64,000 nt of DNA from Alphaproteobacteria bacterium. Its GTDB lineage: Bacteria > Planctomycetota > Phycisphaerae > UBA1845. Below, one piece after another: positions 1 through 64,000 of this stretch (position 1 is its first letter; the number at the start of each line of letters is the position of its first letter). The DNA is taken from NCBI GenBank assembly GCA_028285105.1, contig JANQQE010000014.1, positions 124,001-188,000 on the forward strand, given 5' to 3'. The translations under genes were made by a program, and so were the position numbers. The notes beneath the pieces were generated by a model. It was given only the letters and a program-made list of their open reading frames with translations, was not told where the DNA came from and did no database searches.

Positions 1-590
1 GCGAAGTTGCGGTCGTCGTGGGTGGCGGCAACATTGTTCGCGGTTCGCAGATCGCCCGCCACGCCCAGATCGAAGAAGCCACCGGCCACTACATGGGAAT
101 GCTCGCCACCGTGATCAACGCCTTGGCGATTCAGGACACGCTCGAATCGATGGGCGTCGCGACCCGCGTACAGAGCGCCGTCAACGTGGACCGGGTCTGC
201 GAACGATTCATCCGTCGTCGGGCGATGCGGCACCTGGAGAAAGGCCGGGTCGTGATTTTTGCGGCTGGTACTGGGAATCCGTTCGTCACCACCGACACCG
301 GTGCGGCACTTCGAGCGTCAGAAATCAATGCCGACGTACTGCTCAAAGCCACCAAGGTTGAAGGCGTTTATGACTCCGATCCGATGAAGAATCCGGAGGC
401 CAAACGGTACGACAAGCTCTCATATAACGAGGTCATCAACTCGCGGTTGGGAGTGATGGACGTGTCGGCGATCGACCTTTGCCAGCGGAACGATATCCCG
501 ATCATCGTGTTCAGCCTGCGGACAGCCAACAACATGCGCAACGTTGTTTGCGGAGAACCAATCGGTACACTTGTTACCGATAAGGCATAA
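1..590 (+). CDS. pyrH: Uridylate kinase (UMP kinase), 5' truncated
   Basis: The product phosphorylates UMP to UDP with ATP in pyrimidine nucleotide synthesis. The reading frame is open from base 3 and enters the gene inside the N-terminal phosphate-binding strand ([11 protein letters not shown]), so the true start lies before the window. The bacterial UMP kinase signatures follow: [15 protein letters not shown], the [17 protein letters not shown] nucleotide-binding stretch, and [13 protein letters not shown]. The C-terminus ([17 protein letters not shown]) is complete and ends in TAA. The visible 195 or so residues fit a family of about 240. It lies about 95 bp before frr on the same strand, the usual bacterial order (rpsB-tsf-pyrH-frr), so co-transcription is likely. 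The family call is secure. Confidence 0.96.
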
Positions 591-685
591 GCGCTCGCGG
601 CTTGACGTGAGCGTGGAACAACAGTGCTTCATACATTGACGAAGTATACGGTGGGTCTTGATCCCCTTGCTTGAAAGATAGAAAC

Positions 686-1246
686 ATGACTTCGTACGAA
701 AAAACCTGCAATGGCGATATGGCCAAGGTCATCGAATACCTCAAGGACGAACTTCGCGGCGTGCGGACTGGCCGAGCGACGCCCGGGCTGGTCGAACACG
801 TTCGCATCGAAGTCGCGTCATATGGCAGCACCATGGAACTGCGCGAGTTGGCTAGCATCACCGCGCCAGAGCCAGCCACCCTGGTGGTCAAACCGTTCGA
901 CCCGACGACGATCAAAGATATCGAAAAGGGAATCCAAACATCGAACCTCGGCATCACCCCGGCATCGGATGGCAAGATGATTCGCCTGCCGATTCCGCCG
1001 CTGTCGGGCGAGCGTCGCAAGCAGCTTACTGGCCAGGTCAAGAGCATGGGCGAGGAACAGAAGATCGCCCTGCGAAACGTCCGCCGCGACGTCATCAAGA
1101 AGATCGATGCGGACAAGAAAGCGTCAACCATCACCGAAGACGAAGCCGATAGCGCCAAAGACGCCATCCAAAAACTAATCAAAAAGAACGAACAGGAAAT
1201 CGACAACCTGATCGCAGCAAAGAACAAAGAAATCGACGAAATCTAA
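686..1246 (+). CDS. frr: Ribosome recycling factor
   Basis: RRF works with EF-G to split the post-termination ribosome. I chose the ATG at 686, which gives 186 residues, the normal family length. An in-frame TTG at 671 would add five residues with no better ribosome-binding site. The hallmark stretch VRTGRATPGLVEHV is present near residue 30, followed by the hinge and domain II (ITAPEPATLVVKPFD). The C-terminal helix has the usual lysine/glutamate-rich composition (KLIKKNEQEIDNL). It follows pyrH on the same strand. Confidence 0.96.
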   Translation: MTSYEKTCNGDMAKVIEYLKDELRGVRTGRATPGLVEHVRIEVASYGSTMELRELASITAPEPATLVVKPFDPTTIKDIEKGIQTSNLGITPASDGKMIRLPIPPLSGERRKQLTGQVKSMGEEQKIALRNVRRDVIKKIDADKKASTITEDEADSAKDAIQKLIKKNEQEIDNLIAAKNKEIDEI

Positions 1247-1280
1247 ACAAGATTTCAGCAGCCAGTGTGCAGACCGACCG

Positions 1281-1385
1281 GGTGGCCCACCCTTTCAAGC
1301 GTGGGGAAAACGATTGACGTAGAACTGCCCAGAACATGAAGCAAGGTGCCCCGCCCTTCCAGGGTGGGGGACTGATTGAAGTAAG
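1281..1385. repeat. Two diverged direct copies of a ~41-bp unit between frr and tRNA-Leu
   Basis: Copy A (1281-1322) and copy B (1345-1385) align over their whole length with a few mismatches and one gap. Both run from a GGTG..CCC start through CCCTT and GTGGGG to GATTGA.GTA. Each copy contains a CCC...GGG inverted segment, best in copy B (CCCCGCCCT against AGGGTGGGG), so each could form a short hairpin. No gene covers them. They may be an interspersed hairpin repeat of this genome or a terminator/processing region behind frr. Confidence 0.5.
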
Positions 1386-1404
1386 AGCAAACCCATCACC
1401 AAGC

Positions 1405-1486
1405 GCGCGAGTGGCGGAATTGGCAGACGCGCAGGATTTAGGATCCTGTGGGGTAACCCGTCCCGGTTCGACTCCGGGCTCGCGCA
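1405..1486 (+). tRNA. tRNA-Leu (anticodon UAG)
   Basis: The acceptor stem GCGCGAG (1405-1411) pairs fully with CTCGCGC (1479-1485), and A is the discriminator base. The anticodon stem CAGGA/TCCTG (1432-1436/1444-1448) closes a seven-base loop with TAG at 1439-1441. A long variable arm (type II tRNA) and a standard T arm with GGTTCGACTCC follow. CCA is not encoded, so the nucleotidyltransferase must add it. The length (82 nt) and long variable arm fit leucine tRNA. Confidence 0.97.
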
Positions 1487-1784
1487 TTAAAAAAACTCGA
1501 GCGTCGCACTCCCTCATAGAGTATTGTCGGCAGGTTCTCTTGGAAGCAGGCCTTGCGTTAAGATGTTCGAACTGCCTTCCTCGTTTTGTTGAATCTCGTT
1601 GGCAGTGGAATCCAATTGCGGGCGAATCGCTGTTGGATAGTGTGATGTTTCAACTGTTGATTGATCCACAAGCCAAGCCCAGAACAAACCCCTGCCAGAA
1701 AAGCGATGCAGTTCTTGCTTGGTTGGGCATCGAGAGCAAAATTTTTTTCCGACTATTCAATTGCGACTAAAATCGGAGTCGAAC

Positions 1785-2054
1785 ATGCTGTTCAACGGCC
1801 ACGGATTTGTCTTTGTGATCTTCGGTGGAATCCTCTCGGCTGCCTTGGTTTGGCTGACCAAACAGGGTCAGGACTTCTGGATGTACTGTTGGGGAGCTCT
1901 GTTAATCTCGTTCGACTTGGTTTGCCGGTGGAGAAACAATCGGAAGTTTTTTCATCCCGCCGGCGGAGGATGGCTGTTCCTTGTACCAATCTGGTGCGCA
2001 GGCCTGATTTTGATCGTGCTGCAAATCACCGGTCGTGGATTGCTTGAGCCATAG
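1785..2054 (+). CDS. Small membrane protein of unknown function
   Basis: An 89-residue protein. The ATG at 1785 is chosen because a CGGAG ribosome-binding site lies 6 bp upstream; the reading frame extends further upstream but only into the tRNA flank. Three hydrophobic stretches (about residues 6-20, 27-42 and 60-82) suggest two or three membrane helices, linked by a short basic loop (CRWRNNRKFF). I recognise no family. It stands alone downstream of the tRNA. Confidence 0.55.
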   Translation: MLFNGHGFVFVIFGGILSAALVWLTKQGQDFWMYCWGALLISFDLVCRWRNNRKFFHPAGGGWLFLVPIWCAGLILIVLQITGRGLLEP

Positions 2055-2362
2055 TAGCGCAAACCGATCACCGCATCGCCCACAGTAAGTCATTTAGCAT
2101 TGCAAATTCAGCCACCGCATGAAGAGCCACGGTGTGACATTCCCATCGCAGAAGCGACAATTTGCCAGGGATTCCATTTTCCTTAGCTTCGCTGCTCGCA
2201 CAAGAAATCGTTCCTTTTAGCCACGCTAATTTCACATAAGACTTTGCGAATACGAATGTTATGATATTCATCAGAATCCTTCGCCCTTGACATTTTCATT
2301 ATGTGAACTATATTGTTAGTGATAGGATTGATGGGCACGTTGGCTTTCTGGGGGACGGTGTT
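2055..2362. other. Intergenic region with a promoter near its end
   Basis: No convincing gene lies in these 308 bases. Short reading frames on both strands lack a ribosome-binding site and family resemblance. The only element I can support is the promoter at 2287-2314. Confidence 0.5.
2287..2314 (+). promoter_or_regulatory. Sigma-70-type promoter for the Asp-rich protein gene
   Basis: A perfect -35 hexamer TTGACA (2287-2292) and a 5/6 -10 hexamer TATATT (2309-2314) are separated by 16 bases. The likely transcript start, near 2321, is about 40 bases before the ATG at 2363. This also argues against the upstream in-frame GTG at 2303, which would lie inside the promoter. Confidence 0.65.
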
Positions 2363-2635
2363 ATGAAACTGAATCGATTGCAGCGGATTACGGCTTTCTT
2401 TGCGTTGGCTACTCTGCCGGTGTTTTCTTTTACCACTTGCTCTTTGGACACGCCGGGTGGGTTGTATTTGCTCAACGCACCATTCCGCGGGTTTGAGATC
2501 GAGTTTGACGACGACGAGATTGAAATCGAATTCGACGATGACGATCGTGGGTTCTTTGGCGGTGGCGGGTTCTTCGACTTTTGGTACGACGACGATTATT
2601 ACGACGACTGGGATGACGACGATTGGTGGGACTAG
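2363..2635 (+). CDS. Secreted aspartate-rich low-complexity protein
   Basis: A 90-residue protein starting at the ATG at 2363 (GGGGACGG just upstream). A hydrophobic N-terminal segment (about residues 8-24) looks like a signal peptide. A cysteine follows in FTTC, but the lipobox is poor, so lipid attachment is doubtful. The last 50 residues are almost only Asp/Glu with Phe/Tyr/Trp and Gly (IEFDDDEIEIEFDDDD, then YYDDWDDDDWWD). Such a tail could bind cations or basic partners outside the cytoplasm; that is inference. No family is recognised. It has its own promoter. Confidence 0.6.
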   Translation: MKLNRLQRITAFFALATLPVFSFTTCSLDTPGGLYLLNAPFRGFEIEFDDDEIEIEFDDDDRGFFGGGGFFDFWYDDDYYDDWDDDDWWD

Positions 2636-2750
2636 CCAATTGCGTTGAAGTTCGCAGTCGAATGAAGAATAGCAGCAGGAATATTAACGGCAGTGGGTCG
2701 CGCGATCATTCGTGCGGGCCGCTGCTTTTTTGCGCACGCTGCTCCCCGTG

Positions 2751-3869
2751 TTATCCCGCGAGTTCGTGAAGGATCTGGCAGCCCTCTACCAACTTCTGAT
2801 CGGGGACGGCATAGCTGATTCTGAAATGCGTATCGTGTTTGCTGAATGCGTATCCGGGAACGACCAGCACGTTTTTCTGGATGGCGGCTTCTACGAATTC
2901 GGATCCGGTTTTGAACCTGCTCGGTGGTTTGCAATACAAAAAGAATCCGCCGCCCGGCGTCGCGCATTCGAAGCGCTCGCTCATGATTTTCAAGCTGACG
3001 TCGCGCTTGATGCGGTAATCCGAAAGCACCTTCGACATGTCTTCATCAAGCGCCGCAATGCACGCCCATTGAAACGGTTGCGGGGCGCAGACGAACGTAT
3101 ATTGCTGCACCTTGGCCATCTGCGAAATGATTGATTCGGGACCAGCGGCAAAGCCCATGCGCCATCCGGTCATGCCATAACTTTTTCCGAACCCGCGCAA
3201 CAAAATCGTGCGCTCCGGCGCGTAGGTCACCGGACTGGCTGGCGTCGCATCGAAACTTAGCATGTTGTAGATTTCGTCGCTGAAGATGAGAAGGTCTTTC
3301 TTGCGGGCGAGTTCACAAATGGCTTTGACGTTTTCTTCGGAGTAGATCACACCGGTCGGGTTGCTTGGCGAGTTGAGCAGGATCGCTTTTGACTTTGGCG
3401 TCAATGCAGCTTCCACCAGATCAGCCGTCATCTCAAAACCGGGCGCGGTATCCACTGGAACCGCCCGCCCGCCAGCCAATTCGACGTGCATTGGATACGA
3501 CACGAAATACGGATCGGGAATCAGCACCTCGTCACCGGGATTACAGATCGCCGTCATCGCCAAGTTCAAACCGCCCGACACGCCGCACGTCGCGAAGACG
3601 GCTGGATCCCAATCGAATTCATGCGTGAGCGTTGCCTTGATCTTTTCGCGCAGTTCGACCAAACCGTACGTCACTGTGTAACCGTTCTGGTCGGCATCGA
3701 TCGCGGCATGGGCAGCCGCCTTCGCCCGATCGGGGACGGGAAAGTCGGGCTGGCCCATCGAGAAATCGATCGGATCCTTCATCGTCGCAGCCAGGTCAAA
3801 AATCCGCCGAATCCCCGAGGCAGAGATGTTTGCAATGCGGTCCGCAACAAACGAATCGATGGCTTTCAT
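2751..3869 (-). CDS. Class I/II PLP-dependent aminotransferase (aspartate aminotransferase-like)
   Basis: Fold-type I aminotransferase of 372 residues. The ATG at 3869 is preferred: a GGAG motif lies 10-12 bp upstream and the protein begins in the usual way (helix, then IDFSMGQPDFPVPD). Upstream in-frame codons would run into the terminator at 3916-3959. Family motifs are the SNPTG-containing SPSNPTGVIYS, the DEIYN cofactor-contact segment, and RGFGKSYGMTGWRMG with the PLP lysine. The closest known enzymes are aspartate/LL-DAP-type aminotransferases; the substrate cannot be fixed from sequence alone. It is transcribed away from the small basic protein gene but separated from it by that gene's terminator. 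Confidence 0.9.
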   Translation of the reverse strand: MKAIDSFVADRIANISASGIRRIFDLAATMKDPIDFSMGQPDFPVPDRAKAAAHAAIDADQNGYTVTYGLVELREKIKATLTHEFDWDPAVFATCGVSGGLNLAMTAICNPGDEVLIPDPYFVSYPMHVELAGGRAVPVDTAPGFEMTADLVEAALTPKSKAILLNSPSNPTGVIYSEENVKAICELARKKDLLIFSDEIYNMLSFDATPASPVTYAPERTILLRGFGKSYGMTGWRMGFAAGPESIISQMAKVQQYTFVCAPQPFQWACIAALDEDMSKVLSDYRIKRDVSLKIMSERFECATPGGGFFLYCKPPSRFKTGSEFVEAAIQKNVLVVPGYAFSKHDTHFRISYAVPDQKLVEGCQILHELAG

Positions 3870-3915
3870 ATGAACATTCTCCGATTGGACAAACCGCTTC
3901 CGACTGGCCGGGGTC

Positions 3916-3959
3916 AAAATAAAAACTACCGCCCCGATCAAACGATCAGCGCGGTAGTT
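3916..3959 (-). terminator. Rho-independent terminator of the small basic protein gene
   Basis: On the minus strand a 9-bp stem AACTACCGC/GCGGTAGTT (3951-3959 with 3924-3932) encloses a loop that itself holds GATC repeats. It is followed directly by a T-rich tract (TTTTTATTTT, 3925-3916). It lies about 110 bases past the stop of the gene at 4068-4301 and before the aminotransferase start, so it separates the two transcription units. Confidence 0.8.
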
Positions 3960-4067
3960 GTAGTCTGAATACCGTTGGAATTAAAGGGGCGTAACCTGTG
4001 CCATCCGCTTGACAGCGACTTGGCGCTATGAAAAAACGAAACGCCGCCCGATACGCCGAAACAGCCG

Positions 4068-4301
4068 TTACTTCTTATCTTCCGTGGAGGCGGCTGCTTC
4101 GTCTTCTTCCTTCTTGGGTCCCTTCTTTTCCTTACCGCCGACAACCACCTTGCGGTGCGCGACTTTCGGCAGACCGACGGGCTTTTGGTTTTCGTCCCAA
4201 CGATCCTCGTCCTTGAGAACCTCAATTCGTTCGCTGCGGCGCAAGACATTGCGATGACGCGACAGGCTTGCGCTGGTTTTCAATGATTTGTCCAAGGACA
4301 T
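4068..4301 (-). CDS. PVC-superphylum small basic protein (TIGR04137-type)
   Basis: A 77-residue basic protein matching the short family restricted to Planctomycetes, Verrucomicrobia and Chlamydiae. It opens MSLDKSLKTSASLSRHRNVL, followed by RRSERIEVLKDEDRW and the GLPKVAHRK motif. The family is thought to be ribosome- or rRNA-associated, but its role is not established. Here a lysine/glutamate-rich tail (KKGPKKEEDEAAASTEDKK) extends the core. AGGAG lies about 10 bp before the ATG. It has its own downstream terminator and lies 65 bp after the SPOR-like gene. It is one of the best lineage markers in the window. Confidence 0.85.
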   Translation of the reverse strand: MSLDKSLKTSASLSRHRNVLRRSERIEVLKDEDRWDENQKPVGLPKVAHRKVVVGGKEKKGPKKEEDEAAASTEDKK

Positions 4302-4366
4302 TTGATGAGACTCCTAAATACTTGCACTGACTTTTTGTGCGACGTTCTGCATTCTTGCAAATCCGC

Positions 4367-5407
4367 TTACCACGATTCTTTCGTCAGCGTCGCCAGATAA
4401 CCTTCCAACTTGTATCTTCCGCCCACCTTCGGGTAGGTCTTACCGATCGCCCTGATGCGTTTTAAGAACCGGCCCGCAAGATTGCGCTGCGTCTTGTTCT
4501 TAATATCGAAGCCCTTTGTCGCGATCAACATGATGGGCTTATTCCTTTTCGCGATGACTTCGGTCGCAATGCCCTGCCCAACCAAGAACTCCTGAGCTTT
4601 GTCGGCATCCTTCAGAGCATCGCTTCTGAAGCTCTGAACAATCACGTAAGTCAAACCTTTGACCCACGTCGTATTGCTGCTTGCCGCTGCCGGTTTCGAT
4701 CGCGAATCGACAGGCGGCTGAGCCATCAAGGTCACGGGCACATCTCGCCGCGACCCATTCTTTCCGTTGCTTTCGCGTTTGGCAGTCGCCGAACTCGAGC
4801 CAGCCAACCGCTGATCGTTTGACGACTTCGAATTACCAGCGGGCGAGCGCCTTGCTGCATTACTGTGATCAGCCCGATCCTGGCGGCTGCGACCCTTGGC
4901 CTTCTGTTTCTCTCTGGTCGAATCCTTCTTGGTCGAAACCGGCGAAGTGCCAATTCCGGCGAACAGATCCTGGATCGGCTTACTCTTTCGGGCGGTGGCG
5001 ATTTCGTCATCGACCACACCCTGAATGCTTTCACGCGCGAGTGCCTGCCCTTTGGCGACACCCTTGCGATCGCCGACCCACTGCCCCATTAGGAAAACGC
5101 CGATCGCGCTCACCAGCAAGACAGCCAAGACGATCCCGGACATCCGACTCGTCAGAACCACGTGCAGGCGGCCGCGGTCGATCATGACCGACGAGCCGGC
5201 AGCAACCCTTTCGGGCGATTTCTCGACCTTCTCACTCTGGCCCTCACGATTAATCGTCTTGGCCAGATTCGCCAGTGTTGCGCGAAATGCCGATGCTGAC
5301 TCCGCAATGGGAGACCGCTTCGACGTCACGCGCTCTGTTTCTAAATTTTCACCCTGCCCCTTGTTGTATAACTCAAACAACGCGGGTCCTGTTTTGGATT
5401 TGGGCAT
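4367..5407 (-). CDS. Single-pass membrane protein with C-terminal SPOR-like domain
   Basis: A 346-residue protein. The ATG at 5407 is chosen because AAGGAGG lies 7 bp upstream; the frame stays open for 12 codons further up. The N-terminus (MPKSKTGPALFELYNKGQG) is followed by a cytoplasmic linker, one membrane helix (about residues 96-116) and a long Ser/Arg/Lys-rich low-complexity stretch. The C-terminal ~90 residues (TYVIVQSFRSDALKDADKAQEFL...) have the alternating pattern of SPOR-type peptidoglycan-binding domains. A cell-envelope or division-linked role is plausible but inferred. The adjacent small basic protein gene may be co-transcribed. Confidence 0.65.
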   Translation of the reverse strand: MPKSKTGPALFELYNKGQGENLETERVTSKRSPIAESASAFRATLANLAKTINREGQSEKVEKSPERVAAGSSVMIDRGRLHVVLTSRMSGIVLAVLLVSAIGVFLMGQWVGDRKGVAKGQALARESIQGVVDDEIATARKSKPIQDLFAGIGTSPVSTKKDSTREKQKAKGRSRQDRADHSNAARRSPAGNSKSSNDQRLAGSSSATAKRESNGKNGSRRDVPVTLMAQPPVDSRSKPAAASSNTTWVKGLTYVIVQSFRSDALKDADKAQEFLVGQGIATEVIAKRNKPIMLIATKGFDIKNKTQRNLAGRFLKRIRAIGKTYPKVGGRYKLEGYLATLTKESW

Positions 5408-5637
5408 CGGTCCGCCTCCTTGCGTAACCACACCGTCGGACATCCGTGAGGTTGCAAGTTAGCGAAAATGCCCAGAAAAGCAAGCAAGAATGGGATGGCT
5501 CGATTCAGACCTATGGGCCGCGAAAACGCCGTTAGCACCACTGAAAATCGAGGTGCTGCACTTTACAGCACAGATACGCGCCTTGGCCAGGTGCCGTACT
5601 CAACAGGTTCGCTCTTTAGGGCGACAATCGTCGAACC

Positions 5638-5889
5638 TTAGTCGCCCGAGCATTCGTGCTCGCCGACTTGGGTGGCTACATGATCGTAGACCGTCGCAAG
5701 GAATCCGATGAACGGAAACCCAGTCTTGGGAAATGGTGGTGGCCCGAGCGTTCCGAGGATGTCGTCAGACGAAATCGAACGACGATCAGCCAACGCGGCG
5801 AGATCTTCTTGATCCGCCCAGAAGTTCAACGGCGATTCCGGAAGATCAGTAGGTGCGGCTGACTCGGCTTCCAGCTGTTGCGTGTCCAT
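5638..5889 (-). CDS. Short protein of unknown function downstream of fusA
   Basis: An 83-residue protein. I place the start at the ATG at 5889, which has GAGG about 10 bp upstream, rather than the ORF limit at 5943. An acidic N-terminus (MDTQQLEAESAAP) precedes a compact conserved-looking segment, SDDILGTLGPPPFPKTGF, and the end GFLATVYDHVATQVGEHE. No family is recognised. It lies 80 bp behind the fusA stop on the same strand, so it could be read through from fusA. Confidence 0.5.
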   Translation of the reverse strand: MDTQQLEAESAAPTDLPESPLNFWADQEDLAALADRRSISSDDILGTLGPPPFPKTGFPFIGFLATVYDHVATQVGEHECSGD

Positions 5890-5969
5890 CTCGATGGCAC
5901 CTCTTTCGATTGTCGATGCCAAATTACGAAATAATTTCGCCAAACTTGGCGTCCGTTCGATTCTACCCG

Positions 5970-8063
5970 CTACTTGGTTTCGTTGGCATTTTCTTTGCGG
6001 ATGTTGGCCAGGATGTCTTCCTGCACGTTGGCTGGCACCTGACGATAAGTCAGAAACTCCATGCTGAATGTTGCCTGCCCCTGACTCATCGAACGCAGTT
6101 CCGTCGAGTATCCAAACATTCCCGACAGCGGAACCTCGGCTGTGATGATCGCCATCTGCGGTTTGACTTCCGTACCAACGATGAAGCCACGTCGCGACGA
6201 AACATCGCCAGCCACACTTCCCTGGAACTCGTTGGGGGTTTCAATCTCAACTTTCATCACCGGTTCAAGCAACACCGGTTTGGCCTTCATGAACGTCTCG
6301 CGGAAAGCGTCGCGGGCACAAACCTGAAACGCCATGTCCGACGAGTCCACCGCGTGCGAGCTGCCGTCTTCGAGAATCATCTTAACTTTGACGATTTCAA
6401 AGCCAGCCAGCGGACCTTTGGCTCGGGCCATCTGGAAGCCCTTGTCTACCGACGGAATATATTCCGTCGGGATGCGACCGCCCGTCACTTTGTTCTCGAA
6501 CAGGTAATCTTCGGTTTCGGTATCCTCGAGCGGAATGAGTTGACCGACGACGTGGGCGAACTGACCGGAACCACCGGTCTGCTTTTTGTGCTTGTAGTTG
6601 TAATCGACCGTCTTGGTCGGTGCTTCGCGATAGCTGACCTTGGGACGATCGACTTCAAGCGAGCAACCGTATTCGCGCTTTACGCGTTCGACATACACTT
6701 CCAGGTGAAGCTCGCCCATTCCAGAAATAATCGTGTCGCCGCTTTCTTCATCGAAGCGCACATGGAATGTGGGGTCTTCTTTCAGGAAACGGTTGAGCGC
6801 TTTCGACATCTTGTCGCGGTCGGCATTTTTCGCAGGACGAATCGCCAATGAAATTACCGGTTCCGCCGCATGAATACTTTCGAGCGAAACATTGATGTCC
6901 GAATCGCAGAACGTGTCGCCTGAAGCGCTGTCCACGCCCATGACCGCTACGATGTCCCCCGTCTTCGCTTCTTCCAGGTCTTCGCGATCGTCGGCATGCA
7001 TGCGGAGAATCCGACCGATCCGCTCGGTCTTACCGGAGCGTGTATTGATGTATTTGCTGCCTTTTTTGAGTGTGCCCTGATACACGCGGGTGTAGGTCAC
7101 CTGTCCGAACTGCTCATCGACGATCTTGAACCCCATCGCAACCAGCGGACCATCCGGGTCTGCCGTCACGGCGATTTCAGCGCCTTCGTTTTGATTGTCC
7201 GACGCATAGGCAACACGATCGAGCGGGCTGGGAAGATAACGACTGACCGCATCGAGGAGTGGCTGAACACCCTTGTTGCGGTAAGCGGTTCCCAAGAGAA
7301 CGGGCACGATTTCGCGCGACAACGTTGCACGTCGAAGCGCTTCGTGAATCATCTCCGGGGTTGGCTCTTTCTCTTCGAGCATCAACTCCATGAGTTCGTC
7401 GTCGTAAAGACTCAAGGCATCGAGCATACCGCTTCGGGCACGTTCGGCTTCCTCTTTGTGGTCGGCAGGGATGTCGCTGCGAACAATGTTTTCACCGTTC
7501 GCGCCTTCAAAGTTAATCAACTTCATGTCGATCAAGTCAATGATTGCTTCAAACGTGTCACCTGCACCCACGGGAAGTTGCAACGGAACTGCCACCAAGC
7601 CCAACTTGGATTCGAGCTCTGAAACAACCTGCGCCGGATCGGCACCGACGCGATCCATCTTGTTGATGAACGCAATGCGCGGAACACGGTAGCGCTTCAT
7701 CTGACGATCAACGGTAATCGATTGAGACTGTACACCACCGACCGCACAAAGCACCAGGACGGCTCCGTCGAGAACGCGCAACGAACGCTCCACTTCGATT
7801 GTAAAGTCAACGTGACCGGGCGTGTCAATGATATTGACCTGCTTGTCACCCCATTCGACCGTGGTCGCTGCCGACGTGATGGTGATGCCGCGCTCCTTCT
7901 CGAGTTCCATGTGGTCCATGGTGGCACCGCCATCCTTGCCCTTCACTTCCTGGATGCGGTGAATCTTTCCCGCGTAGAAGAGAATGCGTTCGGTGAGGGT
8001 GGTCTTGCCCGAGTCGATGTGGGCGCTGACGCCGATGTTGCGAATGTTGCTCAAACGATCCAT
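5970..8063 (-). CDS. fusA: Elongation factor G, spdEFG1/mitochondrial-EFG1-like type
   Basis: A 697-residue GTPase that drives tRNA-mRNA translocation. The start is the ATG at 8063 (MDRLSNIRNIGVSAHIDSG); the frame upstream is open but non-coding in character. The P-loop AHIDSGKTT, the RGITI switch region, DTPGHVDF and NKMD are all present, followed by domains II-V ending near LTYRQVPANVQEDIL. The G1-switch segment reads HIDSGKTTLTER...VKGKDGGATMDHMELEKERGI. This carries a short insert and the DS/LTER/MELE variants typical of mitochondrial EF-G1 and its spirochaete/planctomycete/deltaproteobacterial relatives, not canonical EF-G (DAGKTTTTER...MDWMEQEQ). That group usually has a second, specialised EF-G elsewhere. 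Confidence 0.95.
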   Translation of the reverse strand: MDRLSNIRNIGVSAHIDSGKTTLTERILFYAGKIHRIQEVKGKDGGATMDHMELEKERGITITSAATTVEWGDKQVNIIDTPGHVDFTIEVERSLRVLDGAVLVLCAVGGVQSQSITVDRQMKRYRVPRIAFINKMDRVGADPAQVVSELESKLGLVAVPLQLPVGAGDTFEAIIDLIDMKLINFEGANGENIVRSDIPADHKEEAERARSGMLDALSLYDDELMELMLEEKEPTPEMIHEALRRATLSREIVPVLLGTAYRNKGVQPLLDAVSRYLPSPLDRVAYASDNQNEGAEIAVTADPDGPLVAMGFKIVDEQFGQVTYTRVYQGTLKKGSKYINTRSGKTERIGRILRMHADDREDLEEAKTGDIVAVMGVDSASGDTFCDSDINVSLESIHAAEPVISLAIRPAKNADRDKMSKALNRFLKEDPTFHVRFDEESGDTIISGMGELHLEVYVERVKREYGCSLEVDRPKVSYREAPTKTVDYNYKHKKQTGGSGQFAHVVGQLIPLEDTETEDYLFENKVTGGRIPTEYIPSVDKGFQMARAKGPLAGFEIVKVKMILEDGSSHAVDSSDMAFQVCARDAFRETFMKAKPVLLEPVMKVEIETPNEFQGSVAGDVSSRRGFIVGTEVKPQMAIITAEVPLSGMFGYSTELRSMSQGQATFSMEFLTYRQVPANVQEDILANIRKENANETK

Positions 8064-8507
8064 GACTGCTTCTGCCTGTGAAATTCCAAATTGCCTAAGC
8101 TTGCGTTTCGCCGCAAACCTTCTAGTTAATCTAAACTGACAACGGCTCCAATTCCGCCTACATCGGGTCCAATGAGGCCAAAATCGCCCTTGGAGGCATG
8201 TGCCTGAATACCCAACGCTGCATGGAGCAGAGAATCGGCTATCTGCCAACCCCAGCTTCAATGAGTGAGTTATTGTGAATACACCCCTCCCGCTGGCAGG
8301 CGGCGAACTGTATCAAACCACCGTTGAAAAGCAACATCGCGAGGCACTATTTTTTGAATTGACAACAACTTAACGAAGTTCTTCGGTGGCTCTGATCGGG
8401 TCGGAATCTGCCGCTTTTTTCACTGCGGCCAAGTTCGAAATCGGGTGGCGAATCATGGCAGACGGTATTGATGGAATTATAGGAAATGTGGGGCTTATGG
8501 GGCCAAT
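8064..8507. other. Upstream region of fusA without a recognisable gene
   Basis: These 444 bases separate fusA from the next minus-strand gene, a lipoprotein. The fusA frame stays open to 8261, but the translation there is Cys/Arg/Trp-rich and unlike EF-G. I see no tRNA, riboswitch or clear terminator. A TTGACA at 8359 on the plus strand has no good -10 partner. Confidence 0.4.
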
Positions 8508-9026
8508 TCAGCGAATAGTCAGTTCACAGTCGGTCGTGAGGTGTTCTCCCAATGGGGAGTTGTAGGTCAAGGCCAGGACGTATCTCGCACCTTCGGGTTG
8601 GGCACCGGCAGGGAACTCCAACGGTACCTCGTACATCCCGGTGATGACATTCCAGTATCGCTCCTGATCCTCCGGCGTCAGCAGATCGACATGCCACGGC
8701 TCGCAGATGCGCCGACCCTTGTCGAAACCGGAAGCGGCTCGGTGGGCGAACAACTCGACGCGGACTGACCCGGCGATTTTGACGGAGTCCCCGTAGGCAT
8801 CAAGCGGTTGAAATATCAATTCGATGCCATCTGGCAAGTCGTCGTCATCGAAACTGCGAAACCCGGTAAACGCCTCGACAATCCGGAATTGCTGTGGCAT
8901 AAGTAGTTCAACCATGCTGCGTGTATCTTCGTCTTCGAGATCGACGCGGCGGGACGAACACGCGGCATCGACAACGCAGAACAGAATCGCTACGCACAGA
9001 CATGGCAAATATCGGAGCAAACGCAT
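8508..9026 (-). CDS. Lipoprotein of unknown function
   Basis: A 172-residue protein starting at the ATG at 9026 (AAAGGTG about 8 bp upstream). The signal peptide has a basic start (MRLLRYLPC), a hydrophobic core and a lipobox VDAAC near residue 24, so the mature protein should be lipid-anchored. The mature part reads like one beta-rich domain (GIELIFQPLDAYGDSVKIAGSVRVELFAHR) ending in a transport-like strand pattern (YVLALTYNSPLGEH). No family is recognised. It is divergent from the lipoprotein gene at 9082 with only about 55 bp between starts, so the two may share a control region. Confidence 0.6.
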   Translation of the reverse strand: MRLLRYLPCLCVAILFCVVDAACSSRRVDLEDEDTRSMVELLMPQQFRIVEAFTGFRSFDDDDLPDGIELIFQPLDAYGDSVKIAGSVRVELFAHRAASGFDKGRRICEPWHVDLLTPEDQERYWNVITGMYEVPLEFPAGAQPEGARYVLALTYNSPLGEHLTTDCELTIR

Positions 9027-9081
9027 CAACTTGGCACCTTTAAGCAGCAAGAATTGGCAGACGTTTTCACGGGCAGGCAAA

Positions 9082-10254
9082 GTGTATCTTGCGTTCTGCG
9101 CTTGTGTCAACCGTCGATTCGATCACTCCTATAAGGCGACTTTCATCGGGGCCATAACAGCCCTGGCGTGGTTACCGATGACCGGTTGCCAATCCCAGTC
9201 GCGTTCTTTCGGCGACGACAACCGCATTCACGTGGGTGTCCATTATTCCGCCCGGGTCGCACGCCAGAGTTCACCCGATCGCAATCTCGATCTGGTCAAA
9301 CGCGACTTCGCCAACATCAAGAAGATGAAAATCGATGTCGTCTTGATCGATGAAGTCGATGGCAATGACGTCGATAGCATCGTGGAATGTGCAGATCGGC
9401 ACGATCTCAAACTGATTTTACCCGACATACAAGCCGTCAATCGCGTCCGCGGTCTTTCACTCGCAGGTGCATCCTCGTCCCGTCGAATCAAGTCGCCGGC
9501 AATTGTCGGGTATTACCTCGGCCATGTAGTTAACGGCGCGTCTTTTGCGCAGGCACAGAAAGAGTCCGCCCGCATCCACGCTGCCAACGCCAAGTCGCTG
9601 ACTGTCGTGCGAATGGATGCCTCAATGATTTCCGAGGATCGCATCGACGCATTCGATCACGTTATCGCTCATGTTGCGGGCGACGAATCAACTTCCAAGC
9701 CAACTGCCGGCGCGTTCCAGACGATACGATTTCGCAGCGACGGGCGCGAAAACGACGCAACGATTCGCTCCTGGTTGCTTGCGTTTCATCGCGGCTTGGC
9801 GAAAGGGCGATCGGGCGGGTTAATAATCGAAGGTTTTCGTACTCTTCCGGGCGACGGTGTCGGACTCGTCAGCCGCGACGTACCGCTGTCTCCTGAACGC
9901 ATCACGATGGTGCAGCGAATTGCGAATCGCGCGAAACGATGGAGTACGGTGCTGACTGGCTTGGGACAAGCCGATGTCAAACCACTGGAAGAGTCGCTCG
10001 CGTCAGTCGATGTCGCCCTACTTGCCAAAGGGCATCGCCGCTGTCTGCTGATCGTCAATCCTTCCACACGAGACTTCGCACGGGGGGAGGTATCGCTGCC
10101 CATCGAACTGAACGGTTCGGCGGTCGTAAGAGCCGTGGCGGTTCCGGCTGACTCGGATGCGACATTGGGTGATGTGATTAGAGCCCGAAGCGATCGGATC
10201 GTGTTTCAAGTGAAGTTGGCACCGGGCGATGCTGCGTTATATGAATTGTTTTAG
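9082..10254 (+). CDS. Putative lipoprotein, possibly TIM-barrel fold
   Basis: About 390 residues. There is no in-frame ATG before the signal peptide, so I take the GTG at 9082; AGGCAAA upstream is a weak ribosome-binding site. The open frame back to 8824 runs antisense through the neighbouring lipoprotein gene and is rejected. A hydrophobic stretch ending in the lipobox LPMTGC (about residues 32-37) suggests lipid anchoring. The mature part has alternating strand/helix segments (KIDVVLIDEVDGND, HDLKLILPD, IVGYYLGHVV, SGGLIIEGF) reminiscent of glycosidase-like TIM barrels, with a beta-rich C-terminal domain. Catalytic function is not demonstrable. Confidence 0.6.
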   Translation: MYLAFCACVNRRFDHSYKATFIGAITALAWLPMTGCQSQSRSFGDDNRIHVGVHYSARVARQSSPDRNLDLVKRDFANIKKMKIDVVLIDEVDGNDVDSIVECADRHDLKLILPDIQAVNRVRGLSLAGASSSRRIKSPAIVGYYLGHVVNGASFAQAQKESARIHAANAKSLTVVRMDASMISEDRIDAFDHVIAHVAGDESTSKPTAGAFQTIRFRSDGRENDATIRSWLLAFHRGLAKGRSGGLIIEGFRTLPGDGVGLVSRDVPLSPERITMVQRIANRAKRWSTVLTGLGQADVKPLEESLASVDVALLAKGHRRCLLIVNPSTRDFARGEVSLPIELNGSAVVRAVAVPADSDATLGDVIRARSDRIVFQVKLAPGDAALYELF

Positions 10255-10404
10255 AGGCATTATCGGACAACTCAATCGGAATCCGACTATCGCCATTTGA
10301 ACGATGTACCCGATACGATTGGTCGATCCATATAGCAGGAACGAACTGAAGAAGCAACGCAACATTGACACTTAAAGGCAAGCAGTTCAAGGGAACCTCA
10401 ACGA

Positions 10405-11349
10405 ATGGCCAGATCGAACATACTTATCACCGGCGGATCAGGATTCATCGGTTCGCACCTGGCCACCCGTTTTGTGGAACTTGGCCATCACGTTCGCATC
10501 TTCGATAATTTTTCAACCGGAAAACGGTCGAACTTGTCGCACATCGAAAGCAAGGTCGAAATCGTCGAAGGCGATCTGATTCATCTCGAAGAATGCGAAC
10601 GGGCGTGCCATGACATGGACTTTGTATTCCACGTAGCAGCGTTGCCAAGCGTTCCCATTTCCGTTGAGCGGCCTCTCGATACGCATCACAGCAACATCAC
10701 CGGAACCATCAACCTTCTGCTGGCCGCCCGCACCAACAAATGCAAGCGTGTTATCTACTCGGGCAGCAGCTCGTGCTACGGCGAAATCGAAGTATCGCCC
10801 AAGCACGAAAGCTTGTGCCCGGAACCCATCAGCCCCTACGCAGCCCAAAAACTCGCGAGCGAATACTACATGAGCGTGTTTTATCACTGCTATGGGCTGG
10901 ACACGCTAACCACGCGGTACTTCAACGTGTTTGGTCCGCGACAAGACCCCAAGAGTCAATACGCAGCCGTCGTGCCTGCATTTGTGACGTCAATCCTCAA
11001 CGACGAGCAGCCGACCATCTATGGCGACGGTAAGCAAAGTCGCGACTTCACCTACATCGAAAACATCCTGCACGCCTACATGCTCGCGATCGACGTCGAT
11101 AAGACGTGCGGCCAAACGGTCAACGTCGCCTGCGGCAACAACATCGACCTGCTCGGTATCGTCGAGAAAATCAATCAATGCCTCGGCAAGAACATTCAAC
11201 CAAAGTTCGACGCCCCGCGTGCGGGCGATGTCCGCCACTCAACCGCAGATATATCTGCCGCCAAGAACGTGCTGGGTTATGAGCCGGTGGTGTCGTTCGA
11301 CGAAGGTCTCAAGCACACCATCGAATTCTTCGCTGCGCAGATGAAGTGA
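10405..11349 (+). CDS. NAD-dependent nucleotide-sugar epimerase (extended SDR)
   Basis: A 314-residue extended short-chain dehydrogenase/reductase of the UDP-sugar 4-epimerase group. The Rossmann motif ITGGSGFIGSHL lies at the N-terminus, with FDNFSTGKRSN after beta-2. The catalytic serine region GSSSCYG and YAAQK (YxxxK) follow. Substrate-loop motifs TRYFNVFGPRQDP and YGDGKQSRDFTYI resemble the WbpP/GalE-like GlcNAc/GalNAc epimerases that supply precursors for surface glycans. The ATG at 10405 is well placed after AAGGGAA. It converges with a glycosyltransferase-like gene 16 bp away, consistent with a surface-polysaccharide role. Confidence 0.9.
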   Translation: MARSNILITGGSGFIGSHLATRFVELGHHVRIFDNFSTGKRSNLSHIESKVEIVEGDLIHLEECERACHDMDFVFHVAALPSVPISVERPLDTHHSNITGTINLLLAARTNKCKRVIYSGSSSCYGEIEVSPKHESLCPEPISPYAAQKLASEYYMSVFYHCYGLDTLTTRYFNVFGPRQDPKSQYAAVVPAFVTSILNDEQPTIYGDGKQSRDFTYIENILHAYMLAIDVDKTCGQTVNVACGNNIDLLGIVEKINQCLGKNIQPKFDAPRAGDVRHSTADISAAKNVLGYEPVVSFDEGLKHTIEFFAAQMK

Positions 11350-11365
11350 CCAGCAGGAAGGCGCA

Positions 11366-13168
11366 TCAGGAACAAGCCCAACCGAACAACTCTGCAAGTC
11401 GGTCGGACGTTTTGTGCGATTCCAGAAGCTCATCGCGAAGTTGTTCGACCAGCCGATTGCGATCATCGCCACCGAAACTCCACTTGCGAACCATGGCTAT
11501 GAGTTCTGCATAAGTGCCAAATTTTGGCACTTTTTGAAGTGTGCGACTGGCGCGATCGTATTGATTCAGCAAGCCGTTGTAATCAGCTCGCATCAGTGGC
11601 AAACATCCGGATGCGATGGCTTCCAGAGCATGTCCGACGGCTTGAGCGTCGCAGTATGCAAATACACCGCAGCAGGATTTTGCAAAGTATTTGGCGCGAT
11701 CTGCGTCATTTGGGATGACGCCGTGACAAATCGATGCGACCGAATCGTGCGACTTCCAGTGGCGGCCAAAAAGTTCGACGCTGATGTTGGCGGCGACCAT
11801 TGCTTCAACGGCTGACCGCGTCACGATGGTTTTGGGCATTCGCTCGTTGACCATACCGAGAAACTGTCGCCGCAGGCTGTCATCATTCAGCTTGATACCT
11901 GTGGATCGTTCGGCTTTCTTTAACAGTTCCGCAAGATCGATTGCCTTTTTTCGATCAGACGCCTGAGTAATGGATTGCTGCATTTCTGCCCAAAGTTTTT
12001 CATGACTCTCAAGGCCGATGTTGGCAGTATTCGGACTTAAATCCTTGGCATCGGCGAATACCAAAACCGCATCGCTGCTGTCAGTCGAAACGCCAGCATT
12101 GCCAAACCGCACATGATCGACACCTTTCTCAATCACACGAATGCGATCAACCGGTGCAGCGCGGTCGACCAAAATTTGTTTCACCTCCTGAGATGCGGCA
12201 ATCAGACGTCGCACGTCGCCGATTCCTTCCAACGCTACAGAAGGCAATCGCGAATCATCGAGATACCAACACGCCACGTCGATGCTTTCCGTCAGATAAT
12301 CTGCAAGTTGGCCGGGAACCGTATTGAGCAACAGAACAAGATCCACCGGTCTTTCGGCAATCGCCTGCACGCGCGAAACGAGCGAGCAGCTTTGCGGATG
12401 GTTGGGTACACTAATCGAAGTGGTCCAACCCAGATTGCAAGCTGCCCGTTCGATGCTTTGGGCATGTTCGATCGCGCCTCCAACGGCATCGACCGACAAG
12501 ATCGCCACGTGCGGAGAATTCTTCGGCGAAGATACGCCAGGCGCGATGCGTTCACGTAAAGCGGCTAGGTGCTTCAAATGCTGTTGGGCTGCGATATGAC
12601 AAGCACGATGCACGGTGTCGGTGCGGGACTTAAAACCAACCGCATCGAATTCTGGAAGCGTTAACAACTGCGTTGGAAAATCATAGCCGGGATGTTCGTC
12701 GATGAACCGGGGCAGCGTCTCTTCAACGTTGCCATCAAGCAGAATCAGTCGGCCGTCGGCGATCGGGTCATCCAACTCGACCACACAAAGCGTCGCGGCC
12801 AAACGGGGTGAACTTTCTTCGCAAACGAATGCTGCGCAGTGCGGCTGAAGTAAGCGTAGCAGGTGCAGGCATTCGTATCCCGAACCAATCGAAGGCAGCG
12901 CTACGTTGACGCCCCGATCGACAAAGTTGGAAAGCACTGCCGGGGCGCTGACCGAAGGCATCGACGATCCGCCCATCCATCCTATGCGGTTCTCAGTCCA
13001 TGAATCGACAATCACAGGCAGACCGTCACGTCCGGTCGCACAATGAATCGAATCCGGCAATTCAACAGACGCCAAACGATCCGCCAGCGCCGGTTGACGT
13101 TTGCTCAGTGCAGTGATGTTTTGTTTGAAGACTTCCGACGACTGCGAATTGCGCTCAAGTTGCAACAT
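11366..13168 (-). CDS. Glycosyltransferase-like protein with MAF/DUF115-like N-terminus
   Basis: A 600-residue cytosolic protein. The first ~60 residues (NITALSKRQPALADRLASVEL) recall the N-terminus of motility-associated-factor/DUF115 glycosyltransferases. Residues ~80-130 form a Rossmann-like segment (VALPSIGSGYECLHLLRLL). From about 230 a GT-B-like half begins (HVAILSVDAVGGAIEHAQS), and the C-terminus resembles CgeB/Glyco_trans_1 domains (AKYFAKSCCGVFAYCD, then GHALEAIASGCLPLM). Substrate unknown; possible roles are surface or protein glycosylation, given the neighbouring sugar epimerase. No clear ribosome-binding site precedes the ATG. It is downstream of a small membrane gene and the DUF1573 gene on the same strand. 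Confidence 0.65.
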   Translation of the reverse strand: MLQLERNSQSSEVFKQNITALSKRQPALADRLASVELPDSIHCATGRDGLPVIVDSWTENRIGWMGGSSMPSVSAPAVLSNFVDRGVNVALPSIGSGYECLHLLRLLQPHCAAFVCEESSPRLAATLCVVELDDPIADGRLILLDGNVEETLPRFIDEHPGYDFPTQLLTLPEFDAVGFKSRTDTVHRACHIAAQQHLKHLAALRERIAPGVSSPKNSPHVAILSVDAVGGAIEHAQSIERAACNLGWTTSISVPNHPQSCSLVSRVQAIAERPVDLVLLLNTVPGQLADYLTESIDVACWYLDDSRLPSVALEGIGDVRRLIAASQEVKQILVDRAAPVDRIRVIEKGVDHVRFGNAGVSTDSSDAVLVFADAKDLSPNTANIGLESHEKLWAEMQQSITQASDRKKAIDLAELLKKAERSTGIKLNDDSLRRQFLGMVNERMPKTIVTRSAVEAMVAANISVELFGRHWKSHDSVASICHGVIPNDADRAKYFAKSCCGVFAYCDAQAVGHALEAIASGCLPLMRADYNGLLNQYDRASRTLQKVPKFGTYAELIAMVRKWSFGGDDRNRLVEQLRDELLESHKTSDRLAELFGWACS

Positions 13169-13213
13169 GGAAGTGCATTCAAAATTGCGGGAGGTTCATG
13201 CAGACAACCGACC

Positions 13214-13426
13214 TTACTGCGACGTCGTGGTCACGCGGAGGTAGGCCATGATGACGAGAAAGACGAACCAGCCGGAATACACAATGATACTGGCGATCAA
13301 CGGCCCGCGCGACATCGGCGGCGCATCGCCTGCGAGCGTGTTGGGATTGTCCCAATCGATACGCGGAGTTCGTTCGACCGATTCCTCCAAACCAGCCGCT
13401 TCTGCCGATGTCTGCTCTTGATCCAT
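13214..13426 (-). CDS. Small C-tail-anchored membrane protein
   Basis: About 70 residues from the ATG at 13426 (GAGAGG 13 bp upstream); a GTG at 13447 is possible. An acidic N-terminal half (MDQEQTSAEAAGLEESVE) is followed by one strong hydrophobic helix (LIASIIVYSGWFVFLVIMAYL) and a short tail. It sits between the DUF1573 gene and the glycosyltransferase-like gene, all on the minus strand with gaps of about 35 and 45 bp, so it is probably part of that operon. No family is recognised. Confidence 0.55.
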   Translation of the reverse strand: MDQEQTSAEAAGLEESVERTPRIDWDNPNTLAGDAPPMSRGPLIASIIVYSGWFVFLVIMAYLRVTTTSQ

Positions 13427-13461
13427 GGTCTCGTTCGATCCTCTCACTCTTTAACGGTTCG

Positions 13462-14817
13462 TTACTTTATTATGCGAAACTGGATCGGCACATCAATTGT
13501 TTCGCTTCCGGCAACGTTCGTCTCGACGGTCAGTGTTGCGGATGCGTCCTGCGAAGGGGCATTGCCATCCGCCCAGTTCAACTCGATGAAGCGTACCTTG
13601 GGATGCGTCGCTGACGGTTCGACCACTTCAACGCTAATGTGCGGATTGTCACACGAAGCGCTCTCAATTTCCAGTGTCGAAACAATATCCGATTGCAAAC
13701 GAATGCGGCGAGGTTCAGCCAGCGCCCTTGCGTCGAATACAACGATTGGCGGATTAACCCTGCACCTGGGCAAAACATCTATAAAGAAAGGGATTTGTAC
13801 GATGGGCATGTCCGGCTGATCGGTGTACACCTTGACGGTATTCGCTGTCGGACCGTCGGGCGCGTTTTCTTTCAGACGCAGCGTGATGTCGATATCACCC
13901 GGTACTTTGCCGGTTGATTGTGACGCATCGAGATATTCGCCCGCATCGATCGAGATGATCTCAAACGGCTTTCCGTCTGCTGGCCTGAGCGTCACCGGAG
14001 CAAACTGCCGGCCCCTCGGTGTGGGATGGATGGACTCTACCATCGTTGGCCTGACTTCAATGGGCCCGACAATCTTTCCCTTGACCCGCGCGACGACGGT
14101 CTGAGCTTTCCCATTGACGGTTCCCGTGAATGCCAATTCCGTATCGATCGGACCCAACTCGACTTCATCCGCGACGCTGAACGTCACCCCGATACCCGCA
14201 ACACCTTCATCGTTGACGATCGATTCCATGGCGTATTCGAGGATGCGGCCCGGGACTTCGATTTCCAAACCATCCAGTGTCGCCCCATCAGCCGTCGGAA
14301 AAACGGAGAGCGTTTCGATTTGCTCACCAGGTCGCGCATCGATCAGTGCAACAAACTGCGCCGGTAGCACCTGAAAGCTGGCGAACACATTGGACTTGAC
14401 GATGAGTTCCGTCACCGGATATTCCGGATCGTTGGTGAGAACGGATACGAGTTTACGCTGGCGCCCTTGACGTTCTTCCGTGTTGAAGAAGACGGTGATT
14501 TCCTGCTTCCCGTTCGGCGGGACGATGCGTTGCGATTCGTCCAGTTCCAAAACCGTACAACCGCACGTGGCTGAGAGGTTCCTGATTTCCAAGTCTGCGT
14601 TGCCGTGATTTTCGACCATGACGCTACCAACGATTCGTTCATGCTGAGGCACATCGCCCAGGTCGATCACTTTGCTTTCAAAGTATGCCTGCGGTCCGTT
14701 CTGGATGCTGCGCGGTTCGGAGTGCGTGTGTTTGAAACCTTGTGCCCATGTCGGCGCAGTCATGCACGCAATGATGATCATGCCAAGGTTGCGGATTGAC
14801 GTTCGCATATCGTTCAT
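13462..14817 (-). CDS. Secreted DUF1573 protein
   Basis: About 451 residues with a signal peptide (basic RTSIRN, hydrophobic core, cleavage after TWAQG). The ATG at 14817 follows CAGGG by 8 bp; an in-frame ATG at 14808 is nearly as good. Just after the signal lies the DUF1573 signature: a KVIDLGDVPQHERIVG strand, ENHGNADLEI, then ATCGCTV. This Ig-like domain is common in Bacteroidetes and Planctomycetes exported proteins and its function is unknown. The remaining sequence contains two or three further Ig-like segments, the last ending in TLTVETNVAGSETIDVPIQF. Likely first gene of a minus-strand operon. Confidence 0.8.
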   Translation of the reverse strand: MNDMRTSIRNLGMIIIACMTAPTWAQGFKHTHSEPRSIQNGPQAYFESKVIDLGDVPQHERIVGSVMVENHGNADLEIRNLSATCGCTVLELDESQRIVPPNGKQEITVFFNTEERQGRQRKLVSVLTNDPEYPVTELIVKSNVFASFQVLPAQFVALIDARPGEQIETLSVFPTADGATLDGLEIEVPGRILEYAMESIVNDEGVAGIGVTFSVADEVELGPIDTELAFTGTVNGKAQTVVARVKGKIVGPIEVRPTMVESIHPTPRGRQFAPVTLRPADGKPFEIISIDAGEYLDASQSTGKVPGDIDITLRLKENAPDGPTANTVKVYTDQPDMPIVQIPFFIDVLPRCRVNPPIVVFDARALAEPRRIRLQSDIVSTLEIESASCDNPHISVEVVEPSATHPKVRFIELNWADGNAPSQDASATLTVETNVAGSETIDVPIQFRIIK

Positions 14818-15140
14818 GCCTGTACCCTGATCGATGTACCCCAAAACTTCGCATGGGATTCTATCGCGCAAGTCGTACAAGCGAAGTACCTCACGTTTGC
14901 CAACGTTTACACATGTACGGCGACTCTACGAAACCACAAGAATCCTCGTCGCTTGTACACCGACAAAGACAACCCGGGCATCCAGATGACCCATAAACTC
15001 ATGCAAAATATAATTTTACAACCACAATGCTCACGCCATCGCTACTGGTTACGGGTACGCTACTTGCCGATATCTCAGATACGTCCAATGCCTGTTGCGG
15101 AGGAATTCAGGCATTCAACGAACGCGATACCGGTCCCATT
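14818..15140. other. Divergent intergenic region between DUF1573 and GGDEF genes
   Basis: No gene is supported. The GGDEF frame is open back to an ATG at 15027, but the translation there does not resemble a protein N-terminus and lacks a ribosome-binding site. A GGAGGA at 15098 has no start codon at usable distance. I could not place promoters with confidence. Confidence 0.4.
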
Positions 15141-16550
15141 GTGACAAACGTGAATCGTAAATCCCCAGTTGCGCCCGCCCGCCAGACCGTGCAGAGTCGC
15201 CTTCGACTCACGATGTTTGCGGCATTCATGTTGCCGATGTTGGCTGTCGTCGCGCTTCAATCGTGGCTGGTCCATCATCGCGAAACGCAATCAGCCAACC
15301 AACTGCTCATCGAACGCGCGGGGGCTGGCGCTTCGATTCTCGAACTGTTGGCACGCAACCACACGTTTGAATCCATCACCGACCTGATCGTCGCAACCGA
15401 AAACGAAAGCGCTGTCGCCCGCGACGCCATCCGGGCGTGGTCCACCCAGTTCATGCGAATGTATGACGCCATCGGAATTGCCTTGCTCGATGCGCAGGGC
15501 AATATCGTTCATCGTTGGCCGACCGAACTTGCCGTAGACTTTGCGCCACAAAAAATCGACACGGAATCGGTCCCGGCTGTTTACACGTTTGAATTCTCAG
15601 AGTCCGAAGGTGCGCTTTCGCCAATACCCATCGACATCGCGGTCGCGCCGGTCAATCGCGGCCCCGGGTTGGCACCGATCGCATATGTCGTCGCCGCATT
15701 CCAGCCGCCTGACGTTTGGGCGAAAACGGCAAGCCAGATACTTCCGCTGATGGGTCTGCTGGCCATCGGTGCATTGGTCACTTCATTCATCGTACTTCGC
15801 AACATCTGGAAGAATATCACCGGACCTTTGGCAACCATCGCACGGCAGATCGCAACTCAGCCGCCAAGCGGCAGCGTCGATCCCGTTGCGTACACAACCA
15901 TCGAACTCGAACGAATCGCACTGTCGTTTGGCGCTCTCAACGAAGAACTGCATGAATCCCGAAGACAATCGGTGGTTCTCGAAAGACGCGCAGAATCAAA
16001 CGCTGCCGTCGAAAAGAAGAAGGTTCAGCAACTGCTCAACCGCGCCCGCAAGGATGCCGAACGGGACTCGCTGACGGGTTTGACCAACAGACGGTTCATC
16101 GAAGAGCGCTTGGAACCGATCTATCGCGAGCAGGTCAGTCAGCGCGTCAATGTCGTACTCGCGATGTTCGACGTAGATAACTTCAAACCGCTTAATGACA
16201 CCGAGGGCCATGCGGCGGGCGATGAGATTCTCCGGTTTTTCGGTGAATTGCTTCGCGGATCGTTGCGCGCAGACGACGTCGGAATCCGGTATGGCGGTGA
16301 CGAATTCGCGGCTGTCCTGATGGGCATTTCAAACGAGCAAGCCCACGACATCTGCGAACGGATCGTCAAGATGTTCAATAGACAGATCGCGACGATGAAC
16401 ATTAAGACCAAGGTCACGCTGAGTTCCGGATTCGCTTCACGCTCTGCAACGGGGGCGACATCGGCGACCGAATTACTCGCGCAAGCCGACGCCGCTTTGT
16501 ATGACGCCAAACGCAGCGGTAAGGGATGTGTTGCAGAATTCCAAGCGTGA
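15141..16550 (+). CDS. Membrane-bound diguanylate cyclase (GGDEF domain)
   Basis: Makes cyclic di-GMP from two GTP. I place the start at the GTG at 15141 (about 469 residues), which leaves a short basic N-terminus before the first membrane helix (MFAAFMLPMLAVVALQSWL). The 38 extra codons back to 15027 look non-coding, so the exact start is uncertain. An extracytoplasmic sensor region of about 170 residues is followed by a second helix (ILPLMGLLAIGALVTSFIVL), a HAMP-like linker and a coiled coil. The C-terminal GGDEF domain has an intact YGGDEF active site. A product-inhibition I-site (RADD) lies five residues before it, so the enzyme is probably active and feedback-controlled. Confidence 0.88.
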   Translation: MTNVNRKSPVAPARQTVQSRLRLTMFAAFMLPMLAVVALQSWLVHHRETQSANQLLIERAGAGASILELLARNHTFESITDLIVATENESAVARDAIRAWSTQFMRMYDAIGIALLDAQGNIVHRWPTELAVDFAPQKIDTESVPAVYTFEFSESEGALSPIPIDIAVAPVNRGPGLAPIAYVVAAFQPPDVWAKTASQILPLMGLLAIGALVTSFIVLRNIWKNITGPLATIARQIATQPPSGSVDPVAYTTIELERIALSFGALNEELHESRRQSVVLERRAESNAAVEKKKVQQLLNRARKDAERDSLTGLTNRRFIEERLEPIYREQVSQRVNVVLAMFDVDNFKPLNDTEGHAAGDEILRFFGELLRGSLRADDVGIRYGGDEFAAVLMGISNEQAHDICERIVKMFNRQIATMNIKTKVTLSSGFASRSATGATSATELLAQADAALYDAKRSGKGCVAEFQA

Positions 16551-16575
16551 ATGATCGCTTGTTGGCATTGGCCGC

Positions 16576-17757
16576 TTATGAACGTCGCCCGTTGGCCAGA
16601 TGCGGTTTGCGCCTTCCCACGATCAGTTGATCGCCCTTGACGCGCCGCTTGCGAAACCCGAGGAGGTGAAAAATCTCCAAGGCGTACCACTTGGCCCGCG
16701 ATCGGTTAATCACCAGGTTGTCTTTCAAGGTCGGATGGCGTCTGACACCGGGCAGCCAATGGACAAACGCATCGGCGCGCATGCGTCGCAAAACGCTCGA
16801 CACCTTTAACCAACCAACTTTGACTTCCCGACCCACGAAGAACCCGTCGTTACCCAAGCCCTGATAAAACGGCAGCAAAATGTAACCGTCCTCCGGACAA
16901 TGAATGGGGCCATTTCGATCGTGAGCAAGCACTTCGCCCTCGCGAACGGCTTGGAAGTTGCGGTATCCCGGATTCATCTGAAACCCGTCACCGTCCTTGA
17001 TTGGATGACGGTGACACACTTCAACGACTGGCGGAAGGTCTCGCGATGACGCCTCAAGAATCGCCCGCGATTTTGCAGTCTCTGGCGCATCCTCTTCCCC
17101 GATCATCTGAGCCGACACCAATGCCATCCAGATAATCGCTTCGATGCATTCGATCGATCGAGGGTCGTCGTGTCTGCCGCCTTCGATTCCAACGGTGACG
17201 TGACCGAGCGAATTCACGTAGTCGAGTACCACTCCGTCGATGTGTTCTTCCAACCCCAGAATCAATGGCATGTTGAGTCGCGATGCAAACCGCCGATTGG
17301 GCAGCGTGTCGCCAAAGAGTGCAAAAGGCGCGCCGTCGGCAGACATGGTGTGCATGTCGAGCATGAACACCTCGTCGTTGGCGTCATCGAATACCTGATG
17401 CAGCGTAGAAAGCAGCGCCAACTGCTCACGATCTTCGACCGATGGCGGCATATCGCGATGCGTTCCATTGATTCCGGAGATGCGTTCGGACATCCAAATG
17501 CGATTGAAATCGACATCGACGTGCCGAACGCCCTGGCGAAGGGCTTCGATGTTTCCAATCACCCCAACCATGCGCCCGCGAATTGGAATCCGCCGCGCGC
17601 TTAACACATCCAGTACGCGGCGGGCTGCATGAATCCCGGCAGGTTCGTTTCCATGAACACCGCCAAGACAAACAAGCGTTGGCCCCTTGCGTCCTTGATC
17701 GTAAGAACCGATCAGCCGTTGGTTGGTTGCCCCCTCCGGGCTATTGTCGCGAATCAT
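16576..17757 (-). CDS. AstE/AspA-family zinc hydrolase (succinylglutamate desuccinylase/aspartoacylase-like)
   Basis: A 393-residue M14-like amidohydrolase/carboxypeptidase. Zinc-binding motifs are GGVHGNEPAG near residue 35 (HxxE) and MLDMHTMSADG near residue 130 (the third His ligand). Later GIEGGRHDD supplies a likely catalytic glutamate. Residues ~280-330 form the beta-rich C-terminal module seen in AstE/AspA proteins. The family removes acyl or amino-acid groups from small amides; the true substrate is unknown. The start is 12 bp after the stop of the GCS2-CBS ligase gene, so they form a tight ligase-hydrolase operon. The ~60-residue basic tail (KRRVKGDQLIVGRRKPHL) exceeds the usual family length. 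Confidence 0.82.
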   Translation of the reverse strand: MIRDNSPEGATNQRLIGSYDQGRKGPTLVCLGGVHGNEPAGIHAARRVLDVLSARRIPIRGRMVGVIGNIEALRQGVRHVDVDFNRIWMSERISGINGTHRDMPPSVEDREQLALLSTLHQVFDDANDEVFMLDMHTMSADGAPFALFGDTLPNRRFASRLNMPLILGLEEHIDGVVLDYVNSLGHVTVGIEGGRHDDPRSIECIEAIIWMALVSAQMIGEEDAPETAKSRAILEASSRDLPPVVEVCHRHPIKDGDGFQMNPGYRNFQAVREGEVLAHDRNGPIHCPEDGYILLPFYQGLGNDGFFVGREVKVGWLKVSSVLRRMRADAFVHWLPGVRRHPTLKDNLVINRSRAKWYALEIFHLLGFRKRRVKGDQLIVGRRKPHLANGRRS

Positions 17758-17769
17758 GTTCGTTGTTGG

Positions 17770-19686
17770 TTATTCTGCCAATTCTTTCACAAACAGTTCT
17801 GCGGCGACTTCGAGGAAATCGTGATCGGACACGATGCCCACAAGTTTGCCTTCTTTGACCACCGGCAGACAGGACACTTTCTTGTCCAGCATCACCCGGA
17901 TCGCCTCCAGTGTCTCGGTCTGCGGTGTGACGGTGATCGGATCGCGCTTCATCACGGTGCCGACCGCAATCGATTCGGAATTGGCGTCGTTGCGTTGGTT
18001 GCCGATCAGTCGAAGAATCTGGCGATACGTCACCAGACCGACGAGTTGGTGTTGGCTGTCTTCAACGGGTACATGGCGCACGTCCTGCCAGACCATCATG
18101 TTGGCGACCAGGTCCACCGAGTCGTCTTCGTTGACGGTAAACAGATCGGTTGTCATGTATTGCTCGACGCGACGGTAACCGCGCTTGACGGAATCCGAGC
18201 GGTCGAGGCTGGCGAGTGGCCAGGTGTGAACGGGATCGCCCTGCCACTGGCGGTCGAGAGCCGTCCGCGTCACCGAACCCAATCGCACTGCGGCAGTCGC
18301 TTCGCCCTTCATCTTGGCAAGCGACTGAATCAACCACTGCGATCCGGTTCTTCCGGTGCTGATGCGCCCTTCGATGACATTCAGGTATCGGTTGATATCG
18401 CGCGAATCAATCTTCGCCGATTTTAGTCCCTGGCGTGCCAACGGGAGCAACTGTTTGCTCAGTACATCCTGAGCGGATACGGGTTGCTCTTGACCGATCC
18501 ACGTAAATTGCGCGTGCATGCCCAATCGAGCAGCCGCTAGAAAATTCGACTTGGCGTCGTCGAATTCCATGTGTTGGGTAATGTCGCCGTACTCATCGGC
18601 GACGCCAATCATCAATCCGAACCAAAACGCCGCATTGGCGATCGAATCGAGAACGGTCGGACCCGCCGGCAGCACACGATTCTCGATTCGCAGGTGCGGT
18701 TTGTTGTCGGAGATGCCATAGCACGGACGATTCCAACGATATACCGTACTGTTGTGCAATCGAAGCGACTGCAATTTCGGGATGCGTCCTTCCGCCATTG
18801 CATCAAACGGATCTTCATGCGAATCGGCACCGAACAAAACGCGGAATCGGGCGATATCTTCGCGGAAGATTTCCAGCACGGATTCTTTGAGCCACTGTTG
18901 ACCGAAGCTGACACGTGCTTTGCGTTCGTCTGCCACGTCTGTCGTGGTTCGGGTATCGACGGCTTGTTGAAACAACCCGATGCGCGTCTCGCGCCAGAGG
19001 CGCTTTCCAAAAAGAAGCGGTGAATTCGTCGCTACCGCAAGTGCTGGACCGGCGACGGCTTGGGCGATGTTGTAACGACGCGCAAATTCCTGCGGAGAAA
19101 CCTGAAAGTGAACCTGAAAGCTGGTGTTGCACGCTTCAAGCATCACAGAGTTTTGTTTGAGGATCAGTTCATCGACGCCGGTCAATCGAAACTCGTAATC
19201 GCCACCCCGCAAACGATTGAGCGCATCGTTGAGTGCGTAGTAGCGCGGCATCGGTGCCATCCAATCGAGGGTGGTGTGGGTCTGCGAAAGGGTCGGCAGA
19301 ATTCCGGTGAGCAACACGTCGGCACCGCATGACTGTGCGGCTTTGCGGGCTTTGAGGATCATCTCGTTGAGCTGCTTTTCCATCTGCCGAAGGCAGTCGC
19401 TGCCGAAGACGATCGGGTCGAGATTGCATTCAATATTGAACTTCGCGAGTTCCGTGGTGAAGTGCTCGTCACCAAGGCAATCGAGGACGTCCATGCTGTT
19501 CGGTGAGGGTTGGCCGTCAGAATCGATCAGGACCATTTCCTGCTCGCCACCGATGCGGCGAACGTCGGATTCGATCTCGTCATTTTCGATCATCTGCTCG
19601 AGGGCGCGCACGTCGGCTAACAGATGTTTCATGAAAGCGCGAAGGTGTTCACCATCGGAGTCGGCTTTTAGGTCCTGCGTGCCCAT
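17770..19686 (-). CDS. GCS2-family carboxylate-amine ligase fused to two CBS domains
   Basis: A 638-residue protein. Residues ~45-400 match the glutamate-cysteine ligase type 2 fold: GGEQEMVLID metal/ATP-site start, ELAKFNIECNLDPI, DVLLTGILPTLS, NTSFQVHFQV, and the VAGPALAVATNSPLLFGKRLWRETRI stretch (described in parts). GCS2 enzymes join the gamma-carboxyl of glutamate, or related acids, to an amine using ATP. Residues ~507-566 and ~577-632 are two CBS domains (VEQYMTTDLFTV..., VGTVMKRDPITV...), which in other proteins sense adenine nucleotides or ions. The fusion suggests a ligase gated by energy status; that is inference. A plausible promoter lies 58 bp upstream, and the AstE/AspA-like hydrolase follows 12 bp downstream. 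Confidence 0.85.
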   Translation of the reverse strand: MGTQDLKADSDGEHLRAFMKHLLADVRALEQMIENDEIESDVRRIGGEQEMVLIDSDGQPSPNSMDVLDCLGDEHFTTELAKFNIECNLDPIVFGSDCLRQMEKQLNEMILKARKAAQSCGADVLLTGILPTLSQTHTTLDWMAPMPRYYALNDALNRLRGGDYEFRLTGVDELILKQNSVMLEACNTSFQVHFQVSPQEFARRYNIAQAVAGPALAVATNSPLLFGKRLWRETRIGLFQQAVDTRTTTDVADERKARVSFGQQWLKESVLEIFREDIARFRVLFGADSHEDPFDAMAEGRIPKLQSLRLHNSTVYRWNRPCYGISDNKPHLRIENRVLPAGPTVLDSIANAAFWFGLMIGVADEYGDITQHMEFDDAKSNFLAAARLGMHAQFTWIGQEQPVSAQDVLSKQLLPLARQGLKSAKIDSRDINRYLNVIEGRISTGRTGSQWLIQSLAKMKGEATAAVRLGSVTRTALDRQWQGDPVHTWPLASLDRSDSVKRGYRRVEQYMTTDLFTVNEDDSVDLVANMMVWQDVRHVPVEDSQHQLVGLVTYRQILRLIGNQRNDANSESIAVGTVMKRDPITVTPQTETLEAIRVMLDKKVSCLPVVKEGKLVGIVSDHDFLEVAAELFVKELAE

Positions 19687-19743
19687 ATGCGTTTGCCAAA
19701 TAGTGCGAGATCGCCACGAGACAGGTCAAATCATGAATTGCTC

Positions 19744-19771
19744 AGTATAATGGCTGGCGATGCAGCGTAAA
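19744..19771 (-). promoter_or_regulatory. Probable promoter of the GCS2-CBS / zinc hydrolase operon
   Basis: On the minus strand, TTTACG (19771-19766, 4/6 match to TTGACA) and TATACT (19749-19744, 5/6 match to TATAAT) are separated by 16 bases. The predicted start of transcription is about 50 bases before the ATG at 19686. No competing promoter is visible in this 219-base gap. Confidence 0.5.
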
Positions 19772-19905
19772 AGCGAATTGAAATGGCGTGCTGGCTACTG
19801 AAGGTTTTAGAATGGACGGAAACTGGGCGATTCGGAACGTTTCCGCTGAATTCAAAGGTGGGTTCCCTGATTGCAATTGCGCCCCACTTGCAGGCACGAA
19901 ACTGC

Positions 19906-22257
19906 CTACGGTTCTTCGAACCAAACGGGGATGCGCAGCAATGGATCGCCCACCAACTCCCACATCCAGGCATGGTCGGGCGTGGCCTGGAAAACCGCTT
20001 CCGCCATGGTCCGCCCGTCGGCTAAACACCACAGCACAGTGTCGATTTTGGGAATTGTGCTGAGGTAGGGTTCTCCGGTCGCGCCGATCGCCCCAGCATA
20101 CCCACCGTTAAACAGCACATTGGGCACATAGCGGCCACTGTGTCCCGTCGTCGTGCGAACCGTCGTAGCCCCCCAACTGTTCATCGCGTACCCGAGGATT
20201 TTCGTCCCCGAAACCGATCCGCTCCAATCGGCATTGTGCCAACCGGTCAACTGATAATAGCTGAATTGAAACGCAGCATTGGGGGTGGGGTCTTCACCGG
20301 CGCCATCGGAATCGTAAAACTTCCATGGGTACTTCCATGCTGGGGTACTGAAGTCCGAGTCCTCGTAAGTCAGTCTCAGCCCCGTCCATTCATTGCCACC
20401 CGGCGAGCCCGGATCGTCATAGTCCAGATAGATCCAATCGGTCGTCGGCAGCGCCGAAGCGTTCGTACTGATCGAGCGGGCCCGGGTCGTCAAGTCTTTT
20501 GCTTCAGCCAAAGTAGGCGCATCGATTCGCGCCGTGATGAACACATCAGCCGCCAGCTCCGATTTGTTGATGCGATCGGTGTCGGGTGAAAAGTACGCAT
20601 TGAAGTGATGGGCGTTACTCGGCCATCTTGGAAAGTCCAGCGCAGCAGGATCGAGTTTTTGCAAGCGACTCGACACCGACCAGCCACCACCGCCCTGAAG
20701 CGTCGGCGTACTTGCATCGGTGTAAAAGTTTCCGGGGACGCGAAAGCCCACGAGGATGCCCATCACCTTGGCCTTCAGCGAGGCGTTGGCATTGAGGTGA
20801 TTCACGACCGGCGTGAAGATCGTGTTGATCATGTCGGTCTTGGTAATACGCTCGTTGGATGCATCGCAGTTCAGACCCAGCGTATTGCCCGTCGGGATGT
20901 TCCATTGAGCGATGTACCACTCTTTCCAAGCGATGCTGTCGGCGCTGTTGGAGTTGTACAGCACCAACCAACTGTCGGGAAGGTCAGCCGTACGATTGGC
21001 AGCCGTTACGGTGGCTGACGTGACACTGATCGACACCGTATCTTCCGGCGAGGTGTCCGCCCCATCCGACACAACCAACTTGAACACCAGCGTGTCCTGC
21101 GCTGAATCATTCGCAAATGCCGGTGCCGTAAACTGCGGCTGAGATGCCGTCGAACTGTAAAGGTGGTCGCCAGTCACATCGGTTCCACCCGCCTGTGTCC
21201 ACGAATACGTCAATGCGTTCGGGCCGCTATCCGGATCGGAAGAACCAGTGCCACTGAGCGTCACCACGTTGCCTTCAGTAACGCTCGATGCTGCCGTCGC
21301 CGATGCGACCGGTGCAACATTCGTCGGCGGAGGAGGACCGCCACCACCGCCGACTCCGCCTCCTCCCCCAAAACCGCCACCGCCCTCGGCTGAAAAAACG
21401 ACACCTTCACAGCGGGTTTCGAAATCAACGTCGCATGATGCGGTTAGACAGGCTTCAACGAGGATTTCGCCAGCCGCAGTAAACGTGGTGCCAAGCGTTG
21501 AAGAATGACCGAACAATTCACCATCGATGAACCATTCCCATTCACCGTCCAAGACGACGTCTGGATCGACCGGTTCGACATCGAAACTGGTATTAAACGG
21601 CGTGACGCCGCTGGTATTGGCTGGGATCACCCTGAACTCAGGCGGGCAAGCGGGAACAGTATCGACCGGAGTCACGGTCACGCTGACGCTGTCCGACGAT
21701 GCCTGCTCGCCATCGCTGACCGTGAGCGTGTAAATCAGAACCGTTTCTTCCGTGACGGCAGGTGCGACAAAATCGATGCTTTCCAGATTTGAATTTGAAA
21801 GTCCAACGTCTTGCGTGTCGGGTTCCTGAGACCACTCAAACGTAAGTTCATCACCATCGGGATCTGAAGAGCCCGAACCATCAAGAACAATCGTGTCGCC
21901 CGATTCGGCAAAAACATCGTCGCCCGCATCCGCGATGGGTGCAGCCGCTCCGGCGACCGCACCGTCAGTCCCGTTGTCCGTACCCGTATCGTCCTGCGAG
22001 TCGTCATCATCGAGACTGAGCCCGAGAACATCCCCGTTAGAATCTTGACCGTCATTGTTGGGTGAATTTGGGTCAGGTGAATCTGCGTCCGAGGAATCGC
22101 TGCCACCGTTCTGTTGAGACGAGGGATCGCTGCTGCCTGGCGTGATCGCCAATTCGGACGAGCAGCCAATCGGTGACGCAAACACGAATAGACCGATCGC
22201 GCAGACGTACCTCAAGATGTACCGGATATTTGGCTGCCGATCGTGATGGTGAACCAC
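19906..22257 (-). CDS. Large lipoprotein with PKD/REJ-like domains and a TIGR03790-like C-terminal domain
   Basis: About 783 residues. Start taken as the GTG at 22257 with GGGAG 8 bp upstream; a TTG at 22263 is also possible. Signal peptide with lipobox SPIGC. A Ser/Asp-rich linker (GSSDPSSQQNGGSDSSDADS) is followed by PKD/REJ-like domains (APIADAGDDVFAESGDTIVLDGSGSSDPDGDELTF, quoted in pieces: SGDTIVLDGSGSSDPDGD near residue 125). A second such unit comes after a glycine/proline linker (GGGGFGGGGGVGGGGG). Residues ~430-783 form one large domain (SWLVLYNSNSADSIAWKEWY, later WMWELVGDPLLRIPVW) resembling the TIGR03790 family of unknown function found in myxobacteria and planctomycetes. Probably a surface protein. 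Confidence 0.7.
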   Translation of the reverse strand: MVHHHDRQPNIRYILRYVCAIGLFVFASPIGCSSELAITPGSSDPSSQQNGGSDSSDADSPDPNSPNNDGQDSNGDVLGLSLDDDDSQDDTGTDNGTDGAVAGAAAPIADAGDDVFAESGDTIVLDGSGSSDPDGDELTFEWSQEPDTQDVGLSNSNLESIDFVAPAVTEETVLIYTLTVSDGEQASSDSVSVTVTPVDTVPACPPEFRVIPANTSGVTPFNTSFDVEPVDPDVVLDGEWEWFIDGELFGHSSTLGTTFTAAGEILVEACLTASCDVDFETRCEGVVFSAEGGGGFGGGGGVGGGGGPPPPTNVAPVASATAASSVTEGNVVTLSGTGSSDPDSGPNALTYSWTQAGGTDVTGDHLYSSTASQPQFTAPAFANDSAQDTLVFKLVVSDGADTSPEDTVSISVTSATVTAANRTADLPDSWLVLYNSNSADSIAWKEWYIAQWNIPTGNTLGLNCDASNERITKTDMINTIFTPVVNHLNANASLKAKVMGILVGFRVPGNFYTDASTPTLQGGGGWSVSSRLQKLDPAALDFPRWPSNAHHFNAYFSPDTDRINKSELAADVFITARIDAPTLAEAKDLTTRARSISTNASALPTTDWIYLDYDDPGSPGGNEWTGLRLTYEDSDFSTPAWKYPWKFYDSDGAGEDPTPNAAFQFSYYQLTGWHNADWSGSVSGTKILGYAMNSWGATTVRTTTGHSGRYVPNVLFNGGYAGAIGATGEPYLSTIPKIDTVLWCLADGRTMAEAVFQATPDHAWMWELVGDPLLRIPVWFEEP

Positions 22258-22453
22258 GAACAACGCTCCCTTCCCCCAATAAATTTGCGAACAGACCGAA
22301 CAACGCGCCGGCGGATTGCGAACGCCTGAAGGTCAGCCACCCAAACTTAAGATACGCCCTACGCCCCGGCAACGAGCTTACCGAGTGCATCTCGGATCCG
22401 ATAAGTGGAATCCGACATTCATGCGCTGCGTTGCTGTCGATTTGCAGCAAGGG

Positions 22454-23224
22454 TTAGTCGCCGCTCGGTGAGACTTCAAAGTCGGCGATGACGGGAAGAT
22501 GATCGCTGGCGACGCGGGCGAGTTTCAGGCGACTCTTGAAGATTTGAAGCAGCCTCATTTCGCCCCGATAAAACACCTTATCGAGACCAGCCGTCGGGGC
22601 GTAACTCGGGAACGTCTTGATCGCCCAGCGCGAACCGGGACGCCGGCCACTCGCACAAATGAAATCCGCCCGATTAAACCGCTGCCGCTTCAGAGAACCC
22701 GGCCAATCGTTCATGTCCCCCGCAATGATGCAAGGCTGACGCACGGGCAGGTTGGCAAGATCGCCACATTCGAAGAGCATTTGGACCTGTTTGCGTCGAA
22801 GTCGGGCCCGAAGCGAAAGATGGACATTGAACACATCGACGAGCGCACTTGTGTGGGCATTCTGCACGAGAATGCGCGTGTGCTGCGCCCCGCGTCGTTT
22901 GTAGCGCCCAATCGTCAGATCGATATTGCGTTGTCGGCCTATGGCGTAGCGAGACAGCGTTGCGTTACCGTACTTGCCCTTCTTCATATGCACGTTCATG
23001 CTGACAGCCCGATGGCGATAACTCAGTTCGCGAGCAAGATATGAACCGAGGTCGATGTGATTGGAGCGGGGAGCAGCTCGATCGACCTCCTGAAGCAGTA
23101 CGATGTCGGCATTGTGATGACGAAGGATTTCTAGAATCCGGTCCGGCGCGAATACGCCGTCCACGCCGATCGCTTTGTGAATGTTGTAGGTCATTATGCG
23201 GAAACGCACGGACTCATCCTTCAT
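22454..23224 (-). CDS. Endonuclease/exonuclease/phosphatase (EEP) family hydrolase
   Basis: A 256-residue enzyme of the DNase I-like/EEP superfamily, which hydrolyses phosphodiester bonds in nucleic acids, lipids or small molecules. The motifs occur in order: MTYNIHKAIG (Asn), VLLQEVD (metal-binding Glu), FNVHLS (His), IAGDMNDWPG (Asp/Asn), and ASDHLPVIADF (catalytic Asp-His). No signal peptide is visible, so a cytosolic role is likely. Starts at the ATG at 23224; the second in-frame ATG (11 codons on) begins the conserved core. The substrate cannot be inferred. Confidence 0.88.
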   Translation of the reverse strand: MKDESVRFRIMTYNIHKAIGVDGVFAPDRILEILRHHNADIVLLQEVDRAAPRSNHIDLGSYLARELSYRHRAVSMNVHMKKGKYGNATLSRYAIGRQRNIDLTIGRYKRRGAQHTRILVQNAHTSALVDVFNVHLSLRARLRRKQVQMLFECGDLANLPVRQPCIIAGDMNDWPGSLKRQRFNRADFICASGRRPGSRWAIKTFPSYAPTAGLDKVFYRGEMRLLQIFKSRLKLARVASDHLPVIADFEVSPSGD

Positions 23225-23272
23225 TTCGCAGCAACGATTGCCTTCGAAACGAAAGATAGTTCAGCCCGACCG

Positions 23273-23314
23273 GATTGACAAAATCAGATTGACAAAATCA
23301 GATCGACCAAAATC
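23273..23314. repeat. Short tandem repeat, three 14-bp units
   Basis: GATTGACAAAATCA occurs twice head-to-tail (23273-23286 and 23287-23300). A third degenerate copy GATCGACCAAAATC follows (23301-23314). It lies in the ~100-base gap between the CAP lipoprotein and the EEP enzyme genes, both on the minus strand. Repeat number may vary between strains. Confidence 0.75.
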
Positions 23315-23325
23315 GGCAGCGGAAA

Positions 23326-24000
23326 TTAGCGAGGCGCTCCAAATACTTGCGTCCAGTACGACCCGCTCGCCTCGTACCCCACACCGATTTCGGTAAATGC
23401 CGGGTTCATGATATTGGCACAGTGACCGTCGCTGTTCATCCAACCATCGACCACAGCTTCGGGCGTGCGATGACCGGCTGCGATGTTCTCGCCCCACGTT
23501 GACCATTCATAGGTCGAGGCGTCGATACGATCGCCCGGTCCATCGCCATCGGGATTGGTGTGGTCGAAGTAGTTGCGCTGCGACATATCGACAGAGTGGG
23601 CCTGCGCGAGTTCGGTTAACACTGCGTTTGAAACGAGCGGACCTGCGGATGCGTAATCGCCCCGACTACCGCAATTGGCCCCCGATGCCCGTTGCTCATT
23701 GACCAATTCGACGACTTTTGCCGCGTCGCTATTGTCGGCGTCTGAAAAGCCTGCGGTTCCGTTCCCGTCATCCCCAGTCGATTGGTCGCCGCTATCCCCT
23801 GTCGATTCGTTCCGGTTGTTGTCGGAAGTTGTCGGAGAGTCGGGGACGAGATCGTCCAACAGACCACTGAATGCGGTGGTTCCGGCATCGGTGTTGAACC
23901 CATCGACACAGCCACCCCAAGCCCACAACGCCGTCAAGATGGCGCACAAATACCTTGGTTGAATCCCGCCCATTTGTTTTCGCCCTGATCGATTCGTCAC
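23326..24000 (-). CDS. CAP/SCP-domain lipoprotein
   Basis: About 224 residues. The GTG at 24000 is favoured because GAGAG lies 8 bp upstream; the ATG at 23973 is an alternative giving a shorter signal peptide. The lipobox WAWGGC indicates lipid attachment. A Ser/Asp/Gly-rich linker (about residues 35-75) leads to a CAP (cysteine-rich secretory/PR-1) domain. Its hallmarks are AQAHSVDMSQRNYFDH, TWGENIAAGHRTPEAVVDGW, DGHCANIMNPAFTEIGVGY and YWTQVF. The His/Glu cavity residues (H in AQAHS, E in WGENIA, H in DGHC) are kept. Bacterial CAP proteins are extracytoplasmic and of uncertain function. Confidence 0.85.
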   Translation of the reverse strand: MTNRSGRKQMGGIQPRYLCAILTALWAWGGCVDGFNTDAGTTAFSGLLDDLVPDSPTTSDNNRNESTGDSGDQSTGDDGNGTAGFSDADNSDAAKVVELVNEQRASGANCGSRGDYASAGPLVSNAVLTELAQAHSVDMSQRNYFDHTNPDGDGPGDRIDASTYEWSTWGENIAAGHRTPEAVVDGWMNSDGHCANIMNPAFTEIGVGYEASGSYWTQVFGAPR

Positions 24001-24415
24001 GGTTTTTACTCTCTCTTTGCCCAAGTGTCTGCCAAAGGATCGGCTTAGTTGAGTCTACGATTCAAGGGTTTTCGGGCAATCGCATGCGTCACCAACTTCC
24101 CTCCAGCGGTTGGTTTTTCGCTTCATTTGTTGCTTGTATGCGCGCCACCGGCTTGGAATATCGTGTTGAAATAAACCGGTTCAATTTCGTCAATCGTGCG
24201 CAGAAATGTCACGTCTGATAAGCCGATTGCTTCCAAATCGTGTCCGCGTATGCGAACCGCTGCCAAGCGATTGTATCGGCGAATTCTTGTTTGAATCACA
24301 TCGCCTAATTGCGTTAGTATCTGCCTCGGGTGTGTGAAGTTACGAACGTCAGATGACTTGGCTTTGCTGAATCGTGGGCTGGGAATCCCAATGACTTCAG
24401 CAACGGAGAAATCGC
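24001..24415. other. Divergent intergenic region, no gene recognised
   Basis: Between the CAP lipoprotein (minus) and the methyltransferase (plus). Short frames here have no ribosome-binding site or family likeness. A weak ACCAAC...GTTGGT hairpin followed by TTTTT near 24090-24115 on the plus strand has no gene before it, so I do not call it a terminator. Confidence 0.4.
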
Positions 24416-25153
24416 GTGGGACACACCCAGCAAGCCGTACAACTTGACCCCACCGAAACGCTCGATGCCGATCGTTTCATGGATTACGAACGATCGGTTC
24501 TGCGTTCGCGCCTCGTCGATTCCATCCTGAATGTCATCGACCGCCCCAACATGAGCATCTGCGATGTCGGCGGTGCGACAGGCGTGTTGCTGCAAAAACT
24601 GCGCGAACACAGTTCGCATCCGATTGATGCAACAGTCTTTGAAGTCAACGACGCTTACGCCGATCGAATGATCCATCCGAGTATCCAATTTCGCTGCGGG
24701 TCCATCATCGAAAATGACCTTCCCACGGGTGCATACGATGTCGTGACCTGTCGCCACATCATTCATCATCTGGTAGCCGACAACATCTCCAACACGCTGC
24801 TGCTGCAACGCAAGGCCATCGCCGAACTGATCCGCATCACCAAACCCGGCGGATATCTGATCTTTGAAGAGCAGGTGAATCTGGTAAAACCGTTTTCCCG
24901 CGCGGTGTACCATCTTTCCAAACTCGCCAACCGTGCAAAATTCAACTGGAAGTACTTCGAAGCCGGAAACGTTGTCATCAGTTTTCTGACGCCCAAAGAG
25001 ATTTCAGAAATGATCGCCAGTCACGTTGCGGACGGCACCATCGGCATCGAAACCGAAAGCCTCACGCGACGCAACGTCGAATGGCGTTGGAAACTCACGC
25101 TGCTGATGAGTCGCGGCGGAGACATGCTCTATGTCATCAACAAGAACGTTTGA
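24416..25153 (+). CDS. Class I SAM-dependent methyltransferase
   Basis: A 245-residue enzyme starting at the GTG at 24416 (CGGAG 8 bp upstream). The SAM-binding glycine motif is ICDVGGATGVLL (about residues 43-54). It is followed by the acidic loop in TVFEVNDAYADRM and motif II/III (GAYDVVTCRHIIHHL, ITKPGGYLIFEEQV). A membrane-like amphipathic stretch (PFSRAVYHLSKLANRAKF) suggests a lipid or membrane-bound substrate, as in methyltransferases of the UbiE/COQ5 type; this is inference. Stand-alone gene. Confidence 0.85.
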   Translation: MGHTQQAVQLDPTETLDADRFMDYERSVLRSRLVDSILNVIDRPNMSICDVGGATGVLLQKLREHSSHPIDATVFEVNDAYADRMIHPSIQFRCGSIIENDLPTGAYDVVTCRHIIHHLVADNISNTLLLQRKAIAELIRITKPGGYLIFEEQVNLVKPFSRAVYHLSKLANRAKFNWKYFEAGNVVISFLTPKEISEMIASHVADGTIGIETESLTRRNVEWRWKLTLLMSRGGDMLYVINKNV

Positions 25154-25216
25154 CCAGGTCCATTGCCGCTTGGATACGGCAACCTCAACCGCATTGCCTA
25201 ATTTTCAAACGATCGC

Positions 25217-25244
25217 TTGGTGGGCTCGAGCGCGACGCTATACT
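25217..25244 (+). promoter_or_regulatory. Candidate promoter positioned for a leaderless transcript
   Basis: TTGGTG (25217-25222, weak -35) and TATACT (25239-25244, 5/6 -10) are 16 bases apart. Transcription would begin around 25250-25253, essentially at the ATG of the following gene, which has no Shine-Dalgarno sequence. Confidence 0.35.
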
Positions 25245-25252
25245 GCTCATCT

Positions 25253-26581
25253 ATGCTCCATGGGCTACTCCGATTTCGATTCCTGATTGCGGTTGCGCTA
25301 CCGGCGCTCGTTTGTGTTTTTTCGGCAACGGTTCGCGCTGAGGAACAAGACACGACGCTTCAAGCGCTTGAAGCGGCTGCCATTCATGTTCGATTGGGGC
25401 AGTTCGACGAGGCGCTCGCCCGACTTGACGAAGTCGCATCGGTTGAGCCCGACAACCCTTGGATGCACTACTATCGCGGTGGAGCGCTGACAGGTCGAGG
25501 CGATTTCTACGATGCATTGGCCGCCTTCGACGCCGGCCTCGCCGCGCTCGATGCGTTGGGCGACGATCTCGAACTTCGCCAGATGATCCGCACCGATCGG
25601 GCGAAGGCCCGGCGAAATGTGTTCAATGCATCGCTGACAATGGGCTTGGCGTATGACACCAACGTCAGCTTCCTGGGCGGAGGTTCCAGCGACCTTGGCG
25701 ATATTGCCGGTTTGGGCAATGGCGTTTTCGATGCGGCTGCCCAAGTCGATTTCGCACCGATCGCGACGAAAGAACATACGCTCGCGGGCGGTTTCCGAAC
25801 GCTGCAAACCCGCAATTTTGAGATCGAGGAGTTCGACCTTCAGGTCTATGGTGCATACCTGCGCTACTCCCGGCGCTTTGGCGATCATTGGGAAGCGACG
25901 CTGCGCTACGACTACGACGTGACGCTGCTGAACAACGAATCGTTCCTGTCGAACCATGCGCTCACAACTTCGCTGCGGTATCGTTGGCTCTTACCGGGCG
26001 AGGTCATCGTGCCCGAGGCGACGCAGGTGTTTTATCGACTCGAAGCCCGCGACTTTCTGTTCGAGACTGATGAAGATTTGGATCGCGACGGACTCGCCCA
26101 TTACGTCGGTGTCGAGCAAAGCTTCAAGCTTCAGCCGATCGCCGAGTTCCCGTGGGTGTGGGATGTTTCAACCGGTTATCAATACGGCAGCATCTCCACC
26201 GAAGGCGACGAGTTCGACCGCAAAACGCATGACTTTCTAGTCGCACTCGACATGCCTTTGGTCAATCCAAAGTCGCCAGATCAATTCCTTATCCTGCCCG
26301 ATCGCGAACTGCGCTTTCGCTTCGACGCCCGCTGGCAAATCGCCGCCTACCAAAACGAAAGCACCTTCGACCGCCGCCGCAACGTGCGCGACGATCTGAT
26401 CACCGATTACGGCTTCACCCTGTCGCAGACGCTGCTAGACGACCCCGACGACGGCAAGGTAGTCCTGCGAGGCCTGATCCGCTGGACCGATGCCGAATCA
26501 AATGTCGTGCTGAGCGATCGGTCGTCGCCTTTCACATACGACAAGTTCGTCTACGGCATTCAGTTGGAGTGGTCGTGGTAA
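25253..26581 (+). CDS. Outer-membrane beta-barrel protein with N-terminal TPR
   Basis: About 442 residues from the ATG at 25253. A signal peptide (MLHGLLRFRFLIAVALP..., cleavage near VRAEE) precedes a short TPR-like region (about residues 30-125: LGQFDEALARLDEVASVEPDNPWMHYY in pieces, GDFYDALAAFDAGLAAL). The remaining ~300 residues alternate polar and hydrophobic positions, typical of a beta-barrel (SLTMGLAYDTNVSFLGGGS, LRYRWLLPGE). The protein ends in W (QLEWSW), as outer-membrane proteins do. It resembles the TPR-plus-barrel surface proteins (surface lipoprotein assembly modifier or PgaA-like type), but substrate and role are unknown. Confidence 0.75.
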   Translation: MLHGLLRFRFLIAVALPALVCVFSATVRAEEQDTTLQALEAAAIHVRLGQFDEALARLDEVASVEPDNPWMHYYRGGALTGRGDFYDALAAFDAGLAALDALGDDLELRQMIRTDRAKARRNVFNASLTMGLAYDTNVSFLGGGSSDLGDIAGLGNGVFDAAAQVDFAPIATKEHTLAGGFRTLQTRNFEIEEFDLQVYGAYLRYSRRFGDHWEATLRYDYDVTLLNNESFLSNHALTTSLRYRWLLPGEVIVPEATQVFYRLEARDFLFETDEDLDRDGLAHYVGVEQSFKLQPIAEFPWVWDVSTGYQYGSISTEGDEFDRKTHDFLVALDMPLVNPKSPDQFLILPDRELRFRFDARWQIAAYQNESTFDRRRNVRDDLITDYGFTLSQTLLDDPDDGKVVLRGLIRWTDAESNVVLSDRSSPFTYDKFVYGIQLEWSW

Positions 26582-26617
26582 AGCCAAGCGTCAATGCCTG
26601 AGCCCCCCACCGCCGTC

Positions 26618-26637
26618 ATTCCCGCGCACGCGGGAAT
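26618..26637. repeat. REP-like palindrome, copy 1
   Basis: ATTCCCGCG-CA-CGCGGGAAT is a perfect 9-bp stem with a two-base loop. The 31 bases at 26607-26637 recur exactly at 27181-27211. It sits 37 bases after the outer-membrane barrel gene. This resembles the short extragenic palindromes that RAYT-type transposases mobilise in other bacteria. Confidence 0.85.
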
Positions 26638-26663
26638 CCAGGACGTGCGTGACCGAGTCGGTG

Positions 26664-26804
26664 ATGGCGAAAGAGCACGGCGACAACGATCGGCTGACGA
26701 AGGCGACGACGGAATTGAATCGGCTGTCGCCCGAGGCGCAGGCTCGCCTTAGCGATCATTATGGGCACGGAAAGCAAATAGGTGAATGTCCCGCCTTCGC
26801 CTAA
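26664..26804 (+). CDS. Possible small ORF or gene remnant (46 residues)
   Basis: An ATG at 26664 opens a frame reading MAKEHGDNDRLTKATTELNR and on to GKQIGECPAFA, then TAA. The composition looks protein-like (amphipathic helix ELNRLSPEAQARLSDHYG). However, the ribosome-binding site is poor and the frame starts next to a REP-like palindrome. It could be the tail of a gene disrupted by the repeat. Confidence 0.25.
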   Translation: MAKEHGDNDRLTKATTELNRLSPEAQARLSDHYGHGKQIGECPAFA

Positions 26805-26824
26805 ATGGCCTATAGGAAAGAGCA

Positions 26825-27109
26825 ATGTCTAATTCAATGAAGCGTGGTGCGTTCGGATGGGAAGCCTTGCTTTGGTATTTTGGTATCGCGATCTCTGCTC
26901 CAGCGGCCGCGATAGGTTTCGATCTCGGCGTTAGGGGCCTGGAACATGTTTACGGTAAGCCAATTCTGAGTGATATTGTCAAGGAGTTGTTCATGATGGG
27001 CGCAGCACTTCTTGGCGTGATCACCACTTACTCGCTCTTTGAGCGCCGAAGCAAACGGAAACGTGCGAGAATTGATGCAGAGAAAAGTAAACATGAGACT
27101 GGCCAGTAA
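26825..27109 (+). CDS. Small membrane protein of unknown function
   Basis: A 94-residue protein with AGGAAAGAG just before the ATG at 26825. Two hydrophobic helices (about residues 14-33 and 53-70) are separated by a short loop (RGLEHVYGKPILSD). A strongly basic C-terminal tail (FERRSKRKRARIDAEKSKH) should face the cytoplasm. No family is recognised. The gene lies between REP-like palindromes on both sides, which suggests a small accessory or recently inserted segment. Confidence 0.5.
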   Translation: MSNSMKRGAFGWEALLWYFGIAISAPAAAIGFDLGVRGLEHVYGKPILSDIVKELFMMGAALLGVITTYSLFERRSKRKRARIDAEKSKHETGQ

Positions 27110-27180
27110 CTCGATTAATCGGTTGGCCCGAGTTACTACAGGAGAAGAAGGTGCGACAGTCACCTATTTTCTAAAGCCAC

Positions 27181-27266
27181 CCACCGCCGTCATTCCCGCG
27201 CACGCGGGAATTTAGGGCGTACACGATAACCCATCTTTCATTCTGGACTCCCGCGTGCGCGGGAGT
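27181..27266. repeat. Inverted pair of REP-like palindromes (copies 2 and 3)
   Basis: Copy 2 has its stem at 27192-27211 and is identical to copy 1 over 31 bases (27181-27211). Copy 3 (stem 27247-27266) is in opposite orientation and reads, on its own strand, ACTCCCGCG-CA-CGCGGGAGT. Compared with copies 1 and 2, both arms changed together (T-A to C-G), so base pairing is kept. The flanks (CACCGCCGTCA and TGACGAATTGGCGG) are also partly inverted, giving a bipartite element of the BIME type. Confidence 0.85.
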
Positions 27267-27723
27267 GACGAATTGGCGGTCCTTACGTAAAGAAATAGGT
27301 AAAAAAAGATGCAGCCAAGCGCCATTCAGACGCTTGGCCGCACGATCGCACATCGGTGTGGTTGGCGCGTGGATTGCACCGACGGCGCGATCGTCACCCC
27401 CGCGAGAAACCTGGCGAGCCGGATGGGCTGTGCTCCTCTTGGCTGCACACCCGACTCAAGTAATTCAACTTCCGTCCACCCTCGCAGAGTTGCAGGGCGG
27501 CCCCATCTGCCAACCCTGCACCCCACCAGCAACTAACCCTGCATGACATTGGCGCGGAGCATCACCGACCTTTCAGAAAATCGAAAAAAAGTTGTTTTTC
27601 TCGTTTGGGGCAGCGAGAAGGGGCCCTTGGCTTGGCGCGACACCGCATGTGGGGATAATCTATAGCCGTAACCGCCACCTTGATTTGCGGCGGCAAACTC
27701 GGTTTCAACGATTTGGGAAACGC
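27267..27723. other. Intergenic region upstream of the sigma factor
   Basis: No gene is supported in about 457 bases. An 8-bp hairpin GCCAAGCG/CGCTTGGC (27314-27338) has, on the minus strand, a TTTTTTT run six bases further. A low-GC inverted segment AAAAAAAGTTGTTTTTC lies near 27585-27600. These could be a terminator and a promoter-proximal element, but no gene reads into the first. The sigma factor frame is open back to 27592 without a usable start. Confidence 0.4.
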
Positions 27724-28344
27724 ATGTCTGACGCAACGGGCCCCAACCTGAACACCATCACCAACACCATCCTGCTCGATGGTTTGAAAGACCCGGGCAA
27801 TCAGGAGGTGTGGCGGCAGTTCGTCGAACGTTATCGGCCGACCATCATCGCGTCGGCCCGGCGGTTCGGGTTCAGCGAATCCGACGCCCAGGATGCAGCG
27901 CAACAAGCCGTCGTTGCGTTTTGCACCGCATATCAAGAGGGCAAGTACGATCGCGAGAAGGGCCGCCTGCGCCATTGGCTTTTCGGGATCGCAAAAAACC
28001 AGATGCGCAACCTCTATAAAAAGGACTCCCGTCGTAAGGAAATGCAGATCGCCAACGACTCCGGCGAAACGGACTTTTTCGCCCGCCTCGACAACGGCAA
28101 CGAGTTTGACGAAATCTGGGAAGAGGAATGGCGGACGTCAGTGCTTCGACAATGCCTAGAAGAGGTCCGCCGCGAATTCGACGAAAAATCCATCCAGGCA
28201 TTCGAGCAATTCGCCTGGAAAGGCAAACCAGCCCAGGAAGTGGCTGACGAACTTGGCATGACCGCCAATGCCGTTTTTATCGCCAAACATCGCATTATGA
28301 AGCGGATTCGCGAGTTGATGCCCAAAATGGAAGACATCTTCTGA
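27724..28344 (+). CDS. ECF-type RNA polymerase sigma factor
   Basis: A 206-residue sigma-70 family member. The ATG at 27724 follows GGGAAA by a few bases. Region 2 spans about residues 30-100 (WRQFVERYRPTIIASARRFG, DAQDAAQQAVVAFC, RLRHWLFGIAKNQMRN). Region 4 is C-terminal (FEQFAWKGKPAQEVADELGM, then NAVFIAKHRIMKRIREL), with its DNA-binding helix-turn-helix. It should direct RNA polymerase to a specific promoter set. The nearby STAS-like gene and zinc-finger kinase on the same strand fit the planctomycete arrangement in which ECF factors neighbour Ser/Thr kinases; the kinase N-terminus could act as its anti-sigma partner. Confidence 0.9.
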   Translation: MSDATGPNLNTITNTILLDGLKDPGNQEVWRQFVERYRPTIIASARRFGFSESDAQDAAQQAVVAFCTAYQEGKYDREKGRLRHWLFGIAKNQMRNLYKKDSRRKEMQIANDSGETDFFARLDNGNEFDEIWEEEWRTSVLRQCLEEVRREFDEKSIQAFEQFAWKGKPAQEVADELGMTANAVFIAKHRIMKRIRELMPKMEDIF

Positions 28345-28352
28345 TCAGAAGA
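28337..28352. promoter_or_regulatory. Perfect 16-bp palindrome over the sigma factor stop codon
   Basis: TCTTCTGATCAGAAGA reads the same on both strands and contains the TGA stop of the sigma gene (28342-28344). It has no loop, which favours a dimeric-protein site over a hairpin, though chance within coding sequence cannot be excluded. It is about 140 bases before the STAS-like gene. Confidence 0.35.
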
Positions 28353-28492
28353 ATTTCCCTGATCAAACCCCCTTTTTAAGGGTGTCAGCCGCGATTTTTG
28401 CCAAAAAATCATACCCGTGGATTCCCTGCGAAAGATCAGCCCCACCAAATCGCCAATACCTGATGACCAATGATGGTCCGGGAGGCGAAGCT

Positions 28493-28918
28493 ATGTTCAA
28501 AGGTTTGCTCAATAAGAGGACGCTCAACCGTACGGCTCGTTTGCTGGAGCTTTGCGAAGTCGCCTGCCCGGAACCCGGTGGCATCACCATTACGCCAAGG
28601 GTTCGCACGCTCGGATTGCGCGATATGCTTGATATGTTCGCTGCGCTGGATGAAGCGGCTATGTCGGAACTGAAATACGTGGCATTCGATTTCAGCGAGG
28701 TCGAAGAATTCACCGGTCCCTGGGGCGTTCACTTTGCGATGTTGATCCACCTTTCGCGGCGATTGAGTTGTCGCGTATTGGCAACCTCGCTTCACGGTCA
28801 GCCGGCAAAGGTCGCGCGTTTGTTTCGCCAGTCGGAAGACATCCGGACGCTTTGCTTTTCGCTCGATGACGACGGCGCGCCGCAGGTTGCGGCGCTCGCG
28901 TTTCGGGGCGATGGATAG
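28493..28918 (+). CDS. STAS-like protein (possible anti-sigma antagonist)
   Basis: A 141-residue protein from the ATG at 28493, with GGAGG 8 bp upstream; the frame before it is open but lacks a better start. The strand/helix order (ITITPRVRTLGLRDMLDMF, LKYVAFDFSEVEEFTGPWG, LSCRVLATSLHGQPAKVARLF, RTLCFSLDDDGA) resembles a STAS domain, as in SpoIIAA-type antagonists. The phosphorylatable serine would be in the EEFTGPWG loop, where a Thr is present. It lies between an ECF sigma factor and a Ser/Thr kinase, the context expected for partner-switching. Family likeness is moderate. Confidence 0.55.
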   Translation: MFKGLLNKRTLNRTARLLELCEVACPEPGGITITPRVRTLGLRDMLDMFAALDEAAMSELKYVAFDFSEVEEFTGPWGVHFAMLIHLSRRLSCRVLATSLHGQPAKVARLFRQSEDIRTLCFSLDDDGAPQVAALAFRGDG

Positions 28919-29013
28919 TTCTTAATCGTATTGTTTGGTTTGAAGCGGCGCGTGTTTATCATAAATCCGTTCGAGCGTTCGGCTCGTTGATCCTGTAGAT
29001 TGGGTCCAAGACA

Positions 29014-31500
29014 ATGTCTGATTGCCCATCATCTGAAATGCTCTCGCTGTTCCAGTCGGGAACGTGCGACATTGAGCTGGCTGTCTCGATTGAAGAGCAC
29101 TTGCTCGGATGTCGGGCATGCCAAACGTTCTGCGAGAAGAACAGCAGCGACCAGGATATCCTGTCCGGTTTGCGGCGGGTGATGGACGAAGACGCCCAGC
29201 GCATCGACGTGAATCTCGCCGACCAGTCCACCATCGAGGGGTCGTCGTTCCAACTCGATGTGAACGCGCCGGCGAAGGCTGTGACCCATATCGAAGGATA
29301 CACGATCCTGAAGGAACTGGGTCGCGGTGGAATGGGCTTGGTTTACCTGGCCGTTCAGCAATCGACGAAGCGCAAGGTAGCGCTGAAGGTTCTACTGGAT
29401 GGTCCCTTTGCCACCGAGAAAGCCCGTCGGCGATTCGAGCGCGAGGTTGAACTCGTCGCCCAGCTCGACCACTCCAACATCGTCACGATTCTGGAAAGCG
29501 GGGTCGACAGCGGCCGCTATTACTTCGCGATGCGCTACGTTGAAGGACAGCGCCTCGACAAGTACATCATCGAAAACAACGTTTCGCGCGAGCGGATGCT
29601 GGCGATCTTTCAGAAGGTCTGCGAGGCCGTCGCTTATGCGCACCAGCGCGGCATCATTCACCGCGACTTGAAACCCTCGAACATTCTCGTCGACGAAAAC
29701 GGCGAGCCATTCGTGCTTGACTTTGGTCTGGCGAAATCGGTGGACGATCAGGCGTCGGAGCTTGAACGGGCCAAGACGATTTCGGTCACCGGCCAACTGA
29801 TGGGCACGCTTCCATATATGTCGCCAGAACAGGCTTCGGGCGAGCACGATTCCGTGGATGTGCGCACCGACATCTATTCATTGGGTGTGATGCTCTACGA
29901 GATGCTCACCGGGCAGTTCCCGTACAAAGTCGTCGGGAATATCCAGGATGTCTTGAAGAACATCGCCGAAGTCGATCCGAAGAAACCGTCGCTGGTCGGA
30001 CGTCGCATCAACGATGAAGTTGAAACGATCGTCCTCAAGGCGCTCGCGAAAGAAAAAGAGCGTCGCTACCAGTCGGCTAACGCGTTTGCAGATGACTTGA
30101 GTCGTTATCTCAAAGGTCAGCCGATCGAGGCCAAGCGCGACAGCGCTACCTACATGGTGCGCAAAATGATAAGCCGCCATCGCGTGCCGGTGACCGTTGC
30201 GGCTGCCTTTCTGGCGATTGTCGCGTTCAGCGGTTGGGTGTGGTGGAATCAAACAGTGCAAGCCGCCCATGCCGGCGCGGCGCGGATCATGGCGCAGTTC
30301 GTGGACGATCCGTCTGACGCGATGGCCCAGAGTGCAGCCGCAGAACCGCGACTGGCTGAGGTTTTGCAGGAGGCGATGATTCGCAGCCTGTCGTCGAGTG
30401 CATACACCGAGCGGATCATGGCCGCCCGAGGTGGCATGTTGATCGCGCCGGACGATTTTTGGGAATCGATCGACGGCGGAATGCTTTGGGAAAACGGCGA
30501 GTGGCTGGAACTGGCCAACCTGCCGGAAAAAATGTCGGCAGCGATTTTGCCGCAACTGGTGGAAAAGGCTGAAACCGGTACGGATCGGCAGCGCTACGTT
30601 AGCCTGTGTCTGATCGGACAGATCGCGCCAGAAGATGAAGCGTTGGCGGCTGACTGCGTCGAATGGGCTGAAACGGCTGAGCATCCCGGTGTGCGTGCGG
30701 CAGCGGTTTGGGCTGCGATGCGCATGGGACAGTTGGTTGCAGCGAATGATTCCGAGGATGTCTTTGCCGACGAGATCAGTGGGCAGACGTTCGTGTTTGT
30801 GCCCGGTCATGATGAGTTTTTCCCAGGAAGCGACGAGAGCGATCCGGATCGATTCGACGATGAAGATCGACCGGAAGAGGGCGTTGTGATCGATGACCTA
30901 TGGGTCGCCGATACTGAAGTCACCTGGACTGCATTTCAAAAGTTCTTGAGCGATCCGACCAATGCGGAAGTCGCTGAAAGCTATATATTCAAAGACATGG
31001 CCAACCTGCTGATTGGATTGTCGGCTGAGCAAAAGGAGCAGGCGGCAGCGGGCCTTGTTACGAAGATTCAGGCCGAAGCCTACATAAAGTGGCTAAATGC
31101 CAAAGGCGTGAAGATGAGTCCGCCGCGTTCGTATCGATTGCCCACCGAAGCCGAGTGGGAACATGCAGCAATGGGCGGAAACGATAAACGATTCTGCTTC
31201 GGAGATAATCCGAAGTACACGCGATACGTCGCCCATTGCGCAGGTCATCGTCCTGGGTGGAACGTGATCGGAAAACACATGCCGAACTTCTATGGAGTGT
31301 TCGACATGCACGGTGGTACTTGGGAATGGACATCGACAATCTATACAAATGAAAAACTAACTTTTGTCATCAAGGGAGGTGCATCCTATTCGCCAGAGGT
31401 TCGTTGCAGATCGGCTCAACGCAACTTCAGTCAACCGCAGGCATTTTCATCCTATCACGGTTTTCGACTGGTCATGGAGTTGGGCAATGCGTCGATGTAG
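29014..31500 (+). CDS. Membrane Ser/Thr protein kinase with zinc-finger N-terminus and C-terminal FGE-sulfatase-like domain
   Basis: An 828-residue fusion. Residues 1-45 hold a short anti-sigma-like zinc finger (HLLGCRACQTFC). Residues ~94-370 form a Hanks-type kinase: glycine loop GRGGMGLVY, ATP lysine K125 (VALKV), HRDLKPSN (D218), DFG (D236) and SPEQASG. One membrane helix (about 391-411) places the rest outside. The C-terminal ~230 residues are a formylglycine-generating-enzyme/SUMF1-type domain (TEVTWTAFQKFL, RLPTEAEWEHA, GGTWEWTS, YHGFRLV). Only one of the two catalytic cysteines of true FGE seems present (GGASYSPEVRC), so it is more likely a binding/sensor module. The next lipoprotein gene overlaps its last 14 bases. 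Confidence 0.9.
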   Translation: MSDCPSSEMLSLFQSGTCDIELAVSIEEHLLGCRACQTFCEKNSSDQDILSGLRRVMDEDAQRIDVNLADQSTIEGSSFQLDVNAPAKAVTHIEGYTILKELGRGGMGLVYLAVQQSTKRKVALKVLLDGPFATEKARRRFEREVELVAQLDHSNIVTILESGVDSGRYYFAMRYVEGQRLDKYIIENNVSRERMLAIFQKVCEAVAYAHQRGIIHRDLKPSNILVDENGEPFVLDFGLAKSVDDQASELERAKTISVTGQLMGTLPYMSPEQASGEHDSVDVRTDIYSLGVMLYEMLTGQFPYKVVGNIQDVLKNIAEVDPKKPSLVGRRINDEVETIVLKALAKEKERRYQSANAFADDLSRYLKGQPIEAKRDSATYMVRKMISRHRVPVTVAAAFLAIVAFSGWVWWNQTVQAAHAGAARIMAQFVDDPSDAMAQSAAAEPRLAEVLQEAMIRSLSSSAYTERIMAARGGMLIAPDDFWESIDGGMLWENGEWLELANLPEKMSAAILPQLVEKAETGTDRQRYVSLCLIGQIAPEDEALAADCVEWAETAEHPGVRAAAVWAAMRMGQLVAANDSEDVFADEISGQTFVFVPGHDEFFPGSDESDPDRFDDEDRPEEGVVIDDLWVADTEVTWTAFQKFLSDPTNAEVAESYIFKDMANLLIGLSAEQKEQAAAGLVTKIQAEAYIKWLNAKGVKMSPPRSYRLPTEAEWEHAAMGGNDKRFCFGDNPKYTRYVAHCAGHRPGWNVIGKHMPNFYGVFDMHGGTWEWTSTIYTNEKLTFVIKGGASYSPEVRCRSAQRNFSQPQAFSSYHGFRLVMELGNASM

Positions 31501-32416
31501 ATTTGGCCAATTCAGGACAGGCGCGCTCAGCGGTTGCAGTCTATCCGCTGTATGTATGGCCGCGCTGCTCGCGCTAGCGGGTGGCTGCGATGCGGTGGAC
31601 AACATTGCGAACCTGCCGATTGAAACGAGCTTTGCGTTTACGAATTTCTCGAAGACGACGTACGCGGCGCTACGGATTCGCGCGCATGACGAAACCGATT
31701 CCGAGCCTTACTATCGCACTGAACTGTTGGCTCCAGGTGCTACGAAGCGACAACGATTCGTCGATGCTCTGGGTGAAGGCTGCCCCGATACGCTCGACTT
31801 GCAAGTATTCATCTACGAACGCGTCAACAGCGATGTCCCCATCGGTCTCGACGATGGCGAAGTGGTTGGCGCGACGCCGACGGTCGCAGGCGAAATCCTC
31901 GACGTTCCGGCATGCGGGGTTCAGCCGCTTGAAACGTATACCATCGTCAGTTGGGACACCGAATCGGGACAGTCGCGGGTGAAGCTTGCACAGGATACGC
32001 CGGTCGATGCCGCGATCCGGGCGATCAATCTGTTCGAAAATGCCGATGCCACGTGGGATGTCGATGGCGTCGATCCGAAGTTCGCAAACGACGCCCCACC
32101 AGAACACGCAGCGTTTGAACCGATTGCCGGCCAGGTGCTGCTTGCCGATGGCACCGGGGTCGAAGGTGTCGGCGTGATGCTGCGGACGCGGTTTCGCGTA
32201 CGATTGAATGACAACGACCCGTCGAACGATCCCGATGCCGACTTCGGCGATCCGATCACGTTTACGTTTACCGATGCCGACGGCGCGTTTTCGTTCGAGC
32301 GTCCCCCGGGCGGGTATCGACTCGAATTCTTCTCCGACGATGTCGCGTTTCGACCGGCGATCATCGATGTGGAACCACCGATCAATTCGGTGCTGGTGGT
32401 GGCGGAACCAATCTGA
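31487..32416 (+). CDS. Lipoprotein with carboxypeptidase-regulatory-like domain
   Basis: A 309-residue protein. The ATG at 31487 lies inside the kinase's last codons with GGAGTT 7 bp upstream; the ORF extends to 31364, but that part is antisense-like kinase sequence in another frame. Signal peptide with lipobox LAGGC near residue 34. The mature protein has a beta-rich first domain with conserved cysteines. The last ~100 residues match the carboxypeptidase-regulatory/CNA_B-like fold (GQVLLADGTGVEGVGVMLR, TFTDADGAFSFERPPGGY). Stop and next start overlap (ATGA at 32413-32416), so it is translationally coupled to the metzincin gene. Confidence 0.75.
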   Translation: MRRCRFGQFRTGALSGCSLSAVCMAALLALAGGCDAVDNIANLPIETSFAFTNFSKTTYAALRIRAHDETDSEPYYRTELLAPGATKRQRFVDALGEGCPDTLDLQVFIYERVNSDVPIGLDDGEVVGATPTVAGEILDVPACGVQPLETYTIVSWDTESGQSRVKLAQDTPVDAAIRAINLFENADATWDVDGVDPKFANDAPPEHAAFEPIAGQVLLADGTGVEGVGVMLRTRFRVRLNDNDPSNDPDADFGDPITFTFTDADGAFSFERPPGGYRLEFFSDDVAFRPAIIDVEPPINSVLVVAEPI

Positions 32417-33579
32417 TGATGATGCGATCGAAACATTCGAATATGCGTTTACGATTTGTTTGCGCGATGGCGTTTGCTGCGACGTCGATCCTTGGCTGCA
32501 CATCGGTCTTGCCGCCAGCCGATGAACCGCTGAATCCCTTCGTCGATCTGGAACCGGTTGAACTCGATGGTGTCGAGCGCAATCTGGAAACGGAGATCGT
32601 TCCGCTGGGCGATTTCGATGCGGGCGATGTGCTGCGCGTTTCGATCAATGGCGACAGCGTGACCGAAGTGTTGATCCTCACAACCGACGAGTTGTTTGTG
32701 GAAGCCGGCGTATTGGTTGGTGGTGGACCTGCCAACGAAGCGTTTCAATATCGTATTCCCGAAGGCGGGCGGTACTTTGCGTTTGCGCAGTTTGATCCGT
32801 TGGTGAGTGCGTCTTCTCGCCAGGCGACGATTGCGGCTGAGCTTGGCGACGAAGCGTTTCGCCCGCCAGCCGTCCAGAATGTGCTGCTCGTGTTCGAGGA
32901 TGGCTTTCTGACTGATCCCGGTTTGTTCGACACCGAAGACGGCACGCCCGATCAATTGGAATTTCTCGAAAGCATCGATGACATTATTCGCGGCCAGATT
33001 GTCGATCGTGTGCGGGCGATTTATGCCGATTCGCCGGTGATTGTTTTTGAAGAAGGCGACCTGCTTCCGGAAGGCCCGATCTCGACCGTGACGTTTAACG
33101 GCGAAAGGGTGTTGGCCGAAGATCAAGACGTCATCGATGCGGCTCTTCCCGCGCCCGATCCGACGCGCCCGCAGTGCCAGGTGCGAGTCATCTTTGGCGA
33201 AGTGCTACCGCGCGGTGCATCACAGGACAGTGGTAACCAAGCCGCTGAAGACGATGCCAGCGTGTACGTTGGAAGTTTGACTGGACGCGGTGAGGAATGT
33301 CAGACGTCGGTGATTAACTCGCTGAACAACGTCGTGCTAACACTGTCGCAGACCGCTGCCCATGAGATCGGACACCTGTTGGGCCTGCGGCACGTCGAGC
33401 AGATCGACATCATGAACCGGTCAGCCACACTGGCATTTCAGCGCGAACTCGACCTCGTGCGCGGACAGGTACAGTTCGACCGCCCAGCCAACGGCACGGT
33501 CGTCAGCGAAGTCTTGACCACGATCATTCAAGACCCGGACCGCTACCTAAATGCCGTCTTCGATACGACGCCGCAATAG
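32416..33579 (+). CDS. Metzincin-type zinc metalloprotease lipoprotein
   Basis: A 387-residue protein with a signal peptide and lipobox ILGC (about residue 28). The C-terminal region carries the full metzincin zinc motif HEIGHLLGLRH (HExxHxxGxxH, from residue 316) and a nearby methionine (DIMNRS) that could form the Met-turn. The central region (~160-310) is the presumed protease N-lobe. Extracytoplasmic anchoring and the motif together indicate a surface protease. Its start overlaps the previous gene's stop, completing the kinase-lipoprotein-protease unit. I cannot assign a peptidase family or substrate. Confidence 0.78.
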   Translation: MMMRSKHSNMRLRFVCAMAFAATSILGCTSVLPPADEPLNPFVDLEPVELDGVERNLETEIVPLGDFDAGDVLRVSINGDSVTEVLILTTDELFVEAGVLVGGGPANEAFQYRIPEGGRYFAFAQFDPLVSASSRQATIAAELGDEAFRPPAVQNVLLVFEDGFLTDPGLFDTEDGTPDQLEFLESIDDIIRGQIVDRVRAIYADSPVIVFEEGDLLPEGPISTVTFNGERVLAEDQDVIDAALPAPDPTRPQCQVRVIFGEVLPRGASQDSGNQAAEDDASVYVGSLTGRGEECQTSVINSLNNVVLTLSQTAAHEIGHLLGLRHVEQIDIMNRSATLAFQRELDLVRGQVQFDRPANGTVVSEVLTTIIQDPDRYLNAVFDTTPQ

Positions 33580-33601
33580 ACAACCAACGGTAATATTCAC
33601 G

Positions 33602-34496
33602 TTACTGCTTTGCTTCCTGAATTCGAATCGACCCGTTGTGGGTCTTGGCATTGAATTCGCCCGCACCATCGCCCATCACGCCCGAAGCGAATCGGCGCTT
33701 CTTTTCAATGATCTTGCACGGCACATCGCAACGAACGGTCCCGTTGTTCGTCTTACACGAAAACTTCGCACTGGCGTTTTCGGGTACTTTGACGCTGATT
33801 GCCCCATTGTGAGAAACGATATTGCCGTTGAGCGTGCTTCCCGACCGCGCATCCAACGCAATTCCACCGTTGTGCGTTTCCAGATGGACGGATTCCCCAC
33901 CGCGCCGCGATGGCACCATTGTGGGTTACAGCATTGACAGTTGCCTCGGGCGAATCGATCTTGATCGGGCCATTGTACGTTTCAATATTGCAAGCCGATC
34001 TCACGTCTACGGCAGTGATGGCGCCGTTGTGTGTGACCAGATCGCAATCGCCATCGACATTGGTAACTTTGACGGTGCCATTGTGCGTCTTGGCTTGGGT
34101 CATCAAATGCGGAGGCATCGATACCTTGAACGAGACCCGGGCTTTCCAGTCGAACTGCTTGCTGACGTTCCATCGATAACCCAAGTTGTGGGTGCCATCT
34201 TCCGCCAGGTCCGAAACGATTTCGAGGGCGTCCAAGGCGGCGCGGGCCGACTCCTTGTTACGCCCGCCACCTTTGCGGGTGACGACGACGTGCATGTCAC
34301 TGCGCTCGGAATCGCCAGTCACCTCGATGGGTCCATTGTGCGTGGTGATCGCAATCTTGTTGACGCCATCCGTTTGAATCGCAAGTTCATCGATCTGCTC
34401 GACCCAGACTTTCGCCCGCATCTGGTCGCAACCCACCACAAAAATTCCAAGCAGGGCACATTTGAAAAGTGACTTCCCAAACTGATTGAAGTGCAT
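33602..34496 (-). pseudogene. DUF4097-like THNG-repeat lipoprotein with an internal frameshift
   Basis: The start is the ATG at 34496 (signal peptide and lipobox FVVGC). The protein is built of repeated strand units each ending in a [TS][HYN]NG turn: THNGPIEV, THNGTVKV, THNGAITA, TYNGPIKI, THNGAIAA, then in a second frame THNGGIAL, SHNGAISV, TNNGTVRC and THNGSIRI. The frame switches around 33895-33912, next to a GGGG run; one extra base explains it (span 895 nt = 3x298+1). Without the shift the protein would be about 297 residues, a right-handed beta-helix/DUF4097-type adhesin-like domain. It is either a real pseudogene or a sequencing error. Confidence 0.8.
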
Positions 34497-34837
34497 TGTT
34501 GTTATCTCCCGAATTTCGACTTCGTCTTCCATCCTTGCCGCAGCAAGGTGGCGATAGCGATTTTCTTCGCGCGGACCCACATCCGGAAGGCTATTCGCGA
34601 AGGCACCGCCAATATTTGCAAAATCATGCGAGCCAGACCCAAATGGCCCTCGCCAACTTTGCCATGTAAACCGCTCAGCACTTCCGCCGTCAACCAAACA
34701 ACCCATCCGTCGTGCCATCCGAGACAAGTTCACACATTATGACGGCGCACGTTGACGGGTCGCTGGTGGCTCGACACAATATTTGTGTCGGTGATCGCAA
34801 CCACGAATTCATGGGTCACAGCAGCGGGAGTCTTCGC

Positions 34838-35542
34838 ATGAGCAAGGTCGTTCAAGACGCATCCGAAGCCGTCAAACGGGCGGGCATCAGCGACAATGCC
34901 GTCATCATGGCCGGCGGGTTCGGACTCTGCGGCATCCCCGAACACTGCATCGCCGCGATCCGCGATTCGGGCGTGAAGGGCTTGACCGTCATCAGCAACA
35001 ACTGCGGCGTCGATGATTTCGGACTGGGGTTGATGCTACAAACCAAGCAGATCAAGAAAATGATTTCCAGCTACGTCGGCGAGAACGCTGAATTTGAACG
35101 ACAATTCCTTGGCGGTGAACTCGAAGTGGACCTCGTTCCGCAAGGGACGTTGGCCGAGCGCATTCGGGCAGCCGGTGCGGGCATCCCGGCGTTTTATACA
35201 CCGACGGCTGTCGGCACGAAAATGGGCGAGGGAAAAGAGACCCGCGACTTTGCCGGGCGGACGTATCTAATGGAACACGCCCTGCACGCCGACTTCGCCA
35301 TCGTCAAAGCGCACATCGGCGACGAAAGCGGCAACCTCGTCTTCAATAAGACAGCCCGCAACTTCAATCCCATGATGGCCCAAGCCGGAAAGATCACCAT
35401 CGCCGAGGTAGAGAATCTCGTCCCCACCGGCGAGATCGACCCCGACCACGTCCACACCCCCGGCGTGTACGTAGACTACATATTCGAAGGCAAGAACTAC
35501 GAAAAAAGAATCGAGCAGCGAACGACCCGACCGCGCAATTGA
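34838..35542 (+). CDS. scoA: 3-oxoacid CoA-transferase, subunit A (orphan)
   Basis: A 234-residue subunit of succinyl-CoA:3-ketoacid CoA-transferase, which activates acetoacetate by moving CoA from succinyl-CoA. The start at the ATG 34838 (GGGAG upstream) gives the family length; the frame up to 34712 is not conserved. Subunit A markers are MAGGFGLCGIPE, ISNNCGVDDFGLGLML, QFLGGELEVDLVPQGTLAERIRAAGAGIPAFYTPT (in pieces) and GDESGNLVFNKTARNFNP. Subunit B, which holds the catalytic glutamate and normally follows directly, is not here: the next gene is on the other strand. Confidence 0.9.
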   Translation: MSKVVQDASEAVKRAGISDNAVIMAGGFGLCGIPEHCIAAIRDSGVKGLTVISNNCGVDDFGLGLMLQTKQIKKMISSYVGENAEFERQFLGGELEVDLVPQGTLAERIRAAGAGIPAFYTPTAVGTKMGEGKETRDFAGRTYLMEHALHADFAIVKAHIGDESGNLVFNKTARNFNPMMAQAGKITIAEVENLVPTGEIDPDHVHTPGVYVDYIFEGKNYEKRIEQRTTRPRN

Positions 35543-35591
35543 CCACACATGCAATGCCGGGGCAATACAGGAATACTCTGCTGAATTGTAA

Positions 35592-36476
35592 CTATTCCCA
35601 ATCTGGTGGCGGCAGGAATCGGCGAATGACCGTTTCGATGGGCGTGTCGGCGTCAATCCAAACAGGTTCATCGGAGGGTGGCGTCCACGGGGTAACGCCA
35701 GAATACTCAGACATGCTGCGTGCGTGAAAAATTCCATTCGGTTTGTCCAACCCGAACGTCGCGACAACATCTCTTGATTCTTCACTCCAAACGCCACCCG
35801 CGCCGACCTTGCTGACAACTTTCAGAATCGCCAATTCCTTTACGCCATCGTGGTCAAGGTCGCGCCATTGACACCGATGAATTGTTGATGTTGCCCCGGT
35901 ACCGCTGAATCCATAGCGCCCCATCCACACCATTTCATTGCCGTCCTTTCCCGGGCGCAGAATGCTTAAATACGTATGGTTTTTCACGAGGCCCGTATGA
36001 ACCGAATACACTGTGGACGTCACGCAAAACACCGGACGACTCCCTTCGCTCAGAGAAATTGGTGGCTCAGGTGGGTAGGTTGCAATTCGATCATCAGGAC
36101 CAGCCAAATACGATATGAGCAATTGGAGATTCCCGTCAGCCAAACAATGCATGCTCTGGTACTGCTCTCCGGACCAATATTGTTTCACGCCCTTTTCAGT
36201 TAGGCACGACCATGCAATCCAGCCTGGTTCAGGATTGTAAGATATCTGCGGCTGAAACAGCATTCCGACGGGGTGACCGGCGCTTCGCAATCCATTGGCT
36301 ACCAATCCGCTCCGCCACTCGCAGCCGACGCTCGACTTAGCCGCCGCGCGGGTCAGGTACCCTTTGGCTACAAGCCACCCCGCAAGAATAACCATGCTCA
36401 CAACGACGACACGCATGAGCTTCCACCGTTCGAACCGGGGGCAATCGTAGCTATGTCGAAAAAACATTTCATTCAT
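35592..36476 (-). CDS. Membrane-anchored protein of unknown function
   Basis: A 294-residue protein. Its ATG overlaps the stop of the gene at 36473-37975 by 4 bases, indicating translational coupling. One N-terminal membrane helix (MRVVVVSMVILAGWLVAKGYL in pieces, about residues 21-41) precedes a large extracytoplasmic domain with several cysteines and Trp/Tyr-rich segments (PGWIAWSCLTEKGVKQYW, CQWRDLDHDGVKELAILKVV). DLDHDGVKELAI resembles an FG-GAP/EF-hand-like calcium loop. No family is recognised. It probably works with its operon partner. Confidence 0.55.
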   Translation of the reverse strand: MNEMFFRHSYDCPRFERWKLMRVVVVSMVILAGWLVAKGYLTRAAAKSSVGCEWRSGLVANGLRSAGHPVGMLFQPQISYNPEPGWIAWSCLTEKGVKQYWSGEQYQSMHCLADGNLQLLISYLAGPDDRIATYPPEPPISLSEGSRPVFCVTSTVYSVHTGLVKNHTYLSILRPGKDGNEMVWMGRYGFSGTGATSTIHRCQWRDLDHDGVKELAILKVVSKVGAGGVWSEESRDVVATFGLDKPNGIFHARSMSEYSGVTPWTPPSDEPVWIDADTPIETVIRRFLPPPDWE

Positions 36477-37975
36477 AGTAATCCTCCGAGCGGACTGCTA
36501 TTGAGCACGAGTCTTGAGCAAACCAGCCAAATAGCGAAGTAGATCATCGCGTACTGCACAGCCACGCTGCATCCGCGCCATCGATTGAATGGATTTGCTC
36601 CGATTCCAATTGCCCACAACCACCCATACGCGGTTGCAGAAATCGTGACGGTGAACTTTGAGATCATACCGAGCATTTGGGTTTGAATATGACTGTCTCC
36701 CAGCGTAACGAAGCCTGCAATCGTGCAGGACGATACGGCCATAATCGCAACCGAAGAATACATCGCCCACTTCACGCCCGAACGCTTGGCGGCTCGGTGC
36801 CTTCCCGGCGCGTGGTAGCTGATGAGCGAGGCGATTCCTACCATTGCGCCGAACTTGATTGTCCACGCGATGACCGCTTGTGCGAACCAGACCGCGACGC
36901 GATCTGGCGAATCGAAAAACCGCTGATCGCGAATGGGCATCGATAGAAGATCCGGCCAATATCGTGTGATGACGTAGCGAATGTAATATTGATAATTCGT
37001 CAGAAGCACCGCTACCAGTACTGCGTTTGCCAAATGGAAGAACACCCACCGGATGCTGCGTCCCCATCGATCGGGCATGGACAGGCCTCGGGCCGCCCGT
37101 TTTGGCGTGAATAGAATGCACACGATCGATTTCAGATAGACTGTCGGCAAGTATCCGCGATCGGATTGGTCCCAGGGCAATCGATGAAACGCCCAGCGGC
37201 GAAAGCTCTTGCGATCCGTTGGAAACGCTCCGCCGCATTCCGGACATCGCTCACCCTTTAGCTTGCGTAGCGAATAGCCACAGTCGGGGCAGACGGGTCG
37301 CCAGCGATTCATGCGCAAGGGTGGCAGTTGCAACTCCTGATCGCAACTTGTGCAGTTGCGGGAACCACAGCGATCAAACCGAAATCCGCAAGACGCGCAT
37401 CGCCGATATTGGCCGCTCCGCATGTCCGATCTGAAAATGAGCGAAGGTATAATCGCCGTAATGACAAGCCAGATGATGATTGACAAGTAAATGGCTGGCG
37501 GCGTACTTATCATATCGATCAAAAGAAACACGCCAATCGGAACGCCAGCCGTTCCCCAAAGACACATTAACCACCATAACTGCAGAAAGACACCGACCGG
37601 CGGCTTGTGCTTGCGGCTGACAATTCGAAACACAATGAATCCGAAAACGCACTCGCCCAACACCAATGCAAATAAAGCCCTCGCTGCCCAGAGGCTGCAA
37701 AAAAACTCGATGAAGACGCCCGGTTCAAACAACGGGTCTTCTCGCATTCTCCAATGAATTGGTGTATTGACCGATCCGTCCCAGGCTGCCAGCGAAAGCG
37801 TCAGGGTTGGAACAATCCAATGCCAGATGACAATGAACACAACCTGAATAGCGCAAACACGCCAATCGTGCGCATTTGACTTGGCGAGAAGCACGTTGCT
37901 CATGTCAAGCGACTTGGATGAAACGCCATCGTCGATGTTCAATCCCCGTTCAGGTAATGGCGGTGATTCTCGCAC
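36473..37975 (-). CDS. Polytopic membrane protein with central zinc ribbons
   Basis: A 500-residue protein starting at the GTG at 37975 (GAG 6 bp upstream); the ATG at 37903 is an alternative with a poorer site. Hydrophobic helices (at least seven) flank a soluble middle part (about residues 195-265). That part has two cysteine pairs of rubredoxin/zinc-ribbon type: CASCGFRFDRCGSRNCTSC, then CPDCGYSLRKLKGERCPECG. The second pattern is frequent in planctomycete membrane proteins of unknown function. It overlaps the next gene by 4 bases. Possible roles include metal sensing or nucleic-acid contact on the cytoplasmic face; neither is shown. Confidence 0.65.
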   Translation of the reverse strand: MRESPPLPERGLNIDDGVSSKSLDMSNVLLAKSNAHDWRVCAIQVVFIVIWHWIVPTLTLSLAAWDGSVNTPIHWRMREDPLFEPGVFIEFFCSLWAARALFALVLGECVFGFIVFRIVSRKHKPPVGVFLQLWWLMCLWGTAGVPIGVFLLIDMISTPPAIYLSIIIWLVITAIIPSLIFRSDMRSGQYRRCASCGFRFDRCGSRNCTSCDQELQLPPLRMNRWRPVCPDCGYSLRKLKGERCPECGGAFPTDRKSFRRWAFHRLPWDQSDRGYLPTVYLKSIVCILFTPKRAARGLSMPDRWGRSIRWVFFHLANAVLVAVLLTNYQYYIRYVITRYWPDLLSMPIRDQRFFDSPDRVAVWFAQAVIAWTIKFGAMVGIASLISYHAPGRHRAAKRSGVKWAMYSSVAIMAVSSCTIAGFVTLGDSHIQTQMLGMISKFTVTISATAYGWLWAIGIGANPFNRWRGCSVAVQYAMIYFAIWLVCSRLVLNSSPLGGLL

Positions 37976-38349
37976 CCTAAGCTCGAAACCATCACGATGC
38001 GATGAAATTGTTCCTATGGAGGTGAATTACGGCAAACGCCACCGGAAGTCGCATTCACGGGATTTTCAATTAGCGCATTGTCATTGAAGTGCAGGTCGAA
38101 GTCAGCCCCCCAGACTGCCTGCGCGTTGCTACGGTATGCTCTGTTGTGAATATCCACGGTTGAGGCCGGCTGCCGCTCAACGCGGGTTGGAGTCGACGCG
38201 TGATTCTGATCTGCCAGTGCCGGCACCTTCTATTGAGCATTAGTTGGTGTCGGTTCCGAAACTTGCTCGGCTAACTTGATCAACAACCAGTCGGCATCCT
38301 TGCACTGCCTATCAACTGGTGAATGAATCCGTCAATGCTCGCTCTTGGA
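37976..38349. other. Intergenic region with a doubtful minus-strand ORF
   Basis: A 70-codon minus-strand frame (38014-38226, MPALADQNHASTPTRVERQP...) has no ribosome-binding site or family resemblance. I see no RNA gene or repeat. It separates two minus-strand genes. Confidence 0.35.
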
Positions 38350-40017
38350 TTAGGTATTTGGAATACATTTGCAGCTTGAATCAATTTGTGAATCGGCGTA
38401 TTGCCAGACTGCATTGAATCGCTGTTCAACTGTGGCTGCCTCGGCGAATTTGCTTTGGGCTTTCAGTGCTTGCATCAGTCCGTACAACGACCAACCGTTC
38501 TCACGCCAATTCTTGAGGTCCTCGCGATAGACGCGCTCTGCTTCGGCATGATTACCGGCTTTCATGTACACTGCGCCCAAGGTGTGGCGAATCGGTTGAA
38601 GCCATTGCGGCGGCTCACCGTATGACAGCGCGTCTTCAAGCTTCGCGCCTTCTTCCAAATGGTTTGCCGCTTGTTCCCAGTCGCCCTTCTGAAGTGCGAT
38701 CTCACCCGCGATAAAATGATCCCCGACCTCCAGCACGCGTGTGGCTAGATCCGGGCCGCCCCAATAGGCATCCTTCGGTACCCTCGTTTTGCAGTCTTTG
38801 AACTTGCGGTATTCGTGCTCGGCGTTTTTGAAATCCTTCTTCGCTGCGTACGCCACAGCCCGACTTGCCCGCCAAGTCGCGCGGGTGATTGGCAGGAACT
38901 TCGGTGGTGCCGGTTCTGAGATGATGTCATCCCATCGCCCGAAACGCTTTTGCACATCGAAAACCGAACACATCCAAAAATCGAAAATCGGTCCGACACG
39001 CTCCAGGTCTTCTTTGGGAATATCGCTCCACATGTCGCGGGCAGCCGCCAGCGCCTCTTTCTCGCGCCCGGTCATCATCGCGGCGAACGCCAGCATGTGC
39101 GAATTGTGAACCATGTACAACCACTGAATCGTCTGCTTCGGCGCGAGCTTTTGATACGCATCGTCGGCGGCCATCGCTTTGACGCTCTGATCGATTGCCC
39201 GTTTCCACAAGCCGGTTTTGACATAAATATGCGAAGGCATGTGCAGCATATGACCGCTGACGGGAACCATGTCGCTGAGCTGGTTGGCAGCAGGAATTCC
39301 TCGGTCGGGATCGGCACTCGGTTCGACGGCATGAATGTAAAGGTGCTTCGCTCCCGGGTGGTTCGGAGCCATCGCCATCACACGTTCAAGTACACTTTCG
39401 ATTTCGAGGGTGTCTTCGGCTGGGTTGAAGTCGAGGTCGTAAAGCATCCAGGGGCGCTGCACCATGAGCGAATCGGCATAGAGCGTTCCAACATCGGAGT
39501 CGTTCGGATACTTCGCCCATAACTTGCCCATCGCATCGCCAAACGCTTCGTTCAATGCGGTGCGATCTTCGGGTTCGGGCATCGCATAGCGGGATTTCAG
39601 CGCTTCAATCAGATTGCGCTCGACCGGTGTAAGATGATCTACGATCGCCAACGCTTTCTGCATCGCGTCCCATGCCGCCTGCGAACGCTGCTCGGTCATG
39701 ATCGGATCGTTGTAGTTGGGCCCTTCGCAGTACGCCACGCCCCACCACGCCATCGCGCAGGTCGGATCGATCTCAGCCGCTTTCTTAAACGATTTGATCG
39801 CCTCGTCATGATTGAATGCGTACATCCAATTCAGTCCCTGATTAAAATACGCTTGTGATTCGGCAGCGTTCGTCGTGACAACCCGCGTATGCGGGCCAGT
39901 GCCCGAAAAAATCTGCGCCGGTGTGTCGTCAACAAACTGCGGTGATTTGCTCGAAGCGCATCCGGCGACAAGCACCATCGTAATAATCGTTGAAGTGATC
40001 CCTGCTTGGTTAAACAT
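38350..40017 (-). CDS. TPR-repeat lipoprotein
   Basis: About 555 residues. The ATG at 40017 is chosen because AAGGAG lies 7 bp upstream; the ATG at 40023 would be only one base from it. Lipobox VAGC gives a lipid anchor. TPR units start near residue 55 (AYFNQGLNWMYAFNHDEAIKSFKKA in pieces) and recur near the C-terminus (HTLGAVYMKAGNHAEAERVY). The middle has the family signature VSGHMLHMPSHIYVKTG and a His/Met-rich stretch (MVHNSHMLAFAAMMTG), seen in a widespread TPR family of unknown function; metal binding is conceivable. It ends in CKCIPNT. Stand-alone gene. Confidence 0.7.
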   Translation of the reverse strand: MFNQAGITSTIITMVLVAGCASSKSPQFVDDTPAQIFSGTGPHTRVVTTNAAESQAYFNQGLNWMYAFNHDEAIKSFKKAAEIDPTCAMAWWGVAYCEGPNYNDPIMTEQRSQAAWDAMQKALAIVDHLTPVERNLIEALKSRYAMPEPEDRTALNEAFGDAMGKLWAKYPNDSDVGTLYADSLMVQRPWMLYDLDFNPAEDTLEIESVLERVMAMAPNHPGAKHLYIHAVEPSADPDRGIPAANQLSDMVPVSGHMLHMPSHIYVKTGLWKRAIDQSVKAMAADDAYQKLAPKQTIQWLYMVHNSHMLAFAAMMTGREKEALAAARDMWSDIPKEDLERVGPIFDFWMCSVFDVQKRFGRWDDIISEPAPPKFLPITRATWRASRAVAYAAKKDFKNAEHEYRKFKDCKTRVPKDAYWGGPDLATRVLEVGDHFIAGEIALQKGDWEQAANHLEEGAKLEDALSYGEPPQWLQPIRHTLGAVYMKAGNHAEAERVYREDLKNWRENGWSLYGLMQALKAQSKFAEAATVEQRFNAVWQYADSQIDSSCKCIPNT

Positions 40018-40352
40018 GGTCATACTCCTTCGCCAGTGGTATAGAGCATTTGCCCTGAAGACTCACCAGCAGATTCGAATTGAATGGCAATCCGATTGCG
40101 CATCGCCCGAAGTTGCTCTGATCGCACAGGATTTTCTAGAATGTGTGCAATTATTCAACCAAATGAATGAAATCGGGCATTTTTGCACCGTGTATATGCA
40201 GGATCGGCGTTTTCAACGCATTGGTCAGGAGGGACTCCTGGCTTTACTGCCCAGCAATTCCAAGGGCATGCACGGAATGATGCGATGTGTTGATGGGTCG
40301 ATCGGTTAACCGAGCATATAATTTCAGCAGGCAACTTGAATAGGATGCATTC
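40018..40352. other. Intergenic region with a -10 element for the DUF488 gene
   Basis: TATAAT occurs at 40317-40322, 31 bases before the ATG at 40353. The best -35 (TTGATG, 40290-40295) is 21 bases away, longer than normal, so the promoter is tentative. A plus-strand frame at 40166-40309 (MNEIGHFCTVYMQDRRF...) has no ribosome-binding site. Nothing else is evident. Confidence 0.4.
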
Positions 40353-40703
40353 ATGCCCCTCAAGCTAAAACGGATTTACGAAGACGCTGCCAAAGGTGAC
40401 GGTGTACGGATCCTTGTCGATCGACTATGGCCGCGCGGTATTTCTAAAGAAAAAGCAAACGTTGACGAATGGATGCGCGACATCGCCCCCTCGAACGAAC
40501 TGCGCAAGTGGGTTCATGAAGACCCATCCCGATGGGATGAGTTCAAGCGGCGATACTTCAAGGACTTGCGTGAACACACCGAAACCATCGAATCCCTGCG
40601 CAAGATTGCGAAGCGTAAGGCGGTCACGCTGCTCTTTGCGGCTAAGGATGTCGAACGAAACAATGCCGTCGCCCTGCTGGAGTACCTCAAGAGGGGTATG
40701 TAA
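40353..40703 (+). CDS. DUF488 family protein
   Basis: A 116-residue protein of the DUF488/YeaO family, with AGGATG about 6 bp before the ATG. The diagnostic start ILVDRLWPRGISKEKANVDEW is quoted in part as VDRLWPRG near residue 22. IAPSNELRKWVHEDPSRWDEF and the C-terminal KRKAVTLLFAAKDVERNNAV follow. Members are small cytosolic proteins of unclear function, some linked to haem or stress responses. It stands alone, followed by a TPR gene remnant. Confidence 0.88.
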   Translation: MPLKLKRIYEDAAKGDGVRILVDRLWPRGISKEKANVDEWMRDIAPSNELRKWVHEDPSRWDEFKRRYFKDLREHTETIESLRKIAKRKAVTLLFAAKDVERNNAVALLEYLKRGM

Positions 40704-40770
40704 TCGGACACATCCTTCTCCTCCTTTGAATCGCAATCGCTGCAAATCACATTCAAGTCCGGTTCGCTAA

Positions 40771-41145
40771 AAGGTTCTGCGCGGTTTTCGACCAATCCCT
40801 GCATTACCTCCCGAAGTCGCACTCTACCGTGTCGATCTTGCCAATGCGCACGAAGCCCGAAACAAGTTCGAGCCCGGAGAACGCTTATACTCTCAAGCCT
40901 TGAATATCTACGACGATTTACCGGAAGACAGCAACCCATTCGCGGTCGATGCTCTCGAAAAATACCGTGTCGAAACACCGCCGGTCATCATGCTGGCATC
41001 GATGAGGTTTCATCTGAGCGAAACGGGTCGAGGGATGGAGGCGATCTGCGATGGAATGGGCATGGAGTGCAAGCAGCTGACACAAGGACAACTGACCAAC
41101 ACTCCGCTCGCGCAGACCAAAGTCAGAATTATCTATGGACTATAA
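40771..41145 (+). pseudogene. C-terminal remnant of a TPR protein
   Basis: From the stop at 40768 the frame reads without any ATG or GTG until a TTG at 40900. Even so, the codons before that TTG encode the first half of a TPR-like unit: ALYRVDLANAHEARNKFEPG, then ERLYSQALNIYDDLPED and PFAVDALEKYR. The likeness therefore starts before any usable start codon, pointing to a 5'-truncated gene. The last 6 bases overlap the convergent deacetylase gene. A TTG-initiated 81-residue protein cannot be excluded. Confidence 0.45.
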
Positions 41146-42069
41146 ACCACGAATCCATTCTTCGACCAGTGTCCGATCGACGGTTGTATCGGGCGTCTCG
41201 ACGTAGCATTCGGGAACATCGAATGTGATGGTTGCGTTTGAAGTCTGAGCGTACGATGCTTCGATTTCATCGATCCAATTGTCGAGGTTGGCGGCTGTAA
41301 ATGCGTTGACATGAAGCAGTATGTCGATGACGTCGCGGTCCCAATTTCTGAAGATACCGCTGCGAATACGGCGGCGGACAAATTCAATACGCTCCGACTT
41401 CGTTTCAAAAGGGAGGCTGTCGGCAAGAGCAGGTTCGGATTCGAAGTTGTCGGTCCAGTCAATGCTGTCGATGATAAATCCACGATAGACCCATCCGCGT
41501 TGAATCGCGACGGTTTGTGCTTCCGAGCGACTTAACCCGCTCCCACCGAACGGTTGTCGAAATAAGGGCGTGAACCACTCGCTTTGATTCCCACCGACGG
41601 TTTCAAGCGAATCGTCGATGTAGGCTACCAGCCGATCAAGATCGTTCTCCATTGCAACGCGCCCAAGAAGCGGCGGCCCAAGCGTCTGCGACCAGATTGC
41701 CGGGGCATGATTGAACGCATGATAACCCAGCACATGATCGTATTCGTAAATCTCTTTCAACCCTTCGCCAAACAAACCAGCAACTTGATCGCCGATGACA
41801 TCGTAGCCCGGCCCTTCAACGAAAAATGCAGCCCGAACGCCTCGTCGCTCCAAGGTCATCAGGATATCGCGCAAGGGCTGGAGCAATTCAACCGATTCGG
41901 AAGTGGAACCATCAAACGATTGGTCGGCAGCAAGCGGTCCGTCATCGAAAGTCAACACCACCGAAACGTGATCGGCTGACTCACTCTCGCAGGTGTTTTC
42001 GACATCACATCCACCACCGGAGAAAATCGAGCATAGCAGAAAATACCAAAGTAATAACGAGCGTTTCAA
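41140..42069 (-). CDS. Polysaccharide deacetylase-family lipoprotein
   Basis: A 309-residue NodB-fold hydrolase (CE4 type), which removes acetyl groups from chitin, peptidoglycan or polysaccharides. It starts at a TTG (42069) with a weak GGGA upstream. The signal peptide ends in lipobox SGGGC. Motif 1 VVLTFDDGPL (catalytic base and metal Asp), motif 2 GYHAFNH (HxxxH) and motif 3 RQPFGGSG are all visible. The later LLHVNAFTAANLD provides the motif-5 histidine region. It likely acts on the cell envelope. It stands between a TPR remnant and the hemerythrin gene. Confidence 0.82.
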   Translation of the reverse strand: MKRSLLLWYFLLCSIFSGGGCDVENTCESESADHVSVVLTFDDGPLAADQSFDGSTSESVELLQPLRDILMTLERRGVRAAFFVEGPGYDVIGDQVAGLFGEGLKEIYEYDHVLGYHAFNHAPAIWSQTLGPPLLGRVAMENDLDRLVAYIDDSLETVGGNQSEWFTPLFRQPFGGSGLSRSEAQTVAIQRGWVYRGFIIDSIDWTDNFESEPALADSLPFETKSERIEFVRRRIRSGIFRNWDRDVIDILLHVNAFTAANLDNWIDEIEASYAQTSNATITFDVPECYVETPDTTVDRTLVEEWIRGL

Positions 42070-42416
42070 AACTAAATCCCGTATGCAGGTTTTGAGATAG
42101 TGCGTTGTACTCAGAGTTGAATATCACGTGAACGCAATTGCATACGCCTGTGAACCTCGAATCTAGTGAACCCACAGCGATGTTTATCTCCGGACATTGA
42201 GTAGTAGATTATCACAGAGTGGAGTGCGCGAAAACAACCAACGCATGGGTCAACACGCGCGATTGGGGCAACATCGATCGCATCGGTACTCAATTCCTGC
42301 TTCCGCTCGATGGTCAGCCGTCTACGATTCGACCAGTTGAACGCAGTTGCCCCAATCCTGCGTTCTTTGGCACACCGATTGCTCATTCTTCTTTCGTTCG
42401 AATAAAGGAGACCACC

Positions 42417-42869
42417 GTGAAACCGCAAGAATTCGCAAAATGGATGCGTGAGGAACATGACCGGGTACACGACTTGGCGCTCAAGCTGCGCGAGGCTGTT
42501 GCGAAGATTCCCCGCGTGAATCGTGGGGAATGGCTGACGCAACTTCGCGAACGATTTGAACACTTGCGAGCACACTTGCACAAGCACATGGCGCTGGAGG
42601 AACAGGACGGTTACTTGCCTACCGTTGCAACGCATCGGCCTACGCTAAGCGGTGAAGTGGATCGCCTCCGCCACGAACATGATGAAATCGTCAAGATCAT
42701 GGAAGGCATTCGGCGCGACATGCATGAACTGACGGAAAACGACCCACTGCTGATTCGGGATTGCTGCCGTCGCCTCGAAAACCTCATCGGTTTCATCGAG
42801 CATCACGAGCAGGACGAAAACTTGATCGTACTCTCAGCATTTACAGATGAAATCGGTACGAAGGATTGA
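42417..42869 (+). CDS. Hemerythrin HHE-domain protein
   Basis: A 150-residue four-helix protein. The GTG at 42417 is the start: AAGGAG lies 6 bp upstream and the family begins there (VKPQEFAKWMREEHDRVHDL), while the frame to 42219 is non-coding. Candidate di-iron ligands are spread over the helices: EEHDRVHD, HLRAHLHKHMALEE, LRHEHDEIV, and FIEHHEQDEN. HHE proteins bind O2 or sense iron, oxygen or nitric oxide. It converges on cheB with a single base between stops, but no functional link is evident. Confidence 0.85.
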   Translation: MKPQEFAKWMREEHDRVHDLALKLREAVAKIPRVNRGEWLTQLRERFEHLRAHLHKHMALEEQDGYLPTVATHRPTLSGEVDRLRHEHDEIVKIMEGIRRDMHELTENDPLLIRDCCRRLENLIGFIEHHEQDENLIVLSAFTDEIGTKD

Positions 42870-42870
42870 G

Positions 42871-43944
42871 TTAGCCAGCTGCCACTTTTGCGGCGAACTT
42901 TTTCCTCAATGCCGATATCGCGACATGGGCGACGTTGCCTGGCGTGGTGACATGCTGCACCGCGCCGATTTCTGCCGCCACCTTCGGCATGCCGTACACA
43001 ACGCACGACGCTTCGCTCTGCCCAATGGTAATCGCCCCGTGTTGTCGCATCTTGAGCAGACCCTCGGCACCGTCTGCACCCATCCCTGTCAGGATGACAC
43101 CGACCGCCTTCTTGCCGACCAGTTCCGCAACGGATTCGAACAAAACGTCGGCAGCAGGACAATGCCGATTGACGAGTTCATCCGTACCGGTTTTCAAACA
43201 CAATCGACCACCGGAACGAACGACACTCATCTGCACACCGCCTCGTGCCACGAATGCGCGCCCCGGTTCCAATACGTCGCCATCGACCGCTTCGCTGACG
43301 GTCATCTCGCTGTAGTCATTCAGACGTTCTGCGAATGACTTGGTGAAACCGGGCGGCATGTGTTGGACGATGGCCACGGGGGGAAAGTCACTGGGCACAT
43401 TTTGGAGCAGTTCTCTCAGGGCTTCGGTACCACCCGTCGATGAACCGATCGCCACCAGGTAACGACTCGGATCGACGCCTGCCGAAAGACAGGTTCGCTT
43501 AACGGGTGGCGTCGTCGAAGGCTTGACCGTCTTGACGTTAACAGCAACAGCCGCCGCCCTGATCTTAAATGCCAGATCGTTTCCAAGTCGCATCAGCGCC
43601 TCCTTGCCTCCACCGGATGGTTTTGCCACAAAGTCAACCGCACCGGCTTCGATGGCTCTTAGCGCTGCGTGACTGCTCGCGTTTGCAACACCGCTGCACA
43701 TGATGACCGGAACGGGATAGTGGGTTTGCAGCTTTTTGAGAAATGTCAGACCGTCCATACGCGGCATTTCGATGTCGAGGACGATGACATCGGGGCGTTG
43801 CCCGGCGATCACGTCGCGTGCCTGGTATGGGTCAGCTGCTTCGCCCACGACCTTGATGTCGGGTGCGTTCGATATCGATTTGGCCAACATCGTGCGGACC
43901 GTTGGCGAATCGTCAACAATGAGTACGCGAATAGACTTGCTCAT
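42871..43944 (-). CDS. cheB: Chemotaxis protein-glutamate methylesterase CheB
   Basis: A 357-residue response regulator-methylesterase that removes methyl groups from chemoreceptors, resetting sensitivity. The receiver domain (residues 3-120) has DDSP, the phosphorylation Asp (VIVLDIEMPRMDG, about residue 57) and the K in VAKPSGGG. The esterase domain (about 165-350) has IGSSTGG (catalytic Ser), VQHMPPGFT (His) and TGMGADGAEG (Asp). Last gene of the minus-strand chemosensory operon, 72 bp after cheR, with which it balances receptor methylation. Confidence 0.96.
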   Translation of the reverse strand: MSKSIRVLIVDDSPTVRTMLAKSISNAPDIKVVGEAADPYQARDVIAGQRPDVIVLDIEMPRMDGLTFLKKLQTHYPVPVIMCSGVANASSHAALRAIEAGAVDFVAKPSGGGKEALMRLGNDLAFKIRAAAVAVNVKTVKPSTTPPVKRTCLSAGVDPSRYLVAIGSSTGGTEALRELLQNVPSDFPPVAIVQHMPPGFTKSFAERLNDYSEMTVSEAVDGDVLEPGRAFVARGGVQMSVVRSGGRLCLKTGTDELVNRHCPAADVLFESVAELVGKKAVGVILTGMGADGAEGLLKMRQHGAITIGQSEASCVVYGMPKVAAEIGAVQHVTTPGNVAHVAISALRKKFAAKVAAG

Positions 43945-44016
43945 CTTTGGTTCAATCTCCCATCCCGAATACCGCGTTCAATCCCTTCGAACGACGGCGA
44001 TTTGACCCGATTCAGT

Positions 44017-44865
44017 TTAGTCGCGGCGATAGATCGTTGGTTCGACATAAGAAAGCGGATGGTCGATTCCGTTGAGGCTTTCGGAATGACCGATCATCAG
44101 ATGCCCGCCGGGTGCGAGGCTCTTGGCGTAGCGATTGACCAAGCATTCCTGCGTGGTCTGATCGAAGTAGATCATCACGTTTCGACAGAAGATAACGTGG
44201 AAACCAAGTCGAAACGGAAACGTTGGCGTCATCAAATTGAAACGCGAAAACTTGATCAGGTTTCGAACGGCGGACGTTGCCTCGAGAACATCGCTTTGTC
44301 CCGATCTCACTTTCTTGAGATACTTCGCTCGATAGGCGGCAGGAACCGACCTGGCTCGTTCGGCGACGAACTGCCCGCGCATCGCCTGCCCGAGAACCTG
44401 TGTCGAAATGTCCGTCGCGAGGATGCGGGCTTTGACGCCAGGATGTCGTTGCATGCAATCGTGAACAACCATCGCCAGCGAGTGTGGCTCCTCGCCGCTC
44501 GAACAACCTGCACTCCAGATTCGCAGTTCGCTGTTCGCAGCACGCCACTTGCTGTCGGACATCCACTGCTCGATCAGGTTCTTGAGAAAGTCAAAATGGC
44601 CAATCTCGCGAAAGAGGTGCGTGGTATTGGTCGAAACGGCGTCAAGGAGTTTGCTCAACTCTACACCGGAACCATCGGCAACGACCATATCGTAGTAAGC
44701 CTTGAACGATTCGAAACCCCTGCCTCGAAGCAGTTTCGCAAGTCGCGACCGCAGCAGCTGCATTTTTTCAGTGCCGAGATTGATACCACTCTTGTCGTAA
44801 ATCAGCTTGCGGAACAGATCGTAGTCCCTTTGCGTCAACGAATTTGGATCAATGGTTTTCAGCAT
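44017..44865 (-). CDS. cheR: Chemotaxis protein methyltransferase CheR
   Basis: A 282-residue SAM-dependent methyltransferase that methylates glutamates of chemoreceptors. The N-terminal helical domain is followed by the NTTHLFRE segment (NxTxFFRE in most relatives). The SAM motif WSAGCSSGEEPHSLAM, ILATDIS, FHVIFCRNVMIYFD and GGHLMIGHSESL follow. It lies 80 bp after the CheX-like gene and 72 bp before cheB. Its presence implies methyl-accepting receptors elsewhere in the genome. Confidence 0.96.
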   Translation of the reverse strand: MLKTIDPNSLTQRDYDLFRKLIYDKSGINLGTEKMQLLRSRLAKLLRGRGFESFKAYYDMVVADGSGVELSKLLDAVSTNTTHLFREIGHFDFLKNLIEQWMSDSKWRAANSELRIWSAGCSSGEEPHSLAMVVHDCMQRHPGVKARILATDISTQVLGQAMRGQFVAERARSVPAAYRAKYLKKVRSGQSDVLEATSAVRNLIKFSRFNLMTPTFPFRLGFHVIFCRNVMIYFDQTTQECLVNRYAKSLAPGGHLMIGHSESLNGIDHPLSYVEPTIYRRD

Positions 44866-44945
44866 GATTTCCTACCCAGCCACTTTAATGAGTTGTCATA
44901 CCGACGTAATGCGATGTCACTGTTATGGCGCTGCTGAAGTCCTGG

Positions 44946-45401
44946 CTATGCCGAAATCTGGTTGTGACGCAACTGCAACCACTGCCCATCGACCGACATC
45001 TGCGTCACCTCATCGCCATTTTCTTCGACGTACGGCTGCTCGCCTAATTCCGTAACCGTCGGAATCGTGAGGTTAAATACAGCAACAACACCATGGGCGG
45101 CGGTGACGAACTGACCGCAAACGACGTTCATGAATTCGCAAACAGCATCGTTCGATTCCTGCTCAGAGACGCTGTTGCCCGAATCGAGACCGAGCAGGTT
45201 TTCAGCCAACTGTCCGGCGAAAGTTCGCGTACACACCAGGCGCAGATCACCCTCCACAGATCCTTTGTAACCGACGCTTGTTTCGATCCATGATTCCTCC
45301 GGTTGCTCGCGGAACTCGTCTCCGTCGGAGAACATAAATGCCAGGTTGGCGAGTACGTCAGAAAGAACAGTCGTCAAAGTCGCTGTCATTTGCTGTTGCA
45401 T
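44946..45401 (-). CDS. CheX-like chemotaxis phosphatase
   Basis: A 151-residue protein of the CheC/CheX/FliY phosphatase group, which dephosphorylates CheY-P. The ATG at 45401 has AAGGTG 7 bp upstream, inside the end of cheY, so the two genes overlap by about 44 bases. The pattern SVGYKGSVEGDLRLVCT, then the phosphatase helix CEFMNVVCGQ (ExxN followed by G) is characteristic. One ExxN helix is visible, as in CheX-like single-domain forms. The overlap with cheY suggests matched expression of the signal and its terminator. Confidence 0.72.
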   Translation of the reverse strand: MQQQMTATLTTVLSDVLANLAFMFSDGDEFREQPEESWIETSVGYKGSVEGDLRLVCTRTFAGQLAENLLGLDSGNSVSEQESNDAVCEFMNVVCGQFVTAAHGVVAVFNLTIPTVTELGEQPYVEENGDEVTQMSVDGQWLQLRHNQISA

Positions 45402-45783
45402 TTTCAGTCACCTTTAGCATGGGTAAGAGAGCTTCACGAAGCTGTTCCGGTTGGAATGGTTTCCGGACATAGCCCGAGGCCCCCAGATTCATCAGTTGGT
45501 CGATGCGGGTCTTGCTGCCCTCCGTTGACGCAATGACGATCGGTATGTTTTTGAGCTGATCGCTCTGCTTCATTCGAGTCAGCAATTCGACACCGGTCAT
45601 CCTTGGCATGTTGATGTCCACGAGCATCACAGCCACATCGTGTTCGGCAAGCTGAGCAAGAGCAGAAATGCCGTCAGCCGCTTCGTAGAATTCATCAACT
45701 TCCAGCCCGATCATCTTGATGGTGCGCTTCACCATTGACCGAATCGTCGCCGAGTCATCTACAATCAGTACGTTGTTCGCCAT
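45358..45783 (-). CDS. cheY: Single-domain response regulator CheY
   Basis: A 141-residue receiver protein starting at the ATG at 45783 (MANNVLIVDDSATIRSM). The acidic pocket is DDS, the phospho-acceptor Asp is in VAVMLVDINMPRMTG (about residue 57), the switch Thr is in VIASTEGS, and the conserved Lys is in YVRKPFQPE. CheA phosphorylates it, and it then acts on a target such as a motor, pilus or enzyme. The acidic tail (ENATANDSDFDDCSF) of about 15 residues is longer than usual and coincides with the overlap with the CheX-like gene. Confidence 0.92.
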   Translation of the reverse strand: MANNVLIVDDSATIRSMVKRTIKMIGLEVDEFYEAADGISALAQLAEHDVAVMLVDINMPRMTGVELLTRMKQSDQLKNIPIVIASTEGSKTRIDQLMNLGASGYVRKPFQPEQLREALLPMLKVTENATANDSDFDDCSF

Positions 45784-45793
45784 CGTTTCATTC

Positions 45794-46666
45794 CTAACTG
45801 TCAACTTGCTCCGAGTTTGGCGTATCGCCGAACATCGCCTGTACGCGTTGCAACTCGACGACCGTTTGCGCGCCGATGAATTCAAGATCACTCTCTCGGA
45901 GGCTGTGGCGTTCGAGAACTTCCGCATCCGCTCGCGAGCACAACCCGTCTTCTCCCAAGCCGATGCCAAGCAGCAGGCAGACACAATTCGCCAGGTAAAC
46001 GGCATCAACCAATGGATCGTGGGTTTCGAGGTCCGACGGAGCATGATGGTAACGAATGCACCGCACGATCGACTCGGGAAGCTTCCACTTCTCGGCCATC
46101 ATGGCGCCGACTTCTTCGTGCGAATACCCCAGGACGCGACGCTCCGCTTCGACAAACGCGATGCGCTCATCCGTCACGATGCGCACGATCTCGACGAACT
46201 CATCAGCCACGTGCTCATTTAAGATCGTCTTACCGATGTCGTGCAGCAGACCGGCTGTAAAGGCCAGGTTGGTATCCGCGAGGCGTAGTTTTTGCGCAAA
46301 CTGCGATGACGCCAACGCCACTGCAACCGAATGCTTCCACAGGACTCCCGGATCCAGTCCATATCCATGCTGCTCGCGACCCAGCATGTTGTTGGTATGA
46401 ACCGACATCACCATCTGCAAGACCTTGGCAGTTCCAAGGCATTTCAATGCATCTTCAAGCGAAGTGACTTCGCGTGACATGCCGAAGAATGCTGAGTTGC
46501 AGAGTTTCAGAACTTCGCTGGTAACCGCTTGGTCGTATTTGATCGTCCCGACGATATCTTCGAGCTTGCTCTTCGGATCGCTCATCACATTCATGAGCTT
46601 CAACGCCGTATCCGGAAGCGGTTGAATCGATCCGACGCATTCGATGATGTCTTTGGCGGTGTTCAC
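45794..46666 (-). CDS. HDOD-domain signalling protein
   Basis: A 290-residue HDOD protein. The core spans about residues 10-215: IQPLPDTALKLMNVMSDP, KYDQAVTSEVLKLCNSAFFG, LWKHSVAVALASSQFA, TAGLLHDIGKTILN. HDIGK keeps an HD pair, although most HDOD proteins lack the full phosphohydrolase set. HDOD proteins are regulatory and are often tied to chemotaxis, cyclic di-GMP or type IV pili. Start and the cheD stop overlap by 4 bases, and cheY follows 10 bp downstream, so it belongs to the operon as an extra output or adaptor component. Confidence 0.9.
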   Translation of the reverse strand: MNTAKDIIECVGSIQPLPDTALKLMNVMSDPKSKLEDIVGTIKYDQAVTSEVLKLCNSAFFGMSREVTSLEDALKCLGTAKVLQMVMSVHTNNMLGREQHGYGLDPGVLWKHSVAVALASSQFAQKLRLADTNLAFTAGLLHDIGKTILNEHVADEFVEIVRIVTDERIAFVEAERRVLGYSHEEVGAMMAEKWKLPESIVRCIRYHHAPSDLETHDPLVDAVYLANCVCLLLGIGLGEDGLCSRADAEVLERHSLRESDLEFIGAQTVVELQRVQAMFGDTPNSEQVDS

Positions 46667-47139
46667 AGTTCGGTCTCCTGGCCGCGTGAATGAATCGTGA
46701 ATCTCCCGGTTCCGACATTCAAACGAATGGTTCGGCTGATCGAACCGCCGACCTGCTCCGCATCGATCATGATTTTGTTCTTCCAGAACAGTTTGCGGAG
46801 CGTGACGTAGTTTCGTTTACCGATGTTGAACATCCCGTTGTCGTCGAGCAGATGCGAACCGCCAGCCACTTTGACGACCAGATTGTTCTTCTGGGCACCG
46901 ATCTTGTAGACCGACCGAAACAACGTCGGAATCCCAGTGTCCGCAAACATCGCCGGATTGGCCTTCGCCTTGTCCGGTGAAATCGACGACTCTGGCAGCA
47001 TATAATGCAGCATTCCACCGACGTGGTTGACCGGATCCCAAATCGCCACACCGATGCAACTGCCCAGCGAGTAGGTGATGAGCGTCGAGCGAGGGTCCTT
47101 CGTCACCTTTATGTCCGCAATGTCTACGACCCGGTCCAT
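46663..47139 (-). CDS. cheD: Chemoreceptor glutamine deamidase CheD
   Basis: A 158-residue enzyme that deamidates receptor glutamines and, with CheC/CheX, feeds back on CheY-P. The catalytic Cys is in YSLGSCIGVAIWD and the His in GGMLHYMLPES; the later TGRFTIHSRG completes the domain. It overlaps the HDOD gene by 4 bases. The presence of CheD and a CheX-like protein in one operon fits the CheC/CheD-type adaptation system known from Bacillus and Thermotoga. Confidence 0.94.
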   Translation of the reverse strand: MDRVVDIADIKVTKDPRSTLITYSLGSCIGVAIWDPVNHVGGMLHYMLPESSISPDKAKANPAMFADTGIPTLFRSVYKIGAQKNNLVVKVAGGSHLLDDNGMFNIGKRNYVTLRKLFWKNKIMIDAEQVGGSISRTIRLNVGTGRFTIHSRGQETEL

Positions 47140-47167
47140 TCCAATTCCCGACCATCAGTTGGCACAC

Positions 47168-47189
47168 TCGTTCAAAACGAATTGAACGA
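47168..47189. repeat. Inverted repeat in the cheW-cheD gap
   Basis: TCGTTCAA and TTGAACGA form a perfect 8-bp inverted repeat around six bases (AACGAA). It lies 28 bases before the cheD start, in the only gap over 100 bases inside the chemosensory operon. No T-tract follows, so an operator or RNA stem is likelier than a terminator. Confidence 0.5.
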
Positions 47190-47275
47190 TCGCAGAGGAT
47201 CATTCGACGATATTGGCCTCGCGGTATTGGCCCGGTTAAGAACCGTCAAGACACTTTGACTTCAAATCTGCTTGA

Positions 47276-47812
47276 TCAAACGCAGTCGGCAACTACCCGT
47301 GCATCCGATGTCGGAATCGCTACGAGTTCTTCCGAATTCAAGACACGGTCGATGTCGAGAAGAATCTTCAGCTTGCCGTCGACCATTCCCATGCCAAGGA
47401 TGTAAGACGTGTCCACAGCCCCACCGAATACCGGCGGACTCTCGATTTCTGCATTGGGTATCTCGTGAACTTCGTGAACCGTATCGACAATCACGCCGAT
47501 GAGTTCGCCCACATCGACGACAATGATGCACGTCTCTTCGTTATAGTCAGCCGCCGGCATGTCGAACCTTAGACGCAGATCGATAACAGGAATGACCCGA
47601 CCCCGAAGATTGATGAGCCCGCCGACAAAGCTCGATGTCTGCGGCACTTTGGTGATGTCCAGTACGCCAATGATTTCGCGGACTTTCAGAATATCCAGAC
47701 CGTAGTCTTCACCGGCCAGCAGGAACGTTAGGTACTTGGTTCCGATGCCTTGACTGCTCTCCACTTCAGAGTTGCTAAGCTGTTGGTTGATGGTGTCTAG
47801 TGACGCTTGCAT
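47276..47812 (-). CDS. cheW: Chemotaxis coupling protein CheW
   Basis: A 178-residue adaptor joining receptors to CheA. The ATG at 47812 has GGGAGA about 8 bp upstream; upstream codons in the same frame lie antisense to nothing real and are ignored. CheW landmarks: KYLTFLLAGEDYGLDILKVREI, VGGLINLRGRVIPVIDLR (given in parts), and VGVIVDTVHEV-like GVIVDTVHEVHEIP. The core is followed by a C-terminal extension (KILLDIDRVLNSEELVAIP). It starts 34 bp after cheA. Confidence 0.95.
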   Translation of the reverse strand: MQASLDTINQQLSNSEVESSQGIGTKYLTFLLAGEDYGLDILKVREIIGVLDITKVPQTSSFVGGLINLRGRVIPVIDLRLRFDMPAADYNEETCIIVVDVGELIGVIVDTVHEVHEIPNAEIESPPVFGGAVDTSYILGMGMVDGKLKILLDIDRVLNSEELVAIPTSDARVVADCV

Positions 47813-47846
47813 ATTTGTCTCTCCCTTACACTCAGAACTGCTGCGA

Positions 47847-50192
47847 CTACTCGGCCACGACGGGTACCGGTTGGTCGATCTTTGCCGACTCGACGACCGG
47901 CTTGGGAAGTTGCTGTGCAGCCACGATTCCTGGAACATCGAGAATCAGTCCGACTTTTCCGTCGCCAAGGATCGCCGCACCCGAGATCCCGCGAAGTTTC
48001 TGGAACCTTTCGCCCAACGGTTTGATGACAACTTGCTGTTGTCCGATCAATTCATCGACGACAATGCCAACTTCACCCCCTTCGTATTGGGCAATCACGA
48101 CAATGGCATCGCATGGATCGATGGTTTCGCTGGAACCAAAGAGCGGTCCCAAGTGCACGAGCGGAATCAATCGTCCGCGCGCGTTCAGCACCGAACCCTT
48201 GTGTTGCACGCTGGAAATTTGTTCGCTTGTCGGCCGCAACGCATTCTCAACCGTTACCGTTTGAATGATGAAACGTTCGGTTCCGACGCGAAGGACCATG
48301 CCATCGATGATCGCCAACGTCAGCGGAAGTCGAATGGAGAACGTACTGCCTTTGCCCGGTGTGGAATTGATTTCGCATTTGCCGCGAAGGTTCTCGATGT
48401 TGCGGCGTACGACATCCATGCCCACACCCCTGCCGGACACGCCCGTAACGGTCTCTGCCGTCGAAAACCCGGGGGCGAAGATCAGGTCGTACGCTTGTTC
48501 TTCCGAAAGCTGATCGTCTTCTCCAATGATGCCTTTTTCGACTGCTTTGCGAATCAGCGCCTCGGCATTGAGGCCTTTCCCGTCATCTGTGATCTCGATG
48601 ACGATGTTGCCACCACTGTGGTATGCCGACAATTCGACGTTGCCCGATGCGGGTTTGCCTGCCGCAATGCGTACGTCGGCTGGCTCGATTCCATGATCGA
48701 CGGCATTTCGAACCATGTGAACGAGCGGATCGCCGATCTGCTGGATCACATTCTTGTCGAGTTCGGTGTCCTCACCGGATATCGCCAGTTCAACGTTCTT
48801 ACCGACTTTGCGCGCAACGTCGCGCACCAGTCGAGCCATCTTCTGAAACGTCGGACCGATCGGAATCATCCGCATCGCCATCGCCGCGTCCTGCACATCG
48901 CGTACGATCTTGGTCGAACGAGTCACGTCTTTTGCCAGCCGTGGATCGTTGGCGACCAATGGACTTGCACTGACCTGAGTTTGTGCGATGACCAATTCGC
49001 CGACCATGTCGACGAGGGCATCGAGCTTGGCTGTGTCGATTCGCACCGACTGATCGCCACTGCTCTTCGCCGCATTGCTTTTCGCTTCATTTTGCATAAC
49101 CGGTTCCTGACCGCTTTGATTCGCGTTGGGCGCTTGTTCCGAAACGTCAACCGGCTGCTGCGGAATCGAATCTCGTTCGACCGGGTTCTCTCCGGATTGC
49201 ATGTTCGGATCGCCAGCCGACGATGAACTTCCCATCGGTTCAAAACGACCGGCCACGACATTGCGCAAATTGGCGATCATCGACCCGATGGGCGGTTGTG
49301 GAACGATTTCGCCGATTGGATCGGCCAGATGATTTCTTATGCCTTCAAATTGAACCTTGAGAATGTCCACGACCTCGAAAACCAGATCGATCAGACCGTG
49401 GGTGACCTGTCGCTCATTGCGACGGGCTTGGTCCAGAAGCGTTTCGGCTTCATGTGTTAAACTGACGATGTCCCGCAAGTTGAGAAAGCCAGCCGCTCCC
49501 TTGATCGTATGAAATGGCCTGAACAGCGAATCGATGGCTTCCGCATCGCTTGGTGAGCGTTCGACTTCAAGCACCGCCGCTTCGATTGCGTCGAGGTGTT
49601 CGGTCGCCTCTTCAATGAAGCCGACCACCATGTCGATTTCGTCCTTGCTGATGACAAGCGGTTCCGCAACATACTCATCTTGCCATGGCTCGTCTTCGGA
49701 CATCTCGATGTTGTCGGGCTGCGATGTCATGGACTCCTGGTCGAATGGCGTGTTTTCAGCGTCCCCAATTGCTTCGACTTCATCAATCGGTGAACTTGTT
49801 TCAGTTTCTGCTGTTGCTTCGGGCGAAGAAACGGGTTCGTCGAAGACTCGATCCAGTTGTTCGTTGACGGTTCGCGCATCGGATTCTTCCGCCGCACCGC
49901 CACTTCCCTGAACGACTTGCGAACCAAGACCGGAGACGGCAGACTGCACGCTGGCGATTGCATCGGTGGCGTCGGATATTTGACCGAGAATGACCGCCTC
50001 CAAAGTCCGAACCATTTCATTCGCAATCTTCTGGCCTTCCTCAGAAAGCCCTGTGGAACCAGAGCTGGCGAGCGATTCGAACAGCTCGTGCATCTTGGCC
50101 AAACCGGGCAAATCGTCCTGATCGACCGTCCGCGCAAGGTTTCCGAGTTCACTCAGATAAGTTTGCGCCGAGTCGGTTCCGTTTTCGCTCAT
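47847..50192 (-). CDS. cheA: Chemotaxis histidine kinase CheA
   Basis: A 781-residue kinase, the core of the signalling array. Residues 1-180 form an extra acidic N-terminal region not in most CheA. The HPt domain (about 183-290) has the phospho-His at H228 (FRPFHTIKGAAGFLNL). The dimerisation domain begins at DTAKLDALVDMVGELVIAQTQ (in part). The ATPase has the N-box HMVRNAVDHGIEP and G-box ITDDGKGL, and a C-terminal CheW-like domain spans about 640-770 (MVLRVGTERFIIQ). I see no separate P2 domain for CheY docking. First gene of the operon. Confidence 0.95.
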   Translation of the reverse strand: MSENGTDSAQTYLSELGNLARTVDQDDLPGLAKMHELFESLASSGSTGLSEEGQKIANEMVRTLEAVILGQISDATDAIASVQSAVSGLGSQVVQGSGGAAEESDARTVNEQLDRVFDEPVSSPEATAETETSSPIDEVEAIGDAENTPFDQESMTSQPDNIEMSEDEPWQDEYVAEPLVISKDEIDMVVGFIEEATEHLDAIEAAVLEVERSPSDAEAIDSLFRPFHTIKGAAGFLNLRDIVSLTHEAETLLDQARRNERQVTHGLIDLVFEVVDILKVQFEGIRNHLADPIGEIVPQPPIGSMIANLRNVVAGRFEPMGSSSSAGDPNMQSGENPVERDSIPQQPVDVSEQAPNANQSGQEPVMQNEAKSNAAKSSGDQSVRIDTAKLDALVDMVGELVIAQTQVSASPLVANDPRLAKDVTRSTKIVRDVQDAAMAMRMIPIGPTFQKMARLVRDVARKVGKNVELAISGEDTELDKNVIQQIGDPLVHMVRNAVDHGIEPADVRIAAGKPASGNVELSAYHSGGNIVIEITDDGKGLNAEALIRKAVEKGIIGEDDQLSEEQAYDLIFAPGFSTAETVTGVSGRGVGMDVVRRNIENLRGKCEINSTPGKGSTFSIRLPLTLAIIDGMVLRVGTERFIIQTVTVENALRPTSEQISSVQHKGSVLNARGRLIPLVHLGPLFGSSETIDPCDAIVVIAQYEGGEVGIVVDELIGQQQVVIKPLGERFQKLRGISGAAILGDGKVGLILDVPGIVAAQQLPKPVVESAKIDQPVPVVAE

Positions 50193-50668
50193 AAGATGCG
50201 ATCTCCCTCTGCAACAATGACAGACAAGCCGCGTCCGTTCGTTCGCAAATTCTGTTCGCGAATGAAGGGCGTCGGGTTAATCGTCCACACCAACGTTTAC
50301 CGTGGTCGTACATTCTGGAATTCGCGCGTCCGCACGCACTGATGATTTCAACCGATTCCAGACACAATTAACCTTCAGGGGAATCGTCTCATGCAGGGAG
50401 AGGTCTTAGATAATTCCAATTCGACAAAGTCGTTGGGATGTGCCTTGTTGAATTCGCGCAATCGGGAAGAAGGCACCGATTCGTCGGTCCATCGCTTGAT
50501 GCCCCACAAGCCCTGGCGAATGGAAACGGTTTGCGGGTGGTCGATCAGTGACGCGATGGACGATCTTATCGGATGCGCAGATTTCGCTGTAAGGTTGCGA
50601 ATACCGCGCAGCACGGATCGCAGCCTCACGACGAATCCCTCGACTTCGCGCAAAGAAATTGTGACGCC
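50193..50668. other. Intergenic region between cheA and the di-haem oxidoreductase gene
   Basis: A minus-strand frame (50375-50653, 92 codons, MREVEGFVVRLRSVLRGIRN...) could encode a small basic protein. It has no ribosome-binding site and no family likeness, and a plus-strand frame competes. I leave both uncalled. The region probably holds the cheA promoter, which I could not place. Confidence 0.35.
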
Positions 50669-53041
50669 TTACAACGTTTGCAGGAATGCCAGCAGCGCCG
50701 CCCGGTCGTCGTCCGATAATGCAAGAAACGCATCGCGAACGCCAACAGCTTCACCGTCATGCATCTCGATGGCTTCCTCGATGGTGTCAGCCAACCCGCT
50801 GTGCAGATACGGCTGCGTTTGACTGATGCCCCACAGTGGAGCGGTTCTGAATTCGGTCGTGCTGGCCTCGCCGTCCTGTATACCATTGGCACCGTTCGGC
50901 AGAATGTCATGGAGCAGCAAGTCGGAATACAACGGTACTTCTCCGAGCGAACCAGCAAGTGACGAAATATGGCACTTGGAACAACCTACCGTATCGAACA
51001 AAGCGCGTCCCGAATCGACCAGAGCGACCTGGTCGGCTGGGATGTCCTGGCGCGGCGGCGCGGCCAACATTTTCATGAAGAATGCCAGATCTTCCGCTTC
51101 GGTTCGCGTCAATTCGGGATCGGCGACGAAGTCCACGTCTTCCGTCATTCCAAAAGTTAATCCGTCTTGAGCTTCAACCGTCAGTCCAATTTCTGCAGCC
51201 ATCGCGTCACGAACGAATTCCCCGACGCTTGGCACCTGCGCTTTCCAGCCGAAGCGACCCAGACGTCCGTCGTCGAGTCGATGAGCGCGCCCGCTGATAC
51301 CGTCGGTATTGGCATCGGTTGGGTCTTCGTTCGCCAAAATGTTCGCTTCGTCGATTGCCTCCATCAATCCCAAACCGAAAACCGCCGGTGTCTGGCGATG
51401 CTCGAAAACGTTGATCTCGTCAGCCGGCTCGGGCGGATTGAATCCGACAACAATGCCGGAATGCAAGATGGTATTTGGTGTGGTAGCCGGTGGCGTGAAA
51501 ACGCCGATTTCGTCCAACGTAGCATGACGTGCCACATTGACATCTCGCGGACCAGACCCGCCGATCACCGGATCGAAATGGCACGCCCGACAACTGTCGC
51601 CGTTGAATCGGCCGCCTTCGTCCGGACCGACCAAACCACCGATCCCTGTGCTGTGTCCGAAATCACGGTCGAACAACTCGCGTCCACGCAGAAATCGGGC
51701 AAATTCACTTTCATCCAAATCACGGAATGGCCCACCGTATTCACCAGTTGGGGGCACAGGCGCATCGGGTTCCAGCAGCCCTGTAGAAAACTGATCTCGC
51801 CCGCCCAACGACATAAGAAACTCAATCACGTCGGCTTGTTCGGACTCGCTCAGTGCATTGAATGCATCGCGGGCGGCTTGCCCTTCTCCACCGTGCATCA
51901 AGATCGCGTCCGTCAAAGTTTCAGCTTGACCATCATGCAGATACGGACCGACAGAAGCGATTCCCCAAAGCGGTTGTGTGCGAAATTCGTTGCCCCGCGC
52001 AACCCCTTGTTCGATACCGTCAGCGAGATCTTCACCCATGTCGTGGAGCAGCAGGTCGGAGTACAAATGAAGCGGACCGCGCGGCCCTTCGAGACGCGGA
52101 ATATGGCAATCGGAGCAACCGGCATTGTGGAACAGCATGCGCCCGCGTTCGCTTTGATCGGTGGGTTCTTCCAATTCGGGAGCGGCTAACAACATCGCAA
52201 AGCTGACGATGTCGAACAATTCCTGGCTGGTCATTTCCGGATCGGGCACACCGTCGTCGTCGCGTGTGGGCTCATCAGTAGCCGCAGCCTGCCGCACCCT
52301 ACCGGCGCGCTTTAACAGCGTTTCCATCGAACTGTCCACCGGTAGTTCTGCTCGGGCGGCTTCGGTCAACGGATCGGAGGTCACACCGAGATGGTTAAAC
52401 AGCGGTCCGCGCACGAACCCTTCGATCGAAGCTGTCTGCGATTTTCGCCCGAACCGCCCCACGAAAGAATTCTCGAAATTCGCTCGGCCACTGATCCCAT
52501 CGCCATCGAGATCGTCCGGATCGGCGTTTTCGAGAATGACGGAACCATCCAGTTCGGCAATCAACCCGACACCAAAGAATGGGATTGCATTGCGCTGAGT
52601 AAAGACATTCTTCTCAAGCGCGATCGCTGGGCGGGCTGGGGCGCCGGGTTCGTAACTGAACTTTCGCACAACCCCGCCCACGTCGCCGATGATAAAAGAA
52701 CCGTTTGACGTGCGCTGACCTGCCAGAAAAAAGTTGCGATACAGTCCAGCGCTGCCTCCGAATACCGGTCGCTCATGACAAGCACCACAGAACGTCACGT
52801 TGAATTCCGGACCGAGACCGTCGGCAAGATCGAAACGCTTTTGCGCAACGGCTTTTCCGCGTTCAAATGTCGCGAGTTGTTCAGCCGACGCGCTTGGCAG
52901 CGGATCGCCGAGTTTCGCGGAAATGCCCTCTGCAACCGGACCGTCGCCTGTTTCATCGGTTGGCGGCGGTTCGAGGCAGCCGTTGATGAGAAAGAACATC
53001 GCGAAGAGGAATACTGCCCGAAGCATCCCGATACGTTGCAT
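50669..53041 (-). CDS. Tetra-haem DUF1111 (DHOR) lipoprotein, internal tandem duplication
   Basis: A ~790-residue secreted protein. The ATG at 53041 is preferred (GGAG 8 bp upstream; the ATG at 53047 is too close). Lipobox INGC near residue 24. Two tandem copies of the di-haem oxidoreductase/DUF1111 domain lie at about 50-415 and 445-790. They carry four CxxCH haem sites: CGACH (~87), CSDCH (~311), CRACH (~486), CSKCH (~689). Both halves end with the same series: FRTQPLWGIASVGPYLHDG/FRTAPLWGISQTQPYLHSG, then MHGGEGQAARDAFNALS/MHDGEAVGVRDAFLALS. The family is proposed to act as peroxidase or thiol oxidoreductase. Divergent from a second DUF1111 gene. Confidence 0.85.
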   Translation of the reverse strand: MQRIGMLRAVFLFAMFFLINGCLEPPPTDETGDGPVAEGISAKLGDPLPSASAEQLATFERGKAVAQKRFDLADGLGPEFNVTFCGACHERPVFGGSAGLYRNFFLAGQRTSNGSFIIGDVGGVVRKFSYEPGAPARPAIALEKNVFTQRNAIPFFGVGLIAELDGSVILENADPDDLDGDGISGRANFENSFVGRFGRKSQTASIEGFVRGPLFNHLGVTSDPLTEAARAELPVDSSMETLLKRAGRVRQAAATDEPTRDDDGVPDPEMTSQELFDIVSFAMLLAAPELEEPTDQSERGRMLFHNAGCSDCHIPRLEGPRGPLHLYSDLLLHDMGEDLADGIEQGVARGNEFRTQPLWGIASVGPYLHDGQAETLTDAILMHGGEGQAARDAFNALSESEQADVIEFLMSLGGRDQFSTGLLEPDAPVPPTGEYGGPFRDLDESEFARFLRGRELFDRDFGHSTGIGGLVGPDEGGRFNGDSCRACHFDPVIGGSGPRDVNVARHATLDEIGVFTPPATTPNTILHSGIVVGFNPPEPADEINVFEHRQTPAVFGLGLMEAIDEANILANEDPTDANTDGISGRAHRLDDGRLGRFGWKAQVPSVGEFVRDAMAAEIGLTVEAQDGLTFGMTEDVDFVADPELTRTEAEDLAFFMKMLAAPPRQDIPADQVALVDSGRALFDTVGCSKCHISSLAGSLGEVPLYSDLLLHDILPNGANGIQDGEASTTEFRTAPLWGISQTQPYLHSGLADTIEEAIEMHDGEAVGVRDAFLALSDDDRAALLAFLQTL

Positions 53042-53314
53042 GGCCATCGCTCCAATGTTGTTGTGCGGTGAGATCCTTTGGGTATTAAGCGGAGGTGGCG
53101 TACGCCATGAAGACTCGCCCGCCTACCTAACGGATAGCGTGGTTAATTCTACAAAATGACAAGCGTCCTGTCAGCGCCTGCAAACATCCGGCCTATACCT
53201 TCACGGAACCACCCCGATTGCGGTTATCCTATGCGCCAACTTCGATCGAGCGTGGTCGCCGTTTGCCTGGAAATATCTATCCGGTACGATGGAACCGAAG
53301 GAGTCAAACCAATC

Positions 53315-54628
53315 ATGATGCGCAACTACTTTGTTCTTTCGGACATTTTGACAGCAACGCTTGGAATCGCTTTCGCGCTCTGTCTTGCAGGATGCATGGA
53401 CCCGGTCGTGGTCGAAACCGATTCCGACAATGACGGTATCGTCGATTCGGAAGACGCCTTTCCCGACGATCCTGCCGAATCGGTTGACACCGACAACGAT
53501 GGCGAGGGCGATGTCGCCGACACAGATGACGACAACGACGGTGTGATCGATACCAACGATCCCGACCCACTCGATGCCGAAGTCACGTCGATCGATCCAC
53601 CGGACAATCCGTTCGGCGGAGAATCGGGCGAAGCGACCCCGGGCCTGACCGGCGCACAGAACGACGCCTTCGAATTGGGCAGGGACGTGTTCTCGAAGCT
53701 GTACATGCGCATCGATGGTGTAGGCCCCAATCAGCTTGGTGCAAGTTGCGTGGGATGTCACGAGACACCGGTCGCGGGCGGTTCGGGCACGGAAACTTTC
53801 GTCCGGGTCTTTAGTGTCGGGGTTGCGACCATCGTCGATCATGATGCCCCGGCATTGTTCGGTACCGCATTGTTCGAGCGCGTCAGCGACGAGACCATTT
53901 TGGCGATGCAGGACCCAAACGACGAAGACGATGACGGCATCTCCGGGAGGCCCAACATTGATGGCGACCGCATCGGACGCTTTGGACTCAAAGCGCAAGC
54001 GGCCACGCTTGAATCAATCACCAGAGGTATGCTCGTCAATCAGATGGGCATCACCAGCGATCCGCTCGCCAAGATCGCCCGACCCCAAAATGCTCGACCC
54101 CAAATTGCTCGACCGACCTATCTGGCGCAGGTGGCTCCGCCTACTGGGGGCGGCGGAAATGCGGGCAATGACGACGATGTTGACGATCCGGAAATCAACG
54201 CAACTGACCTTGCAAATCTCATTGCGTTTCAAGGACTGTTAGCCGCTCCACTTCGCGGAACCATTGACCTTGCGGTTCAGCGCGGCGACGCATTGTTTGC
54301 ATCGATCGGTTGCGCCGATTGCCACGTCCCCAGCCTCCCACTCGACACGGGCGAAGTGATTCATCCGTATACGGACCTGCTTATTCACAACATGGGGGAA
54401 GAGCTTTCCGACATGGTTTTTCAAGGCGTGGCTTCGGGTACCGAATTCCGGACGGCACCACTTTGGGGATTGTCTCTATCTGCCCCCTACTTGCATGACG
54501 GACGGGCTGAAACCATCGACGACGCGATTCGTGCCCACGCCGGCGAAGCGCAAAACGCTCGAGATGGATACATTACTTTGAGTGATGAAGAACGCACCGA
54601 CCTGATGCGCTTCCTGGAATCGCTATGA
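53315..54628 (+). CDS. Di-haem DUF1111 (DHOR) lipoprotein with calcium-repeat spacer
   Basis: A ~437-residue protein from the ATG at 53315 (AAGGAG 11 bp upstream). Signal peptide with lipobox LAGC. Residues ~30-80 are Asp-rich thrombospondin-3-like calcium repeats (DSDNDGIVDSEDAFPDD, DTDNDGEGDVADTDDDNDG). The di-haem domain follows with CVGCH and CADCH, and the family end motif FRTAPLWGLSLSAPYLHDG. A short tandem repeat encodes RPQNA-RPQIA-RPTYL. Its stop overlaps the next gene's start (ATGA). It is divergent from the four-haem gene, so the two may share a 270-bp control region. Confidence 0.85.
   Translation: MMRNYFVLSDILTATLGIAFALCLAGCMDPVVVETDSDNDGIVDSEDAFPDDPAESVDTDNDGEGDVADTDDDNDGVIDTNDPDPLDAEVTSIDPPDNPFGGESGEATPGLTGAQNDAFELGRDVFSKLYMRIDGVGPNQLGASCVGCHETPVAGGSGTETFVRVFSVGVATIVDHDAPALFGTALFERVSDETILAMQDPNDEDDDGISGRPNIDGDRIGRFGLKAQAATLESITRGMLVNQMGITSDPLAKIARPQNARPQIARPTYLAQVAPPTGGGGNAGNDDDVDDPEINATDLANLIAFQGLLAAPLRGTIDLAVQRGDALFASIGCADCHVPSLPLDTGEVIHPYTDLLIHNMGEELSDMVFQGVASGTEFRTAPLWGLSLSAPYLHDGRAETIDDAIRAHAGEAQNARDGYITLSDEERTDLMRFLESL
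54080..54109 (+). repeat. In-frame 15-bp tandem repeat inside the di-haem gene
   Basis: CGACCCCAAAATGCT (54080-54094) and CGACCCCAAATTGCT (54095-54109) differ by one base and encode RPQNA and RPQIA. The unit begins once more (CGACC) before diverging. It sits between the two haem motifs in a loop where length may vary. Confidence 0.8.
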
Positions 54629-55686
54629 CCCCATCGATGACGAACAAACTTTGCCGGCGTCGATTCACCGGTGTGATTTGCACGACTCTGCTGGTTTGCG
54701 CAAGCGGCTGCGACCCGATGCCAATCGATGACGACTCGGACAATGGCAACGATACGCCAAGCGAACCCGAATGGCGTGAAGCGTTCACGACAACCGACGA
54801 TGGTTTTTTGTCAGGCGTGTGGGGGTCAGGCCCGGACGACGTCTTCGTTGTCGGTGGGCAGCCGGAGCGCTCCGTCGTCTTTCACTTCGACGGTGCGACC
54901 TGGGAAACGATGGACGTACCGGAAACCCCGATTCTGATCTGGGCATTCGGCTTTGGACCCGACGATGTATATGCCGTCGGCGAGCAAGGAACCGCGCTGC
55001 GCTACGACGGTGCGACGTGGGTGGAGATGGCGACCGGCATCGAAGACGATCTGTGGGGCATCTGGGGCGCATCGCCCGATGACCTGTGGGCGGTCGGCGG
55101 CGAGATCGATACAGGCCCGCCAGTCTTGTTGCACTTCGACGGCGAATCGTGGACATCGCAAACCGTCCCGCCGCTAGACCGCGAATCGACCGCCCTCCTG
55201 AAAATCTGGGGCACATCCAACGACCACATTTTCGCAGTCGGACAAACCGGGTTGATTCTCGAGTACGACGGAAACGATTGGCAACAAATCGACGCCGGAA
55301 CAGCCGATGATCTGGTGTCACTGTGGGGCACCGGGCCCGAAGAAATCGTAGCCGTCGGCGGACGCACCAACGGCACCATCGCAACCTACAACGGAACGCA
55401 ATGGACCAGCCGCTCCGCCGCCCCGCTACCCGGACTCAACGGCGTATTTCCCCTGCAAGAAGGCGAGTACCTGATAGGCGGCTTAATAGGAAGTGCAGCC
55501 GTCTACAATGTCAACACCGACAACTACCAAACCGAAACAACCCCAACCGCAAGAACCATCCACGCCATATGGCACAACGGCGCAAACACAACCTACGCAG
55601 TAGGCGGCCGCTCCTCCGAAACGCCGTATACGGGGGTGGCGTTGACGCAAACATATTCCGCTGAGTCGACGGAGTCAGTGCCCTAG
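54625..55686 (+). CDS. Beta-propeller-like lipoprotein
   Basis: A 353-residue protein whose ATG overlaps the previous stop by 4 bases, so it is translationally coupled to the di-haem gene. Signal peptide with lipobox CASGC. The rest repeats a unit of about 45 residues with the pattern W(G)x(S/A)xxDDVxxVGxxG..xxYDGxxW: WGSGPDDVFVVGGQP, FGPDDVYAVGEQG, WGASPDDLWAVGGEI, WGTSNDHIFAVGQTG, and WGTGPEEIVAVGGRT. This is typical of propeller proteins common in myxobacteria and planctomycetes. It may be a partner or scaffold of the DUF1111 protein; that is inference from coupling only. Confidence 0.75.
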   Translation: MTPSMTNKLCRRRFTGVICTTLLVCASGCDPMPIDDDSDNGNDTPSEPEWREAFTTTDDGFLSGVWGSGPDDVFVVGGQPERSVVFHFDGATWETMDVPETPILIWAFGFGPDDVYAVGEQGTALRYDGATWVEMATGIEDDLWGIWGASPDDLWAVGGEIDTGPPVLLHFDGESWTSQTVPPLDRESTALLKIWGTSNDHIFAVGQTGLILEYDGNDWQQIDAGTADDLVSLWGTGPEEIVAVGGRTNGTIATYNGTQWTSRSAAPLPGLNGVFPLQEGEYLIGGLIGSAAVYNVNTDNYQTETTPTARTIHAIWHNGANTTYAVGGRSSETPYTGVALTQTYSAESTESVP

Positions 55687-55786
55687 GTCGAAAGGGGACG
55701 GACGCACTTTGATAAAACGGTGGCTGCCGAGGATTGTTTCGTAGATTCCCTGCACCCGGTAATGCGAAAGCCTCGGAGGATCACTC

Positions 55787-56008
55787 TTGCACGACAAACT
55801 GAGCAGAGACGCATTGGTGTCACTTGTGAGGCGGATCATGGATGCCGAAGGGAGTGAACAAAAACTCGAGGACATGCATCAAGAATTGGAAAGAAACGTT
55901 GTCGATCCGAATGTCCTCGACTACATCTTCTACTCGGACGAAGAACTCACGGCAGAGCAAATCGTCGACAAAGCGCTAGCCTATCAACCGCGTCTGTTCG
56001 GATCGTAG
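55787..56008 (+). CDS. Colicin E-type (bacteriocin) immunity protein
   Basis: A 73-residue acidic protein. It starts at a TTG (55787) with GGAGGA 7 bp upstream. The pattern ALVSLVRRIMDAEGSEQKLE, then NVVDPNVLDYIFYSDEELTA and IVDKALAYQP, is that of the small E-colicin/pyocin immunity family (the Im9-like four-helix fold) that binds DNase-type toxins. No colicin-like nuclease gene is next to it. It is followed 71 bp later by a second, unrelated immunity-type gene. The protein would protect against toxins delivered by competitors or from a toxin encoded elsewhere. Confidence 0.78.
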   Translation: MHDKLSRDALVSLVRRIMDAEGSEQKLEDMHQELERNVVDPNVLDYIFYSDEELTAEQIVDKALAYQPRLFGS

Positions 56009-56079
56009 TCGATTCCCCCACCTCACGGAAGAGATCGGGCACGTTTCGCTACACATCCAATGTTGGCCGGAGTCAGACA

Positions 56080-56502
56080 TTGAGCATTCCATTCACTGTT
56101 CGACAAGCGCTGCACGATGACATCTGGCAAAGAGCCGATTCCTCCGCGGCTGACGAGATCTTGCGGAATCTGCGCGTGCCGGATTCTGCAACGTTCTTTG
56201 AATTCTTCACAACGTTTGCAGGGCCTTTTGGCAGCAAGTCATTCGGGCATGAACTCCTGGATTTGTACGAACAGAAAGAATCGATTGCGACGAATACTGA
56301 AGCGGTTCGCAGCGAATTCGGGTTTCCGAATCGATATTTGGTTGTCTCGAACCTTCTTGGCCACTCCGTGCTGGTGTACGACATCGAATCAGAGAAGGTC
56401 TATGACGTAGACTTCGAGGGCGGTGACCAGATGTTGCTTAAAGGGTCGCTCAACCCAAGTTGGAATTCATGGGAAGAATTCCTCTGCGAATATTTCGGAT
56501 GA
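56080..56502 (+). CDS. SMI1/KNR4 (SUKH)-type immunity protein
   Basis: A 140-residue protein from the TTG at 56080 (GGAG 7 bp upstream). The fold pattern of the SUKH superfamily is visible: a Pro-Asp start (VPDSATFFEFFTTFAGPFG), a strand region NRYLVVSNLLGHSVLVYDIE, then EKVYDVDFEGGDQMLL and the C-terminal helix SWEEFLCEYFG. SUKH proteins are widespread toxin-immunity proteins. It follows the colicin-type immunity gene on the same strand with no toxin gene around, giving a small polyimmunity locus. Confidence 0.62.
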   Translation: MSIPFTVRQALHDDIWQRADSSAADEILRNLRVPDSATFFEFFTTFAGPFGSKSFGHELLDLYEQKESIATNTEAVRSEFGFPNRYLVVSNLLGHSVLVYDIESEKVYDVDFEGGDQMLLKGSLNPSWNSWEEFLCEYFG

Positions 56503-56635
56503 TCACATTCCGACACGTCTGAACCATGGAAATGCATTTGGCTTATGTGTTGGGATTGGGCAAGTACTCAAACCGGCAAATGAAATAGATAACCGCCATG
56601 ACTCGATCCACCGAAAATTCTGTAAACTAAAGTTG

Positions 56636-57940
56636 ATGAATTACCAAACCACATGTCTGATCGTTGGCGGGGGGCCGGCTGGTGTTTTTCTTGGCTTTTT
56701 GCTGGCTCGTGCTGGCGTTAAGGTGATCGTTGTTGAGAAGCATGCGGACTTTCTTCGCGACTTTCGCGGCGACACGATTCACCCTTCTACCATGCAGATC
56801 ATGCACGAACTCGGATTGCTCGACGAGTTCATGCCGCTCATCGATTTTCATACCGGAACATTGAATGTCAACATCAACGGCGTCAGTTTTGACGGGCCGG
56901 ACTTCTCGCACCTGGATACGAAATGCCCTTTTGTCGGATTCGTACCGCAGTGGGACTTGCTGAACTTTCTGGCGACCAAGGCGAAAGCGTTTCCGACATT
57001 CGACTTGCGGATGAGCACGCGGGCGGTGGATGTCATTCGCGACGATCGACAAGATGTTGGTGTGCGCAATGCTGGCGGACGGAGCGCCGACGGGCGTGTT
57101 GTCGGTGTGGTCTGCGAACACGACGGCAAAACGTATGAGATCCGCGCCGATCTTGTTGTCGCGTGCGACGGACGCGGGTCAACGATTCGAAACGCCATGG
57201 CGCCGCCTCCAGATGCAAGCCGCAACAATCACCGCGTTGACGAGGTCGGCATTCCGATTGACGCGTTGTGGTTTCGACTCGATCGACCGGAAGGCGATGA
57301 CGGCCACACGCAGGGCTGGCTTCGCGAAGGGCACATGCTGGTGACCATCCCCAGGCGCAGTCACTACCAGATCGCTTTGGTCATTCGCAAGGGCGGGTTT
57401 GACGACATCCAAAAGGCTGGCATCGAGAAGTTCCGCGACACAGTTGCGAAGGTGTGTCCCATCTTGAGTCACGTTTGCGGTTCGCTCGAATCGTGGGACG
57501 ATGTCAAACTGCTATCCGTGCAGATCAACCACATGCGAACGTGGCACCAGCGCGGGTTGCTGTTTATCGGTGACGCAGCCCACGCGATGTCTCCAGTCGG
57601 TGGTGTCGGTATCAACCTCGCCATTCAAGACGCGGTCGCAACCGCCAACTTGCTGGCTAGACCACTGCTCGAAAAGTCTCTGACCGATTCCGGCCTTGCC
57701 AAAGTTCAAGCCCGTCGAGGACCACCCACGCGCAAGATGCAGCGGCTGCAACGACTCGCCCATCGCGCACTTTTTAGTGGCGGCCAACAAATCGACAAGC
57801 CATTTTCACCGCCGTGGTACGTGCGATATGTCGTCCGCTTTCTGGCACCGATCCTCCGCCCCAAAGCTGCTAAGTGGATCGGACTCGGCTTCGTGCAGGA
57901 ACACGTCGAGACGCCATCGACAGCAGTAAGCCAGAACTAA
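56636..57940 (+). CDS. FAD-dependent monooxygenase (PF01494-type)
   Basis: A 434-residue flavoprotein hydroxylase-like enzyme. The ATG at 56636 gives an N-terminus directly before the FAD dinucleotide motif (CLIVGGGPAGVFLGFLLARA). Its upstream frame overlaps the immunity gene and is not used. The DG motif is VACDGRGSTIRNA, and the GD motif LLFIGDAAHAMSPVGGVGINLA is quoted in parts. The C-terminal region has a hydrophobic end (WYVRYVVRFLAPILRPK), suggesting membrane association. Substrate unknown; such enzymes oxidise aromatic or quinone-like compounds. No clear ribosome-binding site. Confidence 0.85.
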   Translation: MNYQTTCLIVGGGPAGVFLGFLLARAGVKVIVVEKHADFLRDFRGDTIHPSTMQIMHELGLLDEFMPLIDFHTGTLNVNINGVSFDGPDFSHLDTKCPFVGFVPQWDLLNFLATKAKAFPTFDLRMSTRAVDVIRDDRQDVGVRNAGGRSADGRVVGVVCEHDGKTYEIRADLVVACDGRGSTIRNAMAPPPDASRNNHRVDEVGIPIDALWFRLDRPEGDDGHTQGWLREGHMLVTIPRRSHYQIALVIRKGGFDDIQKAGIEKFRDTVAKVCPILSHVCGSLESWDDVKLLSVQINHMRTWHQRGLLFIGDAAHAMSPVGGVGINLAIQDAVATANLLARPLLEKSLTDSGLAKVQARRGPPTRKMQRLQRLAHRALFSGGQQIDKPFSPPWYVRYVVRFLAPILRPKAAKWIGLGFVQEHVETPSTAVSQN

Positions 57941-58428
57941 CAAGTCAGCATAAGTTGTTCGAATTCATTCCGCCTCGTGCTAGCACGATTGCTATGATCG
58001 CGCACAAGCCAGAGAAGTGTCTTTCGTCTTATTCTGAAGCTCCCATGCCGGAGTCGCCGAAACGCGAACCTTTTACGATGATACACTGAATCGAAACCCC
58101 AGTCCGTTGGCCATCTGTGCACTTACCATTGTTCTCGCCTTGCCGTCTTCTGAATCGACACCATCCAAGTAAGGCAGGTCCACTGTGCGGGCCGCGCCGA
58201 TGTGGCAGCGTGTGCCAAACATGGTCCGCACAGCCGACCCTATCAACCTTGGCTTAGGCCAAATCCCCCATCCTCTGCGCACATTTTTCGGCAATGCATT
58301 TCAACTGGTAATCGAACTATGCTTGCAGAGATTTAACAAGCGCGACCAATTCCATTCTGTTATAATCCGACCGCGTCGAATGACGTCATTCAAACTGTAG
58401 CTGCGCGAACCCTTGGAAAGGATCGAAC
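57941..58428. other. Intergenic region with the astacin gene promoter
   Basis: No gene is supported. An extended -10, TGTTATAAT (58358-58366), with TATAAT at 58361-58366, lies 63 bases before the astacin ATG. It has no good -35, which fits an extended-minus-10 promoter. The rest shows no repeat or RNA fold I can support. Confidence 0.5.
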
Positions 58429-60198
58429 ATGCCCCGCTTCCGAACAACCGTCGCGACTTGTCTGATTGCATTGCTCAGTGCCGCTATTGATTCAACCCCG
58501 CTACGCGCCCAATCAGTCAGCGCGCCTGACGGCAATACGAACGTCGCTACAAATCCTGATCATGGCATCTTTTCTGATCATGTCGTCGAGCCACTTCGCC
58601 CGCACAACCACCATGACCATTGGACCTGCTCGGTGCTACAAACCGACGAACAACTTCGCGGTGTACATGCAGCCAACTTGTGGCCGAACAACACCGTTTA
58701 CTATTCGTTCAATGCCAACACGTCGCCATCTAATCAAGCCGACGCACTTGCGGCGATGGCGTTGATCGAAGGCGTTTCGTCAATGACCTTCATCGCCCGC
58801 ACGACCGAACCGGACTATGTCGTCTTTACCGATGCCGGGGGAAACAACTCGTTCATTGGCCGTATCGGCGGACCGCAGACGATCAACATCAACGCATGGT
58901 CCGTCCACTTCGTCATCGTACACGAAATCATGCACGCGATGGGCATCTACCACGAACAGTCGCGCCCGGATCGCGACACGTTTGTCCAGATCAACTCGGC
59001 GAACATCTGCCAAAACTGTTGCAGTGGTGGACCTTGCGATAACAATTTCGCCATCGAAGCCGGGGCGAGCACCGTTGGCCCATATGACTTCGATTCGGTC
59101 ATGCACTATGGCCAGTGTTTCTTTTCGACGTGCGGCAACTGCTTCGCCGACCCGGCTAACTGTCGCACGATCACGGTGCTTCCGCCGTTTGACACTGCCT
59201 GGCAAAACGCCATCGGCCAGACCGATCACTTCAGCGACGGCGACATTCTGACCATTCAAACAATGTATCCATCGCTGAGCGTCCCGTGCGAAAGCGTGAT
59301 CGGCGACCTCGACGACGACAACGATTGCGACCTGGAAGATGCGTTGATTTTCCAAACTTGCTACGACGACAGCACCGGCGGCCGGCCCGAATGTTCGTGC
59401 GCCGATCCGAACGTTGACGAAGTCGTCGACGCATCCGATGTCGAGTCGTTTATCAATGCGATTCACGGACCGGATGTGTTGCTCGGCGCCTGTTGTAGCG
59501 ATGGCGACGGCGTCTGCACGGAGAGAACTGCCGGCGAATGCAGCATTTCGGGTGGAACGTATCAAGGCGATGGCGTTACCTGCGCCGATACCAGTTGCCC
59601 GGTGACCAACCCGGGCGCATGCTGCGACCCAACCGACCTGTCATGCACGATCACATCCAGCGTGTTGTGCGAAGCAGCAAACGGTATTTACAAAGGAAAT
59701 GGAACCAACTGCAACGGTGCCGAATGCCCGACTGAGTACTCGAATACGCGCACGGGGATATTCTTCTTTGGACAAGGCGCGAATGTCGAAATCGGCGACG
59801 ACATGACATTGGCTGGCACCGCGCGTGAATTGGCTTATTACGACCTGTCCGTATATAGCCAAGCCGCGACGCCGCCAACAGCCACGGTGTCCCTCTACAC
59901 GGCCTGTCCCGGTTCGGGCGGCACGCTTATCGCGGGAACCACAAGAGTCTTCCCGAACATCGCCGCATCGCAAGTCGTCAAACTCTCCGCAACGTTTGAC
60001 CCGACGATCACACTGCCCAACACGGTCTGGATGGTCGTTTCATTCGACCAGAACAACGGCAACTGGTTGATCGGGGAGCAAGCTGAGGTCGGTTCAACCA
60101 CCAATAACTTCGGCGTGAATGCCCCATGGGGTTGTAACTTCACATTTACCGGAGGAACCTGGGGCGGGCTTCAAGCGAATATCATTTGCGTGGACTAA
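58429..60198 (+). CDS. Secreted astacin-type metalloprotease with cysteine-rich modules
   Basis: A 589-residue exported protease. The ATG at 58429 follows GGAAAGG; the signal peptide ends near LRAQS. The M12A catalytic motif is HEIMHAMGIYHEQSRPDRD (from H165), and SVMHYG (~223) is the Met-turn tyrosine region. After the protease domain come a dockerin-like calcium loop (GDLDDDNDCDLEDALIF) and two GACC modules (LGACCSDGDGVCTE, PGACCDPTDLSCT), typical of planctomycete exported proteins. The last ~120 residues form a beta-rich domain. It probably digests extracellular protein. Confidence 0.88.
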   Translation: MPRFRTTVATCLIALLSAAIDSTPLRAQSVSAPDGNTNVATNPDHGIFSDHVVEPLRPHNHHDHWTCSVLQTDEQLRGVHAANLWPNNTVYYSFNANTSPSNQADALAAMALIEGVSSMTFIARTTEPDYVVFTDAGGNNSFIGRIGGPQTININAWSVHFVIVHEIMHAMGIYHEQSRPDRDTFVQINSANICQNCCSGGPCDNNFAIEAGASTVGPYDFDSVMHYGQCFFSTCGNCFADPANCRTITVLPPFDTAWQNAIGQTDHFSDGDILTIQTMYPSLSVPCESVIGDLDDDNDCDLEDALIFQTCYDDSTGGRPECSCADPNVDEVVDASDVESFINAIHGPDVLLGACCSDGDGVCTERTAGECSISGGTYQGDGVTCADTSCPVTNPGACCDPTDLSCTITSSVLCEAANGIYKGNGTNCNGAECPTEYSNTRTGIFFFGQGANVEIGDDMTLAGTARELAYYDLSVYSQAATPPTATVSLYTACPGSGGTLIAGTTRVFPNIAASQVVKLSATFDPTITLPNTVWMVVSFDQNNGNWLIGEQAEVGSTTNNFGVNAPWGCNFTFTGGTWGGLQANIICVD

Positions 60199-60343
60199 GA
60201 ATGAGAAATGGGCATCGAGCACAAAAGATAGGTCATGTCATCAACCCGACAAGACCGGAATCGAAACTCCAATCGTAGGGTCCGCTGCGCGGACCGCATC
60301 GTATACAAGTACTCGCCGAGCAACTCGGTACGCACAGCGAACC

Positions 60344-60862
60344 TTATTTGGCTTTCTTCTTTTTGGCTGTATTTTTTTTGGTCGTGGCTTTCTTCTTGGG
60401 CCGTTTGCCTGCCGTCTTGATGGCTGACTCGTAGTGCTTGATGAATTGCTTGGCGGGGACGCGTTTGATGGCTTCGCCGATGATTTCCAGCGGCACATCT
60501 TCGAGCTTCTTGAATCTCACGCACGACTTGCCCATGTCGAGTTTCTTACCAGTCTTCGCCCATTCCTTCTTGAACCACGTTTGTAATTTCGGATCGCTGT
60601 AGATGCATGACATGTAGACGGCCATGTGGTTCTTTTGCGAGGCGAGGCTGGCGAAGGGCAGCGGCTCATTCGGGTCGCAGTGGTAACCGTCCGGATAAAG
60701 CGAATGCGGAACGAAGTACCCGATCATCCCGTACTGCATGCCCTCTTTGTAGCCTTTGTCGAGATTGGCTTTAATGACTTTGCGGACAGCTTGAAGCGCT
60801 TTTCGGCGATCTTCCGGCAGTTCGTCAAGGTATTGTTTTACGGTGGTGGCTTTGCTTTGCAT
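60344..60862 (-). CDS. DUF1801 protein with lysine-rich tail
   Basis: A 172-residue protein. I start it at the ATG at 60862 because the family begins MQSKATTVKQYLDELPEDRR; the frame is open to 60952, and an ATG at 60871 is possible. DUF1801 core: MQYGMIGYFVPHSLYPDGYH and the KKLDMGKSCVRFKKLEDVPL strand-helix. The C-terminal ~20 residues are almost all Lys/Thr/Ala (KKKATTKKNTAKKKKAK), resembling nucleic-acid-binding tails. Family function is unknown. It is convergent with the astacin gene. Confidence 0.82.
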   Translation of the reverse strand: MQSKATTVKQYLDELPEDRRKALQAVRKVIKANLDKGYKEGMQYGMIGYFVPHSLYPDGYHCDPNEPLPFASLASQKNHMAVYMSCIYSDPKLQTWFKKEWAKTGKKLDMGKSCVRFKKLEDVPLEIIGEAIKRVPAKQFIKHYESAIKTAGKRPKKKATTKKNTAKKKKAK

Positions 60863-61165
60863 AGGGGGCATCTTAACCCGCGGAGCAACCGTTACACAAC
60901 GCAAATCCGGTTCAATCGCCAACTTAGGTCGCGCGGGACACAATTGCTCCACACTCCGACTGCAAGAATAGGTCCTTTTTCTTGATCAAGGTGCAATGAA
61001 CAGCCCCTCAAACGCAATAGAATGATGGCACGGTACGGCTTGCATGCCGAGTTTTAGAGTCTTTACGCTAAAGGCGCAATTGACTGTTTCTTAATTAAGC
61101 ACAAACAAGCGAAAGCGGGACCAGCGCGTTTCTGTTTTCGTTTTCCTTTTATCAGGAGGAAGAAA
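60863..61165. other. Divergent intergenic region
   Basis: Between DUF1801 (minus) and the lamin-tail protein (plus). TTGACT at 61080-61085 lacks a clear -10 at proper distance. A GAAA-capped stem (AAGCGAAAGCGGGAC near 61108) superficially recalls a cyclic di-GMP riboswitch but lacks its other conserved parts. The strong ribosome-binding site AGGAGGA belongs to the downstream gene. Confidence 0.4.
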
Positions 61166-62083
61166 ATGAAGCGAATGAAAGATGCGCCGCCTGCCACATG
61201 CGGTTGGGTCGCCTTAATGATTGGAGCCAGTCTCGGATTGACCAGCCATTTTGCCCAAGCTGCCGCCGACGTGACCGTCACTGAGGTTGCGCATGTCGTC
61301 GTTGGCGGTGTCGGCTCAACCTACGTTGAGGTGGCCAACCTCGGCGACACAGCTATCAGTGTTTCGGGCTGGCGGTTGTGTTCGCGAATCGACTACGACT
61401 CGACCGCCTCGCCTGGTTCGTGGGGTACACGAATGAACACGGCGCACGGCATGCTTCAACCAGGTGATGTTGTCATCATTGAAATCACCAGTACCGACGT
61501 CGCCGGCATTCAAGCTGAAGTGGGCGCTGCCAATTTTGTCAATGTCGTCTGGAGCGGGTTTAACAATTCGCTCAGTGAAGACCATTATGATGCAGCCGAC
61601 TTTGCCCTTTACGCAACCGCGCCTTTTGGAACTGCGGCGAACATGCGTGACTTTATGAAGTGGAACACAACCACATCGATCGGGCGCGAAGGACCGGCTG
61701 TCGCCAACGCTTTTTGGCCTTCATCAACGGCGAATATTCCATCGCCCCTCTCCAGCGACATCACGGATTCATCTCAAAGCCAGTCGATTCAACTCGAAAT
61801 GATTGAGACATCACCAGGCAGCGGCGTTTTTGAGCACGAGTCGCCTGACAATTATTTCGTGGTCAATAATACGCGGCATTCATTGGGGCGCTTGTCGAAG
61901 AAGGGGGACGCAGATGGAAACGGAACCGTCGAGCAAGCCGATACGACGATCATGATCGACGAGTGCCTTGGAGGTCCAGACGCTGGCGCATTGCCATCGG
62001 AATGCACGCCAACCGATTTTGACAGCGATGGCGATGTCGATCTTCAAGATGCAGCTGAGTTCCAACTCGCATTTGAAGGATAA
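61166..62083 (+). CDS. Secreted lamin-tail-domain protein with dockerin-like end
   Basis: A 305-residue exported protein with AGGAGGA 6-7 bp before the ATG. Signal peptide cleaved near FAQAAA. The first domain (~35-185) matches a lamin-tail/LTD fold (VTEVAHVVVGGVGSTYVEV, then GDTAISVSGWRL). The C-terminus is dockerin-like, with two calcium loops (GDADGNGTVEQADTTIM and DFDSDGDVDLQDAAEF). Likely a surface or extracellular structural protein. A strong hairpin terminator follows 38 bases after the stop. Confidence 0.8.
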   Translation: MKRMKDAPPATCGWVALMIGASLGLTSHFAQAAADVTVTEVAHVVVGGVGSTYVEVANLGDTAISVSGWRLCSRIDYDSTASPGSWGTRMNTAHGMLQPGDVVIIEITSTDVAGIQAEVGAANFVNVVWSGFNNSLSEDHYDAADFALYATAPFGTAANMRDFMKWNTTTSIGREGPAVANAFWPSSTANIPSPLSSDITDSSQSQSIQLEMIETSPGSGVFEHESPDNYFVVNNTRHSLGRLSKKGDADGNGTVEQADTTIMIDECLGGPDAGALPSECTPTDFDSDGDVDLQDAAEFQLAFEG

Positions 62084-62120
62084 ATCTCGAGCTACTCGTG
62101 TCTACTGCACTCAATCGACG

Positions 62121-62156
62121 AACGCTCCCGCGAAAATTCCAATTCGCGGGAGCGTT
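62121..62156. terminator. Bidirectional intrinsic terminator hairpin
   Basis: AACGCTCCCGCGAA pairs perfectly over 14 bp with TTCGCGGGAGCGTT around an 8-base loop. It sits between the convergent lamin-tail protein and DEAD-box helicase genes. The plus-strand T-tract is short (TTCTTATGTTT), but the stem is very stable, so it should stop transcription from both sides. Confidence 0.75.
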
Positions 62157-62241
62157 CTTATGTTTCGTACGTTTTTGATTGCTGCCAAGAGCAACAATCC
62201 GATGACTACCAGCTGCTAGAAAAGCTGGATTGTATGTTGCC

Positions 62242-63606
62242 TTATTGGGTCGCCGACTGAACCGTCCGCTTTTTCGCACCGCTTCGATTACGCCCCGGCT
62301 TGGGTGGGCGACGCGTGCCTTTCTTTTTTGGAAAATAAGGGGCTTGCTTGGGGGCTGCATTGCTCCTGCGTGACTTGCCTTTGCCACCACCTCCGCTCCG
62401 ACGTTCATCGCCTTGAATAACAACCGGTTCGGTTGGGGCTTTGTAACCCGGAATGTCGCTGGCCAACTGCATCTTGGTGCCAAGCAGCTTTTGAATGCCT
62501 CGAAGATGGTCATGTTCTTCGCTGCTGATAAACGACATCGCCACGCCCGACGCCCCCGCTCGACCGGTTCGACCGATGCGATGGATGTACGTCTCGGGTT
62601 CGTCGGTCAGGTCAAAGTTGATCACGTGCGACACGCCATCGACATCCAGACCACGGGCTGCAATATCGGTCGCAACCAACACACCAACCTTGCCCGACTT
62701 GAAATTTTCGAGCGCTCGTGTACGGGCATTTTGACTCTTGTTTCCATGAATGGCCGCCGCCGAAATCTTCCCGCGCATCAAGTGGCGGACGACTTTGTCA
62801 GCACCATGTTTGGTACGCGTAAAGACCAACGCCCGCGAATACGCAATGTGATTCAGCAGGTTGGAAAGCAGCGAACGTTTGCTGGCTTTTTCGACATGGT
62901 AGGCCCAGTGTTCCACGCTTTCTGCCGGCGACGATACGCGGGCCACTTCGACCGAAACCGGACTCGACAAAATGTCATTCGCCAGTTCGCGAATCGGCGT
63001 TGGCATGGTTGCCGACAGGAACAGCGTCTGTCGTGATTTCGGAACGTGCTTGAGGATGCGGCGGATGTCAGGCAGAAAACCCATGTCCAGCATGCGGTCG
63101 GCTTCGTCGAGTACGAGGATCTCAACAGTATCCAGCGCAATCGTTCCGTCGGAAATATGATCGAGCAAGCGCCCCGGTGTCGCGACAAGAATATCCACGC
63201 CACCGCGCAGCGTGCGCGTCTGTGGGTTCTTGTTCACGCCGCCAAAGACGGCTGTGTGTTTTAGATTTGTGTTGCGACCATAAGTCGAAAAACTGTCACT
63301 GATCTGCTGGGCCAGTTCGCGCGTCGGTGCGAGGATCAGCGAACGAATGCGTCGCGCGTGATTTTGGCGAGGTCTGTTGCGGTTTCCGTTCTTGCGACTC
63401 GGCGCAACATCGCCAGCCAGTCGTTGCAAAATCGGCAGTGCAAAGGCAGCCGTCTTACCGGTTCCCGTCTGGGCACACGCCAGAACATCTTTACGCTTCA
63501 AGACGAGTGGAATGACCCGTTCCTGAATCGGTGTCGGTGTTTCATAACCGGATGCATGGACCGCATCCAGAAGCGGCTTGGATAACCGCAATTCATCAAA
63601 TTTCAT
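62242..63606 (-). CDS. rhlE: DEAD-box RNA helicase, RhlE-like
   Basis: A 454-residue ATP-dependent RNA helicase. The ATG at 63606 is used; a TTG is directly upstream. Motifs in order: Q-motif YETPTPIQERVIP, AQTGTGKTAAF (Walker A), PTRELAQQI, GGVNKN, ATPGRLLDH, VLDEADRMLDMGF (DEAD), SATMP, the second domain ALVFTRTKHGADKV, ATDIAARGLDVDGV and HRIGRTGRAG. The basic C-terminal tail (~70 residues, RRSGGGGKGKSRRSN, KKKGTRRPPKPGRNRSGAKK) aids RNA binding. RhlE-type helicases help ribosome assembly and cold adaptation. Confidence 0.95.
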   Translation of the reverse strand: MKFDELRLSKPLLDAVHASGYETPTPIQERVIPLVLKRKDVLACAQTGTGKTAAFALPILQRLAGDVAPSRKNGNRNRPRQNHARRIRSLILAPTRELAQQISDSFSTYGRNTNLKHTAVFGGVNKNPQTRTLRGGVDILVATPGRLLDHISDGTIALDTVEILVLDEADRMLDMGFLPDIRRILKHVPKSRQTLFLSATMPTPIRELANDILSSPVSVEVARVSSPAESVEHWAYHVEKASKRSLLSNLLNHIAYSRALVFTRTKHGADKVVRHLMRGKISAAAIHGNKSQNARTRALENFKSGKVGVLVATDIAARGLDVDGVSHVINFDLTDEPETYIHRIGRTGRAGASGVAMSFISSEEHDHLRGIQKLLGTKMQLASDIPGYKAPTEPVVIQGDERRSGGGGKGKSRRSNAAPKQAPYFPKKKGTRRPPKPGRNRSGAKKRTVQSATQ

Positions 63607-63746
63607 CAAGGATTACTTTCGTATCTTATAACTGGCGGGACGCGCCAAACGTGGGGTAAATCTTCCAAGGCCAAAGTTGGCCGGGGTGAACAAACGCCCT
63701 CCATATCGAGCCTGATGCCAGAAAAACATAGCTGCAGACTCTAGGG

Positions 63747-63805
63747 ATGCTACGGGTTGCGTCGTGAATTGTCAATTGACAAAGCCTCTTTTGCCACGCA
63801 ATAAA
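63747..63805. promoter_or_regulatory. Back-to-back divergent promoters around a palindrome
   Basis: TTGTCAATTGACAA (63769-63782) is a perfect palindrome with a TTGACA on each strand: plus at 63776-63781, minus at 63775-63770. The minus copy has TAGCAT (63752-63747) 17 bases on, pointing to the helicase. The plus copy has AATAAA (63800-63805) 18 bases on, pointing to the gene at 63922. The -10 matches are only 4/6, so function is likely but unproven. Confidence 0.4.
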
Positions 63806-63921
63806 GCCCCGATACCCCCCCCAGTTAACGTGGAATCGGCGGTTTCCAGTCGCTATGATAATTTAATTACTGGCGTCGAATTAAACCCACTGGCGATTGG
63901 AAGGGGAGAGGACCACCCACA

Positions 63922-64000
63922 ATGATTAGAGTGTTCACCGTATCGACAGCGTTGCTTGCTGCACACCTGTTAACGATCCCATTCTTAGGCGTCGCGTCCG
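63922..64000 (+). CDS. Secreted protein, 3' truncated by the window end
   Basis: The ATG at 63922 follows GGGGAGAGG by about 10 bases. The 26 visible residues (MIRVFTVSTALLAAHLLTIP, then FLGVAS) are a typical signal peptide. No family can be assigned from this fragment. It is divergent from the helicase gene with a possible shared promoter region. Confidence 0.55.
   Translation, partial: MIRVFTVSTALLAAHLLTIPFLGVAS

Follow-up and report, generated by a model that had tools for sequence, protein, structure and literature searches.

Organisation of the locus

The window analysed here is a stretch of 64,000 nucleotides of contig JANQQE010000014.1, from a genome placed in the Planctomycetota. A two-gene unit lies on its minus strand, comprising a gene for a 638-aa GCS2-CBS-CBS carboxylate-amine ligase (positions 17770..19686; AlphaFold2 model pLDDT 88.9) followed, after a gap of 12 nt, by a gene for a 393-aa AstE/AspA-type zinc amidohydrolase (16576..17757; pLDDT 87.8). 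The original prediction had described a GCS2 domain fused to two CBS domains 12 nt ahead of a zinc hydrolase with intact HGNE and DMHT motifs, and the open reading frame coordinates and Pfam matches agree with that description. A GGDEF gene lies downstream in convergent orientation, with 26 nt between its stop codon and that of the hydrolase gene, and the nearest same-strand open reading frame upstream of the ligase gene is 219 nt away, so that the unit is delimited to these two genes. Scans for promoters and terminators around them gave results no better than chance. The ligase is the only GCS2 protein in the genome. Within the genus, dN/dS is approximately 0.03-0.08 for both genes, values that are rough since synonymous sites are near saturation, indicating that ligase and hydrolase are both under strong purifying selection. 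Elsewhere in the window, an open reading frame at 23326-24024 (minus strand) resembles, by eye, a secreted CAP/SCP-domain protein.

The ligase and its CBS pair

Searches with the full-length ligase were swamped by CBS domains, and later searches were conducted with the GCS2 part alone. The Pfam GCS2 profile (PF04107) matches residues 46-303 (18778..19551, minus strand) with 28.3 bits against a cut-off of 21, and the fold predicted by AlphaFold2 extends beyond this match to cover residues ~25-483. An alignment of 75 full-length proteins, which span several phyla and have 50-82% identity to the ligase in the window, revealed that G46, E48, E50, E79, E86, H193, R317, R333, E335 and R337 are invariant. 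E48 and E50, in a G-x-E-x-E strand (E48-x-E50, 19537..19545), are presumably the metal-site glutamates of the glutamine synthetase/glutamate-cysteine ligase superfamily. The superfamily histidine strand is represented by QVHFQ (residues 191-195, 19102..19116), in which Q191, H193 and Q195 are invariant. R333-x-E335-x-R337 (18676..18690), followed by P340 and G342-P343 and likewise invariant in all 75 proteins, is a putative ATP/metal-site motif that we take to correspond to the E-x-R of glutamine synthetase. The same catalytic positions are kept in Actinomycetota relatives that have no CBS domains (36-38% identity) and in a haloarchaeal relative (26%). The retention of GCS2 catalytic residues, on which the original prediction depended, is accordingly complete across the alignment.

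A sequence profile search of solved structures returned no GCS2 relative, whereas fold comparison did: the best matches to the ligase model are YbdK structures (1tt4, Z 38.9; 1r8g, Z 38.6), followed by plant glutamate-cysteine ligase (2gwc, Z 33.3, rmsd 2.9 over 381 residues) and yeast GCL (Z 28.0). The model and the alignment together show a glutamine synthetase/glutamate-cysteine ligase fold carrying both the E-x-E and R-x-E-x-R motifs. These features, with the Pfam GCS2 assignment and a fold shared over ~350-380 residues (Z 33-39), are held in common with YbdK, plant and alphaproteobacterial glutamate-cysteine ligases and EgtA. However, the ligase is only 13-19% identical to these proteins in structural alignments, scores below every named NCBIfam cut-off (the closest named model, EgtA, TIGR03444, gives 29.6 bits against 370.8), and is distinguished by its C-terminal CBS pair and partner hydrolase. 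Taken as a whole, the protein is probably a carboxylate-amine ligase, with ATP-dependent amide ligation as the predicted activity.

The CBS pair occupies residues 505-636 (17779..18174, minus strand; Pfam CBS, 93.7 bits in two stretches, above the profile's threshold). The second CBS domain contains the ribose-phosphate motif G617-x-x-T/S620-x-x-D623, in which the glycine is conserved in 75/75 of the aligned proteins, the threonine or serine in 74/75 and the aspartate in 72/75. The first domain retains the glycine and the serine or threonine but has lost the aspartate, which suggests a single canonical nucleotide site in the pair. The same G-x-x-T/S-x-x-D motif is found in CBS-regulated enzymes and in AcuB, and AcuB with bound AMP, ADP or ATP is among the structures closest to the C-terminus of the model. 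Gating of the ligase by adenylates would be a reasonable guess from the CBS homology and the conserved nucleotide-binding motif; other ligands of CBS pairs are SAM and cyclic dinucleotides, and such pairs respond to ionic strength as well. The fusion had been regarded as unusual, which holds for GCS2 proteins at large but not for this subfamily, where a CBS pair is present in all 75 aligned proteins and the fusion is the rule. Two CBS-less Actinomycetota relatives (L143:5911-7389 and L144:5857-7365) are annotated only as glutamate-cysteine ligase family proteins, and no hydrolase gene adjoins them. No GCS2-CBS enzyme was found in the literature searched, although an earlier mention, as in amidoligase surveys, is possible; the ligase would be the first enzyme of the glutamate-cysteine ligase type to be controlled by a fused CBS pair.

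The amidohydrolase

The second protein matches the Pfam AstE_AspA_cat profile (PF24827) with 56.5 bits against a cut-off of 25, and has the HxxE...H zinc site and catalytic glutamate of the family. In an alignment of 25 sequences the following are invariant: HGNE (residues 35-38, 17644..17655), providing zinc ligands H35 and E38; R78...D83-x-N85-R86 (17500..17526); DMHT (residues 134-137, 17347..17358), with zinc ligand H136; and E192 (17182..17184), the probable catalytic base, all encoded on the minus strand. R78, N85 and R86 are presumably the counterparts of R63, N70 and R71 of aspartoacylase, which hold the substrate carboxylate and the transition state, and this correspondence fits an N-acyl amino acid as the substrate.

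The zinc site, the R..D-x-N-R motif, the catalytic glutamate and the predicted fold are all shared with succinylglutamate desuccinylase (AstE), aspartoacylase (AspA) and DoeB (Z 20-23). Conversely, the protein falls short of the equivalog cut-offs of AstE (TIGR03242, 48.6 against 305.65 bits) and aspartoacylase (NF002601, 32.6 against 180 bits), is encoded together with a ligase and, like most members of its group, has an extra C-terminal segment of ~80 residues. Further fold matches include Csd4 (Z 19.8), which cuts a gamma-glutamyl bond in the peptidoglycan tripeptide, and the cyanophycin dipeptide hydrolase CphZ in complex with beta-Asp-Arg (Z 18.8). By analogy, both may serve as precedents for the cleavage of side-chain-acyl amides, a common fold alone being no proof of substrate.

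Conservation of the pairing

A contig scan of bacterial genomes identified at least 264 proteins related to the ligase, and the 80 best matches (GCS2 part 51-83% identical) were examined. These derive from Planctomycetota, Acidobacteriota, Myxococcota, Rhodothermales, Gemmatimonadota, Eisenbacteria, KSB1 and further groups, with metagenome-assembled genomes (MAGs) as the source of many. The gene-neighbourhood survey proposed with the original prediction placed a hydrolase relative immediately after the ligase gene in 29 of the 80 loci, most often overlapping it by 4 nt or separated from it by fewer than 25 nt, across phyla; the pairing is seen also in MAGs of Gemmatimonadota, Eisenbacteria and Myxococcota. 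Clustering of the neighbouring genes found no widely common third gene.

Co-occurrence was assessed in 294 genomes drawn from the phylum of the window, in which the ligase is present in 66, the hydrolase in 49 and both in 46 (Fisher p = 3.8e-34, a value that ignores phylogeny, with more than 10 families involved). The two genes are adjacent in 35 of these 46 genomes and on separate contigs in 11, and the pairwise distances of ligases and hydrolases are correlated (Mantel r 0.76, p 2e-4). The conserved pairing anticipated in related genomes is thus present, and it is lopsided. Only three of the 49 hydrolase genomes lack a ligase (one is 54% complete, one has a weak match and one is 84% complete), whereas 20 of the 66 ligase genomes lack a hydrolase, and none was found anywhere in 20 of 25 tested genomes, mostly of other phyla, in which the ligase locus has no adjacent hydrolase. 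The ligase can do without the hydrolase, whereas the hydrolase nearly always comes with the ligase, a one-sided dependence that is expected if the hydrolase acts on the product of the ligase.

Among 54 loci considered in which no hydrolase adjoins the ligase, three have a gamma-glutamyltranspeptidase gene in its position downstream: L024:4522-6243 (16 nt from the ligase), L044:2454-4169 (50 nt) and L055:9908-11611 (-4 nt). L024 and L055 are from a Planctomycetota and an Acidobacteria MAG, respectively, neither of which contains any hydrolase; the L044 genome has one elsewhere. Three of 54 greatly exceeds what chance would give for a gene with one or a few copies per genome, albeit a small number in which the L044 and L055 enzymes are related. 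The presence of a transpeptidase in this slot is the best hint that the ligase product is a gamma-glutamyl amide. The two kinds of enzyme are not exact equivalents, since the transpeptidase is probably exported, judging by eye from its signal-like N-terminus, whereas the metallohydrolase has no visible signal sequence.

These observations bear also on the notion that each enzyme has a small-molecule substrate of its own, with the operon serving general amino-acid metabolism and the ligase using an acid other than glutamate. The physiological substrates of YbdK-type GCS2 enzymes are, to our knowledge, unclear, and the many genomes with a ligase but no hydrolase would be accommodated readily. 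We nevertheless consider separate substrates unlikely, given the rarity of the hydrolase apart from the ligase (3/49), the tight spacing maintained across phyla, and the transpeptidase found in the same slot.

The original prediction noted that ATP-grasp ligases, known from peptide synthesis loci, are missing here. No ATP-grasp gene adjoins the pair in the window, but in three other genomes of the phylum one lies directly upstream of the ligase, 38-88 nt away (L107:2076-3296, L118:2-1474 and L129:3-1409). Such loci could be taken to mean that the pair is a reduced form of a system for peptide natural products or peptide tags that includes ATP-grasp partners. That origin appears very improbable, as they amount to a handful of ~100 loci, and neither a conserved precursor nor a third gene accompanies the pair.

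Thiol pathways

Glutathione synthetase exceeded its cut-off in only one of 30 ligase genomes, the best score in the genome of the window being 74 bits against a cut-off of 299, and a glutathione route was rejected for most genomes for want of this partner enzyme. A link to bacillithiol was rejected also, as BshC is patchy (10/30 ligase genomes). Given these two distributions, the ligase is not explained by any known thiol pathway.

EgtB is over its cut-off in 13 of the 30 genomes. EgtA makes gamma-glutamylcysteine in mycobacteria (PMC6154287), and an EgtA-like ligase might supply that compound for ergothioneine, with the hydrolase performing a deglutamylation of the mycobacterial EgtC type. 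EgtA being the closest named model to the ligase domain is consistent with this scheme, as is the enrichment of EgtB among those sampled genomes of the phylum that have the ligase (18 of 66, as opposed to 23 of 228 without it, Fisher p 0.001), an association that ignores phylogeny. However, 48 of the 66 ligase genomes have no EgtB, 23 genomes have EgtB without the ligase, EgtB was not noticed beside the ligase in any examined locus, and in the genome of the window none of EgtB, BshC and glutathione synthetase is over its cut-off. Ergothioneine was rejected as a general explanation on account of the weak association and the score of EgtB in the latter genome, and we regard a role of the pair in its synthesis as decidedly improbable.

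The end product of the ligase may be gamma-glutamylcysteine itself or another gamma-glutamyl dipeptide, with cysteine as the first guess for the acceptor. Actinomycetota use mycothiol and often have EgtA; the occurrence of the ligase core in this phylum weakens the case for a dedicated role in gamma-glutamylcysteine formation.

Proposed function

The explanation that we favour, at somewhat better than even confidence, is that the locus encodes a CBS-regulated gamma-glutamyl-amino-acid ligase and a hydrolase for its product. The ligase, with its predicted glutamate-cysteine ligase type 2 fold, would use ATP to couple glutamate, through its gamma-carboxyl, to the amino group of another amino acid, and binding of an adenine nucleotide to the C-terminal CBS pair would tune this activity. 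The zinc amidohydrolase, presumably cytosolic, would split the same gamma-glutamyl amide back to amino acids, such that the make-and-break couple would set the size of a gamma-glutamyl dipeptide pool. The first candidate for this dipeptide is gamma-glutamylcysteine, serving as a thiol or cysteine reserve. Comparative evidence supports, short of proof, a ligase and an amidohydrolase acting on the same bond; a single amide common to both is favoured by the three transpeptidase loci and by the aspartoacylase-type carboxylate-binding residues. To this extent the small-molecule cycle originally envisaged gains ground, while its alternative form, a peptide tag on proteins, found no support. Against our explanation stand the 20 phylum genomes with an unaccompanied ligase and the fact that transpeptidases are common genes, the replacement argument resting on three loci of which L044 belongs to a genome with a hydrolase elsewhere.

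The inferred logic resembles that of the gamma-glutamyl cycle, in which glutamate-cysteine ligase is paired with gamma-glutamyltranspeptidase, an enzyme that recurs in the hydrolase slot. It differs in that a metallohydrolase here replaces the Ntn transpeptidase, mostly in genomes with no glutathione synthetase. The system is best filed as a CBS-fused GCS2 ligase subfamily with a dedicated AspA-type hydrolase.

The product could instead be a gamma-glutamyl or related dipeptide that serves as a compatible solute, with the CBS pair sensing ionic strength or nucleotides and the hydrolase recycling the solute after stress. Halophiles and saline sediments are the source of many loci, single loci have a gene for MscS, TrkH or an Na/H exchanger next to them, and one of the closest folds to that of the hydrolase is DoeB, a deacylase of ectoine catabolism (Z 22.7). 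Yet the ligase family is present also in wastewater and lake MAGs, and transporter neighbours occur at one or two loci each with no transport gene conserved; an osmotic function is, on balance, improbable.

A broader version of the gamma-glutamyl ligase-hydrolase proposal can be advanced only tentatively, with the balance of our judgement against it: that the CBS-gated GCS2 ligase, together with an AspA-type gamma-glutamyl hydrolase encoded with it, forms a widespread, undescribed gamma-glutamyl-amino-acid cycle. This cycle would control a new thiol or reservoir metabolite in Planctomycetota, Gemmatimonadota and further groups mostly devoid of glutathione synthetase. Low-molecular-weight thiols, like gamma-glutamyl metabolites, have been little characterised in Planctomycetota and the phyla near them, and a conserved, readily expressible pair would allow the product to be identified directly.

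Lineage-specific neighbours

Several neighbour clusters are confined to particular lineages. The NAD(P) transhydrogenase beta subunit gene (PntB) lies upstream of the ligase in Acidobacteriota-type loci (L098:2659-4095, L062, L054 and L044). L043 (5560-7832), L028, L050 and L067, labelled Myxococcales or Lujinxingia, have two clustered genes ahead of the ligase, the L043 pair resembling by eye a peptide-type substrate-binding protein and a TlpA-like thioredoxin. Separately, tandem arrays of GshB-like ATP-grasp genes were observed, three at G002:C26:250358-253533 and two at G018:C47:8893-11016, scoring 198-209 bits and hence below the glutathione synthetase cut-off. Finally, a small 4Fe-4S ferredoxin gene follows the ligase in loci of Bacteroidota/Rhodothermales (L036:2028-2375, L046, L056, L065 and L085).
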